From the NCBI GenBank assembly GCA_943328915.2, contig CALQBW020000002.1, forward strand, positions 1 to 64,000: a DNA stretch of 64,000 nucleotides, given 5' to 3'. Below the pieces are notes generated by a model that worked only from the letters and a program-made list of their open reading frames with translations, was not told where the DNA came from and made no database searches. Source of the DNA: Singulisphaera sp. GP187. Its GTDB lineage: Bacteria; Chloroflexota; Chloroflexia; Chloroflexales; Roseiflexaceae. The translations under genes and the position numbers were made by a program. Below, one piece after another: positions 1 to 64,000 of this stretch. Every line of letters starts with the position of its first letter. Within the stretch, counting starts at the first letter, position 1.

Positions 1-116
1 GGGATGGGCTGTTGATTGCCCTGGTTACTTTTGCGATTTTGTCGTTTACCAAAATCAACCCCGCTGTAGTCGTGGGTGGCGCGGCAGTATTGGGCTGGCT
101 GGTGTATCGACGATAG
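1..116 (+). CDS. chrA: C-terminal end of a chromate transporter (partial)
   Basis: The reading frame is open from the window edge to a TAG at 114-116 and gives 37 residues ending in a hydrophobic helix and a basic tail (...GWLVYRR). The stretch FTKINPAVVVGGAAVLG resembles the last membrane helix of ChrA-type chromate transporters, where an LLxxxKINPxxxxxGgAxxG pattern is typical. Such proteins export chromate or related oxyanions through the inner membrane. The 5' part lies outside the window, so the assignment rests on the tail alone. Any other multi-pass protein with a similar last helix is possible. Confidence 0.5.
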   Translation, partial: DGLLIALVTFAILSFTKINPAVVVGGAAVLGWLVYRR

Positions 117-135
117 TTTGAGGCATGCCTCAAAC

Positions 136-173
136 AAAAAAACCTGGGGTGCATACCGAGTACGCACCCCAGG
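136..173 (-). terminator. Rho-independent terminator of the DHS-like gene
   Basis: Arms CCTGGGGTGC (143-152) and GCACCCCAGG (164-173) form a strong stem that extends inward through TAC/GTA with one mismatch. Read on the minus strand the stem is followed by seven T (136-142). It lies just past the stop of the minus-strand DHS-like gene and so also separates it from the convergent chromate-transporter gene. Confidence 0.85.
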
Positions 174-184
174 GGGTTGATGGT

Positions 185-1264
185 TTATTCGCCGCGCACC
201 TTGGCATAGTCAGCGCTCAACTCGCTGAGCATGGCCTCGCGTTGGTCATAGAGGCGTTTGAGTGGGCGGCTGGCAGTCGACTCGAGCACATAGCCGGTCA
301 AGATGGGCAACACGACGGTGGTGTCGACATAACAGACGATGGAATCGGGGAGTTGTTCGGGGTCGACTTTGCCCCAGGTCATAGCTTCACTGGGGGTGGC
401 ACCCGACAATCCGCCGGTATCGGGGCGGGCATCGGTGAATTGCACGAAGTAATCGTGGCCTTTTTCGGCGATACCCATGATTTCTTGGAGCTGGGGTTCA
501 GTCTGCAAGATGAAGTTTTTGGGTGAACCACCACCAAAAATAATCACGGCGCTTTTGCCACCATGTTTTTTGGCGTTATAGACGATCGAGGTGGTTTCGT
601 TGACATCGGCCTCGACGTCAAAGCGCAATTTATTGCCGGCCAAGGCCATGGCGGCCACATTCATGCCGATGGTCGAGTCACCCGGGCTCGAGGTGTAGAG
701 GGGCACGCCGGCTTCATAGGCGGCGGTCAGAATCGAGACATACTCGGTGCCGATGGCTTTTTCGCGGGCTTGGGTATAGCGGCCGAGGCGGTAGTGGAGC
801 TCGGCGGTGGACATGGTCTTTTGGAATTCGGCTTCGGCCAAGCAGCGCCGCAAAAACGCGTCGGATTCGAGAAGGACTTCTTGGTCGAACAAAATGTCAT
901 AAATTCGGATGATTTTTTGTTCGCGCAAGGCCACATCATCACTAAACGGGCTGCCGCCATAGAGGGTGAATCCCAGTGAGCGGTGCATGTCGTGGTAGAG
1001 GTTGGCGCCGGTGCTGACGACCCAATCGACCAACCCGGCCTTGATGAGGGGCACGATGGCGGCAGTCCCTAGCCCGGTGGGGGTCAAGGCACCGGTAAGG
1101 GTGATGCCGATGGTGACGTCGGGTTGGGCAATTTTGCGGGCAAAGAGTTGGCAGGCTTCGCGCATCCGCCCCGCATTGTATGAATAAAAATGATTGTCGA
1201 CGAGTTGTTTGATGCTCAACCCTGGCACGATCGGCGTGGGGTCCAGTTTTACACCATAGGTCAT
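185..1264 (-). CDS. Deoxyhypusine synthase-like protein (SpeY-type polyamine enzyme)
   Basis: This 359-residue protein has the deoxyhypusine synthase fold signatures: a GGGSPKNF glycine-rich segment and, near the C-terminus, [14 protein letters not shown], matching the eukaryotic segment that carries the active-site lysine (here K299 in WGK). DHS transfers the aminobutyl group of spermidine through NAD. Bacteria lack eIF5A, and bacterial relatives characterised so far act in polyamine synthesis, for example homospermidine synthase SpeY. I chose the ATG at 1264 because a GGGAG ribosome site precedes it; an upstream ATG at 1318 would add a non-family leader. It diverges from mtnA, which recycles methylthioadenosine from polyamine synthesis. 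Exact product unknown. Confidence 0.85.
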
Positions 1265-1383
1265 AAAAAAACTCCCTGTTCGTACGTTTCTCATACAAAG
1301 ATATTTTACATGACTCATGACGGTGGTGGCGAAGGGTTTTCAACGGATTTAAATCAGCGCTAAATGGTGATTGCCATTGGATA

Positions 1384-1392
1384 TGGTATACT
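1384..1392 (+). promoter_or_regulatory. Extended -10 promoter for mtnA
   Basis: TGGTATACT is an extended -10 (TGn plus TATACT), 48 bases before the mtnA start. No good -35 is visible at 17 bases upstream, as expected for extended -10 promoters. The same motif recurs before many genes in the window. Confidence 0.5.
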
Positions 1393-1439
1393 TTTCTACC
1401 GGTAGTGAATTAAAGAACAATATCAAAAAGGTAGCGCTC

Positions 1440-2486
1440 ATGGAGCAATTACAGTCGGTCACATGGCGTAACGGTGGTGTGCACGTGCTCGATCAACGGC
1501 TATTACCCCAACAAGAAGTGGTCAATACGTATACAACAGTTGCAGACGTCGCAGAATCAATCCGCTCGATGCAGGTGCGCGGCGCACCGGCGATTGGCTG
1601 TACTGCAGCCTATGGCATGGCCCTCGTCGCGGTGCATGGTGTGGCGCATCACAGTAGTGATTTGTTGCCGGCCTTGGCGGCCGCTCGGGTGACGCTCGAC
1701 GCCTCACGGCCAACGGCGGTGAATTTGTTTTGGGCAACGCGGCGCATGTATGACTACGCTGTGGCCCAACAATCGTTGCCATTGGCTGATTTTCGGCAGG
1801 CAATGCTGGCGCAGGCTGAGGCGATTTTTGCCGAAGATTTGGCCATGTGTATGGCGATTGGTCGACATGGTGAGCCATTGATTCCCCAACGTGGCAATGT
1901 GTTGACGCATTGTAATGCGGGTGGTTTGGCGACGGCCGGGTATGGCACGGCGCTTGGACCGATTTATCGAGCCCACGAGCTGGGGCGAGCGATTCACGTG
2001 TTTGTGGACGAAACCCGCCCGTATTTGCAAGGTGCCCGTCTGACGGCCTTTGAATTACAGCGTGCTGGGGTGCCATTGACGTTGATTACCGACAACATGG
2101 CTGCCTATTTTATGGGGCAAGGACTGGTTGATAGTGTAATTGTGGGAGCAGACCGGATTGCCGCCAATGGCGATGTTGCCAACAAAATAGGCACATATGG
2201 CTTGGCGGTACTCGCCCACGCCCATGGAATTCCACTTTATGTAGCTGCACCCACGTCGACTATTGACATGCGGATTCATGACGGGAGCATGATCCCCATC
2301 GAACAACGTTCGTCAGACGAAGTCACGATGCTCGCTGGGCAACGGATTGCCCCACTCGGGGTCAACGCTGCTCATCCGGCTTTTGATGTAACCCCGGCAC
2401 GCTTGATTGCCGGAATAATTTGTGAAAAAGGCGTGATTACTGCACCATATGTATCAGCACTTGCCGCCTTGATGCAAGCGAATTGA
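1440..2486 (+). CDS. mtnA: Methylthioribose-1-phosphate isomerase
   Basis: Converts 5-methylthioribose 1-phosphate to methylthioribulose 1-phosphate in methionine salvage. The 348-residue product shows family motifs throughout: an N-terminal VHVLDQRLLP, then RGAPAIGCTAAYG, LTHCNAGGLATAGYGTALG with the catalytic cysteine, and VIVGADRIAANGDVANKIGT with the catalytic aspartate. The ATG at 1440 follows an AAAGGTAG ribosome site and gives the usual family length; an upstream in-frame ATG at 1371 would place the promoter inside the gene. Later salvage genes (mtnB, mtnC and so on) are not in the window. Its neighbours handle the other product of SAM use, S-adenosylhomocysteine. Confidence 0.95.
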   Translation: MEQLQSVTWRNGGVHVLDQRLLPQQEVVNTYTTVADVAESIRSMQVRGAPAIGCTAAYGMALVAVHGVAHHSSDLLPALAAARVTLDASRPTAVNLFWATRRMYDYAVAQQSLPLADFRQAMLAQAEAIFAEDLAMCMAIGRHGEPLIPQRGNVLTHCNAGGLATAGYGTALGPIYRAHELGRAIHVFVDETRPYLQGARLTAFELQRAGVPLTLITDNMAAYFMGQGLVDSVIVGADRIAANGDVANKIGTYGLAVLAHAHGIPLYVAAPTSTIDMRIHDGSMIPIEQRSSDEVTMLAGQRIAPLGVNAAHPAFDVTPARLIAGIICEKGVITAPYVSALAALMQAN

Positions 2487-2630
2487 TCCTTTCGCTTCAA
2501 GAAATGGTGCGTGGGTGATTTCTCCGTTGGGAAATTGATTATGCATTTTCAGAATCTGTGCCACGTCGTGTCACATCGTAGCTATAGTTAATTATCAACC
2601 CTTAATTCGTTGCGGTAGAGGAGTAGCGCC

Positions 2631-3608
2631 ATGCGTGTCGTTGTCACTGGGTCGTTAGCATACGACTACATCATGAATTTCCCCGGGTTGTTCAAAGATC
2701 ATATTTTGCCCGACCGGGTTCATATGCTGTCAGTGAGTTTTTTGGTTGATTCGATGAAACGCATGCGGGGTGGTGTCGCCGGCAACATCGCATATACGAT
2801 GGCGCTGTTAGGATTGCAACCATTGGTAGTCGCCGCAGCAGGCCAAGACTTCGGGGAATATCGTCAATGGATGAACAGTCAAGGAGTCGATGCAAGTGGT
2901 ATACACGAAGTGATTGGTGAGTTCACCGCATCGTGTTTTATTAACACCGATCAAGCAAATAATCAGTTGGTAGCGTTTTATACGGGAGCGATGGCCCGAT
3001 CACGTGATTTATCGTTGTTGGGATTTGGCTTAACCAAAAACGACCTTGTGGTTATCTCACCCACAGACCCCGAGGCGATGGCACGCTACGTGCATGAATG
3101 TCGCGAAATGGGTGTACCGTTTTTGTTTGACCCAGGCAAACAAACCCCACGACTCACCGCCGAACAAATTCTTGATGGGCTTAACGGTGCCTTTGCCTTA
3201 ATCGGCAACGATTACGAATTTGCCATGATGTCGCAAGTAACCGGCAAAAGTGAACGTGAACTCATCGAAAGTGTGCCGTTGACGGTCATTACCCAAGGCG
3301 AAAAAGGCTCGATTATTTCAGAATCACACAACGGCCTACGCATCGACACAAGTGTCGATGTTGCGCCGGTTGATGAAGTGCGCGACCCTACGGGAGCGGG
3401 TGACGCCTATCTGGCTGGGTTTGTCTTTGGGCTTTCGCAACAGTTACCGGCCGTCAAATGTGGTCAAATTGCCTCGTTAGCAGGTGCCTATGCCATCGAA
3501 CGTCATGGATGTCAAGAACACACCTACGTGCCAGCCGAGTTTTATGCGCGGTACGTGGTGGCGTTTGGGGCGGACGCACAGGTGGCGACGGCGTTTGGGG
3601 TTGCGTAG
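2631..3608 (+). CDS. PfkB-family carbohydrate kinase, probably adenosine kinase
   Basis: The 325-residue protein is a ribokinase-fold kinase: N-terminal GSLAYDYIM substrate region, a glycine pair GGVAGNIAY near residue 47, and the C-terminal DPTGAGDAYLAGF motif (PfkB signature 2) with the catalytic aspartate. AGGAG lies ahead of the ATG. In this position, between mtnA and ahcY/metK, phosphorylating adenosine released by SAH hydrolase would pull that reversible reaction forward, so adenosine kinase is the likeliest role. Substrate specificity cannot be read from the sequence, and another nucleoside or sugar is possible. Confidence 0.85.
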   Translation: MRVVVTGSLAYDYIMNFPGLFKDHILPDRVHMLSVSFLVDSMKRMRGGVAGNIAYTMALLGLQPLVVAAAGQDFGEYRQWMNSQGVDASGIHEVIGEFTASCFINTDQANNQLVAFYTGAMARSRDLSLLGFGLTKNDLVVISPTDPEAMARYVHECREMGVPFLFDPGKQTPRLTAEQILDGLNGAFALIGNDYEFAMMSQVTGKSERELIESVPLTVITQGEKGSIISESHNGLRIDTSVDVAPVDEVRDPTGAGDAYLAGFVFGLSQQLPAVKCGQIASLAGAYAIERHGCQEHTYVPAEFYARYVVAFGADAQVATAFGVA

Positions 3609-5201
<1,593 letters not shown>

Positions 5202-5216
5202 TTCGGGTTTTCTGTG

Positions 5217-5238
5217 GTGGGGGCGCTACCGCCCCCAC
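5217..5238 (+). terminator. GC-rich hairpin after ahcY, weak terminator
   Basis: A perfect 9-bp stem (GTGGGGGCG / CGCCCCCAC) with a CTAC loop starts 15 bases after the ahcY stop. There is no T run behind it, so it may only attenuate or protect the 3' end. Confidence 0.45.
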
Positions 5239-5345
5239 TGCGTGATTATTGTTCCATGATGGCGGATATGCCTGATGGTACTGGGTTTTTATGAGCAAAT
5301 AAAAACACGGCGCACCGCTAGATATGGTTTAGGTAAGGAATAGGC

Positions 5346-6557
5346 ATGGCAACGAATTTTATGAAGTCGCCCTCATTGCTGTTCACCTCTGAATCGGTGA
5401 CCGAGGGTCATCCAGACAAGTTGTGTGACCAGGTCTCTGACGCGGTACTTGATGCGTTTTTGCGTATCGATCCCCGCGCCCGAGTAGCCTGCGAAACAGC
5501 AACCACCACTGGTCTCGTCGTAGTGATGGGCGAAGTGACCGTCGACGGCTATGTCGATGTCCAAGAGCTCGTTCGTCAAACGGTACGCGAAATCGGTTAT
5601 ACCGGCGGCAAGTTCTACTTTGATGCCGATAGCTGTGGCGTCGTGGTGGCCTTGCACGGGCAATCTCCTGACATCGCCATGGGCGTCGATCAATCCCTCG
5701 AATCCAAAAACGGCGAAATGAGCGATGCCGAAGTCGAAGCCGTCGGGGCTGGTGACCAAGGGATGATGATCGGCTTTGCCTGTAACGAAACCCCCGAATT
5801 AATGCCGTTGACCATCAGCTTGTCCCACCGCTTGACCCGTGAATTGGCGGTGGCCCGCAAAAGCGGCCTGATGCCCTTCCTCGGACCAGATGGCAAGAGC
5901 CAAGTCACCGTCGAATACGCCCACGGCAAGCCGGTGCGGATTCACACGGTGGTTGTCAGCACGCAACACACTGCCGACATCGCACAGGGCGACCTGCGCG
6001 AAAGTGTCCAAGAACAAATCCTCGCCAAAGTATTGCCGGCCCACTTGATGGAAAAGCACCCCACCGTGCACATCAATCCCACCGGGCAATTCATCGTTGG
6101 TGGTCCTCACGGTGATGCCGGCTTGACCGGCCGCAAAATCATCGTCGACACCTACGGTGGCGTGGCCCGCCACGGCGGTGGTGCATTCTCGGGCAAAGAT
6201 CCGACCAAGGTCGATCGCAGTGCCGCCTATGCCGCTCGCTATGTCGCCAAAAACGTCGTCGCCGCTGGGTTGGCTGACCGCTTCGAAGTGCAATTGTCGT
6301 ATGCCATCGGCGTGGCTCGCCCGGTATCGATTAGCATCGAAAGTTTTGGTACCGCCAAAATCGACGAAGTCAAACTCGCCAAGTTGATTGACGAAATGTT
6401 TGACTTGCGCCCAGGTGCTATCATCCGCGACCTCAAGTTGCGCCGCCCGATTTATCGCCAAACCGCCGCCTATGGTCACTTTGGGCGCACCGACATCGAT
6501 TTGCCGTGGGAAGCCACCGACAAAGCCGATGCCCTGCGCCGCGCTGCTGGCCTGTAA
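5346..6557 (+). CDS. metK: S-adenosylmethionine synthetase
   Basis: Makes SAM from methionine and ATP. The 403-residue protein has the canonical motifs: [20 protein letters not shown] near the N-terminus (ATP binding), [16 protein letters not shown] (signature 1, around residue 130) and [20 protein letters not shown] (signature 2). The ribosome site is GTAAGGAATAGGC before the ATG. It closes the SAM cycle cluster (mtnA, kinase, ahcY, metK) and is followed by a strong terminator, so the downstream dehydrogenase is a separate unit. No SAM riboswitch was recognised in the 144 bases upstream. Confidence 0.98.
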
Positions 6558-6573
6558 GCATTCTGGTTGTGTT

Positions 6574-6609
6574 CCTCTGCGCTGGGCATCTAGCGCAGAG
6601 GATTTTTTT
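6574..6609 (+). terminator. Rho-independent terminator after metK
   Basis: Perfect 10-bp stem CCTCTGCGCT / AGCGCAGAGG (6574-6583, 6592-6601) with an 8-base loop, followed by A and seven T. Confidence 0.93.
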
Positions 6610-6654
6610 GGAATTCGTAGATCTACCCCGCACAATGCGCGAAAGGAATCGCTG

Positions 6655-7491
6655 ATGACGATGCCGCTACTCGATGTCCGTCCTGGCTTGACCGACAAAA
6701 TCGTCTTGGTGACCGGCGGTCTGGGGGGGATTGGCCGCGCCTGTATTGCCGCCTTGCTGGCCCATGGTGCCCGCGTCGCCTTTACCTACGCCGACCGCCG
6801 CGAATCTGCCGAAGCCGCCGAGGCACTCGTCGCCACCAATCCTACGCATTTATCGGCACATCCCTTGGATTTGCGTGCGTTTGCGTCAATCCAAGCCTGT
6901 ATGGCCCAGGTGTTGGCACGCTGGTCCCACATCAACATCCTTATCAACAACGCCGCCGTCGGCTCTGCCACCGTTACCAGCTATGCCGACGACACCTACA
7001 CCCAAGACTCGGCCATGCTCACCATCAATGCCGACGGTAGCCTCAAAGTCTGTCAACTTTTTTTGGCGGCAGCCCAAGATACATTGCACACCATACCCCG
7101 CAAAATCATCAACTTTAGTTCGGTGGGTGGTGGCATCCAAAACTTCCCCGGTTTTCGGCTGTCTGACGGTATGAGCAAGGCTGCAGTCGCCTTTATGACC
7201 CAGCAATTAGCCGCCGAATTAACCCACACCCTGGTTGATGTGTTTGCGATTTGCCCCGGCGCCACCAACACCCCCATGTTCCAAGCCAGCACCCTCAACG
7301 GCATGAGCGCTGAGCAACAGCACGAATTCACCGCCTCGTTGCCCAAAGGTCGTTTGATTGAGCCCGTCGATATCGCCAATATTGTGCTCTTTTTGGCATC
7401 AGATTATTCGACCCCCATGCATGGTGCCGTCATCGATGCCTCGATGGGGTTGGGGGTGCGTCCCGGCTTGATTACCGAGCGAGGTCACTAA
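6655..7491 (+). CDS. Short-chain dehydrogenase/reductase lacking the catalytic tyrosine
   Basis: A 278-residue SDR. The N-terminal TGGLGGIG cofactor motif, the NNAAVG motif and the serine segment FSSVGGG are present, but the usual YxxxK reads DGMSK: D171 stands where the catalytic tyrosine should be, with K175 kept. Such proteins may be reductases with altered chemistry or cofactor-sensing proteins. The ATG at 6655 follows a GAAAGGAA ribosome site; the open frame upstream runs back through metK and its terminator and is not coding. The stop is 2 bases before the acetyltransferase gene, so the two are translationally coupled. Substrate unknown. Confidence 0.85.
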   Translation: MTMPLLDVRPGLTDKIVLVTGGLGGIGRACIAALLAHGARVAFTYADRRESAEAAEALVATNPTHLSAHPLDLRAFASIQACMAQVLARWSHINILINNAAVGSATVTSYADDTYTQDSAMLTINADGSLKVCQLFLAAAQDTLHTIPRKIINFSSVGGGIQNFPGFRLSDGMSKAAVAFMTQQLAAELTHTLVDVFAICPGATNTPMFQASTLNGMSAEQQHEFTASLPKGRLIEPVDIANIVLFLASDYSTPMHGAVIDASMGLGVRPGLITERGH

Positions 7492-7493
7492 TC

Positions 7494-8345
7494 ATGGAAT
7501 TCAAAAATCTCACCGGCGTCGATATCACCACCATCCACGCCGCCTTTGTCGATGCGTTTGCACAATACGCCGTGCCTATGACGTTATCGGTGACCGACCT
7601 CGCCAGCATGATGCAGCTCCGCAGTTATGCGGCCGAGCATTCGTTGGGCTGTTTTGTGGATAGGCAATTGGTGGGCTTCGTGTTGGTGGGCGTGCGTCAG
7701 GTGCAAGGCGTGTGGCGGGCATACGATGTGGCTACCGGTGTGATTGGCGCCTACCAGAATCAAAAAATCGCCACCCAGATGCTCGCCCAACTGACGCCAC
7801 GCTTGACTGCCGCCGGCATGGCCACCTTCCAACTCGAAGTGCTGGTGCAAAACGAGGCAGCCCAAGCGCTCTATCGCAAGCAGGGCTTTCAGGTCACCCG
7901 TCGCCTTTGTTGTTATCAAAAAACGTGGGGGCACAGCGGTGAATTGGTAGCGCACTCATCGCCATCTGCATCGCTTACCGCTCTGATTGATGTCGACGAA
8001 GTGCAGTTTGGGTCATTCGTGCCGAGCTGGCAAAATGCTTTGGCAACGTATCGGATTGACCCTGACCAATACCATCTCGAAACAATCGTTACTGGCGATG
8101 AATTGCTGGCCTACGGCATCATCCAGCGCCAAACATATACCATTTTGCAATTGGGCATTGCGCCCCACTTGCGTACCCCTGCGTTGCTTGATACGCTCCT
8201 CGCCCGCCTCGCCCAGGTGGTGGCGGCACCACGATTGCGGATTTTGAATCTCGAAGCAGATTCGTGGCTCGATCAGCAATTCCAGGCCTTGGGGTGGGAG
8301 AACATGGTCAATCAATACGAAATGGCAATCATCTGCGCCGGGTGA
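7494..8345 (+). CDS. GNAT-family N-acetyltransferase, probably two tandem domains
   Basis: The 283-residue protein begins with FKNLTGVDITTIHAAFVDAF and continues with a GNAT core: a central beta strand (GCFVDRQLVGFVLVG), the acetyl-CoA loop region near GVIGAYQNQKIATQML and the C-terminal strand/helix AQALYRKQGFQV at about 120-135. The remaining 140 residues look like a second, degenerate GNAT domain ending LNLEADSWLDQQFQALGWEN. It starts 2 bases after the SDR stop and likely forms one transcript with it. The acyl acceptor cannot be predicted. Confidence 0.8.
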   Translation: MEFKNLTGVDITTIHAAFVDAFAQYAVPMTLSVTDLASMMQLRSYAAEHSLGCFVDRQLVGFVLVGVRQVQGVWRAYDVATGVIGAYQNQKIATQMLAQLTPRLTAAGMATFQLEVLVQNEAAQALYRKQGFQVTRRLCCYQKTWGHSGELVAHSSPSASLTALIDVDEVQFGSFVPSWQNALATYRIDPDQYHLETIVTGDELLAYGIIQRQTYTILQLGIAPHLRTPALLDTLLARLAQVVAAPRLRILNLEADSWLDQQFQALGWENMVNQYEMAIICAG

Positions 8346-8353
8346 TATCTCGG

Positions 8354-9730
8354 CTATTGAGGCGATTGGTACCCAAATGCCTGCAGGTCGCTGAATTGGA
8401 CAGCGCCGTGGCTGCTATAGAAAAACAATCGTTGCCCCTGTAGCGCCGGCAAGCGATTTATCAGGCAGCGCTGACCGCCCACACAGACGTCGATGATGTC
8501 GTCCATGATGACCACTTCCAATATGAATGGCTGGCTCAGCTCAACGCCATCTAGATATTCGTTGTGAAGCATGACGGTGGCGACGCCACTATCAAACTCC
8601 AACAAGTAAGTGTTGACGAAGTCAATATCGCCCTTGATCCCTACCCCAAAGCGCCCGTATGTACTGGGAGGGGTAATCATGCAACGCAGATAATTGTGGG
8701 TAGTGACGCCGTCCACTGCCACCACCGTAAATTCACTTTGTCCGTCAAGACGAATCGAGTCAGCGCTGATTGTGACACCTGCCGTCAAGGCCGTGATGGT
8801 GAGGGTGAGGGGTGTGGGGAAGTGGCTAACGAGTTCCGGCGGGAAGCAGGTGCCGAGGCTGCCATCGGGCAGTTGCACCAGCTCTCGGAACACCGCATTG
8901 CCGCCCCAGCGCATCTGCCCGTTATCGTCCTGATTGGCACGTGGTCCCGCCCATCCCACCCCGATACGACGATTATCGCCAAAGGGGGCGGTTTTCATTA
9001 CTGCACAAAACTGACTGTCGAGCATGTCAATCCGCGGGTGTAGCCACGGACCATTCTGGGTACGAGCGATGCGGTAGTGGGTGCGTAGTCCCATCCCAAA
9101 CACCAAGTAATACCAGTCATTCCAGCCAAACAGATCGGCACACTCGGGCACACTGGCGCCTTTGGTGTGAGTGCCGGGGGTGAGCAATGGACGCGCCACC
9201 TGCCACTCCCACAAATCGTTAGAGGTTAATTCGAGCAAACAGCCTCCCCGTTCGGGCAACGCATAATCGAGTTGTTTGCTCGACACCAGCATGTGGAATT
9301 GGTGTTGGTCATCTTGGTAGACAAACGGGTCTCGGTAATCGTTGCGGTGATAATTGGGTGGTGGCACTGCAAATGGATTGGGTGTTGTTTTGTGGAATGT
9401 GTTGCCGTCGCTACTCACTGCGTGCCCGAGATGTTGACTCCAATCGGGTTTGCGCGTGGCATAAAAGGCATGAAATGTGCCGTCATGAAAAAAAACCGAC
9501 CCCGTACAAATTGACCCTTCCCAATCAGCGTCAATGGCTAATGCCAAGGGATGGTGTTGCCAATTGATGAGGTCGCGGCTGGTGGTGTGGGCCCATTGGT
9601 GGCCACCGAGACCGCCAAGTCCTTGGTGATGCCCTTCATCAAGCAGGTAGTAGAGATGAAAGATTCCGTCATGCCAGAAGGGCATACAGTCTCCGAGAAA
9701 AAAATCGCCGTCGGGTTTGGCGTAATACAT
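8354..9730 (-). CDS. Glycoside hydrolase family 32-like protein
   Basis: A 458-residue five-bladed-propeller glycosidase of the GH32 type (beta-fructosidases). The first active-site segment reads FLGDCMPFWHDGIFHLYYL, replacing the classic NDPNG but keeping the aspartate. RDPFV (transition-state aspartate) and PECADLFGW (acid/base glutamate in place of the EC box) follow in order. A C-terminal beta-sandwich of about 150 residues completes the family architecture. There is no signal peptide, so it should act in the cytoplasm on imported oligosaccharides. AGAGGA precedes the ATG. Fructan or sucrose-like substrates are the family norm, but this divergent subgroup is poorly defined. Confidence 0.85.
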   Translation of the reverse strand: MYYAKPDGDFFLGDCMPFWHDGIFHLYYLLDEGHHQGLGGLGGHQWAHTTSRDLINWQHHPLALAIDADWEGSICTGSVFFHDGTFHAFYATRKPDWSQHLGHAVSSDGNTFHKTTPNPFAVPPPNYHRNDYRDPFVYQDDQHQFHMLVSSKQLDYALPERGGCLLELTSNDLWEWQVARPLLTPGTHTKGASVPECADLFGWNDWYYLVFGMGLRTHYRIARTQNGPWLHPRIDMLDSQFCAVMKTAPFGDNRRIGVGWAGPRANQDDNGQMRWGGNAVFRELVQLPDGSLGTCFPPELVSHFPTPLTLTITALTAGVTISADSIRLDGQSEFTVVAVDGVTTHNYLRCMITPPSTYGRFGVGIKGDIDFVNTYLLEFDSGVATVMLHNEYLDGVELSQPFILEVVIMDDIIDVCVGGQRCLINRLPALQGQRLFFYSSHGAVQFSDLQAFGYQSPQ

Positions 9731-9879
9731 GACTGATGTCCTCTATTGATGTCTTGCGTGTGTATTGATTTATCCGTCATTATAAGTGGAGTCGCAGCCT
9801 TCGTTTGGTGCGGCAAGAATCGTGGCGTTTGTTTGAGCGTATTGTCGACATATTCACCGCGACGCCCGTATAGTTTTTT

Positions 9880-9888
9880 TGGTATAGT
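9880..9888 (+). promoter_or_regulatory. Extended -10 promoter for tpx
   Basis: TGGTATAGT preceded by a T7 run, 36 bases before the tpx ATG. No matching -35 seen. Confidence 0.5.
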
Positions 9889-9923
9889 GATACTGGAAAT
9901 TGTGATAATGTAAGGAGTTGACG

Positions 9924-10433
9924 ATGGAACGTGCGAATGCATTTGATTTTATTGGGCCGAAAACATTAATTGGTCCCGAGCTCAAGGTCGGTGATAAGGC
10001 TCCGGCGTTTGTGTTGCTCGGTCAAGACCTCAAAGACCTCGATAGTGCCACGTTGGCAGGCAAGCCCATGTTGATTAGCGTCGTGCCTTCGGTTGACACT
10101 GGTGTCTGTGATTTGCAGACCAAGCGTTTCAACGAAGAAGCCGGCGCCCACGGTGACAAAATTGCCTTTTTGACCGTGAGTGCTGATTTGCCATTTGCAT
10201 TGCGGCGATACTGTGGGGCCAACGACATCAAAAACATCGTGGTTGCCACCGATCATCGCACCATGGCATTTGGGTCTGCATACGGCACATACGTGAAAGA
10301 AATCCGCCTCGAAAGCCGCGCTGTTTTTGTGGTAGATGCCAAGGGGATTATTCGCTATGTTGAATATGTCCCCGTGGCTGGCCAACACCCCAACTATGAT
10401 GCTGCCTTAGCAGTGCTCAAATCGTTGGTGTAA
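9924..10433 (+). CDS. tpx: Thiol peroxidase (atypical 2-Cys peroxiredoxin)
   Basis: Reduces hydroperoxides in the cytoplasm using thioredoxin. The 169-residue sequence has the Tpx motif VPSVDTGVCDLQTKRFNEEA with peroxidatic Cys62, and the resolving cysteine in RRYCGANDI (Cys97), the spacing typical of Tpx. The ATG at 9924 has AAGGAG 6 bases upstream; a TTG two codons earlier overlaps that site and is not the start. It is a single gene with its own promoter. Confidence 0.95.
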   Translation: MERANAFDFIGPKTLIGPELKVGDKAPAFVLLGQDLKDLDSATLAGKPMLISVVPSVDTGVCDLQTKRFNEEAGAHGDKIAFLTVSADLPFALRRYCGANDIKNIVVATDHRTMAFGSAYGTYVKEIRLESRAVFVVDAKGIIRYVEYVPVAGQHPNYDAALAVLKSLV

Positions 10434-10460
10434 TTCGTCAGTCAACATTGGTTGGTAATT

Positions 10461-10493
10461 GGGGCAGGTGATGCGTCAGGTGTCACCTGTCCC
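10461..10493 (+). other. Hairpin between tpx and lysA
   Basis: GGGGCAGGTGA pairs with TCACCTGTCCC (one G-U) around an 11-base loop. There is no T run, and it ends 2 bases before the lysA -10 element. It may end tpx transcription or bind a regulator. No lysine riboswitch core was recognised. Confidence 0.45.
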
Positions 10494-10494
10494 T

Positions 10495-10503
10495 TGGTAT
10501 AAT
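10495..10503 (+). promoter_or_regulatory. Extended -10 promoter for lysA
   Basis: TGGTATAAT, a consensus extended -10, 35 bases before the lysA ATG. Confidence 0.6.
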
Positions 10504-10537
10504 CACGGCAACGAACCTGCCTGCGAAAGGAATCTTC

Positions 10538-11842
10538 ATGTCACTCAATCACGTCTGGCCGTTGAAGGCTACGATTGCAGCGAACGGTCATTTGACCATT
10601 GCTGGCCACGATGTGGTCGATTTGGCCGATCAGTACGACACACCGTTGTATCTTTTTGACGAGGCCACGATCCGTGATATGTGTCAAGCCTATATCCGCG
10701 CTTGTCATGCATGTGGTGCGGGAGATGCCATTGTCCATTATGCGGGGAAAGCGTTATTGACCACCGCGATTGCTAAGCTGGTCTATAACGAGGGGCTGGC
10801 GCTGGACGTGGTGTCGGGTGGCGAATTAGCCTTGGCGTTACACGCAGGTGTGCCGGCATCTCATATCCATCTCCATGGCAATGCCAAAACATCCCGTGAA
10901 CTCGACGAAGCCTTGGCCGCAGGGATTGGCGCAATAGTCGTCGATAATCTCGACGAATTGGCGTTAGTAATTGCCAAAACCACCGGGCGCGCAACGCCGT
11001 TTCATATTCAAATCCGCGTCACGCCCGATATTGCCGCCGACACCCATCACCACATTCAAACCGGTCATTATGCGTCAAAGTTTGGCTTCCCACTCGAGGT
11101 CTTGCCACAGGTAGGGGCGATGCTCCGGGCGGCCAAAGGGGTGCGCTTGACGGCGATTCATGCCCATCTCGGCTCCCAGATTTTTGATGCGCATACCCAT
11201 GTGGCTGCGGTCGATGTATTGCTTGACCAGGTTGCCTTGCTTCAGCGCCAATACGGCATTACGATTGAAGCACTCAACATAGGCGGTGGCCTAGCCGTGG
11301 CATATGTCGCAGCGCAACAGCCACCGGACATTACCCAGGCAGTGGCGGCAATTTGGCAACAAGTCGTCGCAGGGTGCGCACGACATGGTCTCAGTCGGTT
11401 GCGCCTCGAGCTCGAACCTGGGCGCTCTATTGTGGCGCGGGCAGGGGTTGCAGTCTATCGGGTGATTGCTGGTAAGCCGGTACGTGATTTGCCACGCTGG
11501 GTGCATGTCGATGGCGGTATGGCCGACAACATTCGTCCTTCATTGTATGGCGCCAAATATACAGCCTTGATCGCCAATCGTGCTGCGGCGGCGGCAGATG
11601 AAGTCGTCAATGTGGCAGGGCGATATTGCGAGTCAGGTGACGTGTTGTTACATGATACGGCGCTCGCATCTCCACAAGTGGGCGATTTGGTTGCGCTTGC
11701 AACCGCCGGAGCGTATACCGTGAGTATGGCCAGCAACTACAATTTGGTGCCACGACCAACCGTGTTGTTGCTCCGCGCTGGACACGTCCAAATAATGCGT
11801 CGCCGCGAAACGTATGCTGATATGTGGCGTCTCGATGGCTAA
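10538..11842 (+). CDS. lysA: Diaminopimelate decarboxylase
   Basis: Catalyses the last step of lysine synthesis, decarboxylation of meso-diaminopimelate with pyridoxal phosphate. The 434-residue fold-III enzyme has IVHYAGKALLTTAIAKL near residue 70 with the PLP lysine, ALDVVSGGELALAL, HLHGNAKTSRELDEAL, the phosphate-binding NIGGGLAV, and ESGDVLLHD near the C-terminus with the acidic and cysteine residues of the second active-site half. A GAAAGGAA ribosome site precedes the ATG. It appears monocistronic. Some relatives act on other amino acids, but all the LysA marks are present. Confidence 0.95.
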   Translation: MSLNHVWPLKATIAANGHLTIAGHDVVDLADQYDTPLYLFDEATIRDMCQAYIRACHACGAGDAIVHYAGKALLTTAIAKLVYNEGLALDVVSGGELALALHAGVPASHIHLHGNAKTSRELDEALAAGIGAIVVDNLDELALVIAKTTGRATPFHIQIRVTPDIAADTHHHIQTGHYASKFGFPLEVLPQVGAMLRAAKGVRLTAIHAHLGSQIFDAHTHVAAVDVLLDQVALLQRQYGITIEALNIGGGLAVAYVAAQQPPDITQAVAAIWQQVVAGCARHGLSRLRLELEPGRSIVARAGVAVYRVIAGKPVRDLPRWVHVDGGMADNIRPSLYGAKYTALIANRAAAAADEVVNVAGRYCESGDVLLHDTALASPQVGDLVALATAGAYTVSMASNYNLVPRPTVLLLRAGHVQIMRRRETYADMWRLDG

Positions 11843-11987
11843 GGAGTGAAATTAGCGATGCAGCAACTTTTGGGCGTGTAATAACGTACCATTCGCACGA
11901 CTGAGGAACCCGATAAAAAGAGATTAATTTTAAAGATGTTTAGGTATCATGCGGGATGTAACACAAATTTGAAAGAAAGGAATTGCA

Positions 11988-12461
11988 ATGAGTAATCAAC
12001 CTGGTTCTGCATTTTGGAATTGTCCGCAGTGTGGTGGCATGGGGTCGGTGCTTGATAGTCGCTGTCCACAATGTGGTACGGTACGTCCCATTAATCCCAC
12101 CACCACTGTTGCGCCCACCACTTCAATGGTAGTTCCTCCCACCATTCATTTGCCTACTATCACGTCGTTTAGTTCTATCGCTGGGCAATCAGTCCAAAAT
12201 ACGCAACCTCCCGTCACGACTTTTGTGCAACCCCAATCATTTGCCGGCGGCGGTAAACCTCGCAGTCGAATGATTGCGGCGATGTTGGGAATCTTCCTCG
12301 GTTTTTTCGGGGCGCAGTATTTCTATATGGGGCGGCGTCCTTTGGGGTTTTTGAGTTTGGCATTATGCTGGACCGGCTTCCCCGCAACAGTAGGCTTAAT
12401 GGAAGGATTGCGCATGCTGGTGATTGACGACAATCAATTTGCGCGTGAATGTGTCGGTTAG
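11988..12461 (+). CDS. Zinc-ribbon and TM2-domain membrane protein
   Basis: 157 residues. The N-terminus has a zinc ribbon, CPQCGGMGSVLDSRCPQCG (two CxxC pairs), followed by a Thr/Pro-rich linker of about 65 residues. The C-terminal 65 residues are a TM2 domain: a basic start, then AAMLGIFLGFFGAQYFYMG and a second hydrophobic segment. TM2 proteins are small membrane proteins of unknown role. AAAGGAATTGCA precedes the ATG. Its neighbours give no functional hint. Confidence 0.85.
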   Translation: MSNQPGSAFWNCPQCGGMGSVLDSRCPQCGTVRPINPTTTVAPTTSMVVPPTIHLPTITSFSSIAGQSVQNTQPPVTTFVQPQSFAGGGKPRSRMIAAMLGIFLGFFGAQYFYMGRRPLGFLSLALCWTGFPATVGLMEGLRMLVIDDNQFARECVG

Positions 12462-12570
12462 CATTAATTGGTCGGGTTGCGACGCTGTAACGCGACTGGC
12501 TACTCGCAATTGACCTGGGTACAAAGAAAATGTGTTTTATCAACCATACATTCGGCTGGAAGTATGGTCT

Positions 12571-12891
12571 TTATAGTAAATGGAAAACTTCTTCAAGTGT
12601 GGTAAGTGACGTATCAGCAGACCCACTGGCGAGTGTTTCAAAAAATGGTGCCATTGAAGCTTGCCAGCGAGCGTTGACTTCTTCGTTTTGCATGCCGGCT
12701 ACAGCAGCCGCAAAATCAGGCGTTTCGACGTACCCTACCAACATTCCATCACTATGCAAAAAAAGCGAATAGTTGTGCCAACCATTGCGTGATAATGCAG
12801 CGCGCATGTCGTCCCAGACGTGTTGGTGGCGCAGTTTGTATTCTGCGAGCATGTCGGATCGTACTTTGAGCAAAAAACAGACTCGTTGCAT
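12571..12891 (-). CDS. rhaM: L-rhamnose mutarotase
   Basis: Interconverts alpha and beta anomers of L-rhamnose. The 106-residue length and motifs match RhaM: QRVCFLLKVRSDMLAEYKLRH, WDDMRAALSRNGWHNYSLFL and EVNARWQASMAPFF; these cover the substrate-binding tyrosine, histidine and tryptophans of the family. No other rhamnose gene is adjacent, so it may serve a pathway encoded elsewhere. Confidence 0.9.
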   Translation of the reverse strand: MQRVCFLLKVRSDMLAEYKLRHQHVWDDMRAALSRNGWHNYSLFLHSDGMLVGYVETPDFAAAVAGMQNEEVNARWQASMAPFFETLASGSADTSLTTLEEVFHLL

Positions 12892-12991
12892 GATTTACCT
12901 CATGGATAAAAACGAATGCCGGTATCGTACCACGAAGCGGTTGAAATGTCGTGCCTTTTCAACAAAAAAGTACATACAACGGCCAAAAATA

Positions 12992-13000
12992 TGCTATATT
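12992..13000 (+). promoter_or_regulatory. Extended -10 promoter for the AbiEi-like gene
   Basis: TGCTATATT, 47 bases before the ATG at 13048 and on the far side of the divergent rhaM gene. Confidence 0.45.
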
Positions 13001-13047
13001 TCTGACAACAAATAAATTGTCCAACCTGATAAAGTAAATGGATTGCG

Positions 13048-13683
13048 ATGAATACAGAATTGCGATTGGCTGAAGAGGCAAAATCAACAGAACACCAAAT
13101 AATGGCCCGCATGCGCCGTGCAGGACGAGGGAGTGTCTGGAGCGCGGCACAATTCCGGGGCTTGGCACAACGTAATGCCCTCGATCAAGCGTTGAATCGC
13201 ATGTACCGCAAAGGCCTGATTCGCCGAATCAGCCATGGATTATACGTGTACCCGCAATTTCACACGATGCTCGGAGAAGTTACCGCCACCGTTGCAGCGG
13301 TTTTGCATGCAATCGATATGACTGAAGAAATACCATTGGTGCCGAGTGGCGAATATGCGTGTTTTTTGTTGGGGATCCGTCGTGATATGCCCAGCGAAAT
13401 AGCAATGCTCAGCGCAACGACAACCCGCGATATCGAATTACCTACGGTACGGTTGCGCATTCGCAAAACCGCACCACGCTATTTGGCTGGGGCTGGGCGC
13501 TTAAGTGGGGTGCTTATTCAAGCATGGCGTCATTTGGGTTCAAAAAATATTGATGATGTCCATATTGCTATGCTCCGCCAACAGATTCCTGCCGTGAGCC
13601 GCCAAACGCTGCAACCCGACGAAGGACTCGCCCCAGCCTGGATGCATGCGCACCTGAGACAGTTGTATCCATCTGGAACATAA
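13048..13683 (+). CDS. DUF6088/AbiEi-like winged-helix regulator, no toxin partner
   Basis: The 211-residue protein has an N-terminal winged helix (GSVWSAAQFRGLAQRNALDQA, then RKGLIRRISHGLYVYP), as in DUF6088 and AbiEi antitoxins, followed by a domain with VPSGEYACFLLGI and paired-strand segments. In type IV toxin-antitoxin systems this antitoxin is autoregulatory and sits next to an AbiEii nucleotidyltransferase. Here no such gene follows: the next gene is on the other strand and is a hydantoinase. It is either an orphan antitoxin or a housekeeping transcription factor derived from one. The ribosome site is weak. Confidence 0.75.
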   Translation: MNTELRLAEEAKSTEHQIMARMRRAGRGSVWSAAQFRGLAQRNALDQALNRMYRKGLIRRISHGLYVYPQFHTMLGEVTATVAAVLHAIDMTEEIPLVPSGEYACFLLGIRRDMPSEIAMLSATTTRDIELPTVRLRIRKTAPRYLAGAGRLSGVLIQAWRHLGSKNIDDVHIAMLRQQIPAVSRQTLQPDEGLAPAWMHAHLRQLYPSGT

Positions 13684-13751
13684 GCGTTATTGTCAGGAAT
13701 TCGCTAACCGAAACACCCAAATGAGTGTTACGGTACCGAAAAATTAGAAAA

Positions 13752-15764
13752 TCACACCGGTGTAATGGTTAATGTCAACGTGTCGTGAACCAACGCTTGC
13801 CAGCCACTCGGGATGACGGTGGTCGCATCGAGTTGGGTAATCACCGCCGGCCCGACGATCACCTCATGAGGGACGAGGTGTTCGCGTTGATGAATTGCCG
13901 TCATTACTGCGGTGGTATCGTCATTGGGGTATGCCAATACCGAGGCGACTGAAGTGCATCGCGTCTCGCGGGTTGATATTTGTGTGGTAGGTAGTGGTGT
14001 GGTAGCGTTTGCCATGGAATGGCGCAGCATGGCAATTTCGATGGCTCGCGTCAGGTTGGCGTGACCATAGCGTTGCTGATGAAGTTCATGAAACCGTTGT
14101 TGGCTACGGTGCAATGTCGACTCATCAATCTGTGGGGTGCCAATGGAGTTGGTCAGTAATGGCACATCAAGCTCAAATGCTTGGCCACGGTAACGCATCG
14201 CAAGATAAATAGAATGCCCAAAGGATTCGGGACGTTCGCCATCGCTGAGCAGCGCAGCAGTCAATTCTATCGTGGTCTCGGCAATACGTTGGTTGAGTTG
14301 GGCTGCTCGTAGTTGCATGAATTCAATTTGGAGCGTACGGGTGGTGCTCCGGGTCACCGCCGCACTCAACATCCCTAGCGCCGACAATACCCCGGGGTAC
14401 CGTGGGATGATGACTCGAGTCATTCCTAGTTCTTGGGCAAGATGGACGGCGTGGAGCGGTCCTGCCCCCCCAAAGGCTACCAATCCAAAATCACGTGGGT
14501 TGTACCCACGCTCTACCGAAATCGTACGCACCGCCCGCGCCATGGCGGCATTGATTACACGGATAGATCCTAACGCTGCCTGGATGGTGTCAGTGTTGAT
14601 GCGCTGCGCCACGTCGAACAATGCCGATGCTGCCCGCTTGGTATTGAGGGTCATCGCGCCACCCAAAAACGCATCGCTACGTAATCGACCGAGCACCAAA
14701 TTGGCATCAGTAATTGTCGCGATGGTGCCGTTGCCGTAGCAGGCCGGCCCTGGTATGGCGCCTGCACTCTGCGGCCCGACCCGCAACGCACCGCCCGCGT
14801 CGCGCCGAATCAGGGAGCCACCGCCAGCACCAACGGTATGGATGTCAAGACTCGGCAATCGTACGGGCAATTCCCCTACTGCTGATCCACTGCTCCGTGG
14901 CAAACCACCGTCGCACAATGCGACATCTGTCGAAGTGCCCCCCATGTCAAACGAAATGATTTGGCGAATATTGATTTGCGTCGCCACGGCATATGCCCCA
15001 ACAACGCCACCTGCGGGACCAGAAAGCGTTGTACGGGCCGGTAAGGCTTGCGCAGTGGCGACGCCCATGCTCCCTCCATCAGATGCCATGATGCGTAAAC
15101 GGGTTTGGTCGGGCAAATGCGTCGCCAAATAGTGCAGATAATGAGACATAATTGGTGCCACATAGGCATTCACGACGGTAGTTGACGTGCGCTCGTATTC
15201 ACGGGCTTCGTTGACGATTTGATGTGACAGCGAAATCTGCCAATTGGGGTTGTGTGCTCGCAAAATGTCGCCAATACGGGCTTCGTGGGTAGGATTGGCA
15301 TACGCATGCAACAAGCAGACTGCAATCGATTGCACATCGTGTGCTTCGAGCAACGGGAACAACGCTTCTACATCTGCATCGACAAGTGGAGTAATTATCT
15401 GTTGGTCGAATGTGGTGCGTTCATTTACTTCCAGGCGCAATGCATCCGGGACGAGTGGCGCAGGCCGAGTTTGGTCCATATCATACAGCGAAGGCCGATC
15501 CCCACGTCCGATAATCAGGACATCACGGAATCCTGCGGTGGTAATCAATGCAGTGACCGCACCGCGCCGTTCGAGTAAGGCGTTGGTTGCAATGGTAGTG
15601 CCATGGATCAGGATTTCTGGAGCAGTATGAATCGCCACTTCTGCCAATAATGCAGTGCTCGGATTATGTGGTGTGCTCAGGCGCTTGGCGATGTGTAACA
15701 CGCCGTCTATGATCATGACAAAATCAGTAAATGTGCCGCCGGTATCAACACCCATGCGTTGCAT
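13752..15764 (-). CDS. hyuA: Hydantoinase/oxoprolinase subunit A (HyuA-like)
   Basis: A 670-residue ATP-dependent amidohydrolase subunit of the acetone carboxylase/5-oxoprolinase/hydantoinase superfamily. The N-terminal ATPase motif MGVDTGGTFTDFV and the later ISFDMGGTSTDVALC and AFGGAGPLHA are classical. I start it at 15764 (MQRMGVDTGG) because AGGGAT lies upstream; the open frame continues 35 codons further without a ribosome site. The partner subunit HyuB normally follows but is absent here, so the enzyme either acts with a B subunit encoded elsewhere or alone. Substrate (hydantoin, oxoproline or another) is not predictable. Confidence 0.85.
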   Translation of the reverse strand: MQRMGVDTGGTFTDFVMIIDGVLHIAKRLSTPHNPSTALLAEVAIHTAPEILIHGTTIATNALLERRGAVTALITTAGFRDVLIIGRGDRPSLYDMDQTRPAPLVPDALRLEVNERTTFDQQIITPLVDADVEALFPLLEAHDVQSIAVCLLHAYANPTHEARIGDILRAHNPNWQISLSHQIVNEAREYERTSTTVVNAYVAPIMSHYLHYLATHLPDQTRLRIMASDGGSMGVATAQALPARTTLSGPAGGVVGAYAVATQINIRQIISFDMGGTSTDVALCDGGLPRSSGSAVGELPVRLPSLDIHTVGAGGGSLIRRDAGGALRVGPQSAGAIPGPACYGNGTIATITDANLVLGRLRSDAFLGGAMTLNTKRAASALFDVAQRINTDTIQAALGSIRVINAAMARAVRTISVERGYNPRDFGLVAFGGAGPLHAVHLAQELGMTRVIIPRYPGVLSALGMLSAAVTRSTTRTLQIEFMQLRAAQLNQRIAETTIELTAALLSDGERPESFGHSIYLAMRYRGQAFELDVPLLTNSIGTPQIDESTLHRSQQRFHELHQQRYGHANLTRAIEIAMLRHSMANATTPLPTTQISTRETRCTSVASVLAYPNDDTTAVMTAIHQREHLVPHEVIVGPAVITQLDATTVIPSGWQALVHDTLTLTITPV

Positions 15765-15870
15765 TAATTTATCCCTTATTTCCTGATTATTATGGTTCAT
15801 TATACCAACATCGTTTTGGTGCAAATCGCAAAGTACGCTATCTTGGATTATCGGGATCGGCGTGCGCATA

Positions 15871-15879
15871 TGGTATTAT
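15871..15879 (+). promoter_or_regulatory. Extended -10 promoter for the alditol oxidase gene
   Basis: TGGTATTAT, 41 bases before the ATG at 15912. Confidence 0.5.
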
Positions 15880-15911
15880 AAAAATCTACTATTGCCACAA
15901 AGGAATACCCA

Positions 15912-17156
15912 ATGCAAAATTGGTCAGGTCACCACACCTTCAGTGCCGCCCGTATTCATCGTCCTACGTCGATTGCTGAATTACAACGTATTGTTGCGAC
16001 CGCCACGCATTGTAAAGTGCTTGGTTCAGCACATTCATTCAACGATATTGCCGACACTGATGCTGATTTAATCATCCTTGATCAATTGACAACTCCGCCC
16101 GTGCTCGATATGACGACAGGGACGGTGACGGTTACCGGCGGGATGCGCTACGGCGAGCTCGCCTATTTTTTGGCAGACACACGCTGGGCCTTGCACAACA
16201 TGGCGTCGCTCCCGCATATTTCGATCGCTGGCACCATCGCCACTGCCACCCATGGCTCGGGCGTGCGCCACGGCAATCTTGCGACTGCCGTCGTGGGGTT
16301 AGAGTATGTGTTGGCCGACGGCAGTCTGTTGTCAATTAGTCGGGCGAGTTACGGCGATGATTTTGCGGGCATGGTAGTGCATTTGGGGGCGTTAGGGGTG
16401 GTTACTCGGGTGACATTGCAATTAGTGCCACGGTTTGATATTCGCCAAGATATTTACCTCGGGCTTGACTTCACCACCGCCATGGCTAATTTCGATGCGA
16501 TTATGAGTGCGAGTTATAGCGTCAGTCTGTTTACTGCCTGGCAAGGCGATACGATTGACCAGATTTGGCGCAAAAGTCTGCCCGTAGAAATTAATGACAT
16601 GCCGGATACCTGGTATGGGGCGACCAGTGCGACACGCGAAATGCACCCCATGGCCAGTTATAATCCAGACCCCTGCACCAATCAGATGGGAGTGGTGGGT
16701 CCATGGCACTTACGCTTACCTCATTTTAAACTCGAATTTACACCCGGGATTGGTGATGAGCTACAAACGGAATATTTTGTTGATCGCAGTGACGCAGTGG
16801 CGGCACTCCAAGCGATCAAAGCAATCCAGCATTTGATCGCACCTATTTTGCATATTGCCGAGATCCGCACCATTGCTGCCGATGATTTGTGGTTGAGTAT
16901 GCATTATCAGCGTGACAGTGTGGCGTTGCATTTCACATGGAAAAAAATTTGGCTGCAGGTGAATGCGGTATTGCCGCATATCGAAGCAGCGTTAGCTCCG
17001 TTTGCGCCGAGGGCGCATTGGGGCAAACTCTTTGCGTTGCCGGCAGCGCAGATTCAGGCAGGCTACCCGCGTATGGCAGATTTTGGGCGACTACGACGAC
17101 AATTTGACCCCCACGAAAAATTTGTAAATACTTTTTTGAAGCGGTGCGGTTTTTAA
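15912..17156 (+). CDS. aldO: Alditol (xylitol/sorbitol) oxidase
   Basis: The 414-residue sequence closely follows Streptomyces AldO: NWSGHHTFSA start, VLGSAHSFNDIA with the histidine that binds FAD covalently, NMASLPHISIAGTIATATHG, LGALGVVTRVTLQL, YSVSLFTAWQ, LPHFKLEFTP, EIRTIAADDLWLS and the C-terminal FDPHEKFVNTF. It oxidises polyols such as xylitol and sorbitol to aldoses with oxygen, releasing hydrogen peroxide. There is no signal peptide, so it is cytoplasmic. AAAGGAATACCC precedes the ATG. A GH32 enzyme, an oxidoreductase and a polyol-type alcohol dehydrogenase occur elsewhere in the window, in keeping with sugar-polyol use. Confidence 0.9.
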   Translation: MQNWSGHHTFSAARIHRPTSIAELQRIVATATHCKVLGSAHSFNDIADTDADLIILDQLTTPPVLDMTTGTVTVTGGMRYGELAYFLADTRWALHNMASLPHISIAGTIATATHGSGVRHGNLATAVVGLEYVLADGSLLSISRASYGDDFAGMVVHLGALGVVTRVTLQLVPRFDIRQDIYLGLDFTTAMANFDAIMSASYSVSLFTAWQGDTIDQIWRKSLPVEINDMPDTWYGATSATREMHPMASYNPDPCTNQMGVVGPWHLRLPHFKLEFTPGIGDELQTEYFVDRSDAVAALQAIKAIQHLIAPILHIAEIRTIAADDLWLSMHYQRDSVALHFTWKKIWLQVNAVLPHIEAALAPFAPRAHWGKLFALPAAQIQAGYPRMADFGRLRRQFDPHEKFVNTFLKRCGF

Positions 17157-17218
17157 AAACAAGCGAAATTCGAGCAGAAGCGTATTATCAGACATACTCT
17201 GCCAGATAGACAGTTTCT

Positions 17219-17905
17219 TTATTCAAAACTCACATCCGTAAATTGTTCGCTTTCAACCCAGCCCATTTTGATGGCAAATGCAATGATGTCGCTCCGGCGA
17301 TGCACATTGCATTTTTGCATGATGTTGTCCATGTGGTGTTTGACCGTATGGTGGCTCATGCCGAGGATGGTTGCAATTTGCTTGTTGCTCATCCCACGGG
17401 CAAGACAGATGACAACGTCAAGCTCGCGTTTACTGAGCATATGCGGACGTTGGCGTTTTTGTTGGGCGCGTTTGTTGAGAATTGCATAGTAGGCTTCGAG
17501 ATTATCAGCGGCCGGGCGTGATTGTCGCAATTCGCCCACTTGTTGACGTAAGCGGTGGGCCAACACTGCCATATCGCGCGCATTGATGGACGGAGGGATA
17601 ATATAACTTACCCCGTAGGCTGTAGCCAATGCCCGTTGATTCGTTGTTAGATTGCCAATGATGGCTGATGCAATGTTTGGGGCATATTGTTGCAACATGC
17701 CACATAATGAAATTCCATTTATCCCCGGTAATTGATGTTCGATAACTACCGCATGTGGGGTGGTTTGTTGCACAAATTGCAAAGCACAACTGGCATGAGC
17801 AGTGGTGCCGATTACACGCCAGCCTTCGACGCGCTTAATCAGCGCATCGATACCTGCGACGACTAATGGTTGACTGTGGACGATCAGTAAATGGAAAACA
17901 TGCAT
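17219..17905 (-). CDS. NarL/LuxR-type response regulator with degenerate receiver
   Basis: 228 residues: an N-terminal CheY-like domain (about 1-120) and a C-terminal LuxR helix-turn-helix (LSKRELDVVICLARGMSNKQIATILGMS...HTVKHHMDNIMQKCN). The receiver has lost its phosphorylation site: the acidic pair is H10-S11 and the phospho-acceptor position is E56 (VVIEHQLPG), and the lysine region is also changed (IIPPS). A glutamate there can mimic phosphorylation, so the protein may be constitutively active or respond to another signal. No histidine kinase is nearby. Target genes unknown. Confidence 0.88.
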   Translation of the reverse strand: MHVFHLLIVHSQPLVVAGIDALIKRVEGWRVIGTTAHASCALQFVQQTTPHAVVIEHQLPGINGISLCGMLQQYAPNIASAIIGNLTTNQRALATAYGVSYIIPPSINARDMAVLAHRLRQQVGELRQSRPAADNLEAYYAILNKRAQQKRQRPHMLSKRELDVVICLARGMSNKQIATILGMSHHTVKHHMDNIMQKCNVHRRSDIIAFAIKMGWVESEQFTDVSFE

Positions 17906-17970
17906 AAATCCTCCTGCGTGAGAAGTATGGATGGATCCGAAAGAATATGCGCCGTATGTTTTTTAAAAAA

Positions 17971-19074
17971 CTAGCCGATGCTCCCTGGTAATAACCCCAT
18001 GGGTAATGGTTCTGGGCGTTCGCAGGCGTATCGTGGTTCGATATGGCGTTGGTTGCTCGCTGCATCGTGAATGGCGTGCATCAACTCGAGGACATGTAGC
18101 GTTAATTCTCCGGACGCACGGTGTGGTCGGTTGTGGCGCACGGCATTGGCAATATCGGCAACCCCTACTCCACGACTATTGTCCGCGTAACCGTGGGTCA
18201 ACGGCATATCGTGCCACTCCGTGTCACCAACGCGCCGGACTTTAACCGGACCTCCAAAGGTATTAGGGTCGGGGACGAGGATGCTCCCGTGTGAGCCGTA
18301 AATTTCGATGTTGGGCATATGGTGGAAGTGCACATCGAAGCTGGTCACCAACGTCGCGATCGGCCCACTGGTAAAATCGAGTACACCGACGACGTGGGTC
18401 GGTACTTCAACATTGATGGTCTGGCCGTATTTGGGTTGACTGGTGATCGTACGGGTGGTGCGAGTCATGCGTGTAGTGCCACTTACGCGTTGCACGCCAC
18501 CAAGGAGCGTAATTAACGCGGTGAGGTAATAGGGCCCCATATCAAACATCGGCCCGCCGCCGATTTGATAATAGAAATCAGGGTTGGGGTGCCATGACTC
18601 GTGACCAGGGCAGAGCATAAATGCACTTGCTGCGACTGGCGTGCCAATCCAACCATCGTCGATGAGCTTACGGCAGGTTTGTATGCCAGCACCGAGAAAT
18701 GTGTCAGGAGCACCGCCGACGCGGACTCCTTTGGCGGCAGCAGCATCGACGAGTGCGCGCCCATCGACCAAACTAATCGTTAAGGGCTTTTCATTGTAGA
18801 CATGCTTGCCAGCAGCTACGGCTTGGAAGGCCACTTCGGCATGTGCAGCTGGGATGGTCAAATTAATGATGATGTCGATATCTGGTGACGCGAGGAGTTC
18901 GGCCACACTCATTGCAGTAATGCCGTATTCGGCAGCCCGCGCTTGGGCGCTGGCGGGATTGAGGTCTGCACATGCGACAATCGAATAGTCGTTGAAGCGC
19001 GGGGCGTTTTTGAGATAAATACCGCTAATCGTGCCACAGCCGATAATGCCAGCACGCAAAGGTGACGTGGTCAT
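17971..19074 (-). CDS. Gfo/Idh/MocA-family NAD(P)-dependent oxidoreductase
   Basis: The 367-residue protein has an N-terminal Rossmann domain (AGIIGCGTISGIYLKN) with cofactor contact NEKPLTISL and a C-terminal alpha/beta domain with the GGGPMFDMGPYY helix carrying catalytic-type residues. Members oxidise or reduce sugars, inositols and their derivatives. I start at 19074 (MTTSPLRAG) because GGAG lies 6 bases upstream; an ATG four codons earlier has no such site. It stands alone on the minus strand, and its substrate is unknown. Confidence 0.88.
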   Translation of the reverse strand: MTTSPLRAGIIGCGTISGIYLKNAPRFNDYSIVACADLNPASAQARAAEYGITAMSVAELLASPDIDIIINLTIPAAHAEVAFQAVAAGKHVYNEKPLTISLVDGRALVDAAAAKGVRVGGAPDTFLGAGIQTCRKLIDDGWIGTPVAASAFMLCPGHESWHPNPDFYYQIGGGPMFDMGPYYLTALITLLGGVQRVSGTTRMTRTTRTITSQPKYGQTINVEVPTHVVGVLDFTSGPIATLVTSFDVHFHHMPNIEIYGSHGSILVPDPNTFGGPVKVRRVGDTEWHDMPLTHGYADNSRGVGVADIANAVRHNRPHRASGELTLHVLELMHAIHDAASNQRHIEPRYACERPEPLPMGLLPGSIG

Positions 19075-19312
19075 TGGTTGCTCCATTGTTGAAAAGGTGT
19101 TGGCACATTATACCGTAATTAATGAAGATTAATCAATATACAATAACCGTTTGGTCAAGGTTTTGGACATAATTCTTGCGCTAATGAACCGCAATTCGGC
19201 CTTATTTTGCGAAGCGCGTGAAATGATTGGTTTCTTCTGGTGTTGACTAGCAGTAAAATAATGAACAGTTGATTATTTGCCGTTAATCTATCGGAAAACC
19301 AACCGTTTTGCG

Positions 19313-19341
19313 TTGATACAGCGGTCAGAGCATAGTAGAAT
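19313..19341 (+). promoter_or_regulatory. Sigma-70-type promoter for aroK-aroB
   Basis: TTGATA (19313-19318), a 17-base spacer and TAGAAT (19336-19341), 29 bases before the aroK ATG. It is one of the few promoters in the window with both boxes. Confidence 0.7.
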
Positions 19342-19370
19342 AGAACAAGTATCGGTGTGGGGAGTAATGC

Positions 19371-19934
19371 ATGAATGGTGGAGTACGGCAACAAAACAAC
19401 ATTGTGTTGATTGGTCTGAGCGGCTCGGGCAAATCAACAGTGGGGCGCTATTTGGCGACACGCCTCAATTATCCGTTGTTTGACACCGATGCCGTTATTG
19501 AATCCGAAACGGGTCAGAATGCAGCAGATATTTTTGCGAGTCGCGGTGAAGTGGCTTTTCGGGCAATCGAAAGCCACGTGCTCCGTTGCGCATTGGAGAA
19601 AACAGCAACAGTGATTGCCACTGGTGGTGGAATAGTGACGGTGCCGGCAAACTGTGAACTCATTCGTGACAAGGCATTTGTGGTGTGGTTGGATGCGACA
19701 AGTAGTGCCATTATTGCGCGGGTCGCAAACCACCGTCAACCTCGGCCGTTACTCCAAGGTGATAACCCACAAGCGCGCCTCGAACAGATGCGCCAAAATC
19801 GTGCGAGTCTCTATCGCGCAATTGCTGATTTGCATATTTTGACCGATGGGATTCATGCAAGTGCCGTGGCAGCCCGTATTGCCATGTTATTGCCCGCCCT
19901 GCATTTTGCTCCACAGGAGGGTCACCATGAATGA
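19371..19934 (+). CDS. aroK: Shikimate kinase
   Basis: Phosphorylates shikimate at the 3-hydroxyl in the chorismate pathway. The 187-residue product has the Walker A loop GLSGSGKST (residues 15-23), FDTDAVIE with the shikimate-binding aspartate, an FRAIESHVL segment carrying the conserved arginine and glutamate, ATGGGIV, and RPLL in the LID region. A GGGAG site precedes the ATG. Its last codons overlap the start of aroB (CACCATGAATGA), so the two are translationally coupled. Confidence 0.95.
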   Translation: MNGGVRQQNNIVLIGLSGSGKSTVGRYLATRLNYPLFDTDAVIESETGQNAADIFASRGEVAFRAIESHVLRCALEKTATVIATGGGIVTVPANCELIRDKAFVVWLDATSSAIIARVANHRQPRPLLQGDNPQARLEQMRQNRASLYRAIADLHILTDGIHASAVAARIAMLLPALHFAPQEGHHE

Positions 19935-20997
19935 CATCCTATACGTAACTGCTGGGCTTGGCTACCCCGTTATTGTGGCAGCAGATTGTTGGCAACAATT
20001 GCCCATGTATCTTAAACAACTCGGCTTGAGTGGCCGTGTCCATATTGTTTCGGATCAACATTTGCAAATTATTGCGAAAGCACTCCAAGAAATGTGTGGA
20101 GAGCGGAGTACGCTTTTGCTGTTGCCGGGTGGTGAATCAAGTAAAGATAGTGCGACGTTGATGACTATCTATGACCATCTGCTCACGGCACGGGTCGAAC
20201 GATCTGACATTGTCGTGGCATTCGGTGGTGGGGTGATTGGTGATGTTGCGGGCTATGCGGCAGCGACAATCGTGCGCGGCATTGCGTGTATTCAAATGCC
20301 AACGACATTGCTGGCGATGGTTGATAGCGCGGTCGGTGGCAAAACCGGTATCAATCATCCCTTGGGCAAAAACATGATTGGCGCGTTCCATCAACCACGC
20401 TTGGTGTTGGCTGATGTGAATTTGCTCAATACATTGCCCGCCCGCGAACTTGCTGCGGGTTGGGCTGAAGCAATCAAACACGGGGTAATACGCGATGTCC
20501 AACTCTTTACCGACTTGGCAAATGCCGATCCGCTACGCGCGTTTTTTGATGCGGCCTTGGTACGCCGGGCGGTAAGTGTCAAAGTTGATGTGGTGAATAT
20601 CGACGAACGCGAGCAAGCGGAACGCATGTTGCTGAATTACGGCCACACGGTAGGGCATGCCCTCGAACAACTGTTAGGGTATGGCGTGTTGCTCCATGGC
20701 GAAGCAATTGCGATTGGGATGCAGGTCGAAGCGCACCTCGCCTACACGCTTGGGTTGTGTGACGATCAGCTGATTACGCGCCAAACCGCCATCTTGCGCC
20801 GTTATGGGCTCCCGACCGAGATTCCGGGCGGTGTCGCTGTTGATCAGCTCATCGACGTGATGCATCGTGACAAAAAAGTCCAGGCAGGAGCGTTGCGATG
20901 GGCGTTACCACGCACCATTGGGCATGCTGAAATTACTCGCAATGTACCGGTTTCTACTGTCAAGAATCTATTGACGATGCTCATCCCAACGGGATAA
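19927..20997 (+). CDS. aroB: 3-dehydroquinate synthase
   Basis: Converts DAHP to 3-dehydroquinate with NAD and a divalent metal. The 356-residue protein shows PGGESSKD, AFGGGVIGDVAGYAAATI, DSAVGGKTGINHPLGKNMIGAFHQP (split here as DSAVGGKTGINH and GKNMIGAFHQP), the metal ligand region WAEAIKHG and NYGHTVGHALE. Start chosen at 19927: AGGAGG lies 6 bases upstream, and the longer open frame overlaps aroK in full shadow. The 8-base overlap with aroK indicates one transcript; aroC lies at 44669 instead of here. Confidence 0.96.
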   Translation: MNDILYVTAGLGYPVIVAADCWQQLPMYLKQLGLSGRVHIVSDQHLQIIAKALQEMCGERSTLLLLPGGESSKDSATLMTIYDHLLTARVERSDIVVAFGGGVIGDVAGYAAATIVRGIACIQMPTTLLAMVDSAVGGKTGINHPLGKNMIGAFHQPRLVLADVNLLNTLPARELAAGWAEAIKHGVIRDVQLFTDLANADPLRAFFDAALVRRAVSVKVDVVNIDEREQAERMLLNYGHTVGHALEQLLGYGVLLHGEAIAIGMQVEAHLAYTLGLCDDQLITRQTAILRRYGLPTEIPGGVAVDQLIDVMHRDKKVQAGALRWALPRTIGHAEITRNVPVSTVKNLLTMLIPTG

Positions 20998-21027
20998 AGT
21001 GATTTAATACAGTTTTTATAGAAATAA

Positions 21028-21057
21028 TTGGCGTAATTCAAGATTCTTTGGTATAGT
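21028..21057 (+). promoter_or_regulatory. Promoter of the suf operon
   Basis: TTGGCG, an 18-base spacer, and TATAGT preceded by TGG (extended -10 at 21049-21057), 27 bases before the sufR ATG. An autoregulatory SufR site is expected here, but I could not define a palindrome. Confidence 0.6.
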
Positions 21058-21083
21058 GACTATGGATAGAAAGAGGTGAGGTT

Positions 21084-21731
21084 ATGCAATCTACACCATT
21101 TTCGGCAGATTCATCTATTGGCCAGATTTTGACTTTTTTGCAACGCAATGGTGAAGCAACCATACGCCAACTCGAAACCGAGTTGAGTGTGAGTACTACC
21201 GCTGTCCGCGAGCACTTGATTAACCTCGATGCACGTGGATACATTGCGACTCGCTTGATTCGCAATGGACGTGGCCGACCCCGGATAGTCTATTCATTGA
21301 CAGAACAAGCCCGTGACGCATTCCCACGCAGTTACGACACGCTTGTCACCGTTTTGCTTGACGAAATAGCGCGTCAACAAGGCGAAGATGGGTTGACACA
21401 ACTGCTTGACACCGTGAGTGAGCGTTTGGCGGATGGGTTCCAACGCAGTGGTAATGGCGATCTCGAAAGTCGGATGGGCAATGTCCAGAAGATGATGGAA
21501 TCACGGGGGATTCCGGTAGAAGTACAACCTGATTCACATGGCTTTACTTTTTATGCCTGTCCATACCACGAAGTTGCGTTGGAGCACCCGGCCATTTGTG
21601 CGATGGAAAAGCACATGCTTGAGCAAATGTTGGGACACGCCATCCGTAGCGACACGTCTATTCGCAAAGGCTCAAGGGTCTGTAGTTTTTCCGTGGCTAC
21701 GGGAGCAAATACAATTGCGCTCGTTGAATGA
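21084..21731 (+). CDS. sufR: SufR-type Fe-S-sensing transcriptional regulator
   Basis: 215 residues. The N-terminal winged helix (IGQILTFLQRNGEATIRQLETELSVSTTAVREHL, in pieces) ends with a GRGRPRIVYSLTE wing. The C-terminus carries the SufR cysteine set: FYACPYHEVALEHPAICAMEK and GSRVCSFSV, three cysteines that ligate an Fe-S cluster in cyanobacterial and actinobacterial SufR. It sits 49 bases ahead of sufC, and holo-SufR normally represses the suf genes when clusters are plentiful. The start has GAGGTGAGG upstream. This regulator at the head of the operon fits feedback control of Fe-S assembly. Confidence 0.9.
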   Translation: MQSTPFSADSSIGQILTFLQRNGEATIRQLETELSVSTTAVREHLINLDARGYIATRLIRNGRGRPRIVYSLTEQARDAFPRSYDTLVTVLLDEIARQQGEDGLTQLLDTVSERLADGFQRSGNGDLESRMGNVQKMMESRGIPVEVQPDSHGFTFYACPYHEVALEHPAICAMEKHMLEQMLGHAIRSDTSIRKGSRVCSFSVATGANTIALVE

Positions 21732-21751
21732 TACGTCGGTACGATTTTCTC

Positions 21752-21757
21752 TATAAT
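21752..21757 (+). promoter_or_regulatory. Possible internal -10 box before sufC
   Basis: A consensus TATAAT lies in the 49-base gap between sufR and sufC, 24 bases before the sufC ATG. It has no TG extension and no good -35, so a second promoter is only possible. Confidence 0.35.
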
Positions 21758-21780
21758 TTTATTAAGGAGTCAATGTTTCA

Positions 21781-22563
21781 ATGGAATTGGTCATCAGAGA
21801 CTTACATGCCAATATTGGCGATAAAGAAATCCTCAAGGGTGTCAATTTGACTGTTACCCCTGGCACGATTCATGCCATCATGGGACCGAACGGCAGTGGC
21901 AAAAGCACCCTTTCGAATACCATCATGGGGCATCCAGCATACACCGTTACGCAAGGCGAAGTATGGTACAAAGGCCAAAACGTGCTCGAGCTGCCTGTTG
22001 ACGAACGCGCCAAATTGGGATTGTTTTTGGCATTCCAATACCCCGTTTCAATCCCAGGGGTGACAGTAGCCAACTTTTTGCGTGCGGCAATCAATGCTCA
22101 CCGCTCAGTAGCAGGCAAAGATACCCGCGAAACTGCCATCCCAATGGCGCAATATCGCAAAGATATCCGTGAAAAAATGGCGGCACTTGGTGTCGACGAT
22201 GGGTTTGCACGGCGCTACTTGAACGATGGTTTTAGTGGTGGCGAAAAGAAGCGCATCGAGATTTTGCAGATGTCGATGCTCAAACCATCGATGGCGATCA
22301 TGGATGAAACGGACTCAGGACTTGATATCGACGCACTCAAAGTAGTATCACAAGGGGTCAATGCGTTGTTGAGCCAAAACCCCGAAATGGGTGTATTGGT
22401 GATTACCCACTATCAACGCTTGCTCAATTACATCAAACCGGACCGCGTTTCGGTCATGATGGAAGGGCGTATCGTACGCGAGGGTGGTCCAGAATTAGCC
22501 CTCGAGCTCGAAGAGCGTGGCTACGACTTCATCAGGGAGGAAGTGTTCGGCAATGGTAACTAA
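21781..22563 (+). CDS. sufC: SufC, Fe-S assembly ATPase
   Basis: A 260-residue ABC-type ATPase of the SufBCD scaffold. Walker A is GPNGSGKST near residue 40, the signature is [16 protein letters not shown], and Walker B reads [19 protein letters not shown], the exact SufC form. ATP hydrolysis drives the conformational change of SufB-SufD during cluster building. The ribosome site AAGGAG is rather far (11 bases) from the ATG. Its end overlaps the start of sufD by 11 bases. Confidence 0.97.
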
Positions 22564-23734
22564 GCTCCCTGTGATTGCAGCGTTGACTGCGCAAGATATT
22601 TTAGTTGCCAGTGAACCCACCTGGCTCCAGCAATGGCGTCAAGCAGCATGGCAACATGTCAACGAAAGTGCAACTCCGCTGTGGCGTCGCACCGATTTGA
22701 CGGCGTATGCGTTTGCTGACATGGAATTCACGGCGAATGCAAGTGCGTCTCAACTTGGGAGTGCCATCCCCGCAGGGGTAGTGGTCATGCCATTGAGCCA
22801 GGCAGTGCAAGAACATGGTGAGTTAGTCAAAGCGCATCTTGGCAGTGCAGTTGCATCCAATGCGAGCAAATATGCAGCGTTAAATGCGGCTACCTGGCGT
22901 GATGGCTGGTTTGTCTATGTCCCCAAAAATCACGAAGCGACACTCCCACTGCACCTGGTCCTAGGGTTTGGTGCAGCCAATACCATAGTGGCGCGAAATT
23001 TGATAGTGCTCGAACGGGGAGCACAATTGTCGCTCATCGAACAATTCGCAGGTGACGGCGGACCGTTTGCAGTGGTCGCGAGTGAACTCATCCTCGGCGA
23101 TGGGGCGACTTTGAAGTATGTAAGCATGCAAACATGGGGTGCAAAAATCCATCACATGGGGCATCAAGTCGCTAAAGTCGGCAATGATGCAACGATTGTA
23201 TGGACCGCGGTCAATACCGGTGCAGCCCATCAACATGTCGACGCCGAAACCAATCTGGTCGGCAATGGGTCGAGGGTTGATTGGATGGCAGCGACAGTTG
23301 CCGGTGATGGTCAACGCTTGTTGACCGCCCCGTGGTTACGCCACGTGGGTCGTGCAACGGAAGCCCATATGGACTTCAAGACGGTGGTCAAAGGGAGTGG
23401 CTATGCAACGTTTGACGGGATGATCAAAATCGAAGGTGGTAGTACCGATACGATAACTCGACTCGAAGAACATGCCCTTCATTTGTCCCCCCAAGCACGG
23501 AGTGATTCTATTCCTGGGCTCAAAATTGACACCAACAATGTGCAAAAAGCCGGCCACGCCTCTACAAGTGGCGAAGTCGACGATGAGCAGTTGTTTTATA
23601 TGCAGGCACGTGGTATTCCCAAATTCGATGCGGTACATATGATTGTCATGGGCTTTTTTGAGTCTGTGCTTGATCGTATCCCGCTCGACACATTGCGTGA
23701 GCAAGTAACAGCAGATATCGCTGCTCGAATCTAG
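22553..23734 (+). CDS. sufD: SufD, Fe-S scaffold subunit
   Basis: A 393-residue SufB/SufD-family protein with the parallel beta-helix core. Recognisable segments are [21 protein letters not shown], the C-terminal [20 protein letters not shown] with the histidine found at the SufB-SufD interface, and [16 protein letters not shown]. It lacks the SufB-specific EGCTAP cysteine, which separates it from sufB. The ATG at 22553 lies inside the end of sufC. It forms the SufBC2D complex with the products of sufC and sufB. Confidence 0.95.
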
Positions 23735-23755
23735 TCACGTGGCAAAGGCACGGTC

Positions 23756-24985
23756 ATGATCAACGCACCGTTTGATGTGGCTACTACACGTAGCCAGTTC
23801 CCGATATTGCAGTTGCCCAGCGAGCGCCCGGTGGCGTTTCTTGATAGTGCCTCGTCGTCGCAAAAGCCTGAAGCGGTCATTTCAGCGTTGGCAAATTATT
23901 ACCGTACGACGAATGCCAATGTCCATCGTGGCGTGTATCAGTTAAGCGAACAAGCGACGTTCGAATTCGAACGAGCACGCGGGCGCGTGGCATTATTTAT
24001 CAATGCCTCCCACCATCGTGAAGTTATTTTCACACGGAATACGACCGAAGCCATTAACCTGGTGGCGCAAGCTTGGGGCGGCACCAATTTACATGCGGAT
24101 GATGTGATTTTGTTGAGCCAAATGGAGCATCATTCCAACATTGTGCCATGGCAACTCATTGCGCAACGCACCGGAGCCGTGTTACGTGCCATTCCCATTG
24201 ATGGCCAAGGCCGGTTAGTGCTGGACAACATTGACACCTTGCTCCAAGGCGTCAAAATGCTCGCAATCACCCATCAATCAAATGTGCTTGGGACAATAAA
24301 CCCGGTTGCGGAGCTTGCCCGCAAAGCACATGCAGTGGGAGCATTGGTGTTGATAGATGGTGCCCAAAGTGTCCCGCACATGCCGGTAGATGTGCAGGCC
24401 TTGGACATCGATTTTTTGGCGTTTAGTGGTCACAAAATGCTAGGGCCGACGGGAGTGGGTGTGTTGTGGGGGCGCAAATCCTTGCTCGACGCCATGCCGC
24501 CCTTCCTCGGTGGTGGTTCGATGATCAAAACCGTCACCATCGAATCATCCACCTATGCCGACGTGCCGGCACGCTTCGAAGCAGGCACGCCGATGATTGG
24601 TGAAGCCATTGCGCTTGGCGCAGCAGTGACGTATTTGATGGATATTGGCATGGCAAATATTGCCACGTATGAACATCAGTTGAGTGGCTATTTGATTGAG
24701 CGACTCGACGAAGTCCATGATGTGACTTGGTATGGCCCACCGGCAGGGGCCGACCGAGGTGCCATGGCGGCGTTTAGTATGACGGGGATCCATCCCCACG
24801 ACATCGCCCAAATCCTCGATAGTGAAGGGGTTGCCGTACGTGCGGGGCATCATTGTACCCAACCGCTGCATGTGGCACTCGATGTTCCCTCTTCGGTACG
24901 TGCTTCGTGTTATCTGTATACTGATACCGACGACATCGACCGACTGGTGCGCGGGCTGAGCAAAGTGAAGCAACTTTTCGGCTAG
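23756..24985 (+). CDS. sufS: SufS, cysteine desulfurase
   Basis: A 409-residue PLP enzyme releasing sulfur from cysteine. The PLP lysine is in DFLAFSGHKMLGPTGVGVLWG; the histidine segment is SQMEHHSNIVPW; the catalytic cysteine loop is AVRAGHHCTQPL, the group II (SufS) form. The N-terminus FLDSASSSQKPEAVI is also typical. It lies between sufD and sufU in the Bacillus-like order. Its sulfur is normally handed to SufU, encoded next. Confidence 0.97.
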   Translation: MINAPFDVATTRSQFPILQLPSERPVAFLDSASSSQKPEAVISALANYYRTTNANVHRGVYQLSEQATFEFERARGRVALFINASHHREVIFTRNTTEAINLVAQAWGGTNLHADDVILLSQMEHHSNIVPWQLIAQRTGAVLRAIPIDGQGRLVLDNIDTLLQGVKMLAITHQSNVLGTINPVAELARKAHAVGALVLIDGAQSVPHMPVDVQALDIDFLAFSGHKMLGPTGVGVLWGRKSLLDAMPPFLGGGSMIKTVTIESSTYADVPARFEAGTPMIGEAIALGAAVTYLMDIGMANIATYEHQLSGYLIERLDEVHDVTWYGPPAGADRGAMAAFSMTGIHPHDIAQILDSEGVAVRAGHHCTQPLHVALDVPSSVRASCYLYTDTDDIDRLVRGLSKVKQLFG

Positions 24986-25001
24986 AAATTAGGGGATATC
25001 T

Positions 25002-25406
25002 ATGAGTGACATGTACCGTGACTTGATTCTTGAGCATCATCGTTATCCCCATAATTTCGGGACCCTCGATCCACATGATGTTTCACAAGAAGAACACAAC
25101 CCGCTGTGTGGTGACCGCATCCGCCTCGATTTGCGGATTGTCGACAACAAAATCGCAGAAGTCGCTTTTTCGGGCAAAGGGTGCGCTGTGAGTCAAGCTG
25201 CTGCCTCGATGCTTACTGATGAATTAATCGGTATGGACCTCGATAAAGTACGCGAGTATGGCAAGGCTGAGTTATTGGAGTTGATAGGATTACCCCTCGA
25301 CAAAAATCCAGTGCGCCTCAAATGCGCACTGTTGTCATTAAAAGCACTGAAGGTCGGTGTTTATCGCTACCTCGGGCAACACATTACCCCGGATGAGTTG
25401 GATTAG
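25002..25406 (+). CDS. sufU: SufU, zinc-dependent sulfurtransferase
   Basis: 134 residues of the IscU/NifU fold with three conserved cysteines: [19 protein letters not shown] and [12 protein letters not shown], plus the insert between the second and third characteristic of SufU rather than IscU. In Bacillus it holds zinc and accepts persulfide from SufS. GGGGATATCT precedes the ATG. Gene order sufS-sufU supports this role. Confidence 0.95.
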
Positions 25407-25423
25407 CGCAGGAAGGAACGACA

Positions 25424-26839
25424 ATGACTGTAGAAGCAAATGAGTTATCGTTTGATTACTCGAAATATGGATTCCGCCAAGAAGAAAACTACGTCTTTAA
25501 GTCAGGCAAAGGCCTGAGCGAATCTGTTGTCCGTGAATTGTCGATGATGAAGAACGAGCCGGAGTGGATGCTCAAGCGGCGTTTGCAAGCGTTGGCAATT
25601 TTTTATAGCAAGCCGACACCAATCGACGGTGCCTGGGGCAACCCCGATTTGCTGAACCTCGACTATGACGACATCCACTACTTCGTGCGAGCTGGCGACA
25701 AACCTGCCACCGATTGGGATGCCGTTCCCGAGGAAATCAAAAACACCTTTGAGCGCTTGGGTATCCCCGAAGCCGAACGGAAGTTCTTGGCCGGTGTCGG
25801 TGCCCAATACGAATCCGAAGTAGTCTATCATTCGCTTCGCGAAGAATGGTCAAAGTTGGGGGTCATATTCCTTGACACTGACTCTGCGCTGAAGGAACAA
25901 CCCGAAATGTTCAAACAATATTTCGGTACTATTATCCCCTCTGCTGACAACAAATACGCTGCCTTGAACACAGCAGTTTGGTCGGGCGGGTCGTTCGTGT
26001 ATGTTCCCAAGGGAGTACACGTTGACATTCCTTTGCAGGCCTACTTCCGTATCAATGCCGAGAACATGGGGCAATTTGAGCGTACCTTGATTATCATCGA
26101 CGAAGGCGCGTCAGCGCACTACATCGAAGGGTGCACGGCGCCACAATATTCCACCAATTCGTTGCATTCAGCTGTCGTCGAGATTGTGGTCAAAAAAGGT
26201 GGTAAGTTCCGCTATACCACCATCCAAAACTGGTCGAACAATATTTTCAACTTGGTGACCAAGCGGGCTGTGGCTTTCGAAGACGCCAGCATGGAATGGG
26301 TCGACGGTAACATTGGCTCACGCTTGACCATGAAGTATCCTTCGGTCTATTTGATGGGCCGCGGTGCGCGTGGTGAAGTGTTGTCGGTCGCATATGCCGG
26401 CAAAGGTCAACACCAAGATGCCGGTGCCAAAATGGTGCACAACGCGCCCGATACCACCAGCGTCATCACCAACAAATCGGTGTCAAAGGGCGGTGGCAAA
26501 ACCACCTATCGTGGTTTGGTCAAGGTACACCCCGGTGCGACTGGCGCCAAAATCAACGTGAACTGTGATGCCTTGATCCTCGACAATCTGTCGAAATCAG
26601 ACACCATCCCGTATATTGAAGTCGAAGAAGCCAAAGTCACCTTGGCACACGAAGCCACGGTCGGACGGATTGGTGAAGAACAACTCTTTTATCTGATGAG
26701 CCGCGGGATTTCGCAAGCCGAAGCAATGTCGATGATTGTGTTGGGCTTCATGGAGCCATTTACGCGTGAATTACCGATGGAATATGCCGTCGAACTCAAT
26801 CGCTTGATCCAGCTCGAAATGGAAGGCTCGGTCGGGTAA
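25424..26839 (+). CDS. sufB: SufB, Fe-S scaffold subunit
   Basis: The 471-residue main scaffold of the SUF system. Diagnostic segments are [41 protein letters not shown] with the cysteine proposed as the sulfur entry site, [14 protein letters not shown], and the C-terminal [32 protein letters not shown] precedes the ATG. Being last in the operon, as in Bacillus, is notable because a cyanobacterial-style sufR leads it. A strong terminator follows. Confidence 0.98.
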
Positions 26840-26849
26840 TCATATCCAC

Positions 26850-26902
26850 ATGAAATCCCCCTAGCTCATCCACAATGGTGAGTCGGGGGGATTTCATTTT
26901 TT
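26850..26902 (+). terminator. Rho-independent terminator of the suf operon
   Basis: Arms ATGAAATCCCCC (26850-26861) and GGGGGATTTCAT (26886-26897) pair perfectly. The loop can form a second small stem (CTCA/TGAG), and six T end the element. Confidence 0.93.
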
Positions 26903-26941
26903 GGAGAGCCGTAGCAGGCAGCGGCTGCACGTACGGTAGAA

Positions 26942-26950
26942 TGGTATTAT
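26942..26950 (+). promoter_or_regulatory. Extended -10 promoter of the Rieske/JAMM/E1 operon
   Basis: TGGTATTAT, 20 bases before the ATG at 26970, right after the suf terminator. Confidence 0.55.
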
Positions 26951-26969
26951 ATGAATTGGAGAGGCAGAG

Positions 26970-27290
26970 ATGAGTGAATTTATGGTTGTGGCCGAGGTGG
27001 CACAATTGCCGGTCGGGGCTACATTGGCCGTCGCATATCTCGACCAAGAAGTCGGGTTGTTTAATGTGCGGGGGACGATTTATGCAATCGGCAATGTCTG
27101 TACCCACGCCTATGCCCAACTCCACGAAGGCTATGTTGACGACGATGATTGTACCGTCGATTGTCCGTTGCACGGCGCGCGATTTTCGTTGCAAACGGGG
27201 AATTATTACACGTTGCCGGCGGTGCGCAAAGTGGCTTGCTATATCGTGCAGATAGACGGCACCCAGATTTTGATTGCGCCAGCTAGTTAA
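26970..27290 (+). CDS. Rieske-type [2Fe-2S] ferredoxin
   Basis: A 106-residue stand-alone Rieske domain. The cluster ligands are CTHAYAQLHEG (C-x-H) and CPLHGARFSLQTG (C-x-x-H), as in dioxygenase ferredoxins and NirD. It is a soluble electron carrier; no oxygenase or nitrite reductase is nearby. It opens a five-gene operon with only one base between its stop and the next ATG. The context with a JAMM peptidase and an E1-like enzyme is unusual; it may supply electrons to a step in that pathway, or be co-transcribed for no shared purpose. Confidence 0.9.
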   Translation: MSEFMVVAEVAQLPVGATLAVAYLDQEVGLFNVRGTIYAIGNVCTHAYAQLHEGYVDDDDCTVDCPLHGARFSLQTGNYYTLPAVRKVACYIVQIDGTQILIAPAS

Positions 27291-27291
27291 C

Positions 27292-27705
27292 ATGGTAGTG
27301 TTGCATTGCCATAGCGAGATTGCCGTATGGGCACAACGTGCCTACCCCCTCGAGGTGGTCGGATTGTTGGTGGGGCGCCGCGTTGCGGATACCTGGGATG
27401 TCCATACGTTGGTGACGGCAATAAATTTGGCAACAACGCCCGAGACGCAGTTTATACTTGACCCAGCGACGTGGTTTTTGGCCGAACAGACCGCAGTGCA
27501 GGCGGGAATGTCGATTGTTGGGATTATCCATAGTCACCCGGACGCGCCGGCACGACCCTCGTCGCGCGATAGTGCGAGTGGCGATTCACTGGGCCGCGAC
27601 CTTATTTTTTTAATCATTTCTACAACTAAAATCGGTGTGAAAGATCTGACCGCATGGCAATGGGATAGTCGTCAGTATCAAGAAATAGACGTGCAATGGA
27701 CTTAA
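27292..27705 (+). CDS. JAMM/MPN-domain metallopeptidase
   Basis: 137 residues with a complete JAMM zinc site: glutamate in PLEVVGLLVG, then HSHPDAPARPSSRD, which fits HxHx7SxxD exactly. Bacterial relatives (Mec, QbsD-like) cleave small ubiquitin-like sulfur carriers after their Gly-Gly tail. The ATG at 27292 directly follows the Rieske stop; an upstream TTG in frame would overlap it. The 3' end overlaps the E1-like gene by 10 bases. A JAMM peptidase next to an E1 with rhodanese fits a sulfur-carrier pathway, but no MoaD/CysO-like gene is in the window. Confidence 0.9.
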   Translation: MVVLHCHSEIAVWAQRAYPLEVVGLLVGRRVADTWDVHTLVTAINLATTPETQFILDPATWFLAEQTAVQAGMSIVGIIHSHPDAPARPSSRDSASGDSLGRDLIFLIISTTKIGVKDLTAWQWDSRQYQEIDVQWT

Positions 27706-28817
27706 CCCGCCACGAACAACAACGCTATGCCCGGCATATAAGCCTCCCAGAAGTGGGGATGGCTGGTCAGCTCCGCCTCAAAAACGCCCGGGTGTTGATT
27801 GTCGGTGCGGGAGGCTTAGGTTCGCCGGTCGCCCTGTATCTGGCGGCAGCTGGAGTTGGTCATATCGGGATTATCGATGATGATGTGGTGGATTTGACCA
27901 ACCTGCAACGCCAAATCATCCATACCGATGCGGCTATTGGGCAACCCAAAGTGGCCTCTGCACAAGCTGGGATGCAGGGAATTAATCCATGCATTGATAT
28001 AACCACATACGGTTACCGGCTGACAGCGGCGAATGTGTTGGGGCTAGTCACGCTTTACGATGTGGTGGTCGATGCGACTGATTCTTTTGCGACGCGCTAT
28101 ATCGTCAATGATGCGTGTGTGATATTGCAAAAACCAATGGTGTACGGAGCGATTTTTCGTTTTGAAGGACAAGTGAGCGTATTTGCGCCCCATTTAGGTG
28201 GGCCGTGTTACCGCTGCTTGTTCCCCGACCCGCCGCCGGCTGAGTTGGCGCCCAATTGCGCCGAAGCGGGGGTGTTCGGGGTGTTGCCGGGGGTGGTAGG
28301 GAGCGTGCAAGCCACCGAAGCACTCAAGGCCATCCTCGGGATTGGGTTGTCGCTGTGTGGTCGTTTGTGGCTCTATGATGCGCTGACCATGCAGGTTGAC
28401 ACATGGCAAATCGCACCAAATCCAGCGTGCCCGCGTTGTGGCACAAACCCCACATTAAACGGAATCATCGCTGTCGATGCGCTGTGTACTCCATTACTGA
28501 ATGCAGATGAATGGAGTCCTATCCAACTCCAAGAACGCCTCGCCCAATCACCGGCACCGTTTGTGTTGGATGTACGTGAACCACATGAATTCGCGCTCAG
28601 TCATCTCGCTGGTGCGGTGCGGATAGGGGTGAATGAAGTAGCTACCCGGGTTGATGAATTACGCACAGTCGGGTCAATTATTGTCTATTGCCGCAGTGGG
28701 ATGCGTAGCGCCCGCGCCCGTGAACTGCTCCGTCAACACGGGTTAACAGCCGTCAGCCTGGCGGGGGGGTTGTTAGCGTGGCGCCGTGACATCGCCCCGC
28801 AAATGCCAGTGGCATAG
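27696..28817 (+). CDS. moeZ: E1-like adenylyltransferase with C-terminal rhodanese (MoeB/MoeZ type)
   Basis: 373 residues. The N-terminal ThiF/MoeB domain has the nucleotide loop VGAGGLGSP, NLQRQIIHTDAAIGQPK, two zinc CxxC pairs (CYRC and CPRC) and the crossover segment NCAEAGVFGVLPG. The C-terminal 110 residues are a rhodanese with the persulfide cysteine in VYCRSGMRS. Such enzymes adenylate the C-terminus of a ubiquitin-like carrier and thiolate it. The gene overlaps the JAMM peptidase, and opposing activation and cleavage in one operon suggests a shared carrier. The gene symbol follows the two-domain architecture only. Confidence 0.92.
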   Translation: MDLTRHEQQRYARHISLPEVGMAGQLRLKNARVLIVGAGGLGSPVALYLAAAGVGHIGIIDDDVVDLTNLQRQIIHTDAAIGQPKVASAQAGMQGINPCIDITTYGYRLTAANVLGLVTLYDVVVDATDSFATRYIVNDACVILQKPMVYGAIFRFEGQVSVFAPHLGGPCYRCLFPDPPPAELAPNCAEAGVFGVLPGVVGSVQATEALKAILGIGLSLCGRLWLYDALTMQVDTWQIAPNPACPRCGTNPTLNGIIAVDALCTPLLNADEWSPIQLQERLAQSPAPFVLDVREPHEFALSHLAGAVRIGVNEVATRVDELRTVGSIIVYCRSGMRSARARELLRQHGLTAVSLAGGLLAWRRDIAPQMPVA

Positions 28818-28831
28818 AGAAACGAGATGGT

Positions 28832-29119
28832 ATGGATGCAACGCGATTCCGCGAAATAGCAACGCCGGCTGTGCACTGGAATTCCGCGGTGCGAGCCTTG
28901 TGGTACGACGGGCAGGGTGATTGGACGACGGCGCACGATCAAGTCCAAGATGACAACAGCGCTGATGGAGCGTGGGTGCATGCCTACTTGCACCGCGTCG
29001 AAGGGGATCAATTCAACGCGTCGTATTGGTATCGTCGGGCAGGGCGCACTTTGCCTGCAAAAACCCTTGCACTCCGTGATGAATGGACGCACTTGGTGCA
29101 GGCATTGGTAAAGGAGTAA
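28832..29119 (+). CDS. Conserved protein of unknown function
   Basis: 95 residues. The sequence has a compact helical look with the conserved-seeming segments SAVRALWYDGQGDWTTAH, DDNSADGAWVHAYLHRVEG and ASYWYRRAGRTLP. I recognise these as a widespread uncharacterised bacterial family with no assigned activity. There is no signal peptide or metal motif. It lies 14 bases after the E1-like gene and 3 bases before the next, within the same operon. Confidence 0.75.
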   Translation: MDATRFREIATPAVHWNSAVRALWYDGQGDWTTAHDQVQDDNSADGAWVHAYLHRVEGDQFNASYWYRRAGRTLPAKTLALRDEWTHLVQALVKE

Positions 29120-29122
29120 TTT

Positions 29123-29722
29123 ATGCGAATTGCCGAAATCATTGAATCGAGTACGCAGTCGTTTGTCGCGGGCAGCTATGAATTACTGACGGCTCCTGCG
29201 TTTGGTGCTTTGGTGCAAGCGCATACGCGTGACCCACTGGTGTATGTGTATGCCGTGGTTTACGATATTCGTACGGTGAGTCGCGAGCCAGGAGGTCGGG
29301 CGATAGTACGGGGTAAAAGCTACACCGGTCAGGATTTATTTAACGAAGAAATTTATCGTGCCCACCCGGATTTATCCGAAATCCTCCAAACCGAATTTGC
29401 TGCCTGGGTGGTGGGGTACCGGCGTGACAATACAATCTACCACCGGATTCCGGCGGCACCGGCCCCCATACACTACAGTGTCGAAGTTTGTGATGAGGCG
29501 ACGCTCCGCCAATTCGGGAGCCAAAGCGGTTATGCGCGGATGTTGCTTCACGCGAATCAAGTGCCGAGTGACGAATTATTGGCTGCATTGATCCGGGCAA
29601 TTGCCGTGGCACATGCGCCTCTAGAACGTGAATATTTGGTGCGGATGGGGCGTGAGTTGGCATTGCTTCTGCGTGATGATTTCGAACGGTTGCGGCACAT
29701 TTTGGCGCGTGTGTCCCCATAA
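29123..29722 (+). CDS. HAS-barrel-like protein of unknown function
   Basis: 199 residues. The first 70 (IGEV-like start MRIAEIIESSTQSF, then YVYAVVYDIRTVSREPGGRAIV, in pieces) resemble the HAS beta-barrel found in HerA helicases and their cyanobacterial and Chloroflexota relatives. The rest contains FAAWVVGYRRD and a helical C-terminus with LLLRDDFERLRHIL. No ATPase domain is present. AAAGGAG precedes the ATG; it is the last gene of the Rieske/JAMM/E1 operon, 57 bases before a tRNA. Family placement is tentative. Confidence 0.6.
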   Translation: MRIAEIIESSTQSFVAGSYELLTAPAFGALVQAHTRDPLVYVYAVVYDIRTVSREPGGRAIVRGKSYTGQDLFNEEIYRAHPDLSEILQTEFAAWVVGYRRDNTIYHRIPAAPAPIHYSVEVCDEATLRQFGSQSGYARMLLHANQVPSDELLAALIRAIAVAHAPLEREYLVRMGRELALLLRDDFERLRHILARVSP

Positions 29723-29733
29723 AGGTGTGTTGG

Positions 29734-29763
29734 TTGCATCGTTCCCTGTGACTGTGCTATCAT
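29734..29763 (+). promoter_or_regulatory. Promoter of tRNA-Leu(UAG)
   Basis: TTGCAT, an 18-base spacer, and TATCAT within TGCTATCAT (29755-29763), 17 bases before the tRNA. It begins just past the preceding stop codon. Confidence 0.6.
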
Positions 29764-29779
29764 GACAATAACGGATATG

Positions 29780-29863
29780 GGGGACGTGGCGAAATGGCAG
29801 ACGCGCAAGTCTTAGGAACTTGTGGAGCAATCCGTGAGGGTTCGACTCCCTCCGTCCCCACCA
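29780..29863 (+). tRNA. tRNA-Leu (anticodon UAG)
   Basis: Acceptor arms GGGGACG and CGTCCCC pair perfectly. The anticodon loop CTTAGGA gives UAG. The long variable arm typical of class II tRNAs is present, the T arm holds GGTTCGACTCC, and CCA is encoded at 29861-29863. Confidence 0.97.
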
Positions 29864-29872
29864 ATACGCAAG

Positions 29873-29901
29873 CGTAGTACCGCATGGTACTGCGTTTTTT
29901 T
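29873..29901 (+). terminator. Terminator after tRNA-Leu(UAG)
   Basis: Nine-base-pair stem (29873-29881 with 29886-29894, one G-U) around a GCAT loop, then seven T. Confidence 0.9.
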
Positions 29902-29927
29902 GCATTCAATAGTAGAAGGATGTGACC

Positions 29928-30215
29928 ATGCATTCCGATTTAATTAGCAAAATTGAAAAAGCCCGCCGCTATTCCCAACAACCCGAACGTATCGCCATCG
30001 ATAGTTTGCATGCCACCTTTAACGGCGGCAATAACACCCATCAAATCACGATTATGGCGGGGGTGTGGCAGTGTGATTGTGAATTCTTTAAGGGACATGC
30101 AACCTGTGCGCATGTGATGGCCATGCAAAAAATCTTGGCGCCGATGTTGTCAGCGGCAGCGCGGGCAGCCACAAATCCACTTGATGCTGATAATTTAGTA
30201 GAGATGTTGGGGTAA
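29928..30215 (+). CDS. Small SWIM zinc-finger protein
   Basis: 95 residues ending in a SWIM-type motif: WQCDCEFFKGHATCAHVMAM fits CxCxnCxH. SWIM fingers bind zinc and act in DNA or protein interactions; stand-alone versions this small are uncharacterised. I use the ATG at 29928 because AAGGA lies 7 bases upstream; a GTG two codons earlier would sit on that site. It is 5 bases before the phosphodiesterase gene, so the two probably share a transcript. Confidence 0.85.
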   Translation: MHSDLISKIEKARRYSQQPERIAIDSLHATFNGGNNTHQITIMAGVWQCDCEFFKGHATCAHVMAMQKILAPMLSAAARAATNPLDADNLVEMLG

Positions 30216-30220
30216 TCAGT

Positions 30221-30940
30221 ATGACCCTCGTGATTGCGCATCGAGGTGCGTCGGCGTATGCCCCCGAAAACACCCTCAAGGCCTTTGATTTGGCTGCCGA
30301 CCAAGGTGCCGACATGTGTGAACTCGACGTAATTGCGACGCACGATGGTGCGTTGGCGGTGTTCCATGATGACACGACGGGGCGGTGGGAGTCAGTTGAC
30401 CGCGACGTGCGTTCCGTATCAATGGCCGATATGCAACGGCTTGACATCCGCAGTGAAAAAGTCCCACACCTCGCTGCCGTGCTTGATTTGGCGCGTGAAC
30501 GGGGCATGCAACTCAATGTCGAGCTGAAGCACGCTGGTATTGCCCGTGAGGTGTTGGCGGCGATTCGCGACGCACGTATGCACGAAGCGGTGATTATTTC
30601 GTCGTTTGTAGGATTGGCGTTGCGTGAAGTGCGGGGGTTTGATGCCACGATCCGCATGGGGTATTTGATGGGGTCAGATACGTATAACCCGATTGTGCGC
30701 TTCCGTGAGGCCTATCCGCTGTTTGCCCTCAAGAGCCATGGCTGTCAGGCGTGGCACCCCTATGCCAAGTTACCACTCATTGATTGGGCGATTGCCCACA
30801 CACAAAAAGCCGGGTATGCGGTAAACGTCTGGACGGTGAATGCAGAACAAGACATGCAAAAATTATTGGCGTTGAATGTGGCGGGGATTATTACCGACAA
30901 GCCCGATGTATTGAAAAAAATAATCACGCAGGGAGGGTAA
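30221..30940 (+). CDS. Glycerophosphodiester phosphodiesterase
   Basis: Hydrolyses glycerophosphodiesters to glycerol 3-phosphate and an alcohol. The 239-residue GDPD barrel shows IAHRGASAYAPENT, CELDVIATHDGALAVFHDD with the metal-binding E, D and catalytic H, LNVELK and the C-terminal VNVWTVN. No signal peptide, so a cytoplasmic UgpQ-like enzyme. It follows the SWIM gene closely and is convergent with the ROK kinase. Confidence 0.93.
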   Translation: MTLVIAHRGASAYAPENTLKAFDLAADQGADMCELDVIATHDGALAVFHDDTTGRWESVDRDVRSVSMADMQRLDIRSEKVPHLAAVLDLARERGMQLNVELKHAGIAREVLAAIRDARMHEAVIISSFVGLALREVRGFDATIRMGYLMGSDTYNPIVRFREAYPLFALKSHGCQAWHPYAKLPLIDWAIAHTQKAGYAVNVWTVNAEQDMQKLLALNVAGIITDKPDVLKKIITQGG

Positions 30941-30963
30941 GCCCCGCTGCGTTACGGTGGGAT

Positions 30964-31902
30964 TTACGCACGGCGTTGCCGCATATGATCGTATAACGCC
31001 GCAGCGCCGAGCAAACCGATACGGTCGCCGAGTTGGGTGATTACCACTGGCACATCGCGGTAGACGGCGATGGCACGTTCGGCGATGACGATTTTGGCGC
31101 GTTCAACCAATTGTGGATTGTTGATGACGACGCCACCGCCCAAGACGATTTTGGCAGGGCTATAGAGGTGGAGCATATTGACCAATCCTGCACCAATCGC
31201 TTCACCTTCTTCATCCATCAGCCGTTGGGCCAATGCATCACCGGCGGAGGCCGCTTTGGCAATATCGTGGCCTTGGACCAGTTCAGGGGTCGTGAGTTGG
31301 TGTAATGCGCTGGCACTTGTTTGGCGCATAGCGGTAGCGGCACGGCGTGCAAACCCAGGTCCGGCCGCAGTGTCTTCCCATGACATACGTGTGTGCCAAT
31401 CAATGATATGATGGCCCACTTCGCCTGCCGAGCCTTTGTGACCGAGGAGCAGGTGTCCGTCGGCGATGACACCGCCGCCGATGCCGGTGCTGACCGTGAT
31501 GTAGACGAGGTCACGCAACCCTTGGCCAGCGCCAAATATCCATTCGCCGACGGCAGCCGCATTGGCATCATTACCGAGCTCAATGTCCAGCCCGGTGGCT
31601 TCTGCCAGCATGGCACGCAAGGGGGTGTTTTCGAAACCTTGGATATTTGGCATCGCAAAGACAAATCCCGCGACTGGATCGAGCGGTCCAGGGACGCCGA
31701 TGCCGACACCGGCAAGGATGCCACCAGCAGGAAGTTGGCGTTGCACGGTCTGTATCAAGGAAACCATGCGGCCGAAAATTGCTTTTGGACCTTCTTCGAC
31801 GATGGTGTTGACTTTGGTGTCGTAGTGAATCGTCCCGTTGGCATCGACAAGTCCAGCACGTAAATTGGTACCACCTAAATCAACGCCGATTGTATACCGC
31901 AT
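30964..31902 (-). CDS. ROK-family sugar kinase (glucokinase-like) lacking the zinc motif
   Basis: 312 residues with the ROK/ASKHA motifs: GVDLGGTNLRAGLV phosphate loop, GNDANAAAVGEWI with the catalytic aspartate, STGIGGGVI and KIVLGGGVV. The zinc-binding CxCGxxGCxE stretch of most ROK proteins is absent: after EVGHHIIDW comes HTRMSWEDTAAGP with no cysteine. There is no N-terminal DNA-binding domain, so it is an enzyme, probably glucokinase or N-acetylhexosamine kinase. The start at 31902 follows AAAGGG; an ATG seven codons upstream lacks a site. Confidence 0.88.
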   Translation of the reverse strand: MRYTIGVDLGGTNLRAGLVDANGTIHYDTKVNTIVEEGPKAIFGRMVSLIQTVQRQLPAGGILAGVGIGVPGPLDPVAGFVFAMPNIQGFENTPLRAMLAEATGLDIELGNDANAAAVGEWIFGAGQGLRDLVYITVSTGIGGGVIADGHLLLGHKGSAGEVGHHIIDWHTRMSWEDTAAGPGFARRAATAMRQTSASALHQLTTPELVQGHDIAKAASAGDALAQRLMDEEGEAIGAGLVNMLHLYSPAKIVLGGGVVINNPQLVERAKIVIAERAIAVYRDVPVVITQLGDRIGLLGAAALYDHMRQRRA

Positions 31903-31975
31903 AGCAACCCTTTCTTTATTCAAATTGCACTATATTCATCTACAGTGCGACAAATAATATTCTTGTGATATAATA

Positions 31976-31984
31976 TTATAACGT
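31976..31984 (+). promoter_or_regulatory. Extended -10 promoter for the PP2C gene
   Basis: TGATATAAT in a very AT-rich stretch, 28 bases before the ATG at 32013. Confidence 0.5.
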
Positions 31985-32012
31985 TAATAATAAAATTACA
32001 CGGATATATTGT

Positions 32013-32966
32013 ATGAAATGTACCCATAGTGTACGTACCGATGTCGGTCGACATCGAGAACATAATGAAGATGATCATGGTGTCGGCGAAGGTGTCCAAG
32101 TCGCCTTACATGGTCATTTGTTTGTGGTTTGTGATGGGATGGGGGGGCATGAAGCAGGAGAAGTTGCAAGTCGCATTGCCGTGGAATCAATCTTGTCCGG
32201 ATTTTATGGCGACGAATCAGATGACCGTTGCGCGGCACTAAGTTTGGCATTTGACTCAGCGAACGCAAAAATTTTCAATGAAGGCAACATGAGTGGTGTA
32301 CCAATGGGCACCACCGGCGTGGCTGCCGCTATTCACCACGACGAGTGTATTATTGCCAATGTAGGTGACAGTCGTGCGTACCTCATTCGTAAAGGATCGC
32401 TACGACAGATTAGTCGTGATCATTCACTCATAAATGAACATATTGAGGCGGGGATAATTACGAACGCCGATGCTGAAAAAATGCTGTACAAACATGTGAT
32501 AACGCGAGCATTGGGACATCAACCAGATGTAATTATTGATACATTTCGTTTTGCGGTATTGCCTGGCGATATCGTACTACTGACCTCGGACGGGTTATTA
32601 AACCATTTGAATGATGATGATATTTTGTCAATTTGTGTCAATCATTCGTTAGGAGATTGTGTCGAACGTTTGGTTGAACTCGCAAATGAACGTGGCGGGA
32701 ATGACAATATTACGGTCATGATGACCCAGATTGAAACGGTTGATGGCACTTCTCCGATGCCGATTCCGATTGATGCGATGCCCGTTGTAGCGAGCGAATT
32801 TAACCAAGTACGACAACTACCAAGCCATTCGACTGGAGCGATGCAATTGATGATCGCTCCGCAAATCAGTTGGCAAGGTGCGGGGTTATCATTGGCGTTA
32901 CTTTGTGTGATGATAGTGGTAATTGTAATGGGGTTGATGGGAATTTGGCCGTTTACATCGGCGTAA
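32013..32966 (+). CDS. Membrane-anchored PP2C-type Ser/Thr phosphatase
   Basis: 317 residues. Residues 1-240 are a PP2C phosphatase: RHREHNEDDHG, VVCDGMGGHEAGEVAS (metal-binding aspartate), IANVGDSRAYLI, LTSDGLLNHL and GGNDNITVMM. A linker of about 45 residues leads to a single C-terminal membrane helix (LSLALLCVMIVVIVMGLMGIW, about 290-310), so the catalytic domain faces the cytoplasm. PP2C enzymes of this kind reverse Hanks-type kinase phosphorylation; no kinase is adjacent. The ribosome site is weak. Its 3' end overlaps the convergent glycosyltransferase gene by 14 bases. Confidence 0.92.
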   Translation: MKCTHSVRTDVGRHREHNEDDHGVGEGVQVALHGHLFVVCDGMGGHEAGEVASRIAVESILSGFYGDESDDRCAALSLAFDSANAKIFNEGNMSGVPMGTTGVAAAIHHDECIIANVGDSRAYLIRKGSLRQISRDHSLINEHIEAGIITNADAEKMLYKHVITRALGHQPDVIIDTFRFAVLPGDIVLLTSDGLLNHLNDDDILSICVNHSLGDCVERLVELANERGGNDNITVMMTQIETVDGTSPMPIPIDAMPVVASEFNQVRQLPSHSTGAMQLMIAPQISWQGAGLSLALLCVMIVVIVMGLMGIWPFTSA

Positions 32967-34065
32967 GCATCTGCTGGTAAATCTGTAAATATTGACGTGC
33001 CAAAGCTTGTTGCGTGTAGTGCTGTTGCACTCGCTGACGAGCCTTTTGACTATATTCGGCATAGATGGGTGGTTGGGCTGAGAGTTGAATGATTGAATGA
33101 GCAAGTGCTAACCGATCTCCTTCGGCATAGACAATCCCACCATCACCTATCACGTGGGGTATTTCGCCAGAATCACTGCCTACCACAGGCACTCCACAGG
33201 CCATGGCTTCGACCAGCACACGGCCGAACTGTTCCTTCCAATTGGCTGTGGTACGTGACGGAAGAACGAGCACGTCGAGCCCTTGCATGACTAAAGGCAT
33301 GGTGTGGCTTGCTACCGGCGCGTGCCATTCAATCCGCGTGGTCACGCCAGTGTGAGCAGCGTGTATTTGAAGCGCTTCGGCATGCGTGCCAGTGCCTATG
33401 ATGCGGAGCCTGATGTGTGGTGGAAGGATTGCGAGCGCGCTGATGAGGTCCTCAATGCCTTTTTCGGGGACCAGTCGACCCACATAGCCCACCGTGAAGG
33501 GCTGGCGGGCAATATGGGCATCAGGACGTGGCACAAAATACATCGGATCAACTCCGGTTTGGGCAATGATACTAAGTGGGCCATGGTAGCCATGATTTCT
33601 TATGATTGTGGCTGCTTCGTGCGAACAGGCCATGGCATGGGTTGCATGCATAAACGCATACCGTTCAAACCAGCGAAATGGTGGCGGGTAGGCACGCTCG
33701 ATGTTGGCGTAATTATAAAAACACGTACGTGCGCCGACATGGTGAGCTGCGCGTATTGCTAGGAATGTAGCAAGATTGAAGGATTCCTCGTCTACATGCA
33801 CAATATCGGGATGCAGTCGGCGTACCAATGTGCCAAACGTTGGATAGTAATGAACATGATGCCGGCCATTAAAGCGCATCGGCAAAATCTCGACTTGATA
33901 ATTGGGGGTAGGACTTATTTCATATTCAAGGCGTTGGGCACGGGGTTCTTGCCAAAAGGCGGGGCTCGCTACAGTGAGTCGAATGCCTGGCAGGGCGGCC
34001 AGCGCGTCTGTTTTGCGGCGATACGCACTACTAAGCAAGGCTTTGGAGAGGATGAGGACGTGCAT
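32953..34065 (-). CDS. GT4-family glycosyltransferase (1)
   Basis: 370 residues with two Rossmann domains (GT-B). The C-terminal donor domain shows VGYVGRLVPEKGIEDLISAL, and the EFGR-type segment EQFGRVLVEAMACGVPVVG, where the glutamate binds the nucleotide sugar. The N-terminal half (HVLILSKALLSSAYRRK, DIVHVDEESFNLA) is the acceptor domain. It probably builds a surface polysaccharide or glycolipid. The start follows GAGGG and lies 2 bases after the stop of the upstream glycosyltransferase, so the pair is co-transcribed. Acceptor unknown. Confidence 0.88.
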   Translation of the reverse strand: MHVLILSKALLSSAYRRKTDALAALPGIRLTVASPAFWQEPRAQRLEYEISPTPNYQVEILPMRFNGRHHVHYYPTFGTLVRRLHPDIVHVDEESFNLATFLAIRAAHHVGARTCFYNYANIERAYPPPFRWFERYAFMHATHAMACSHEAATIIRNHGYHGPLSIIAQTGVDPMYFVPRPDAHIARQPFTVGYVGRLVPEKGIEDLISALAILPPHIRLRIIGTGTHAEALQIHAAHTGVTTRIEWHAPVASHTMPLVMQGLDVLVLPSRTTANWKEQFGRVLVEAMACGVPVVGSDSGEIPHVIGDGGIVYAEGDRLALAHSIIQLSAQPPIYAEYSQKARQRVQQHYTQQALARQYLQIYQQMLTPM

Positions 34066-34067
34066 TA

Positions 34068-35207
34068 TTACCCTCTTGTTGCAATCTGTGTATAGAATGC
34101 CGCTGTCTGCATCGCAGTAATGTCGTAACTAAAACGATGTGCGCGATGCATGCCAGCAGCCCTGAGTTGGTGGCGTTGGTTGGGGTCGTTGAGGAGTTGG
34201 GCGATTGCATCACGCCATGCGGCCTGGTTGGTTGGGTCAATGCTGATGGCTGCATCACCTACCACTTCGGGGAGACTGGTGCTATTACTGACAATTACCG
34301 GCGTGCCACAGGCCATCGCTTCGAGCGGTGGCAATCCAAATCCTTCGGCAAGAGATGGGTAGACAAAAATAGTCGCGGCACTATAATACGCCGGTCCATC
34401 GAACCGACTTACCGTAACCCGCTTGACACGTGCGCCAATCCCGAGATGGGCTATTTCATTGTCGATATCGGGGAAGAGGGTGGGATTGTTGCCCGCGGCT
34501 TGCCCGGCGAGGACCAGCCATGTATGGGCGCGGATGGGTGCTGGTAATGCGGCAAAGGCGTGTAAAAGCATGATGACATTTTTGCGTTCGTCGTAGCCGC
34601 CAACATAATAGATGTACGGTCCAACAATACCGTGTTGTGCGACGACGGCAATTGCATCTGCTTGCGGCGAATAGATGGGGTCAGCAGCGAGGTGGGTTAC
34701 ACTCATCCGCGCTGATGGGTAAGGGAGTATTTGGCTGGCTTGGTCTGCAACATGCTGTGAAATTGCAATGATTCCACTACTTCGGCGAGCTGCTGTGGTT
34801 ACTAATGCAGTATAAAGACGCACGAACGGCGACCCACGGTAGGCGAGGCGCGTAATGGGGATGAGGTCCGGAATTGTGGTTATGACGGGGACTTTGGAGT
34901 AATATGGAGGAGCAAAATACGGGATATGGAGGAGATCTGCGCCGATAAGGGCTGCTGCGTGCGGGACTGCAATTTGTTCGAACCAAAGTTTCCCAAGGTT
35001 GCGTGAGCGTCCATCAAATGGCGTCGTCACACGATAGAGGCGTACGCCTTGCGGGACTGCTGGGGGTGAAGTGTATGCGGGGATAATAATAGTCAATTGG
35101 ATTGCATCAATGCGCTGAATGGCATTGACCAATCCATGTAAATATTGGCCAACACCAACCGTTGCTTTATCCCAAAAATAGCCATTTAATGCGACGTGCA
35201 ATGTCAT
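34068..35207 (-). CDS. GT4-family glycosyltransferase (2), possibly leaderless
   Basis: 379 residues. GT4 marks are [14 protein letters not shown] near the N-terminus, [20 protein letters not shown] and [23 protein letters not shown] with the donor-binding glutamates. Mannosyl- or rhamnosyl-type transferases share this [14 protein letters not shown] block. I start at 35207 ([11 protein letters not shown]); the frame is open 32 codons further but would cross the promoter. No ribosome site precedes this ATG, and the -10 box ends 7 bases before it, so the transcript may have no leader. First gene of a two-gene unit. Confidence 0.88.
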
Positions 35208-35209
35208 GT

Positions 35210-35222
35210 TGGTATAATACCA
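35210..35222. promoter_or_regulatory. Palindromic extended -10 element, possibly bidirectional
   Basis: TGGTATAATACCA reads as an extended -10 on both strands (TGGTATAAT on plus, TGGTATTAT on minus). On the minus strand it ends 6 bases before the glycosyltransferase ATG at 35207. On plus it faces the small membrane-protein gene at 35316. Confidence 0.5.
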
Positions 35223-35315
35223 TAGCTGATTTACGTGTATCGTTGCCAATCTATGCACGACATGCGCCGATAGCGTTTCGAAAATAGGATTATGCAATGA
35301 CAACAGGAGATATTA

Positions 35316-35630
35316 ATGCCCATTGAATTTTGGCCAAAGACGCGGATCGGCTGGATTGCGGCACTCTCATTTGACCTGTTTGGAGTGTTGTATATCATCA
35401 ATGGGTATATGCTCAAAATATCGGCCTCCTCATCGTGGTGGCTCGATTCGGTCTTGCCCTCCTACGGGATTGCACTGATGATGACGGTGGTGACGGCGAG
35501 TGTTGGGAGCGTGATTGCGTTGCTCTTGCGGCGCGATTCGGCATGGGCCGTATGGATAGCGACATTGCCGATCGTGGTTTGGGTAGCTGTGCGTTGCCTG
35601 ATTTTTGTGCTGAATATACTTCATCTATGA
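35316..35630 (+). CDS. Small membrane protein of unknown function
   Basis: 104 residues with three predicted membrane helices (about 12-32, 46-70 and 78-101) separated by short loops; the second loop carries LLRRDSAWA, so the N-terminus is probably inside. A clear ACAGGAGATATT ribosome site precedes the ATG. I do not recognise a family. It lies upstream of fabZ, which has its own promoter-like element. Confidence 0.65.
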
Positions 35631-35651
35631 CATTGCCAGGTCGCACGGCGA

Positions 35652-35660
35652 TGGTACAAT
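35652..35660 (+). promoter_or_regulatory. Extended -10 promoter for fabZ
   Basis: TGGTACAAT, 36 bases before the fabZ ATG. Confidence 0.45.
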
Positions 35661-35695
35661 ATCAACATATTTATGAATACAAAGGAACATTTCAA

Positions 35696-36136
35696 ATGGT
35701 AATGAATGTCGAACAAATAATGGCGGTTATTCCGCATCGCTATCCGTTTTTGTTGATTGACCGAATTATCGAGCTCGAGCCTGGGGTGCGGGCAGTGGCG
35801 CTGAAGCAAGTGACCATCAACGAGCCTTTCTTTCAAGGACACTTCCCTGATTACCCGATTATGCCGGGAGTGTTGATTATCGAAGCCCTCGCACAGACAG
35901 GTGCTGTTGCAGGGATGGTACTGCCCGAAAATCAAGGAAAAATTGCATTATTTGCCGGCATCGAAAGTGCCCGTTTTCGCAAACCAGTGGTACCCGGTGA
36001 TACGCTGCGGCTTGAAGTAACGATTACCGCGATGAAACGGGGAATTGGCAAGGCGACCGCGATGGCCACCGTGGATGGGGCACTCGCATGTGAAGCACTG
36101 TTGACTTTCGCACTGGTAGCACGCACAAATTCCTAA
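35696..36136 (+). CDS. fabZ: 3-hydroxyacyl-ACP dehydratase
   Basis: Dehydrates 3-hydroxyacyl-ACP in fatty-acid elongation. The 146-residue hot-dog protein has [13 protein letters not shown], the catalytic histidine in [20 protein letters not shown] with the matching glutamate, and [20 protein letters not shown] at 35696 with AAAGGA upstream; a second ATG two codons later is also possible. The remaining fab genes are elsewhere. It is followed by tRNA-Leu(UAA). Confidence 0.95.
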
Positions 36137-36199
36137 CCAAAAATCAATTCACAGAATTTATTTGATACTCAAGGTTACTTCGTGTATTATTAGGAGGTT

Positions 36200-36285
36200 G
36201 CCGGAGTGGCGGAATGGCAGACGCTACGGTCTTAAAAACCGTTGAGGGCAACCTCATACGGGTTCGACTCCCGTCTTCGGCACCA
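36200..36285 (+). tRNA. tRNA-Leu (anticodon UAA)
   Basis: Acceptor arms GCCGGAG and CTTCGGC (one G-U), anticodon loop CTTAAAA giving UAA, a long variable arm TGAGGGCAACCTCA, T arm GGTTCGACTCC, and encoded CCA at 36283-36285. Second leucine tRNA in the window. Confidence 0.97.
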
Positions 36286-36288
36286 ACC

Positions 36289-36330
36289 GTACCCCCTACC
36301 TACGTTTTTACGTGGTGGGGGTACTTTTTT
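36289..36330 (+). terminator. Terminator after tRNA-Leu(UAA)
   Basis: GTACCCCC pairs with GGGGGTAC, extended by ACC/GGT and ACG/CGT around a T-rich loop, then six T. It ends a few bases before the convergent lacZ stop. Confidence 0.9.
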
Positions 36331-36334
36331 GGTA

Positions 36335-39300
36335 TTAGTCGGAGGTATTTCCCCAACTAAATTCAAACGTAAAGTGATATTCGTGGTGATTGAGCTGGTA
36401 TGACGGAAGCGTGTCGACCATCAACCCAGTTCCCAACCCCCGCATCCCATGATCGAGAGTGAGGATGATTTCGGGGCGGGCATGGAGCTCGGGGGTAAAT
36501 TTGGCCGCTTCCAAATCGGCATCGCGGTAATGGAGCGCATTAAAACCAAACAAGGCATCGCCACGAATGGTAAGGGTCTGGCCGGCGTTGTCGGACAAAC
36601 TGAGCCAGCGTACGTCGCTTTTATGCCCGTTTTCTTGGGGCATGATATAAGGCGTGTATTGGTCAGTGACGCTGCTGTGGTATGTACCCACCATGCTACT
36701 CGCGTTGCGATCGCTATAGTTTTCGTGGGGACCACGGCCATACCAGGCAATCGCTTCAAAGGCGGGGTCGAGTTGCAGGGTAATCCCGATACGGGGCAAA
36801 TCAACCAAATCAGGGGCGAGAATGACGTGCGTACTGATGCGTAAGCTGCCCGTGTCGGTCAAGGTGTAGGTGTGGGTGGTTTGGACGTCGTCCCAGTGCT
36901 CGCGCCCGGTGGCACCGGTACGTACTTCGATACAATGCGCACCTGTAGGAGTGACAATCGCTTGCACGGCAGTGACGCGGTATTGTAATTGGGTGAGCCC
37001 CACACTGCGCCAGAGTGGGAAGGCCTGCAAGCGCATCATGGCGAACATTTCTTGCAGGTGGTCGTTGTCGGTAGGGGCCCGCCACAGGTTGAGTTGTGGG
37101 CCGGCAATAATTGCTTGGCGCTGGTTGAATTCGCTCAACTCGCCGGTGGTGCGATCAATAAATACCCGGTGTTGGTTATTGGTAAGGATCAGGTGGGTCT
37201 GACTGACGCTCCTGACGGTATGATTGGCGGTTTGTGGTACTGGTGCAAAGATCGTGACAGGCCCTGCGATTTGATCCCATGCGACAATATGCCCTGCCGG
37301 CGCCCAATAACTATCGGCGGTGGTGGCAAAGGCAAATTCCACAAAGGCTTCGCCGCTGACGGGCCATTGCACGGGGATAGTGATTGTCCCGGCGGATTGG
37401 GGGGCGATAGCGGGGATAGTGATCGTGCCGGTATGGGCGACAGTGCCGTCAACCACGATGCGCCAGGTGCCATGCAAATCGGCGAGGGTGGCATAAAACC
37501 GCCGATTTTCGATGCCAAATACCCCATTGGCACTGTCGCTGGCGCTGACACGCACTGGGCGCGCCAGATACATGAATTCACGCATGCCGGGGTGGGGCGT
37601 GCGGTCGGGCCAGACCATGCCGTCGGCCACAAAGTTGCCGTCGTTAGGCACATCGCCGAAGCTGCCGCCATAGACCCAGTATGCTTCACCGGAAGGAGTA
37701 TGCATGCGGATCCCATGGTCGAGCCATTCCCAAATAAATCCTCCTTGCAGGCCATGATGTTGCTCGAATGCGGCGTAATAGTCGGCCAGCGAGCCGCTAC
37801 TGTTGCCCATGGCGTGGGCGTATTCACACAAAATCAACGGCCGCGGGTCATTGGTGGTACTGACCCATTTCACGATGTCGCTGATGGGGGCATACATGGG
37901 CGCCACAATGTCGGTGACGGTATGTCCCCGCTTCCAATGATTTAACGTACCGTTGAAGGTGATGCTTTGGTCGTTGTTGAATGGACTGACCGCCCCTTCG
38001 TATTGGATGGGGCGGGTGGGGTCGGTATGGCGAATCCAGGCGGCAGTGGTTTCGTGGTTGATGCCGTAGCCACTTTCGTTGCCCAGCGACCAAACAATCA
38101 CGCTGGGGTGGTTTTTGTCACGTGCCACCATATTGCTGACCCGCTCGAGGTAGGCGGCGCTGACCCGCGATTCTTGGCTCAGGCGAAGCAAGGCGTGGTG
38201 CTCGATATTGGCTTCATCGACCACAAATAGGCCGTATTGGTCGCACAAATCGAGCCAATAGGGGTGGTTGGGGTAGTGCGAGCAGCGTACGGCATTGATG
38301 TTGTGGGCCTTCATCGTTTGAATGTCGCGCTCCATCATGGCTCGTGGTACCGCTTTGCCGAATTCATCGCTGTGCTCGTGATAATTGACGCCATGTACAA
38401 AAATCGGCTGGCGATTGACACGCAATTCGCGATTGGTGATATCGACGATACGGAAGCCGATGCGTACCGCCGTGCTGATGCTGGTGCCGGCGGCGTCGAG
38501 GGTGACAATCAAGGTGTAGAGGTGGGGCGTTTCGGTGTTCCAGCAGGCTGGTTGATCGACTGTCGCCACGAGCGTTGCATTGGCGGTGTCGCTTGTGGTC
38601 CGTCCCATTGGGAAGCCTGTGGGCGCGCCGGGGACGCCACTGGTGAGGGGCGTAGGGAATACTGCGTTCCCATCGGCCGTAAACAACTGCATGTGGATGG
38701 TGCCACTGGCTTGTTGCCCGAGGGTGCGTACGGTGGTGTGGACGCGGAGCGTGCCCGCGCTAAAATCATCGGCGAGGTCGGTTTGCACGGTGATATCTTG
38801 CAAAAACGTGCTGGGCGTGGTGTAGAGGTAGACGTCGCGGTGAATTCCGGCCTGCCACCAATGATCTTGGTCTTCCAGCCAGCTAGCATCCGAATAGCGT
38901 GGATTGACACACAGTAACTCGTATTCGCCGCCGAGCTGGACTAATTCGGTGATGTCGTATTCGGCAGGGGTGCGACTATCTTTGTTGAAGCCCACAAATG
39001 CGCCGTTGAGATAGACAAACAAGGCCCCTTCGCAGCCCGCAAAATGGAGCACCACCAGTTGTTCGGCCCAGGCAGTTGGCACACGGAAGCGGGTGCGATA
39101 GACGCCGGTAGCGATTGAGGCAGGCAGGTGGGGGAAGGTTTCGGCAAATGGCATTTGGATGTTGGTGTAGTGCGGGCGCATGAACGACTCACCGTCCCAG
39201 GGCTCGTGGCGCAGTTGCATGGTCCAATTGCCGGGAACGGCTAATTGGCGCCACGAGGCGTCGGTGAGGGCATCGAGAGTGACTTCACGGGGGGTATCAA

Positions 39301-39499
39301 ACAAGGTGAAATCCCAGTTGCCGTTGAGACTATGCACGAGTGATGATTGCTCGGCGACTCGCCCAAAAGCGGCTTGGGCCGAGGGAAATGGCCAAAACGT
39401 AGCGTGGGCCGGTAATTTGCGCAAGCTCGGGAGTTCGGGCATTTGCCACGCTGGTTGTTCATTGATCAACAAAAACGGTAATGGAGTTTGATTTGACAT
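36335..39499 (-). CDS. lacZ: Beta-galactosidase, glycoside hydrolase family 2
   Basis: A 1054-residue LacZ-type enzyme that hydrolyses terminal beta-galactosides. Domain order is the usual one: N-terminal sugar-binding jelly roll (GNWTMQLRHEPWDGESFMRP), immunoglobulin-like domain, catalytic barrel (about 330-630) and the large C-terminal beta-sandwich with WYGRGPHENYSDR. The acid/base glutamate lies in VIVWSLGNESGYG and the nucleophile in LILCEYAHAMGNSSG. No signal peptide, so cytoplasmic. AAGGAA precedes the ATG. No permease or repressor is adjacent. Activity on related beta-glycosides is possible. Confidence 0.95.
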   Translation of the reverse strand: MSNQTPLPFLLINEQPAWQMPELPSLRKLPAHATFWPFPSAQAAFGRVAEQSSLVHSLNGNWDFTLFDTPREVTLDALTDASWRQLAVPGNWTMQLRHEPWDGESFMRPHYTNIQMPFAETFPHLPASIATGVYRTRFRVPTAWAEQLVVLHFAGCEGALFVYLNGAFVGFNKDSRTPAEYDITELVQLGGEYELLCVNPRYSDASWLEDQDHWWQAGIHRDVYLYTTPSTFLQDITVQTDLADDFSAGTLRVHTTVRTLGQQASGTIHMQLFTADGNAVFPTPLTSGVPGAPTGFPMGRTTSDTANATLVATVDQPACWNTETPHLYTLIVTLDAAGTSISTAVRIGFRIVDITNRELRVNRQPIFVHGVNYHEHSDEFGKAVPRAMMERDIQTMKAHNINAVRCSHYPNHPYWLDLCDQYGLFVVDEANIEHHALLRLSQESRVSAAYLERVSNMVARDKNHPSVIVWSLGNESGYGINHETTAAWIRHTDPTRPIQYEGAVSPFNNDQSITFNGTLNHWKRGHTVTDIVAPMYAPISDIVKWVSTTNDPRPLILCEYAHAMGNSSGSLADYYAAFEQHHGLQGGFIWEWLDHGIRMHTPSGEAYWVYGGSFGDVPNDGNFVADGMVWPDRTPHPGMREFMYLARPVRVSASDSANGVFGIENRRFYATLADLHGTWRIVVDGTVAHTGTITIPAIAPQSAGTITIPVQWPVSGEAFVEFAFATTADSYWAPAGHIVAWDQIAGPVTIFAPVPQTANHTVRSVSQTHLILTNNQHRVFIDRTTGELSEFNQRQAIIAGPQLNLWRAPTDNDHLQEMFAMMRLQAFPLWRSVGLTQLQYRVTAVQAIVTPTGAHCIEVRTGATGREHWDDVQTTHTYTLTDTGSLRISTHVILAPDLVDLPRIGITLQLDPAFEAIAWYGRGPHENYSDRNASSMVGTYHSSVTDQYTPYIMPQENGHKSDVRWLSLSDNAGQTLTIRGDALFGFNALHYRDADLEAAKFTPELHARPEIILTLDHGMRGLGTGLMVDTLPSYQLNHHEYHFTFEFSWGNTSD

Positions 39500-39721
39500 A
39501 AAAATTCCTTGTGTAACAGGTCAATATAAGTGTTAAAAATTGGTGCATCACGGTTACTGTAGCATTGTGCGTAATTGCTTGTCAAAGCGATTTGTTGCGT
39601 GTTGGCGAAAAGAGTGCCGATACAGAGAAGTGACGAGTCATCGTGCAGGAAGACGAATGATTGTATTGTTTGGATACCGTACAATGCAATGAGCGTAATT
39701 GAAACGAAACGGATGGCTTGT

Positions 39722-40840
39722 ATGACCAACTTTGTCCCGTTTGCTTTAGAACATTATCAATCGCTCCACGAACGGAACGTGGCTTATAATTTGGCCGATA
39801 GTAGTGTCAAATGTGTAACGACCCGCGAATGGCTCAACGAAGATGAAATAGAATCGTTGCTCGACACGGGGCTTTTTTATCCAGAAGTCAACGGAACGAC
39901 GGCCCTCCGTAATGGAATTGCCGATTTGTATAACGGTGCCACTGCCGCCAATGTGCTGGTGACCGTAGGTGCATCGCAAGCCAATAGCATGGTGTGTCAG
40001 ACATTGTTGGCGCCTGGTGATGAGGTGGTAGTAATGTCGCCCGGCTACCGCCAAATCTGGGGCACTGCCCAAAACATGGGCTGTGTGGTGCGTGATTTGC
40101 CATTGCGTGCCGATGCCGGTTGGCGCATTGACCTCGATGCCCTTGACCGAGTGGTGACACCCCGTACCAAGCTGGTAGCGATTGTCAACCCCAACAATCC
40201 CACTGGGACGGTGATGACCCCGCACGAAATGCAACGGGTGGTGGCGGCCTGCGCCCGGGTAGGTGCCTGGTTGCATGTCGACGAGGTCTATCATGGCACC
40301 GAGCATCCTGGGGTGGCCGATACCCCGACGTTTTGGGGGATGTACGACCGCGTCATCTGCACCAACAGTTTTTCCAAAGCATATGGACTCAGTGGTTTGC
40401 GGGTCGGTTGGGCGCTGACGACTCCGCACATGGCCGATGAACTCTGGCGCCGGCACGAATATGCGGTCATTGCAGCGGCCGCCCCCAGTATGACCTTGGC
40501 TGAAATCGCCCTCAAGCCGGCTAAGCGCCTGCAACTGTTGCAACGCCAACGCCAAATCACCCAAGCGGGCTTGGCCGTGTTGCATGAATGGTTGGCGACG
40601 CAAGCAGGGGTGTTTAGTCTGCAACCGGCCCAAGCCACCAGCATCGCCTTTGTGCGCTACCACCGTGACTTGCCGTCGTATGATGTGGCCGAAGCGATTC
40701 GCCAACAGGCGTCGGTATTAGTGGCACCAGGCAGTACACTGGGGGCTGAGGGGCATCTGCGCATCACGGTGGGTTATGAAGCCGACAAGGTACGCACGGC
40801 ATTGACCAAAATCGGTCAGGTAGTGGCCGGATTACGCTAA
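39722..40840 (+). CDS. PLP-dependent aminotransferase, class I/II
   Basis: 372 residues of the fold-type I aminotransferase family. Key segments are TVGASQANSMVCQTLLAPGD, VAIVNPNNPTGTVM, HVDEVYHGTE with the PLP aspartate, and TNSFSKAYGLSGLRVGWALT carrying the Schiff-base lysine. The C-terminus has RITVGYE with the carboxylate-binding arginine. It resembles the group that includes capreomycidine synthase and aspartate-type enzymes; the substrate is not clear. Start uncertain: in-frame ATGs at 39689, 39713 and 39722 all lack a strong ribosome site; I took the last because the homologous region begins there. The next gene follows after 14 bases. Confidence 0.87.
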   Translation: MTNFVPFALEHYQSLHERNVAYNLADSSVKCVTTREWLNEDEIESLLDTGLFYPEVNGTTALRNGIADLYNGATAANVLVTVGASQANSMVCQTLLAPGDEVVVMSPGYRQIWGTAQNMGCVVRDLPLRADAGWRIDLDALDRVVTPRTKLVAIVNPNNPTGTVMTPHEMQRVVAACARVGAWLHVDEVYHGTEHPGVADTPTFWGMYDRVICTNSFSKAYGLSGLRVGWALTTPHMADELWRRHEYAVIAAAAPSMTLAEIALKPAKRLQLLQRQRQITQAGLAVLHEWLATQAGVFSLQPAQATSIAFVRYHRDLPSYDVAEAIRQQASVLVAPGSTLGAEGHLRITVGYEADKVRTALTKIGQVVAGLR

Positions 40841-40854
40841 ACGCAAGGAGGACA

Positions 40855-41643
40855 ATGATGTCACAACTTGATCAAGTAATTGCCGAATGTCTGCCGTTGA
40901 TGTTGGCGATGGGGAGTGGGCGCTGTGCAGTGACGATGGGTGGGTCGCGAGGCAAACAGACTGCCGATGAGCGCTCCGATATCGACTTTCGCTTGTTTTG
41001 TGATGAAACAGTGGGCAAACCGTATAGTGCTGAATCTCCCACCTGGCTGGCGTTTTGTGCGGCAGTGGAGCGTTGGCGTGCTGTGGGTGTCAATATTGAT
41101 TACGTGTGGGTGCGTAGCGTGGCTGACATCGATGCCCAACTCGATAGCTGGTTACGGGGCGACATGCCCAAGGTTGATCATGTCTGGACCTTGTGGGGCT
41201 ATCATTTTTTGACCGATATTGGCAATCAAGTGGTGATTACTGATCCCGACGGACTCATCGCCATGTGGCAAATGCGTTTAGTGCCTTACCCTGGGGCGTT
41301 ACAACAGGCGATATTCAAAAAACATGCCGAATCGTTGCGTTATTGGCGGCATGATTATCATTACCGTAATAAAGTTGAACGTGGTGATGTAGTGTTTTTG
41401 GCAAGTATTACGCCACGGCTCATCAATGACATTATGCAAGTATTGTTTGCGCTCAATCAAACCTACTTTGTGGGTGACGGCAACAATTTGTATTATTGTG
41501 GAAAATTTGCGGTATTGCCCGATGCGTTTGCGGCGCGGGTACGCGAGATTTTGTACCCGGCGCCATATCCCGAGCGTTTTACGCATCAGTATGCACAATT
41601 AGGTGAATTAATCGATGAGGTGTTGGGTTTGATTCCGGCATAG
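40855..41643 (+). CDS. Nucleotidyltransferase-domain protein
   Basis: 262 residues. The N-terminal 110 residues have the polymerase-beta-type nucleotidyltransferase motif GGSRGKQTADERSDIDFRLF, with GS and the DxD metal pair, and a third aspartate in VNIDYVWV. The C-terminal helical half (YWRHDYHYRNKVERGD, NDIMQVLFALN) resembles the helical domain of aminoglycoside adenylyltransferases and related proteins. It could modify a small molecule or act as part of a MNT-like system, but no HEPN partner is adjacent. A near-perfect AAGGAGG lies before the ATG. Co-transcribed with the aminotransferase. Confidence 0.8.
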   Translation: MMSQLDQVIAECLPLMLAMGSGRCAVTMGGSRGKQTADERSDIDFRLFCDETVGKPYSAESPTWLAFCAAVERWRAVGVNIDYVWVRSVADIDAQLDSWLRGDMPKVDHVWTLWGYHFLTDIGNQVVITDPDGLIAMWQMRLVPYPGALQQAIFKKHAESLRYWRHDYHYRNKVERGDVVFLASITPRLINDIMQVLFALNQTYFVGDGNNLYYCGKFAVLPDAFAARVREILYPAPYPERFTHQYAQLGELIDEVLGLIPA

Positions 41644-41721
41644 ATGTGGGGTGTTTTGGGTTGCCAAAACTGTGCTATTGTAGTGCGTATACCGCGTGGG
41701 TGGAACAGGTAAAGGATTCCC

Positions 41722-42465
41722 ATGACTACAAGTCAGATTTTCTTGGTAACATCGACGTTTTTGGCGTGTGCGGTCGAAATGGTAGAAGCCTTGACGATTG
41801 TGTTGGCAACGGGAATTACCCGGGGTTGGCGTTCGTCGTTGATTGGGACATTGGCGGCATTGGCAACACTCGCGGTGATAGTGGCGATTTTGGGACCCGC
41901 GATTGCGTTGGTTCCGATCCATTCGATGCAGTTGGTTGTCGGCACCTTGATGCTGATTTTTGGATTGCAGTGGTTGCGCAAGGCGATATTACGTGCATCG
42001 GGACGCAAAGCGATGCACGACGAAGATGCGATTTTTGCGGCAGAGCAAGCCGAAGCGCGCAAACATGGTCGTGACGAGCGAGCTGGTCTCGATTGGTATT
42101 CGTTTACGATTTGCTTCAAGGGTGTCTTTCTCGAAGGGTTAGAAGTAGCCTTTATTACTATTACCTTTGGGGCTGCCCAACAAAACGTCGGACTCGCAGT
42201 CTGGGGTGCGGCAGCAGCATTGATTATCGTCCTCCTCGCCGGAGTTTTGCTCCATCGTCCACTCAGTCGCGTGCCCGAAAATACCCTTAAATACGTGGTG
42301 GGGTTGTTGTTGACCAGCTTCGGTACCTTTTGGTCGGCCGAGGGGATGGGGGTTGAATGGCCTGGCACTGATTTGGCGTTGCTCGGTTTACTCGGATTCT
42401 ACGCCATCGTGGCGTTTGTGTTGGTGCGACAATTGCGTGCACCGCAAGCGGTGAGGGTAGCATGA
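41722..42465 (+). CDS. COG4280-like multi-pass membrane protein
   Basis: 247 residues with about six or seven membrane helices. Two half repeats each carry an acidic helix, FLACAVEMVEALTIVLATG near the start and FKGVFLEGLEVAFITITFG in the middle, the arrangement of the COG4280 family and reminiscent of FTR1/TMEM165-type cation transporters. A charged cytoplasmic loop (about 100-125) separates the halves. Function is unproven; metal ion transport is a guess based on the paired acidic helices. AAAGGA precedes the ATG. Its stop overlaps the next ATG (ATGA), so both are translated together. Confidence 0.8.
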   Translation: MTTSQIFLVTSTFLACAVEMVEALTIVLATGITRGWRSSLIGTLAALATLAVIVAILGPAIALVPIHSMQLVVGTLMLIFGLQWLRKAILRASGRKAMHDEDAIFAAEQAEARKHGRDERAGLDWYSFTICFKGVFLEGLEVAFITITFGAAQQNVGLAVWGAAAALIIVLLAGVLLHRPLSRVPENTLKYVVGLLLTSFGTFWSAEGMGVEWPGTDLALLGLLGFYAIVAFVLVRQLRAPQAVRVA

Positions 42466-42653
42466 AGTACATTATTGCATTTGCCGAGTTTTGGATTGAT
42501 TTTATTGTGGGTGATGATTGGCGTATCGCCGTCGCCGTTGTCGTTGGGCTGGCAATCACCACTGCGTTGGTGCGGTTGGGGATTCCTGCTTGGTGGGTGA
42601 TGCCCGTCGGGATTGCTGGTTATCTTGGGGTATCGATGACACGCAAAAAATAA
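42462..42653 (+). CDS. Small membrane protein coupled to the COG4280 gene
   Basis: 63 residues with two hydrophobic helices (about 22-38 and 43-58) and a basic end MTRKK. The N-terminal FAEFWIDFIVGDDWRIAVAV is amphipathic. It starts in the ATGA overlap with the preceding gene, and a strong terminator follows, so the two-gene unit is closed. Probably an accessory subunit of the transporter-like protein. Confidence 0.75.
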   Translation: MKYIIAFAEFWIDFIVGDDWRIAVAVVVGLAITTALVRLGIPAWWVMPVGIAGYLGVSMTRKK

Positions 42654-42682
42654 CGGTTCGGAATCGATTTGAATAGTAAGGT

Positions 42683-42722
42683 CCCCTCGTGACAAGCGAA
42701 TCTGTTACGAGGGGTTCTTCTT
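42683..42722 (+). terminator. Terminator after the COG4280 pair
   Basis: CCCCTCGT pairs with ACGAGGGG (42683-42690 and 42707-42714), continued by ACA/TGT, followed by the T-rich TTCTTCTT. Confidence 0.85.
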
Positions 42723-43025
42723 TCTGATTAAAATTGTTTGCTTCATTGAAACAACATCCAACAAGCAGTCCAATCCTCGGAGATTTTACTCTCTCAGGGT
42801 GGATTGTGTACGCTTATTAGGGTGGGCCGATTTAGTATGTTGATTGCGCTTGGGCGCAAATGGTTAGCGTTAATTTTCCTGTGTTTAGCGGATTTTTGGC
42901 AGTCCCCAATGGGTGGAACATGAGGCAATTCAATAACACGTTACGAATTTGCCGTTGCTGCAAACAGGACCCACTTCAGGAGAAGTGCGTGTATATCGTA
43001 TCGGTGTTTGGTGAGTTTACAAAGT
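42723..43025. other. Intergenic region, no gene seen
   Basis: About 300 bases between the COG4280 terminator and the stop of the minus-strand flavoprotein gene. A 28-codon frame starting at 42838 is hydrophobic but has no ribosome site, and I do not support it. A short hairpin (CACTTCAGGAGAAGTG, near 42971-42986) is the only structure seen. Confidence 0.4.
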
Positions 43026-44357
43026 TCACGTGGTAGCAAATACGTCATTTGCCAAGGTTACTGCTTGGGTACGGATGTCGGGGATGGCAATGCATTCCCA
43101 AGCATACCCTTTGCGCGGTGGTCCCAGCGTCCATAACCAGGGAATCACCTGTTGTTGCTGATCTATTAGATGTCCATGTGCGTCGACCGCGATGCCAAGT
43201 TGGATGTCGTCGGCTGCCAAGATCCCTTTTTGGCGTAATCTAGCTACAAGGGAATTATCTATCAGGGCATAATCGCTGAGGGGACCCGTACAATTAATGA
43301 CATATGCGGCGGTCAAGGTGCGTGTAGTATTCGTATGGCGATGCAGGACTGAGAGATCAACTGCACTGACTTGTTCTTGATAATCTGTGACTCGTCCTGC
43401 GATGACGTGTAAATGGGGCGTTGCGTTGATTATGCCGGCAATTTCGGGGGCAATCCGGTGGCGATAGATATCCCAGTGAGCCCGCACATGCCGCAAAAAA
43501 CGCCGTTTTTCGATGAGGGACCAGTGGGTCCAGATGTGTTGGTTATGCGGTCGCAAAGAATCGATCACTGCGTGCCACGGGATGCCAGCTGCGAGCGCCT
43601 TGGCAACCTCAGCCCGTACCAGGCGCATCAGTGCGGCAACAGACCATCCATAGTGCGCACTCGTAATAACGGATGGATAACTCTGGCGCGGTATATGCGT
43701 TTGTGGCACGAGCCCATGGCGCGATAGAGCAAAAATATTGCCACAATGGCCGTGATGTTGCAGTGCCACGACCGTATCGACCATGGTTAAGCCGCTGCCG
43801 ATGATAATAACGTCGTCTTCGGGTGTCACCTTGGATGTGATTGCGTGCCAATCATACCCACTCAACATGCGATTTGGGTTGGAAGCCCAGCGTGCCAGTG
43901 GATTGGCAATGGGCGCATGACCGAGCGCCAAAATGACATGATCAGCACGGTATTGTTGGCCATTTTCACACACCACAATACGGTGTTTTGGGTCAATATC
44001 TGTGACTGAAGAGGGGATGAACGCATACTGTCCGTTACTTTGCCGGATGGCTTCCGTTAATGAGTCTTGCAAATAGCGTGCATACCATGTTCGAGGGACA
44101 AATGCTTCCCCATTGGAGATATGGTTGTTTTTGGTGAGCCATTCTACAAAATGATTTGGTTGGTCAGCGTAGGCGCTCATCTGGATCGCCCGCACATTTA
44201 ATAACAATGCTTCATTCGTGGTGCTATAGGCTACCCCGGCTCCGATAGGGCTTATGCCATCCATAAGCGTCACCTGCGTGGTTGCATCTGCTTGGCGGAG
44301 GATACAGAGTGCGGTGAGTATTCCGGTGGCCCCGGCTCCCACAATGATGATGCGCAA
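43026..44357 (-). CDS. COG4529-family FAD/NAD(P)-binding protein, TTG start
   Basis: A 443-residue flavoprotein. The N-terminal FAD motif is IIIVGAGATGILTALCIL, followed by GAGVAYSTTNEALLLNV, the form found in COG4529 proteins (NAD_binding_9). A second Rossmann motif DDVIIIGSGLTMVDTVVAL near residue 190 should bind NAD(P). The chemistry is unknown; relatives are annotated as hydroxylase-like. I start it at a TTG (44357) with GAGGAA 5 bases upstream, giving MRIIIVG as in relatives; the TTG four codons earlier lacks a properly spaced site. The gene stands alone. Confidence 0.82.
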   Translation of the reverse strand: MRIIIVGAGATGILTALCILRQADATTQVTLMDGISPIGAGVAYSTTNEALLLNVRAIQMSAYADQPNHFVEWLTKNNHISNGEAFVPRTWYARYLQDSLTEAIRQSNGQYAFIPSSVTDIDPKHRIVVCENGQQYRADHVILALGHAPIANPLARWASNPNRMLSGYDWHAITSKVTPEDDVIIIGSGLTMVDTVVALQHHGHCGNIFALSRHGLVPQTHIPRQSYPSVITSAHYGWSVAALMRLVRAEVAKALAAGIPWHAVIDSLRPHNQHIWTHWSLIEKRRFLRHVRAHWDIYRHRIAPEIAGIINATPHLHVIAGRVTDYQEQVSAVDLSVLHRHTNTTRTLTAAYVINCTGPLSDYALIDNSLVARLRQKGILAADDIQLGIAVDAHGHLIDQQQQVIPWLWTLGPPRKGYAWECIAIPDIRTQAVTLANDVFATT

Positions 44358-44668
44358 TAGTTTCCTCAATTCCTCGTCATTATTTGTTTCCCATTTATTA
44401 TAATATTATTAAATCAAATCAATTGGATTTAGGTATTTTTGCAATTGGGAGCAAATTATACATCCAAAGTGGTCATTATCTGTAGATACATATATTTTTT
44501 AGAGTGGTAATGGGGTAAGAAATGCCGTATCTGACATTGCACACGTGAATTGTGGTGCAAAAAAATGGATGAAAGAGGTGTCAACGGATGTGCCACTATG
44601 TGCTTTGCGTCTAATCAGAATACCTCGTATGATAAATAGTAATGAGATAGCGCAGATGTAGGTGAGTA
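44358..44668. other. Intergenic region between divergent genes, no gene seen
   Basis: AT-rich, notably around 44395-44500. It must contain the promoters of the flavoprotein gene and aroC, but no -10/-35 pair is convincing. No open frame with a ribosome site was found. Confidence 0.4.
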
Positions 44669-45739
44669 ATGGCAGGCAATACATTTGGCAGTGTGTTTCG
44701 CGTCAGTACGTTTGGAGAATCACACGGGCCGGCGGTAGGCTGTATTCTCGATGGCTGTCCTGCCGGGATAGCGCTCGATGAAGCGGTGATTCAACGTGAA
44801 CTCGACCGCCGCAGGGTGGGACAGAGCAAAGTTTCGTCACAACGCCGCGAGCCTGATGTGGTCCAAATACTGTCGGGAGTGTTTGAAGGCCGGACCACTG
44901 GCGCTTCTATCGCGATGGTGGTGTTGAATACGGACGCCAAATCACAACACTATGACAACATAAAAGATTCCTACCGACCAGGTCATGCCGATTTTAGTTG
45001 GGATGTCAAATATGGCTTTCGCGACCATCGCGGTGGTGGGCGCTCGAGTGCCCGCGAAACGATTGGCCGGGTGGCAGCTGGTGCAATTGCGCTCCAGTTA
45101 TTGGCACATTTTGGCATCAAAGTAATCGCTTGGGTACAACAATGTGCCCATGTGCGTGCCCAAACTCACGACGAATCACAAATCGAACAAAATATCATGC
45201 GTTGCCCCGACCCGGTCGCGGCTGAGCATATGATTGCATTGGTCGATGAAGCCCGCAAAAATCTCGACTCCCTCGGTGGGATAGTCGAAATCCGGGCCCG
45301 GGGCGTGCCGGCAGGCCTTGGCGAACCAGTCTTTGATAAGCTCCAAGCCGATATCGCTAAAGCAATGTTTAGTATTCCGGCAATCAAAGGCCTCGAATTT
45401 GGTGAAGGCTTTGCGGTGGCAACGATGCCCGCATCGCAACATAATGACCCGTTCGTCCGCAATCCCGATGGGAGCATTGGCACGGCTAGTAATCATCATG
45501 GCGGGATTTTGGGGGGGATTAGTACGGGTCAAGAAATAGTGCTGCGGATAGCAGCCAAGCCACCAGCATCGATTGCTCGCCCGCAACAAACCGTCGACCG
45601 TGAGGGCACCCCCACCCAAATCGAAATCCACGGCCGCCATGACCCGACCGTCCTGCCCCGTCTCGTGCCGATTGCCGAAGCAATGCTAGCCTTGGTACTT
45701 GCCGATCATTTGCTCCGTCAACGTCTCGCACGGGTGTAA
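44669..45739 (+). CDS. aroC: Chorismate synthase
   Basis: Makes chorismate from EPSP with reduced FMN. The 356-residue sequence includes the three family signatures: [36 protein letters not shown] (FMN site) and the C-terminal [17 protein letters not shown]. The histidines in SHG and RHDP correspond to catalytic ones. GTAGGTGAGT precedes the ATG. It lies 26 bases before mutM. It completes the pathway started by aroK and aroB at 19371. Confidence 0.97.
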
Positions 45740-45765
45740 TTGCAGGGAATAAAGGAATACATATT

Positions 45766-46584
45766 GTGCCTGAATTACCTGAAGTAGAGCAGGCTGCCCG
45801 GACTTTGGGCGAACAAATTGTCGGTGCTTGTTTTGATGGCACGATCCGCTGCAGTTGGCTCAAAACCATCGAAGGCTATGCGCCGGAGCTCCTCGCCACC
45901 CAACTCGCCGACGTCATGGTCACTGGCTGGCGCCGGCGTGCCAAATGGATTTTGCTCAGCCTCGACAATCAGATGACAATGGCAGCCCATTTGCGGATGA
46001 CGGGGCGCTTTGTGGTGTGTGGGCGTGATGAGGCTGACATTCCCCAGCAACGGGTGGCCTTTGGGTTGTGTGATGGTCGCGAGGTGCGCTTTGTCGACCA
46101 ACGCAAATTCGGGCGGATTCGCTTGCTTACACCCCCCGAATTACATCAACTCGAAGACGCACATGGGTATGAACCCTTTGACGTCGTATTGACTGCGACG
46201 GTGTTTTTTTCGTTGACCCAATCAACCCAACGCATCATCAAAGCAGTATTGCTCGACCAAACGGTGCTCGCAGGCATCGGCAATATCTATGCCGACGAGG
46301 CATTGTGGCGTGCCCAAATCCACCCTCAATTCCCCGCCAACCAACTGACACTTGTGCACGTGACACGTCTGCTTGACGCGATTCAGACCGTGTTGCGTCA
46401 AGCAATGACGAATGGTGGCAGCACCCTGCGCGATTATCGTGATAGTTATGGGGCCAAAGGCACCCAACAAGATAATTTCATGGCATATGACCGCACCAAT
46501 CAACCGTGCTACCGCTGTGGTACCCCGATTGTCAAAATGGTTGTGGCGCAACGGGGCACGCATTTTTGTCCGCAATGCCAGTAG
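45766..46584 (+). CDS. mutM: Formamidopyrimidine-DNA glycosylase
   Basis: Excises oxidised purines such as 8-oxoguanine. The 272-residue enzyme begins (M)PELPEVEQAARTL, where the proline after the start is the catalytic nucleophile. It has the beta-hairpin lysine RRAKWILLSL, GIGNIYADEALWRAQIHP (helix-two-turn-helix) and a C-terminal zinc finger CYRCGTPI...HFCPQCQ. The start codon is GTG with AAAGGA upstream. The last 15 bases, including the stop, form the left arm of a 23-bp perfect inverted repeat, so the final four residues PQCQ are encoded by that repeat; the zinc cysteine in CPQC lies in it. Confidence 0.97.
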   Translation: MPELPEVEQAARTLGEQIVGACFDGTIRCSWLKTIEGYAPELLATQLADVMVTGWRRRAKWILLSLDNQMTMAAHLRMTGRFVVCGRDEADIPQQRVAFGLCDGREVRFVDQRKFGRIRLLTPPELHQLEDAHGYEPFDVVLTATVFFSLTQSTQRIIKAVLLDQTVLAGIGNIYADEALWRAQIHPQFPANQLTLVHVTRLLDAIQTVLRQAMTNGGSTLRDYRDSYGAKGTQQDNFMAYDRTNQPCYRCGTPIVKMVVAQRGTHFCPQCQ

Positions 46585-46619
46585 AGACGCAGCAGGCTGC
46601 GTCTCTACTGGCATTGCGG
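46570..46619. repeat. 23-bp perfect palindromic repeat overlapping the mutM stop
   Basis: Left arm 46570-46592 and right arm 46597-46619 are perfect complements with a 4-base CAGG loop. The core GTAGAGACGC/GCGTCTCTAC is like iterated palindromes known from cyanobacteria and other genomes. There is no T run, so it is not an ordinary terminator, though it will form a stable RNA hairpin. Only one copy is in this window. Confidence 0.9.
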
Positions 46620-46638
46620 GTGCTGATAGAATCTACGG

Positions 46639-46644
46639 TATACT
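46639..46644 (+). promoter_or_regulatory. -10 box for tRNA-Arg
   Basis: TATACT 13 bases before the tRNA. A possible -35 (TTGCGG, 46614-46619) lies 19 bases upstream, inside the right arm of the palindromic repeat. Confidence 0.5.
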
Positions 46645-46656
46645 AAAAAACGTCAT

Positions 46657-46732
46657 GCCCCCGTAGCTCAGTGGATAGAGCGTCGGTTTCCTAAACCGCA
46701 GGTCAGCCGTTCAAGTCGGCTCGGGGGCACCA
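46657..46732 (+). tRNA. tRNA-Arg (anticodon CCU)
   Basis: Acceptor arms GCCCCCG and CGGGGGC pair perfectly; D arm GCTCAGTGGATAGAGC, anticodon loop TTCCTAA giving CCU, variable loop AGGTC, T arm AGCCGTTCAAGTCGGCT and encoded CCA. It reads the AGG codon. Confidence 0.95.
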
Positions 46733-46740
46733 ATATCCGG

Positions 46741-46769
46741 TGAGCGTCGCATGACGCTCATCGTTTTTT
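46741..46769 (+). terminator. Terminator after tRNA-Arg
   Basis: TGAGCGTC and GACGCTCA form an 8-bp stem with a GCAT loop, then TCG and six T. Confidence 0.9.
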
Positions 46770-46794
46770 AATCTAAATGCATATTTACATTACT

Positions 46795-46840
46795 ACGTTT
46801 TTATGTTAAAAACATATGAGATTAAATCACATAAAAACGT
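46795..46840. promoter_or_regulatory. AT-rich inverted repeat upstream of the S33 peptidase gene
   Basis: ACGTTTTTATGT (46795-46806) and ACATAAAAACGT (46829-46840) are perfect 12-base inverted repeats 22 bases apart, in a stretch that is otherwise almost all A and T. It starts about 100 bases before the peptidase start and could be a regulator-binding site. It is not a terminator. Confidence 0.55.
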
Positions 46841-46937
46841 AAATTATGTTAGAGTAAAGGATGGTCATGTTTTTTGAGCGTAAATGGAGCTTCGATGAAC
46901 GGTAATGGAATGAAGTTGGATGCAGTAAAGGGAATGT

Positions 46938-48857
46938 ATGCGTAAAATTTGGATTGTGTTGGTAGTGATGGCGCTTGGGTTGAGTAGTTGTGGGTTGAGT
47001 CAAGTGCGCTCGTTCGTGTCGGACATTGCAAATTCCACGCCAGAAGTAACCGCAACCGTGGTCGCACCGAGCGTTGACGCCATCAAATGGCTTAGTTGTA
47101 ATGACAAATCAATTGACAGCGAAGACAGTGATAATTTTGATTGTAGTACCGTCGATGTGCCACTTGATTATGCGCAACCTGATGGTGAAAAAATCAGCAT
47201 TGCCTTGATTCGGTTGCGGGCGAGTGAGCCTCGCACCGGTGCCATTCTCTACAATCCGGGTGGACCTGGTGCGTCGGGGTTTGATTATGTGGCGAGTATG
47301 GGTCAGACCTATGTCGATGAATTAACGCTCGAAGAGTTTGATTTTGTGGGATTTGACCCCCGCGGCGTCGATCGTTCGGGTGGATTGCGGTGTCAAACCG
47401 ACAAAGAAATCGATAAATACATGTACCCAGACACGACACCTGATACCCCCGAAGAATCGGCGTTTTTGCAGGCGGCGTATGACTCGTTTGCCGTAGCCTG
47501 TAAAGTCAAATATGGCGCGAAATTAAAGTTTTATTCGACCGAAAACACTGCCCGTGATATGGATATGATTCGGATTGCCATGGGTGAAGAAAAAATCGGC
47601 TATCTGGGGGTATCATACGGCACCTATTTGGGGGCGGTGTACGCCAGTATGTTCCCCGATCGTGTGCGTTCGATGGTACTTGATTCAGCCTTTGAACCCA
47701 AAGGAGACACCATCGAAGAGCGCTATATGACCCAAATGCGTGGCTTTGAAAAAGCGATGAATAATTGGATTGCCTGGTGTGAGAAAGAAGCACGCTGTGC
47801 CTTCCAATCGAGCTACGTGGGCGCGCGATGGGATGCGCTCTATGCCAAATTAGATCAGCAACCGGTGGTGGGCAAAGACGGGCGCTTGGCCAACCAAGAA
47901 GTGCTCGATACGGCGACCAAATCGGCACTCTATTCACAATCACGCTGGAGCGATTTGGCGCAAGCGTTGGCGGATGTCGAAGCTGGCGATGCGGAAGGGT
48001 TATGGTATTTGGCTGATAGCTACAACGATCGCCAAGACGATGGCACCTATTTGACATCAAATCAATCACAAAATGTGATTGCCTGTGCCAGCGGGATTTT
48101 GTATGACACCGTCCCAAATGCCGAAGAGTTGCTCAAAAAAATGCAAACCGAGGCGCCGCGGATGAGTATCGGTGCTACTGCGGAGCAATTGGCGGCGCCT
48201 TCAGATTGCCGCGTCTACATGGATGAAATGGCCATTGCCGCGGTGCAATATACGGGTAGCGCTCCGGTACTGATTATCGGTGGCGACAACGACCCGGCCA
48301 CCCCGATGCGTTGGTCAATCAAAATGCGCGACGAAATGGGTCCCAACGCGGCGTTATTAACCTATTCGGGTGAAGGACATGGCCAAGTACTCGAATCAAA
48401 ATGTGTGAATGCGGCAGCGTCACAAGTATTGACCGCCATGAAGCTTCCTGCCGATGGCACGAAATGTGACCCTGACCCCGATGTAGTTGCGCCAAGTTGG
48501 TGGACGCGTATGCCAAGCGCAGTCAGCGGTGCGGTGGTGATTGATGCAACGATGATTCACGATGCCACCGGCATCAAAACCTCAGCTGCATTGTTACAAG
48601 CGTGGGCGGTGCCTGGGGTAAGCCAAAAAGATATTCTTGCTGATTATGATGTTTCGATGACAACTGCCGGCTTTGCCAATCCCGATGATCCCGAAGAAAT
48701 CGGCGGTGGTCTGCTGAAATACTTTTGTGATGGCAACGATTGTGTGGGGGTCTTGGTACTTGACGCAACGGCACTTGCCAAGCCTGAGTGGAAGTCAGTG
48801 GTCAAAGCTGTCCCTACCAAGCATTGTCTGGTTATCTATCTCTACTTCTCTGAATAA
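46938..48857 (+). CDS. Secreted lipoprotein peptidase, S33 family (TAP-like)
   Basis: 639 residues. A signal peptide ends in the lipobox LSSC (Cys18), so the protein is an exported lipoprotein. The alpha/beta-hydrolase core has the oxyanion segment YNPGGPGASG, the nucleophile in LGVSYGTYLGAVYA (about residue 225), and the late aspartate and histidine in GGDNDPATPM and SGEGHGQ, the order of tripeptidyl aminopeptidases such as SlpD/SlpE. About 130 residues beyond the TAP C-terminal domain are extra and unrecognised, and their last 17 codons are duplicated downstream at 49483. AAAGGGAATGT precedes the ATG. Likely cleaves N-terminal peptides outside the cell. Confidence 0.9.
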   Translation: MRKIWIVLVVMALGLSSCGLSQVRSFVSDIANSTPEVTATVVAPSVDAIKWLSCNDKSIDSEDSDNFDCSTVDVPLDYAQPDGEKISIALIRLRASEPRTGAILYNPGGPGASGFDYVASMGQTYVDELTLEEFDFVGFDPRGVDRSGGLRCQTDKEIDKYMYPDTTPDTPEESAFLQAAYDSFAVACKVKYGAKLKFYSTENTARDMDMIRIAMGEEKIGYLGVSYGTYLGAVYASMFPDRVRSMVLDSAFEPKGDTIEERYMTQMRGFEKAMNNWIAWCEKEARCAFQSSYVGARWDALYAKLDQQPVVGKDGRLANQEVLDTATKSALYSQSRWSDLAQALADVEAGDAEGLWYLADSYNDRQDDGTYLTSNQSQNVIACASGILYDTVPNAEELLKKMQTEAPRMSIGATAEQLAAPSDCRVYMDEMAIAAVQYTGSAPVLIIGGDNDPATPMRWSIKMRDEMGPNAALLTYSGEGHGQVLESKCVNAAASQVLTAMKLPADGTKCDPDPDVVAPSWWTRMPSAVSGAVVIDATMIHDATGIKTSAALLQAWAVPGVSQKDILADYDVSMTTAGFANPDDPEEIGGGLLKYFCDGNDCVGVLVLDATALAKPEWKSVVKAVPTKHCLVIYLYFSE

Positions 48858-48859
48858 AT
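48810..48859 (+). repeat. Direct repeat, copy 1 (end of the S33 peptidase gene)
   Basis: Fifty bases covering the last 16 codons and the stop of the peptidase gene. About 45 match copy 2 at 49483-49531, including an uninterrupted CCAAGCATTGTCTGGTT. Confidence 0.85.
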
Positions 48860-48955
48860 CATCGTGGATTTGCCCCTGCATTGCTCACACCGGTGCAGGG
48901 GTTCTTTCTGGGGCGTATGATAGAGGCAATATATTTTATGGGGAGGAGCAGTGTT

Positions 48956-49440
48956 ATGGAAGACACGCAGGCGCGAATGTCTGTTGAAGATGCCAAGTCG
49001 CATCAGCCAGCCTTGCATGAAAATAGTCACGCGCATACCCAAGTGCACGGTAGGCGCTGGTCGGCCGGCTCAACAAAAAAATTGCGCTGACAATTACCGA
49101 TGCAGTAGGTAGCATGTGGGCGGCGTATTTGTTTTGTGCCTTGGCCTTGGTATCATTGCCGGCAGCAATCCACTCGCATGACCCGATTATTATCGTTGCC
49201 TGGATTGCACAAACATTTTTGCAGTTAGTGTTATTGCCGATCATTATCGTTGCCCAAAATGTACAAGCAGCAGCCGCTGACACACGTGCGAAATCGGATC
49301 ATGCCACACTTAAGGCAATTCATACATTGACATTGGAAGTATGCGAAATCAATCAACGCCAAAACGAAATTTTGCAAATGCTCCGTGAAAGAAAATTACC
49401 CCGCACGCCTGCGTATAACGCAGGGCGTACAGAGGAATGA
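48956..49440 (+). pseudogene. DUF1003-like membrane protein, split by a -1 frameshift at an A7 run
   Basis: A 44-codon frame (ATG 48956, GGGAGGAG upstream) ends at TGA 49090. A second frame continues it in the -1 phase from the run of seven A at 49075-49081: NKKIALTITDAVGSMW, two membrane helices, then a helical tail RAKSDHATLKAIHTLTLEV ending at 49440. Joined there, the product is 161 residues and looks like the family of small two-helix membrane proteins near DUF1003. The A AAA AAA run is in the exact phase of a -1 slippery heptamer, so this may be programmed; otherwise it is a lost base or a sequencing error. It lies between the two direct repeats. Confidence 0.7.
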
Positions 49441-49482
49441 TGTAAGCGCAGTATTGTATTGGGTTGATTGTTGCGCAAATTT

Positions 49483-49531
49483 GTACCTGCCAAGCATTGT
49501 CTGGTTGTCTATCTCTACATACTGAATAAAT
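49483..49531 (+). repeat. Direct repeat, copy 2 (orphan copy of the peptidase gene end)
   Basis: Forty-nine bases matching the end of the S33 peptidase gene. In the same frame it would encode VPAKHCLVVYLY, against VPTKHCLVIYLY in the gene. No open frame leads into it, so it is a remnant. Confidence 0.85.
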
Positions 49532-49600
49532 TGTGATAATCAAACGCCGCGTCGGTGCAACCGATCTAGCGTTTGGTCATACATGATATGCGAGGGGCGG

Positions 49601-50047
49601 CTAGTTGTGGCCATTAAGTTGCTTGGCCTTGATGTCGTCTGGCCAGGTGCCTTTGATATAGTCGATAATCAAGACGATATCACTGTCGCTCAATTGATTT
49701 TGGAACGCCGGCATGGCGTTGGTTTTGACGCCGGTAACCGCCGCGCCGCCATAAGTAGTGACGGCAATCAGATAGGCATCGTTATGATGCCAGGTATGGC
49801 CACTTGCGTCGTGCGGTGGAGCGGGGTAACTGCCGTCAGCGTTGGCTTGTTGCCAATTTGGTTGCCCCTGCAGGTTTGCGCCGTGGCAAATTGCACAATT
49901 TTGGGCATAGAGCGTGGCGCCAGTGGGCGCACTGTCACTCACGCGGGAGTTCATGGTTTGACTCGGTGGCGTGGCACGGGCAGTCAAAAAAATCATCACT
50001 GCTGCCAGCCCGACGATGACGATCATAGCGATTTGGCGTGGACTCAT
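49601..50047 (-). CDS. Membrane-anchored c-type cytochrome
   Basis: 148 residues. An N-terminal hydrophobic helix (IAMIVIVGLAAVMIFLTA) serves as an uncleaved anchor or signal. The class I cytochrome domain has the haem motif CAICH (about residue 52) and the distal methionine in TNAMPAFQNQLSDSDI, with the family's C-terminal helix. It transfers single electrons on the outer face of the membrane. The ATG at 50047 overlaps the stop of the LysE gene (ATGA) and has GGGGGAG upstream; an ATG four codons earlier lacks one. Pairing with LysE looks positional only. Confidence 0.9.
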   Translation of the reverse strand: MSPRQIAMIVIVGLAAVMIFLTARATPPSQTMNSRVSDSAPTGATLYAQNCAICHGANLQGQPNWQQANADGSYPAPPHDASGHTWHHNDAYLIAVTTYGGAAVTGVKTNAMPAFQNQLSDSDIVLIIDYIKGTWPDDIKAKQLNGHN

Positions 50048-50694
50048 TTGCTCCCCCATAGCATGACGATGCCGTCACGTACTAATAAACACCCCAGGAA
50101 CGCCAACAATACCCCACTCATCAGCAAGATGCGTTGGTAGATCTGTGGCGACAATACATTGCGGTTTCGCCCAATGATTAGGGCAAACCCTGCTCGGATA
50201 CCGACCAACATTACATAAAATCCAAAAATAAACAGACTCGCACCCGCAATCCCGTATTGTTGCCAGGCCTTGACCAGGTTGGGTGCGCCAGCTGTCCCCC
50301 AAAACAAATAGGGATTGGGGTTGAGGAAGTTGATAATCATGGCTTGGAATAGTGAACGTACACTGCCGTCATCGTTGGCGCCGCGGCTGGTACTTAAGGC
50401 GGCCAAGTCAATTTGGCGCCCCCACGCATCACGCACGCCGCGAATCCCTAACCAAATGATGTAGCCACCCCCTACAATTCCCAGCCAGCCAAACACACTA
50501 TGCGGCAAACTACCAATCAATAGGGTGGCCACGGCAATGATGGGGGCATCTGTGCACAATGGTGCGAGTGTCACCAACATGCCGGCGCGGGCACCATCGC
50601 GCAATGCCCGTGAAATTGCTAATGTGAGCGATGGGCCAGGGTTGACGCTGGCAGATAACCCAAACGAAATGCCTAAAATCAAAAATGTCAGCAT
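50044..50694 (-). CDS. LysE/RhtB-family amino-acid exporter
   Basis: 216 residues with six hydrophobic helices. The N-terminal LTFLILGISFGLSASVNPGPS contains the conserved NPGP motif of LysE-type exporters, and FLNPNPYLFW follows mid-protein. Family members export basic amino acids, homoserine or threonine. I start at 50694 (MLTFLILG), which removes a 24-residue polar leader; the ribosome site there (GAGAAAG) is modest. It is the first gene of a two-gene unit with the cytochrome. Confidence 0.85.
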   Translation of the reverse strand: MLTFLILGISFGLSASVNPGPSLTLAISRALRDGARAGMLVTLAPLCTDAPIIAVATLLIGSLPHSVFGWLGIVGGGYIIWLGIRGVRDAWGRQIDLAALSTSRGANDDGSVRSLFQAMIINFLNPNPYLFWGTAGAPNLVKAWQQYGIAGASLFIFGFYVMLVGIRAGFALIIGRNRNVLSPQIYQRILLMSGVLLAFLGCLLVRDGIVMLWGSK

Positions 50695-50766
50695 ATGTCT
50701 TTCTCTGTGTGGGTGTAATCCGCCAGGTAAGCTCTTCTGATGGTTGATTATAAAACAATATTCCAT

Positions 50767-51535
50767 TAACTAATGTATACAAGCATCCCAAAGGGAATTT
50801 CGGACCGATGATTGGCGGCGCATCAATATTCCTGGCAAATCAGAGAAATGAAGGGAGATAGTGGTTTGGGAATATGAAAACAATGAGTGGTGCTGGCGTT
50901 CTTAAGTCATGCATATGAGCGCAAGATGACCTGTTGACTTGCAAAATCGAAACGTCGTAAATAGTAAATCCAACAACCAGATTGAATGATTTCCTGAAAT
51001 TGAATCAACTCGCCTGCCAACTGCGAGGCTGTAATGGGCAGTACCGAGGATTTTAAGTTGCTTTTTTTGACGCAGTGGGTTAAATGTTTGATGTGATTGT
51101 AGGGGCTTTTCAGGTCTCCTCCCAAGAATTACACGATACGACGATATCACGCAGGGAAGATTATTTCAGCCCGACAGTTACGAGTCACATGCGTACAATC
51201 TTCTGCGGAACAAATAGTTGCCGGATTTGGTCAGATTAGTAGCATCACATTTGGCAAAGAAATGCATAGTGGTGCGTTTGAATGTGTTATAAATCAACCA
51301 ATGCACATCACGTAATTGTGGGTCAGGCGCCGCACTGACCAAATAGGTACTGAATACCTGCCAAAAAATGTGTCACTAATGCAAGGGATGTTTTGTCAAT
51401 AATGTAGCATGCTGGATTGGGATTGCTGATCCAGCAAATACCGCTATTTTCATGTGAAGTACGATAGAATGTGCTGCTGATAATTTAATCAAGGTGGTTA
51501 CGTCTGGTGTTTCCGTTTCGACACAGGAGGGCAAA
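50767..51535. other. Long intergenic region with decayed coding sequence
   Basis: About 770 bases between the LysE gene and apbE. No intact gene is visible. Several short minus-strand frames (near 50902-51150 and 51178-51372) have protein-like composition but different phases and no starts, as if one gene had decayed. The apbE ribosome site (ACAGGAGGGCAA) is at its end. Confidence 0.5.
51178..51372 (-). pseudogene. Unrecognised gene remnant
   Basis: A 64-codon minus-strand frame bounded by stops, without an upstream start codon. It encodes protein-like text such as DPQLRDVHWLIYNTFKRTT and FFAKCDATNLTKSGNYLFRR. I do not recognise the family. The next minus-strand segment toward 50902 is in another phase, which fits a decayed gene. 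Confidence 0.35.
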
Positions 51536-52447
51536 ATGACGAAACCGTTTGTGCATGAATGGCGCGCATTGGGGGTGTTGTGTCGCGTGGTGAGTAATTC
51601 ACCACTCGACACGGTTGCGATCGAATCTCAGGTTGAGGAGTGGGAGCAGGCCTTGAGCCGCTTCCGTCCCAATAGTGATTTATCGCGACTCAACCGTCAA
51701 CGTCACGCGCATGTATCGGCGCCACTCCAGCAGGTATTGCTGGCTGCGCTTGAAGTGGCGCAATGGAGCCAAGGCTTGGTTGTTCCTAGTTTGGGCCAAC
51801 ATATCGCCGATATCGGCTATGATCAAAATTTTGCGACGGTGGCACCCGTTACGGCTGCCGTTGTTGATGCAGCTATCGTCCCTGATTGGCGGAGGATTGT
51901 GGTGCGTGGCCGAGATGTCACAATCCCACCCCAAATGAAACTTGATTTGGCTGGTGTGGCCAAAGGCTGGATCGCAGAGCAATTAGTGGCGCTATTCACC
52001 CCACCGGGCGGATCGTTACTGGCGCAAATCGGTGGTGATGTGTCTGTATCGGCACCGAGTGATACGGTCCCGTGGTGCATCGCCGTCGATCACCCATTGC
52101 AATCAACGTCGTGTGGGAATATAGCCCTTTTTGAGGGGACAGTGGCGACATCAAGTACCTACGAACGGCGCTGGCAACGGGCTGGTCAAACCATCCATCA
52201 CATCATCGATCCACGCAGTGGCATGCCCGCCCAAAGCGATGTGCTGACGGCTTCGGTGATTGCCACGCAGGCGATTTATGCCGAGGCTGCCGCCAAAATT
52301 ATCGTGGTGCTGGGGTCTGCGGCGGGACTCGCATGGGTGAGCCGCTATGCCTTACCAGCCCTAATCATTGATCAGTCAGGGAATGTGCGTACCAACGATG
52401 CGTGGGTGCCGTTTATCTGGTCAGAAGGAACTACAACTGATGTCTGA
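51536..52447 (+). CDS. apbE: FAD:protein FMN transferase
   Basis: Attaches FMN covalently to threonine or serine of target flavoproteins outside the cytoplasm. The 303-residue protein has ApbE segments: EQALSRFRPNSDLSRLN, MKLDLAGVAKGWIAEQL, LLAQIGGDVSVS, and HHIIDPRSGMPAQSDVLTAS, the family's H-x-x-D-P-R-S-G signature. It lacks an obvious signal peptide or lipobox, so it may act inside or be a cytoplasmic form. ACAGGAGGG precedes the ATG. The stop overlaps the next start by 8 bases, tying it to the ferric-reductase-like protein; no FMN-binding-domain protein with the usual acceptor motif is in the locus. Confidence 0.9.
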   Translation: MTKPFVHEWRALGVLCRVVSNSPLDTVAIESQVEEWEQALSRFRPNSDLSRLNRQRHAHVSAPLQQVLLAALEVAQWSQGLVVPSLGQHIADIGYDQNFATVAPVTAAVVDAAIVPDWRRIVVRGRDVTIPPQMKLDLAGVAKGWIAEQLVALFTPPGGSLLAQIGGDVSVSAPSDTVPWCIAVDHPLQSTSCGNIALFEGTVATSSTYERRWQRAGQTIHHIIDPRSGMPAQSDVLTASVIATQAIYAEAAAKIIVVLGSAAGLAWVSRYALPALIIDQSGNVRTNDAWVPFIWSEGTTTDV

Positions 52448-53231
52448 TTCATTACCCCCACCACCTGATACGGCCCCACTTGGCTCGCCAGCGCCACGAC
52501 GGATGCCCGCCAAAGAACACCGCAGTGACGCCGAAACCGCGGCCTTGATGGATGCTATGCTGGCTCGTTATTCGTGGCGTAACGTGTTGGTATCGTTAAT
52601 TCTCGGGGTTGCTGTAGGCGCCGCATTCGCTTGGTTTATTATTCCTACCTACTTACCTGGCATGGTCCATAGTGCTGTCGGGAATGCCCCCAAAGCCTAT
52701 TGGTATCTGTCCCGTTCGGCGGGGGTGATTGCGCTTGTACTGGTATGGCTGAGTGTGGTCTGGGGCTTGTTGTTGACCACTATCGGCAAAATGATTGGCC
52801 AAGTAGCGTCGATAGTCGATATTCACCGTCATTTATCGTGGTTGACGGTCATATTTGTGTTGGTGCATATTTTTGTGTTGCTCGGGGATAAATACATCAC
52901 CTACACCGTGGTCACGCTGTTTATTCCCTATGCGGATACGGCATATCGGCCATTTGCGGTGGCATTGGGACAGATTGGCTATTATGCGGTGGTACTGGTC
53001 TCGGTCAGCTTTTGGGTGCGACGGTTGATTGGCCAAAAATCATGGCGGGTGCTCCATTATCTGAGCTTTGTGGCCTATGGATTAGTGGTCACCCATGCCT
53101 ATTTGGCTGGTACCGATAGCCCAACGCTTTATTGGGGCTATGTCGTAAGTGTGATTGTGGTGCTGTTTTTGACGATGTTGCGGATTATTACAGCACTAAC
53201 GACCAAAACCGCCACAACGGTCGATGCGTAG
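52440..53231 (+). CDS. Ferric-reductase-like haem membrane protein (1)
   Basis: 263 residues: a polar 40-residue N-terminus rich in proline, a first helix (VLVSLILGVAVGAAFAWFII), then a ferric-reductase-like core of about five helices. Candidate haem histidines are in DIHRHLSWLTVIFVLVHIF and WRVLHYLSFVAYGLVVTHAY, placed on two helices as in FRE/NOX/YedZ proteins. It should carry electrons across the membrane through two haems. It lacks the cytoplasmic FAD/NADPH domain of eukaryotic reductases. AGAAGGAA is upstream of the ATG inside apbE. A paralogue lies at 55833. Confidence 0.85.
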   Translation: MSDSLPPPPDTAPLGSPAPRRMPAKEHRSDAETAALMDAMLARYSWRNVLVSLILGVAVGAAFAWFIIPTYLPGMVHSAVGNAPKAYWYLSRSAGVIALVLVWLSVVWGLLLTTIGKMIGQVASIVDIHRHLSWLTVIFVLVHIFVLLGDKYITYTVVTLFIPYADTAYRPFAVALGQIGYYAVVLVSVSFWVRRLIGQKSWRVLHYLSFVAYGLVVTHAYLAGTDSPTLYWGYVVSVIVVLFLTMLRIITALTTKTATTVDA

Positions 53232-53318
53232 GTGGTGTTGTGTGTTGTAGAGGGAACTTTTGGCCGCAGCCTACCGTCATTTTTGCAACAAGGAAATGCA
53301 ATTTGAAGGATGACTGTT

Positions 53319-53900
53319 ATGCGGATGAAGCTATTGGTTGCGGCAAGTGCAACAGTGTTTATTGCAGTGATTATTAGCGCAGTGGTAACCCAATTGACGT
53401 TGACGTCGGCCAGTGCGGCTATTCAGCCAGCGTTTGCCACCGAACAAACCCCTGTCCCGGTGGTTGATGAACTGGCCAAACAACGCGAAGCAACCTACCA
53501 AGCGCGCTTAGCCGAAGCCAATCAAACGATTGCCCAATCACAAACCGAATTAGAAAAAGCCCAAGCGACCGCCGCTGCTCTCGCCCAACAATATAACGAC
53601 GTTGTTACCGCCCCACCAGCAGCGACTGCAATCCCCGCCCGGATTGTGCCAGCTGCGGCACTTGCGATTGCCCAGAGCCTTGACCCCAATGTGCGCTTGC
53701 TCCAAGATGTGACTATTGTGCCCTATCAAAACGTCGATGCCTATGAGTTTGTGTTTGATCGTGGGACCGTCTATTTGGCAGCGACCAATGGTGATGTACT
53801 GTCAAACACTATTGTGCCGCCTACCGTAGGGAACGAATCCAATCGTCCTCCGCGCGGTGAACGCCGCGACCGCCCCCGCCATAACCGCAACCAACCATAA
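53319..53900 (+). CDS. Exported coiled-coil protein with PepSY-like C-terminus (1)
   Basis: 193 residues. A signal-anchor MRMKLLVAASATVFIAVI begins it, followed by a predicted coiled coil, REATYQARLAEANQTIAQSQ and onward (about 50-90), a proline-rich hinge, and a C-terminal domain AIAQSLDPNVRLLQDVTIV...DAYEFVFDRGTVYLAA reminiscent of PepSY repeats. The end is very basic (RPPRGERRDRPRHNRNQP). I do not recognise the full protein. The start at 53319 has AAGGA 8 bases upstream. Its paralogue at 54408 shares the order of parts but ends acidic. Confidence 0.75.
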   Translation: MRMKLLVAASATVFIAVIISAVVTQLTLTSASAAIQPAFATEQTPVPVVDELAKQREATYQARLAEANQTIAQSQTELEKAQATAAALAQQYNDVVTAPPAATAIPARIVPAAALAIAQSLDPNVRLLQDVTIVPYQNVDAYEFVFDRGTVYLAATNGDVLSNTIVPPTVGNESNRPPRGERRDRPRHNRNQP

Positions 53901-53924
53901 TTGATTGATAGGGAGCAAACGGTC

Positions 53925-54341
53925 ATGAGCAATGGTGGTATTACCCAAAAACTCAACGGAGTATCCAGTGATATGTCAGCAATTAGCGTGAGCAATGAAC
54001 GGAAAGTGGCTAAACCGGTCGCAGCTTATGCCGATGTTGATCGCAAATTTGTCCAAAAAGTGAAAGCCGAAGTCGAACAACAGGAACGCCAATTAGCCCG
54101 TGTCATTGTGACCGCCATTGCGACCTGTTGCTTGATTGTGGCCTGGATGGTTATGGCGCGGACTGGTGCTCAAGAATCACCGTTTGTGCGGGTACCGCCC
54201 GCCCCCGTGGTGCAGGTGGTGGCACAATCCCCAACTCAACCAGAAATTATTGCGACGGTGCATGTGGTAACCCAACCGGTACCCGTACCAACGTTAGTCC
54301 CCGAACAAGCGCGGCAACGGCGCCGTCCTGCCCGCCCATAA
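53925..54341 (+). CDS. Small anchored protein with external Pro/Val-rich tail (1)
   Basis: 138 residues. A cytoplasmic N-terminal segment contains DRKFVQKVKAEVEQQERQLA, followed by one membrane helix VIVTAIATCCLIVAWMVMA and an outside tail rich in P, V, T and Q that ends QRRRPARP. Topology suggests N-in, C-out. AGGGAG precedes the ATG at 53925. The paralogue at 55156 keeps the RKxVQKVKA motif and the helix. Function unknown; the motif may bind a partner in the cytoplasm. Confidence 0.7.
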   Translation: MSNGGITQKLNGVSSDMSAISVSNERKVAKPVAAYADVDRKFVQKVKAEVEQQERQLARVIVTAIATCCLIVAWMVMARTGAQESPFVRVPPAPVVQVVAQSPTQPEIIATVHVVTQPVPVPTLVPEQARQRRRPARP

Positions 54342-54407
54342 GTTGTGTGATAGTGAAGTGTTTGGGTGTTATGAGTGTTGATTATGTATTTTAAGTAGGG
54401 ATTATAC

Positions 54408-55163
54408 ATGCGTTTGAAATTATTGTTCGCAGCGTGTGCAACGGTGTTCGTGAGTGTGTTGGTTGGTGCACTGATAAGTCAAGTAATGACACCTAATACC
54501 ACCACGGCCAAAGCCGCACCCCAGCCTGCCGCTGCCACGGCAACGACTGAAATTAGTGTGCCTCAGACGGAGGTAGCTACCCCACGTCCCGTGGTCGATG
54601 CCCAAATCGTCCAACAACGCGAAGCCACCTACCAAGCCCGACTCGCCGAAGCCAATCAGATTATTGCCCAATCAGCAGCAGATCTCGCCAAAGCGCGTGC
54701 CGAAGAAGCTGCGTTGACCAAAAAATACAATACGTTGGTCGGGGTCATGAGCCAGCCAACTAGCATACCGCTCGTACCGACTGCGATTCCTGTGCCCGCA
54801 ACGGCGGTGGTGATTGTGCCTACGGCAACACCAGATAAAATACCACTTGATGTGGCGGTAGCAAATGCCCAATCTATTGACCCGAATGCTAAATTATTAC
54901 AACAACCAGATTTGGTTTTGTACGAAAATGTCGTCGCCTATGAATTTGTGTTTGATACAGGCACAATCTATATGGCCGCCAAGGACGGTACGGTAGTGTA
55001 TAACGGGATTGCAGTGAATGTAGCGGCAGCAGTGGCATCGCGTAATGCTCCGCCTCCGCGCAATGACACCGTACCACCACCAAATAATACGGTGCCCACG
55101 CCTGGCCATCATCATGACGATGATGATCACCATGAGGATGATGACGGTGGCGATGATGACTAA
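54408..55163 (+). CDS. Exported coiled-coil protein with PepSY-like C-terminus (2)
   Basis: 251 residues, a paralogue of the protein at 53319. It repeats the signal-anchor MRLKLLFAACATVF, the coiled coil QQREATYQARLAEANQIIAQ, and DPNAKLLQQPDLVLYENV with AYEFVFDTGTIYMAAKDG. It differs in a longer Pro/Thr/Val hinge and a C-terminal tail of about 20 residues made almost only of H, D, E and G (HHHDDDDHHEDDDGGDDD). Such a tail could bind metal cations; in copy 1 the tail is basic. GTAGGGATTATAC precedes the ATG. The end overlaps the next gene by 8 bases. Confidence 0.75.
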   Translation: MRLKLLFAACATVFVSVLVGALISQVMTPNTTTAKAAPQPAAATATTEISVPQTEVATPRPVVDAQIVQQREATYQARLAEANQIIAQSAADLAKARAEEAALTKKYNTLVGVMSQPTSIPLVPTAIPVPATAVVIVPTATPDKIPLDVAVANAQSIDPNAKLLQQPDLVLYENVVAYEFVFDTGTIYMAAKDGTVVYNGIAVNVAAAVASRNAPPPRNDTVPPPNNTVPTPGHHHDDDDHHEDDDGGDDD

Positions 55164-55713
55164 CGGACCAATTGACCGTAAATTAGTTCAAAAAGTCAAA
55201 GCGCAAATGGAACAGAATGAACGTTTGATGGGGCGGACTATTTTTACGGCGTTAGCGACGTGTGGAACTATTGTCGGGTGGATGTTGTTGGCAAACCCAA
55301 CCCCCCTTGCCCCACAAACTGCAGTGGCAGCAGAGGGTCCTACCGCTATGCCGATAGACATCCCACCAACGGTTGTACTCCAACCCACCGCAGCGTTGGT
55401 TGCGATTGATTATGCCCCGATTCCGACGCTCCAAGCGCTGCCAACGCAACCGCCTCTTCCAACATTGCGGGTCTACAAAAAACCAGAAGTTGCTGCGGTG
55501 AATTCAGCCTCAGTTCAATCTAGTGACCAGCCTGTGCCGACAACTGCCCCCGATGCGGCCCCGCCAGTGGCAGTTGATGCGATGCCCGCATTGCGCATCA
55601 TCGTGCAACCCACCGTTGCGCCAGTAGTGGCGGCGCCGCGGCCGGGCAAACCGGCTCCTGCACCAAATCCCGGCGGTGGTGGTGGCGGTGGGTCCACGGG
55701 AGGGTCAAAATAA
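55156..55713 (+). CDS. Small anchored protein with external Pro/Ala-rich tail (2)
   Basis: 185 residues, a paralogue of the protein at 53925: RKLVQKVKAQMEQNERLMGR, then a helix TIFTALATCGTIVGWMLLA, then a long outside tail of P, A, T and V ending in a glycine run (GGGGGGGSTGGSK). The ATG at 55156 lies inside the end of the preceding gene, with GGTGG just upstream; an ATG one codon earlier is also possible. The longer open frame starting upstream runs through the preceding gene and is not used. A terminator follows. Confidence 0.7.
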   Translation: MTNGPIDRKLVQKVKAQMEQNERLMGRTIFTALATCGTIVGWMLLANPTPLAPQTAVAAEGPTAMPIDIPPTVVLQPTAALVAIDYAPIPTLQALPTQPPLPTLRVYKKPEVAAVNSASVQSSDQPVPTTAPDAAPPVAVDAMPALRIIVQPTVAPVVAAPRPGKPAPAPNPGGGGGGGSTGGSK

Positions 55714-55744
55714 CCGGTTATTTCTTGGAATATAAAGTCAAACA

Positions 55745-55783
55745 AAGTGGAGATTTGCATTTTGTGCAAACCTCCACTTTTTT
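55745..55783 (+). terminator. Terminator after the duplicated secreted/anchored genes
   Basis: AAGTGGAG (55745-55752) pairs with CTCCACTT (55772-55779), continued by TTTGCA/TGCAAA, then a T run. It divides the five-gene operon starting at apbE from the second ferric-reductase-like gene. Confidence 0.88.
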
Positions 55784-55832
55784 CGGGTAAACTATGGGAA
55801 TAATGAATGTTACGCTGGTAATGGAGTTACAC

Positions 55833-56564
55833 ATGTCCCAACAACCGACCAAACCTCCACGAGTGGTGGAAGATCCGGTATTGGTACTTGATGCGTTGTT
55901 GGATCGTTTTTCGTGGAGTAATGTGCTTGGTGCAGTGTTCCTTGGTTTGGTCGTAGGTCTAGTCGTGGCATGGCTCATCATCCCGACGTATGTGTCGGGG
56001 ATTGTGGCGAGTTTCCAAGGCGAGAATCCTACCGCTTATTGGTATATTTGCCGGGCTGCGGGGATTGTCGCATATGCCTTAATTTGGTTGAGCATCGTAT
56101 GGGGGTTATTGTTGACCACCAACATAGGCAAACAACTTGGAATGGTCGCACCGATTGTCGATTTGCACCGTCACATTTCTTGGTTGGCAGTGGTATTTAG
56201 CATGACTCATATGTTGGTGTTGTTACTTGATACCGTGGTGCCATATACTTTTATTTTGGTATTTGTACCGTTTAACCCTGATGCCTATCGACCGGTAGCC
56301 GCCACCCTCGGTCAAATTGGTTGTTATTTGTTGATTTTTGTGACGGTGAGTTTTTGGGTGAGGAGTTGGACCGGCCAAAAAGTCTGGCGTGCTATTCATT
56401 ACCTCAGTTTCGCCGCCTATGTGATGGTGATGGTGCATGCGATTATGGCCGGTAGCGATGCATTGGCCTTGTATTGGGTATATGTGGGGAGTGCCGTGGT
56501 CGTCGTGTTTTTGGTCATGTTGCGGATTATCGATGCCATAAATGAACGTCGTCAAGTCGCCTAA
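55833..56564 (+). CDS. Ferric-reductase-like haem membrane protein (2)
   Basis: 243 residues, a paralogue of the protein at 52440 with the same six-helix plan. Shared segments are IWLSIVWGLLLTTNIGKQLG, DLHRHISWLAVVFSMTHM (candidate haem histidines) and WRAIHYLSFAAYVMVMVHAI (second histidine pair). It lacks the proline-rich N-terminus of copy 1 and starts MSQQPTKPPRV; TGGAG precedes the ATG at 55833. It follows its own terminator-bounded unit and may be transcribed separately. Probably the same electron-transfer role with a different partner. Confidence 0.85.
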   Translation: MSQQPTKPPRVVEDPVLVLDALLDRFSWSNVLGAVFLGLVVGLVVAWLIIPTYVSGIVASFQGENPTAYWYICRAAGIVAYALIWLSIVWGLLLTTNIGKQLGMVAPIVDLHRHISWLAVVFSMTHMLVLLLDTVVPYTFILVFVPFNPDAYRPVAATLGQIGCYLLIFVTVSFWVRSWTGQKVWRAIHYLSFAAYVMVMVHAIMAGSDALALYWVYVGSAVVVVFLVMLRIIDAINERRQVA

Positions 56565-56584
56565 CATCACTAATAGAATTGATG

Positions 56585-56617
56585 CCGTCCGATTCATTAT
56601 GAATCGGATGGTTTTTT
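56585..56617 (+). terminator. Terminator after ferric-reductase-like gene 2
   Basis: TCCGATTCA and TGAATCGGA pair around TTA, extended by CC/GG, then six T. The left side codes for the end of the minus-strand photolyase N-domain gene. Confidence 0.87.
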
Positions 56618-57037
56618 GTGTGGCTGTGGTATCAATTGTGATTTGGCGACGGCCCAATAGCGCGAAAATCGTTTGATATCCGTGTTGATTGGGATAGCGA
56701 CAAAGGCTGGTTCTGCCAAAACCAGTACCTTATAGTGCTGCCGTAGTTGTCCACAAATAGCGGCGAAGCGGGGGGCTGGTGAGGCCGTGGTCACAATCGT
56801 ATCTGCCTGGTGGTGTTGGGCAAATTGCGTAATTTGGGTGACCACATCACCGCGAAAAATGGTGACGGGGAGCTCAAGCAGCGCCTCGTACATAAACACG
56901 ATGCGCTTCAGGCTGATGTGGTATTGCATGAGTAATGCATCGTCCCACACAAAAATCGCAGGTGCGTCGGGATGTACGAGCAACGCAGGATTGGTGGAGC
57001 GTAGGCAATCGCCGTGAATCCAGAGTATTGGTGGCAT
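56597..57037 (-). CDS. Stand-alone photolyase N-terminal (Rossmann) domain
   Basis: 146 residues resembling the alpha/beta N-terminal domain of DNA photolyases: PPILWIHGDCLRSTNPALL, PAIFVWDDALLMQYHISLKR, FMYEALLELPVTIFRGDVV, and near the end the RFSRYWAVAKS linker motif. In a normal photolyase it precedes the FAD domain in one chain and holds the antenna pigment. Here it is the last gene of the unit and is separate, 15 bases after the FAD-domain gene. Its stop overlaps the terminator of the convergent gene. The two proteins may assemble as a split photolyase, or this one may have another role. Confidence 0.7.
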   Translation of the reverse strand: MPPILWIHGDCLRSTNPALLVHPDAPAIFVWDDALLMQYHISLKRIVFMYEALLELPVTIFRGDVVTQITQFAQHHQADTIVTTASPAPRFAAICGQLRQHYKVLVLAEPAFVAIPINTDIKRFSRYWAVAKSQLIPQPHKKPSDS

Positions 57038-57052
57038 TGCGATTCCTTGTCA

Positions 57053-57862
57053 TTATTGCGGTGGCATATGCGGAAAAAGGCGTTGACCTAGGGCTTCGTA
57101 TGATGCATCGAGGGGACAATTCCGCGCCAGCGGGCAGTCACCGCAAAAGCGGTGGTTGGTATAACGGGCGAGATTTTCTTTGTTGAAAAAATAAGGCTTG
57201 TGGCTAAACGTGCTTGCCACCCATTGCCACGACAAATTATTGCTGGCGGGGTCGCCGTCGAGTAGGTGTTGCAAAAACCAGCGCGCCCCCGCTTGCCAGG
57301 CCACATGGCGCCAATGGACGAGATAGGCGGCAAGCCACATTCGGGCATGATTGTGCAGATACCCCGTGGTGATTAATTCAGCGACAAATGCATCCATGCA
57401 GGCTAGCGATGTGTGCCCGGTGCGGATATCGTCGGGGAGCTCATCGATGTAGTGTGTGGCGGTATAGCCGTTTTTGTAGGGTTCACGATCGTGCCAGATA
57501 CCGTCACCAATCTGGGTATAGACGCGTTGCCAGTAGTCACGCCATGCTAGCTCGGTAATGAGTTTTTCGGCTTCATGGGGGTAGTTTACGCGTTGCCATA
57601 CGGCGTCACGTACTTCGGCGAGGCTGAGGACCCCGTGCCTGATATAGGCACTGAGGCGGGTCACGGCGCCATTGAGGGCATTACGAGTGGTGGTGTAGCG
57701 GGCTGGGTCGATGGTGGCGAGTAGGCGTAATGCCGCTTGGCGTCCGCCAATCGTGGGGGCGACGGCGGTGTCTTCACCCACGATGTTTGCGAATTCGTGG
57801 TGCAGGTAGGCGATTAATTCATCGTGTGAGGCAAAGTCGCGTTGGAGTGGGGTGGGTGTCAT
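57053..57862 (-). CDS. Stand-alone photolyase FAD-binding domain
   Basis: 269 residues matching only the C-terminal helical domain of the photolyase/cryptochrome family. Marks are GRQAALRLLATID, LSAYIRHGVLSLAEVRD, ELAWRDYWQRVYTQIG, GYLHNHARMWLAAYLVHWR and DGDPASNNLSWQWVASTFS, which hold FAD and the substrate. A cluster of cysteines (CGDCPLARNCP) near the end suggests metal binding. The Rossmann domain is missing here and encoded separately downstream. The ATG overlaps the stop of the DUF2256 gene (ATGA). Probably light-dependent DNA repair or light sensing. Confidence 0.88.
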   Translation of the reverse strand: MTPTPLQRDFASHDELIAYLHHEFANIVGEDTAVAPTIGGRQAALRLLATIDPARYTTTRNALNGAVTRLSAYIRHGVLSLAEVRDAVWQRVNYPHEAEKLITELAWRDYWQRVYTQIGDGIWHDREPYKNGYTATHYIDELPDDIRTGHTSLACMDAFVAELITTGYLHNHARMWLAAYLVHWRHVAWQAGARWFLQHLLDGDPASNNLSWQWVASTFSHKPYFFNKENLARYTNHRFCGDCPLARNCPLDASYEALGQRLFPHMPPQ

Positions 57863-58038
57863 GCGTCGTTCCGTTTCGTGGTGGGTGGTTTGCCACCACT
57901 CTGTTTGTAGCGGCGACAGGCGTCGCTACAATATTTGACATCATCCCAGGTTTTGGCGAGGCTTTTGCGCCAGGTAATTGGTCGGCCACAGGTGACACAC
58001 GGTTTTGACGGTAAGTCTTGTTTTTTGACACCGCGCAT
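57859..58038 (-). CDS. DUF2256 zinc-finger-like protein
   Basis: 59 residues: MRGVKKQDLPSKPCVTCGRP, WRKSLAKTWDDVKYCSDACRRY. The CxxC...CxxxC cysteines are the DUF2256 signature and likely bind zinc. DUF2256 genes are often found beside photolyase-like genes. I start at 58038 because AAGGAG lies 8 bases upstream; the longer open frame runs into the neighbouring gene. Its stop overlaps the FAD-domain start, so the two are translationally coupled. Confidence 0.9.
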   Translation of the reverse strand: MRGVKKQDLPSKPCVTCGRPITWRKSLAKTWDDVKYCSDACRRYKQSGGKPPTTKRNDA

Positions 58039-58066
58039 TGGGGAGGCTCCTTTGCTGTTGTGGTGT

Positions 58067-59584
58067 TCACTGCATCTGGGTGAGCCAAATGGTGGCTTGC
58101 TGTCGAATGTGGTCACGTTCATCATTGGCGAGGTGGCGTAGTCCGAGGACGGCAGGTCCCATACGGGGATTGGCACGAAGCGATTGTTCGTGAGTCAACA
58201 AAAAATTCCAATAAAGGAAGTTGAACGGGCAGGCGTCGGCGCCATGTCTGACCGTCGGATTGTAGCGACAGCCGCCACAATAATCGCTCATCTTATTGAT
58301 ATACGTAGCCGAGGCGATATATGGTTTTGTGGCAATGATGCCGCCATCGGCATTAAGACCCATCCCGCTTACGTTTGGCCACATCACCCAGTCGTATGCA
58401 TCGATATACCCCGCCAAAAACCAGTGATTGACCGCCACAGGGTCAATCCCCGTCAGCATACAAAAATTACTAATCAGCATGAGGCGCTCGATATGATGGG
58501 TGTAGCCGTAGCGCCACACCCGGGCAATGGTGGTGTCGAGGCAGTTCATCCCACTCTGCCCCTGCCAAAACCAGCTGGGTAAATCCCTCGTCGCCTGCCA
58601 ATAGTTTTGGGATTGTAACGTGGGCATGTGGCGCCAGTATTGGACATACATATACTCACGCCAGCCGATGATTTGGCGCACAAAACCTTCGACGGCGTTG
58701 AGTGGTGCCATTCCCTGCCGATACGCCTGCTCCGCCGCCCGAATGCATTGGAGCGGGGTGAGCAACCCCAGATTGAGGTAGGGTGACAGTACCGCATGAA
58801 AGAGTTGATGGTGGCGTTGACTCATCGCATCTTCGTAATCACCAAACCACGGTAGGCGGTGCTGGATAAAATCATCGAGTGCTGTTTGGGCTCCCGCATG
58901 GTCTACGGCCAAGTCGAAATCGGCACAATCACTGCGCGCATGGGGCATGTCAGCTACTTCACGGCTGACCTGTTGGGTAATGGTGTCGAGGGGGAAGTGG
59001 GGATGGTTGGGGAGTGGTCGTGATGCAGGGAGCGGTTTGCGATTGGCACTGTCGAAGTTCCATTGGCCACCGCTGGGTGTGCCATCTGTCTCAATGAGCA
59101 CCCCAAAATGTTGGCGCATGGCACGATAAAACGGCTCCATGACGGTCCGTTTGCGCGTGTCCGTGTGACCGAGGGGATTGAATTGACTTACCAAAAATTG
59201 TTGATTGGCGATGATAGTGACGGGGTTTACTAACCAAGTATGCCATCGCTCTTGGGCGCGGCGGGCTGCGTATTCGCTGCCTGCCATGGTGATGATGTTG
59301 GTATCTGGGTAAAGAGACACGTGTTGTTGCAGAGCGTCGCGCCAACGTGGGGTCTGGTAATAGTCTACGGCGAATCCGCGTTGCCGGAGCATTTCCGCAT
59401 AATGGCGCATGGCACTAATGACCAAAATTAATTTGTGGCGTTGATATTGGCGGAGCCTGATGCGGGCCTGACTTTCGACCAACATAATCCGGATCTGGTC
59501 GGCCGGCATGATGGATTGGGCATACGCAATGGCAGGATGGTCAGCCAGGAGTTGATCCGCCAAAATAGCCACGGTGAGCATCAT
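58067..59584 (-). CDS. Fe-S-type photolyase/cryptochrome (PhrB-like)
   Basis: 505 residues of the Fe-S-containing bacterial photolyase family, which repairs (6-4) lesions in light. The N-terminal domain starts MMLTVAILADQLLADHPAIA and lacks the classical antenna motif. The C-terminal FAD domain has GFVRQIIGWREYMYVQYW, MNCLDTTIARVWRYGYTHHI and SGMGLNADGGIIATKPYIAS. Cysteines in NFCMLTG, YCGGCRYNP and GADACPFNFLYW match the 4Fe-4S ligands of PhrB. The start is MM at 59584 with a weak ribosome site. It is 28 bases upstream of DUF2256, so all four photolyase-related genes form one unit. Confidence 0.92.
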   Translation of the reverse strand: MMLTVAILADQLLADHPAIAYAQSIMPADQIRIMLVESQARIRLRQYQRHKLILVISAMRHYAEMLRQRGFAVDYYQTPRWRDALQQHVSLYPDTNIITMAGSEYAARRAQERWHTWLVNPVTIIANQQFLVSQFNPLGHTDTRKRTVMEPFYRAMRQHFGVLIETDGTPSGGQWNFDSANRKPLPASRPLPNHPHFPLDTITQQVSREVADMPHARSDCADFDLAVDHAGAQTALDDFIQHRLPWFGDYEDAMSQRHHQLFHAVLSPYLNLGLLTPLQCIRAAEQAYRQGMAPLNAVEGFVRQIIGWREYMYVQYWRHMPTLQSQNYWQATRDLPSWFWQGQSGMNCLDTTIARVWRYGYTHHIERLMLISNFCMLTGIDPVAVNHWFLAGYIDAYDWVMWPNVSGMGLNADGGIIATKPYIASATYINKMSDYCGGCRYNPTVRHGADACPFNFLYWNFLLTHEQSLRANPRMGPAVLGLRHLANDERDHIRQQATIWLTQMQ

Positions 59585-59626
59585 AAAACGTCAATTCTGT
59601 AGTACGCACGCACGGATAGCGTATTG

Positions 59627-60868
59627 TTAGCGGTGGGCGTCAGGTAATGGGAAGCGAATCACAATAAACAAAATTGCCACACACACCGCGCCTACAACCA
59701 AGGCCAAAGGGGCGCCAGTGGCACTAATGTCTGCGAGATTTACCCCATGACCGAGCCATGTGGTCATATTGGTCACGAGTAATCCGCCAAATGACGGTAC
59801 GCCGATGAGCGTTACCGCGTGGAGACTCATGACGCGGCCCCGTAAATGCCCGGGTACTTCGAGTTGGAGCATAGTGGCAATCATCGTGGTCGCCGCGGTA
59901 CTGATAATCCCCACGAGCACCAACAACATTGCGGCTAATGTCCACCATGGACTCAAGGCAAATCCTGCCAGCAACACCGCAAAAGCCAAGCCTGCGATTC
60001 GCAGATTGGTGGCGTTGGGGGTGATTTTGGGGATAGAGGCAAGTCCCAATGCGCCAATCAGTGCACCGGCTCCTGCCGCTGACAACAAAATCCCGTAGCC
60101 TTGGGCGCTTATATGCCAGATATCATCGGCAAAAATCGGCAAGAGTTGTTGATACGAGCGCCCAAAGATAGACATAATCGTCGACGTCAACAACAATACG
60201 CCCGTCAAGCGGTGACTGATGGCAAAACGCACGCCCCCAAGCAGCGCTTCACCAAGCGTGGCGCTACTGGGTGGATGGGGAGCTTCGGCGGGCATATGGG
60301 TAATCGCATAAATGACGGCAAAGTAACTAATCGCATTGCCAAAAAACAACCAGCCTGGTCCCATCACCCCCAGCAAAAACCCAGCCAACGCCGGACCGAC
60401 CAGCGCCGCCCCATTGTAAGTGGCAGAATTCAGCGCGAGGGCATTGAGCAGGTCTGCACGGGGAATCAGCGTAGGGATGAGTGCTTGGCGTGTCGGGTTA
60501 TCAACTGCCAAAAGGGTGGCGTTCAGGAAGGTTGCAATCAAAATAAACCATGGTGTATTGTGGCCTGAAAAAGTCAATCCCGCCTGAATTAACGCCAGGA
60601 TTGCCATGCTCCATTGCGTGATACGCAATATTTTGTTGCGCGGCAGGCGGTCGGCCAAATAACCACCAATGGGGGGCAAGGCAATCATCGGGATGGCAAA
60701 GGCAAGTCCCATCCAACCCAGGTAATGTGGATCATTGTTGGTCATTTTGTAGATGAGCCAATTTTGGGCCACATTTTGCATCCATGTGCCCATATTAGAT
60801 ACGAGCAACCCACTCCACAACAAGCGATATGGCCGATGGCGTAAGGCAGGGTATTGGCGTGCAAACAT
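59627..60868 (-). CDS. MFS transporter (EntS/MFS_3-like)
   Basis: 413 residues with about twelve helices. The N-terminus RHRPYRLLWSGLLVSNMGTWMQ and NWLIYKMTNNDPHYLGWMGL, with the loop motif GGYLADRLPRNKILRI, match the MFS_3 group of exporters (EntS-like). Substrates in this group range from siderophores to drugs and cannot be told. AAAGGAATACC precedes the ATG. It lies 43 bases before the Fe-S photolyase gene and 45 after the dehydrogenase, all on the minus strand. Confidence 0.87.
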   Translation of the reverse strand: MFARQYPALRHRPYRLLWSGLLVSNMGTWMQNVAQNWLIYKMTNNDPHYLGWMGLAFAIPMIALPPIGGYLADRLPRNKILRITQWSMAILALIQAGLTFSGHNTPWFILIATFLNATLLAVDNPTRQALIPTLIPRADLLNALALNSATYNGAALVGPALAGFLLGVMGPGWLFFGNAISYFAVIYAITHMPAEAPHPPSSATLGEALLGGVRFAISHRLTGVLLLTSTIMSIFGRSYQQLLPIFADDIWHISAQGYGILLSAAGAGALIGALGLASIPKITPNATNLRIAGLAFAVLLAGFALSPWWTLAAMLLVLVGIISTAATTMIATMLQLEVPGHLRGRVMSLHAVTLIGVPSFGGLLVTNMTTWLGHGVNLADISATGAPLALVVGAVCVAILFIVIRFPLPDAHR

Positions 60869-60912
60869 GGTATTCCTTTGTTACCGAGATTGGCAAGAGC
60901 ATATCACTGTGA

Positions 60913-61926
60913 TTAATCGAAATTGACCATGCCTTTGATAACCCCACTGGCTGGGTTCCGCCAATCCGCCATCAAACGAGGGAGCACATCTGGTGTGGTT
61001 TGATGGGTGGCCCATGCGGCAACATCGATACTTGGTAAAGCTGCAATCACTGCATCAAAATCTACTGCGGTCGCATTGCGACTCGCCAATACGGTGATTT
61101 CGCGGCGATGTAAATCGGGATCGCTAAATTGTAATGTGCCTTGAACAATCCCTAACAGCACTAACTTGCCACCATGCCCAGGAATTCCAAACGAGGCTTC
61201 CATGGCCGCTGGATGTCCAGTCGCATCAATAACGATATCGGCAGCGTGACCATCAGCTATTGCTTTGGCGGCGGCAACGACATCTGTGGTAGGATCTACG
61301 GCATTCTGCACCAATTTGTGTGTCATGGCGAAATCACGACGGATTGGGCTGGGGTCGATAGCGCTGACCTGGAGTCCACGCGCGCGGGCGGCTAATGCGA
61401 CGCCTAACCCAATCGGTCCCAATCCGACAACCACGATACGATCGTCTGCTTGCGGTGCGGCGCGGCGGACGGCATGGAATCCGATCGACAACATTTCAAC
61501 CAATGCCAAGCCATCAACGCTGACGCCGCGGGCATGGTGTAAATGAGTAGCAGGCAGGTTGATATATTCGCGCATGCCGCCATCGGTATGGACACCAAGT
61601 ACACGCAATGATGCGCAACAATTCGTCAACCCACGTTGACAGGCACGACAATGGCCACATTCAAGGTACGGGCGTACAGCCACTGTGTCACCGACGGCGA
61701 CATTGTTGACTCCAGCACCACACGACACGACTTCAACGGCCAGCTCATGACCAAGGATACGCGGGTAACTAAAAAACGGTTGTTTACCTGCAAAGGCATG
61801 CAAGTCAGTTCCACAAATGCCAACGCGGCGGACCCGCACTTGAACTTCCCCTGCGGAAGGTGCCACAGGACGCGCGGCTTCGCCGAGACGCATGTCGCCA
61901 ATGTCATGTAATACGAGCTGTCGCAT
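60913..61926 (-). CDS. Zinc-dependent medium-chain alcohol dehydrogenase
   Basis: 337 residues of the sorbitol/threonine dehydrogenase type. The catalytic zinc site is GICGTDLHAFAG and GHELAVEVV; the structural zinc site ECGHCRACQRGLTNCC has all four cysteines; the cofactor domain has VVVGLGPIGLGVALAARARG. Polyols such as L-iditol, sorbitol or sugar-acid substrates are typical. The ATG at 61926 follows AGAGGGACTC; one six codons upstream lacks a site. It sits directly downstream of the LacI-type regulator, which may control it. Confidence 0.9.
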   Translation of the reverse strand: MRQLVLHDIGDMRLGEAARPVAPSAGEVQVRVRRVGICGTDLHAFAGKQPFFSYPRILGHELAVEVVSCGAGVNNVAVGDTVAVRPYLECGHCRACQRGLTNCCASLRVLGVHTDGGMREYINLPATHLHHARGVSVDGLALVEMLSIGFHAVRRAAPQADDRIVVVGLGPIGLGVALAARARGLQVSAIDPSPIRRDFAMTHKLVQNAVDPTTDVVAAAKAIADGHAADIVIDATGHPAAMEASFGIPGHGGKLVLLGIVQGTLQFSDPDLHRREITVLASRNATAVDFDAVIAALPSIDVAAWATHQTTPDVLPRLMADWRNPASGVIKGMVNFD

Positions 61927-62007
61927 TGAGTCCCTCTTTGGCACAAATAATAATAATGCCCCGATTATGGCATAGTTTTGCGGAGTAGATTACAGCATTC
62001 ATGGGTA

Positions 62008-63098
62008 TCAGTACGAAACGGGTTGGTTTTGGTTAGCGAAAGGCAAAGTGACTGCGAAAAATGCTTCGTTTTTGAGGGAGCCACAGGAACGGCGCTCGAT
62101 GAAGGTACTCGACAGTTTGATATTGGCGATTTCGTGGTCAGGTCTTTGAATACGTAAAATCAGTCGTTTCACTGCCGTTTCGCCCATCAATGTCGTCGGT
62201 TGTTCCATCACCGTAAAAAACGGGAATAACACGCCGGCATACTCTAAATCGTCAAAGGTAACCAACGCAATATCATATGGGATACGCAATTGTCGTTCGG
62301 TGCAGACTTGCACAACTCCCATCGCGGTCATCGCATTGATAGCCATTATTGCATCCGGGAGAGCGTTTCGTTGACATAATTGTTGTGTGGAAACATACCC
62401 TGGCAACGCCAGCGAGGGGTTTTCTTCGAACACCAACGAGGAATCAAACGGTATTCCTGCCGTATCAAGCGCCAAGCGGTAACCATATAAGCGGTCGCGT
62501 GAGGTTGAAATGCGATTGTCTCCGCTGATAAAGGCAATGCGGCGATGACCGAGGGCAATCAAATGCTGGGTGATTTTGAGTGCAGCCTGTTGATTGTCAC
62601 TTTGGACGACATCAATAGCCAAATTTGGTATTTCACGGTCGATCAAGATAATAGGACATTGGGCGTTCGTAAATGACTCCAAGGTAGCAAATGAGGCGTC
62701 GTTGCTTGGTGCAATGATAATCCCATCAACTCGTCGGGCAATTAAATCTGATAAATAACGTTTTTCAAGAGCAATATCACTCCGGCTATTACAGATGATC
62801 ACACGATATTCATGGAGATTGGCAGCTTGTTCGACCCCATGCCCTATTTTGGTAAAAAAAGGATTGCCAATATCCGGTAAAATCAGCCCAATTGTATGGG
62901 CATTTCGCCGTGTGCCTTCACGTGACGGTTGCGGTGCGGAATAGCCTAAATCGCGGATTGCAGCCAAAATCGGGTCCGTGTATCGGCATGGACAGACACC
63001 GAGCCATTGATTACGCGAGAAACGGTCATAGGTGAAACACCGGTATGATGAGCTACATCGCGAATAGTTGGCGTTGATAAACTGCGTCGTGTTGGCAT
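62008..63098 (-). pseudogene. LacI-family transcriptional regulator, frameshifted after the HTH
   Basis: The start at 63098 reads a textbook LacI helix-turn-helix, TIRDVAHHTGVSPMTVSRVI, then SVHADTRTR. The frame then closes, but the other phase continues at once with ILAAIRDLGYSAPQ and the full periplasmic-binding-like ligand domain (NAHTIGLILPDIGNPFF to the C-terminus). A single missing base near 62971, in GACCCGATTTTGG, restores one 364-residue protein. So it is a real lesion or a sequencing error. A good promoter and a palindrome lie upstream. It precedes the alcohol dehydrogenase by 82 bases, which suggests control of polyol or sugar use. Confidence 0.85.
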
Positions 63099-63126
63099 AA
63101 AATGGATAAAATCTCATCCAATCGAA

Positions 63127-63141
63127 TAAAGTAAAACTTTA
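63127..63141. promoter_or_regulatory. Operator-like palindrome over the lacI-family promoter
   Basis: TAAAGTAAAACTTTA: six-base arms TAAAGT and ACTTTA with an AAA centre, overlapping the -10 box. The size and symmetry suit autoregulation by the adjacent LacI-type protein. Confidence 0.6.
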
Positions 63142-63164
63142 GATAAATTTTTCAAAACTGTCAA
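63136..63164 (-). promoter_or_regulatory. Sigma-70-type promoter of the lacI-family gene
   Basis: On the minus strand, consensus TTGACA (63164-63159), a 17-base spacer and TAAAGT (63141-63136), 38 bases before the ATG at 63098. Confidence 0.75.
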
Positions 63165-63305
63165 TACTATAGTGTTTTCATTCTGGAACGTCAAAAAAGC
63201 CGTATTAAAGCCAAAATTGATTTGACTAGCTGCTGAGACGGGTTACCGTAACGAGACAATCAATTCCTCAATTGAATGATGGTCCACCGACATGTCAGCA
63301 GCAGA

Positions 63306-64000
63306 TTAATTTGCCAAGAAACAATGGACACCACTTTTTCTGAGCCCTTCGATAAGGGAATTATCCGCAGCAAAATCACTTATTACGGTGTGAACTTGGT
63401 TGATGGGGATGAAGGGGTATGCACCGACGCGATTTAATTTGCTTGCATCGAGCAATGCGACGGTGCGACGGCATTGTTGGTGGATGAGTTGTTTGGTATC
63501 GGATTCTTCCCGACTAATATCGGTTAATCCCGTGCGAATACTAATACCGTGTGCTCCAAAAAACCCTGTATTTATGCGTAATTGTTGTAATAATCCAATT
63601 GAATGGATATCGACAATCGATTGTGAAATATGACGTAAGCGCCCACCGCAAATTACCACCACTATGGTGGGATATTCGATTAATGCCTGGCTGACCGATA
63701 TGCTGTTGGTGACCACAGTAAGATTGTGACGCCTTCCCAAAAAAGGGACCAACGCAAATGTGGTACTACTCGAATCAATAAATATGGTATCGCCGTCGTT
63801 TACAAGCCTGGCAGCATAGCGCGCAATGGCTAGTTTGGTATCGGGTTGCTGTTGGGAGCGTGCTGCAAGCGATAATTCGAATTCGCGGTTGCGGATGGCT
63901 CGTGCCCCGCCATGTATGCGGGTAAGCAAGCGATGTTCTGCGAGATAATGCAGGTCGTTTCGGATGGTTGCTGCCGAAACAGTAAATTGATTTGCAAACG
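63306..64000 (-). CDS. DeoR-family transcriptional regulator (5' end cut by window)
   Basis: At least 231 residues. The window-edge part is the end of a DeoR winged helix (VSAATIRNDLHYLAEHRLL, then TRIHGGARA), followed by the sugar-phosphate sensor domain: DGDTIFIDSSSTTFALVPFL, LTVVTNSISVSQAL, GGRLRH and a late TVISDFAAD. DeoR proteins usually repress sugar operons and respond to phosphorylated sugars. Its start is past 64000. It lies 207 bases upstream of the LacI-family gene. A start inside the window would lose the helix-turn-helix. Confidence 0.9.
   Translation of the reverse strand, partial: FANQFTVSAATIRNDLHYLAEHRLLTRIHGGARAIRNREFELSLAARSQQQPDTKLAIARYAARLVNDGDTIFIDSSSTTFALVPFLGRRHNLTVVTNSISVSQALIEYPTIVVVICGGRLRHISQSIVDIHSIGLLQQLRINTGFFGAHGISIRTGLTDISREESDTKQLIHQQCRRTVALLDASKLNRVGAYPFIPINQVHTVISDFAADNSLIEGLRKSGVHCFLAN

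Follow-up and report, generated by a model that had tools for sequence, protein, structure and literature searches.

An apbE-linked gene set of Chloroflexota with ferric-reductase-like haem proteins and membrane-anchored arms ending in a conserved serine tail, a candidate site of flavinylation

Organization of the locus and its haem, PepSY-like and FMN transferase proteins

The window, i.e., the whole stretch of 64,000 nucleotides analysed here, contains seven genes transcribed in the same direction and ordered as ApbE, FRD1, SEC1, ANC1, SEC2, ANC2 and, beyond a hairpin, FRD2 (Table 1). The start of FRD1 overlaps the stop of apbE by 8 nt, and ANC2 and SEC2 overlap by the same length. The hairpin between ANC2 and FRD2 consists of 16 pairs with T runs on either side; the program output gave the minus strand, and the plus strand reads CCACTTTTTT. 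Every gene, the hairpin included, lies where a preliminary description of this DNA had placed it, and the motifs which it reported as shared by the paralogues (ATYQARLAEAN and QKVKA) are real. The same description contrasted a basic with a His/Asp-rich tail: the basic tails belong to SEC1 and ANC1 and the His/Asp-rich one to SEC2, the latter being typical of SEC proteins generally.

Table 1. Coordinates of the genes and features of the apbE locus in the window
Feature	Position	Strand	Remarks
ApbE, FAD:protein FMN transferase	51536..52447	+	PF02424, E 2e-49
FRD1, ferric-reductase/MsrQ-like membrane haem protein	52440..53231	+	PF01794 25.3 bits, invariant His
SEC1, signal-anchored coiled-coil and PepSY-like protein, basic tail	53319..53900	+	relatives match PF03413
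ANC1, membrane-anchored low-complexity protein, ends RRRPARP	53925..54341	+	
SEC2, signal anchor, coiled coil, PepSY-like domain and His/Asp-rich tail	54408..55163	+	
ANC2, N-in/C-out membrane-anchored Pro/Gly-rich arm	55156..55713	+	predicted topology
Codons for the ANC2 C-terminal T-G-G-S-K	55696..55710	+	proposed flavinylation tail; serine second from end; conserved [ST]-x-[SG]-S across phylum
T-run hairpin, probable terminator ahead of FRD2	55744..55780	+	
FRD2, second ferric-reductase-like haem protein	55833..56564	+	
Stretch in place of the SEC0, ANC0, kinase and regulator genes that sister genomes carry	50761..51533	.	interrupts DNA similarity to sister genomes

Two sister loci (L063 and L064) have the order SEC0-ANC0-ApbE-FRD1-SEC1-ANC1-SEC2-ANC2-FRD2, and the expansion of the SEC-ANC set by duplication is a genus-level event. 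DNA similarity between the window and the sister genomes ends after a LysE-type gene at about position 50760 and restarts at apbE, indicating that the kinase, the regulator and the first SEC-ANC pair (SEC0 and ANC0) were lost or replaced in the window; about 15 nt of the end of ANC0 persist immediately before apbE.

ApbE is a clear member of its family (168.9 bits, against a Pfam cut-off of 25.6), its nearest solved chains are FMN transferases, and it was the only protein of the locus to be matched in the NCBIfam search. The catalytic residues Ser206 and His222 are conserved in 58 of 58 relatives and, together with Asp137 and Lys143, form a group conserved in 57-58 of 58; position 250, an acidic metal ligand, is Glu or Asp in all of them, and Phe43 is invariant (58/58). 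Neither a signal peptide nor a lipid anchor was found in any relative inspected. The domain begins with the very first residues, so that a signal peptide would have no space, and the enzyme should accordingly be cytosolic, as predicted from its leaderless sequence. A signal peptide or lipid anchor is usual in ApbE but not universal, and cytosolic ApbEs are known (PMC12052999).

FRD1 and FRD2 share 52-54% identity and score just below the Pfam cut-off of 28 for Ferric_reduct (23.4 bits for FRD2). Four histidines are invariant in 64 FRD relatives (His129, His143, His206 and His219 of FRD1) and all are kept in FRD2. The AlphaFold model of FRD1 (pLDDT 88) has a helical membrane fold, for which a fold search returned STEAP2, SpNOX and STEAP1 as top matches, with TM scores of about 0.45 and none at E <0.001. 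FRD has no NAD-binding domain.

SEC1 and SEC2 are themselves under Pfam detection; their relatives exceed the PF03413 cut-off (E 1e-14 to 1e-22), so that the window copies are assigned through these relatives as probable PepSY-like secreted proteins. They are not of the type of the three-helix PepSY membrane proteins (PF03929/PF16357) found in PepSY-like flavinylation systems. In the AlphaFold model of SEC2, a signal anchor leads into a helix of 51 residues, which is followed by an alpha/beta domain of PepSY size; the tail is disordered. Asp/Glu/His-rich C-terminal tails occur on most SECs among the relatives compared, and metal binding by these tails is plausible from their composition. The shared motif ATYQARLAEAN was rejected as a flavinylation site: most relatives have Ala or Asp in place of its Thr, and the SECs compared have no invariant Ser/Thr site.

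The anchored proteins and their conserved C-terminal tail

Searches of ANC1 and ANC2 against the Pfam and NCBIfam profile libraries gave no meaningful match. ANC proteins nevertheless share one architecture. A basic N-terminus is followed by a single membrane helix ending in a conserved Gly-Trp; a variable disordered linker, about 50-150 residues long and enriched in Pro, Ala, Val or Gly, then leads to an end that is fixed. The predicted topology is N-in/C-out, with the tail outside the cell. The preliminary description, in reading these proteins as anchors without further features, overlooked a conserved C-terminal tail, [ST]-x-[SG]-S. This tail is TRSSR in most of the order Chloroflexales (TQSSR, TKSSR or SRSSR in some members), TGGSK or KGSK in the genus of the window, SRSSN, SHSSN or TRSSN in a second locus type in which apbE does not lie 3' of ANC, and TGSS, SSS or TKSS, with or without KP or RP, in family f13. 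A terminal basic residue is present in most ANCs and absent in f13, where the Ser/Thr core is kept.

An ANC finder blind to the tail, which used only helix, charge and linker composition, returned 95 ORFs, 75 of them carrying [ST]-x-[SG]-S close to the C-terminus, corresponding to 75 of about 78 real ANCs. On inspection of the 20 tail-less ORFs, the only real ANCs were ANC1 (two orthologues) and that of locus L110, the remainder being SEC proteins, FRD ends or antisense frames. Across all ORFs, this end occurs in 139 of 8452, mostly those same ANCs. The 49 copies of TRSSR are written with 35 different codon strings, so that the peptide is what selection maintains; the linker is freely swapped for glycine or proline runs and the end is unchanged. 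Exceptions exist: ANC1 and its orthologues in L063 and L064 lack the serine tail, the ANC of L110 ends in TRPSGR and that of L080 in KPSKK. Since GGAGGG precedes apbE in the genus of the window, the tail could be viewed as a ribosome-binding-site artefact, an explanation which was rejected because the TRSSR codons, diverse as they are, contain no such site, and because the tail is still present, as S/T-R/H-S-S-N, in loci where ANC is not followed by apbE.

The spacing of the tail is that of the ApbE motif [ST]-G-A-[ST], with both Ser/Thr positions kept, whereas the middle positions are G-G, G-S or R-S and the preceding Asp is absent; the T-G-G-S of the window genus and the T-G-S-S of f13 are one residue off. 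For the full motif known for ApbE, D-x-x-[ST]-G-A-[ST], a review reports that seven residues suffice and terminal tags work best; the Asp is largely dispensable, and the replacements Gly->Ala and Ala->Val keep about half of the modification (PMC12052999). The engineered C-terminal flavin tags covered in that review demonstrate that a short terminal motif is enough for ApbE, as proposed here for ANC, although those tags are artificial; a natural terminal flavin tag resembling ANC was not found in the literature searched.

Linkage across genomes and scarcity of known ApbE substrates

In Roseiflexaceae relatives, a divergent response regulator and histidine kinase are followed by SEC, ANC, ApbE and FRD; a scan of named genomes yielded only two close Roseiflexaceae MAGs. 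The order SEC-ANC-apbE-FRD is repeated in other families of the Chloroflexales, in many genera, and also outside this order, in families f13, f29, f32, f42, f66, f72 and f81. Many related operons have a divergent sensor kinase with a PepSY domain of the same PF03413 type as that of the SEC relatives, and a gene for a haem-binding cytochrome (PF14376) often adjoins them. Among 82 genomes of the order, 59 contain both ApbE and FRD, 18 neither, three FRD alone and two ApbE alone (Fisher p = 4e-13, with counts that treat genomes as unrelated). Four of the five discordant genomes are explained by contig-end fragments or truncated contigs; the fifth, G026, is a fragmented assembly in which a tailed ANC lies beside FRD and apbE was not detected. 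The link of ANC with FRD is tighter still than that with apbE: genus g25 has several tailed ANC-FRD pairs far from any apbE, and its lone apbE genes have neither FMN_bind nor a substrate-like [ST]GA[ST]-bearing neighbour. Genome G058, in which FMN_bind is absent, contains a single apbE and one SEC-ANC-FRD set. The suggestion that all these genes belong to a single system is thus borne out, since most genera of the order, and several families beyond it, have SEC, ANC, ApbE and FRD side by side, and the secreted and anchored genes of relatives are not mostly found apart from apbE and the haem genes. Judged from gene order and co-occurrence, apbE, FRD, SEC and ANC are one conserved Chloroflexota system.

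The usual FMN acceptor, which the preliminary description could not see at the locus, is absent from the entire genome according to a profile search for FMN_bind. Within the order, FMN_bind is present in 8 and absent from 74 of the 82 genomes, and each carrier has additional apbE genes, which adjoin FMN_bind in the loci read. DUF2271 and DUF3570 were found in none of the 82 genomes, and the few matches to NqrB/RnfD come from the FMN_bind genomes plus a few weak ones. Overall, 53 of 82 genomes, this one included, possess ApbE without FMN_bind. The earlier question of what ApbE modifies can be narrowed, with the C-terminal serine of ANC as a specific candidate.

The known ApbE substrates, namely FMN_bind (NqrC/RnfG/PceC), DUF2271, DUF3570, flavinylated Flavodoxin_4 and FMN_red (PMC8238504, PMC11334425), have a Ser/Thr acceptor with [ST]-G-A-[ST]-like spacing, a spacing also seen in the tail of ANC, and the sites of FMN_red lie on an unstructured C-terminal extension similar to ANC. 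Unlike these substrates, ANC has no flavin-binding fold and bears a relaxed [ST]-x-[SG]-S at the very C-terminal end of its disordered arm. The closest known systems are the MsrQ-like flavinylation systems (Meheust et al., 2021; PMC8238504), which combine apbE with a haem membrane protein of the PF01794 type, to which the FRDs are similar, and for which transmembrane electron transfer was proposed. The present locus differs from them by the lack of an FMN-binding-domain gene, whose place is taken by ANC, by an FRD devoid of an NAD-binding domain, by the leaderless ApbE, and by the extra SEC (PepSY) and ANC. Because that survey required a signal peptide or lipidation site of the genes it kept, the leaderless apbE genes described here were probably excluded; about 4% of the surveyed genomes with extracytosolic flavinylation genes had apbE and no recognised substrate (PMC8238504). 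Our search found no literature linking Chloroflexus, FMN transferase and ferric reductase.

A possible flavin-carrying arm and competing explanations

The explanation that we prefer, with confidence evenly balanced between acceptance and doubt, is an ApbE-dependent, MsrQ-like transmembrane electron-transfer module in which flavin is carried by the tail serine of ANC. Just short of that balance stands the further proposal that ANC represents a new class of ApbE substrate devoid of a flavin-binding fold, a swinging-arm carrier that would explain orphan apbE genes across Chloroflexota. In such a module, ApbE would move FMN from FAD onto the serine of the [ST]-x-[SG]-S end, and ANC would thus become a flexible arm, anchored in the membrane and bearing flavin at its tip; FRD would conduct electrons through the membrane via b-type haem, and the arm would accept them from the FRD haems outside the membrane and pass them to SEC, with its PepSY domain and acidic/His tail, or to a metal or c-type cytochrome near SEC. 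In relatives, the PepSY sensor kinase and the regulator may control the set. This flavinylated-tail reading is supported by the conserved operon order, the co-occurrence of ApbE and FRD, the general scarcity of known substrates, the adjacency of ANC to FRD even in loci that lack a linked apbE, and the gene content of G058, as well as by tail conservation, codon diversity, the near-match to [ST]-G-A-[ST] and the published tag data (PMC12052999). It is weakened by the relaxed motif, in which the first Asp is absent, Gly is mostly Arg and Ala is replaced by Ser or Gly, by the divergent ends of ANC1, L110 and L080, by the tail of G026 in a genome where apbE was not detected, and by the invariant Ser/Thr residues of FRD itself. 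The main difficulty is the conflict between a leaderless, presumably cytosolic ApbE and a tail predicted to lie outside, which means that FMN would have to join the ANC tail before its export.

The strongest rival retains the ApbE/FRD electron-transfer module and regards the ANC tail as a docking peptide for FRD, SEC or ApbE, with ApbE modifying another protein, for instance FRD at its invariant G-[ST]-D-S loop or one encoded elsewhere. The closer linkage of ANC to FRD than to apbE agrees with docking, as do the basic terminal residue of most ANCs, which a docking peptide might be expected to have, and the lack in the tail of the Asp and mostly of the Gly of the known motif; in FRD, moreover, position 225 (Thr) is Ser/Thr in 64/64 relatives and position 227 (Ser) in 58/64. 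The FRD loop, however, does not fit [ST]-G-A-[ST], the SECs offer no invariant acceptor, and the f13 tails dispense with the basic end but retain the Ser/Thr core; we consider this rival unlikely, though a serious one. Another view assigns metal reduction or sensing to the system, with metal bound by the acidic/His tails of SEC and reduced by FRD, and with ANC only as a spacer. The Asp/Glu/His-rich tails of most SECs and the PepSY-domain kinase divergent from many operons fit this view, and PepSY-type flavinylation clusters have been linked to iron reduction (PMC8238504). A spacer, on the other hand, would not keep a fixed C-terminal tetrapeptide while its whole linker is replaced by Gly/Pro runs, and no metal transporter was found adjoining the set in the window, making this view improbable. 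Still more improbable is that ApbE acts as an FAD hydrolase and FMN supplier that gives free FMN to FRD, like Treponema Ftp, with no protein being flavinylated. The leaderless, presumably cytosolic nature of ApbE and the lack of a classical substrate would suit this role, but the catalytic Ser and His are invariant, and the position of the Treponema Asn (LSANR) is Phe in 58/58 relatives, bulky like the Tyr of transferases, which disfavours a Treponema-type hydrolase.

If the ANC tail is indeed flavinylated, natural flavin tags exist, as does a class of substrates that have no folded flavin domain; the rule for target recognition by ApbE must be widened, and Chloroflexota gain a defined transmembrane electron-transfer module. 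The preliminary description had spoken of a transmembrane electron-transfer or metal-reduction system: its single gene system stands, metal is a candidate for the final acceptor, and the PF14376 cytochrome gene beside several related operons speaks to the same degree for a c-type cytochrome as the partner.

Regulatory and possible electron-transfer neighbours of the operon

The sensor kinase encoded divergently from the operon in related genomes contains a PepSY domain (PF03413; locus L160:1-1515, E 2e-10; also L148, L150 and others) resembling that of the secreted PepSY-like protein (SEC), which suggests that kinase and SEC both sense one common thing. A c-type cytochrome gene located ~1.5 kb upstream of the operon, whose position is kept in the related locus L068, adjoining the kinase end of the operon, is a possible electron partner.

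Features flanking the operon in the window
Feature	Position	Strand	Basis
c-type cytochrome	49601-50059	minus	PF13442/PF00034
Small ORF resembling photolyase N-terminal half (second ORF)	56597-57037	minus	judged by eye
FAD-binding photolyase half (first ORF)	57053-57862	minus	PF03441
Cryptochrome/photolyase-related protein DPRP	58067-59584	minus	PF04244

Variation in gene content

In some same-genus loci (L067:1829-3940, L065:3115-3951), additional secreted proteins, including diverged SEC-like ones, are encoded between the regulator genes and the pair of SEC and its membrane-anchored partner (ANC); none of those tested had a Pfam match. The window's genome also harbours a third ferric-reductase-like gene with its own apbE on a short contig (L130, G000:C211:1-3953), on which no SEC or ANC gene was seen upstream. 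Its reductase reading frame is disrupted by an apparent frameshift, while the L133 counterpart is intact.

Photolyase-type genes

A photolyase-like protein (56597-57862) seems to be coded as two separate ORFs with its halves in swapped order, and the layout is identical in two sister genomes (L063:9581-10816; L064:8040-9275). The DPRP gene adjoins these ORFs, and two photolyase-type systems therefore lie side by side.
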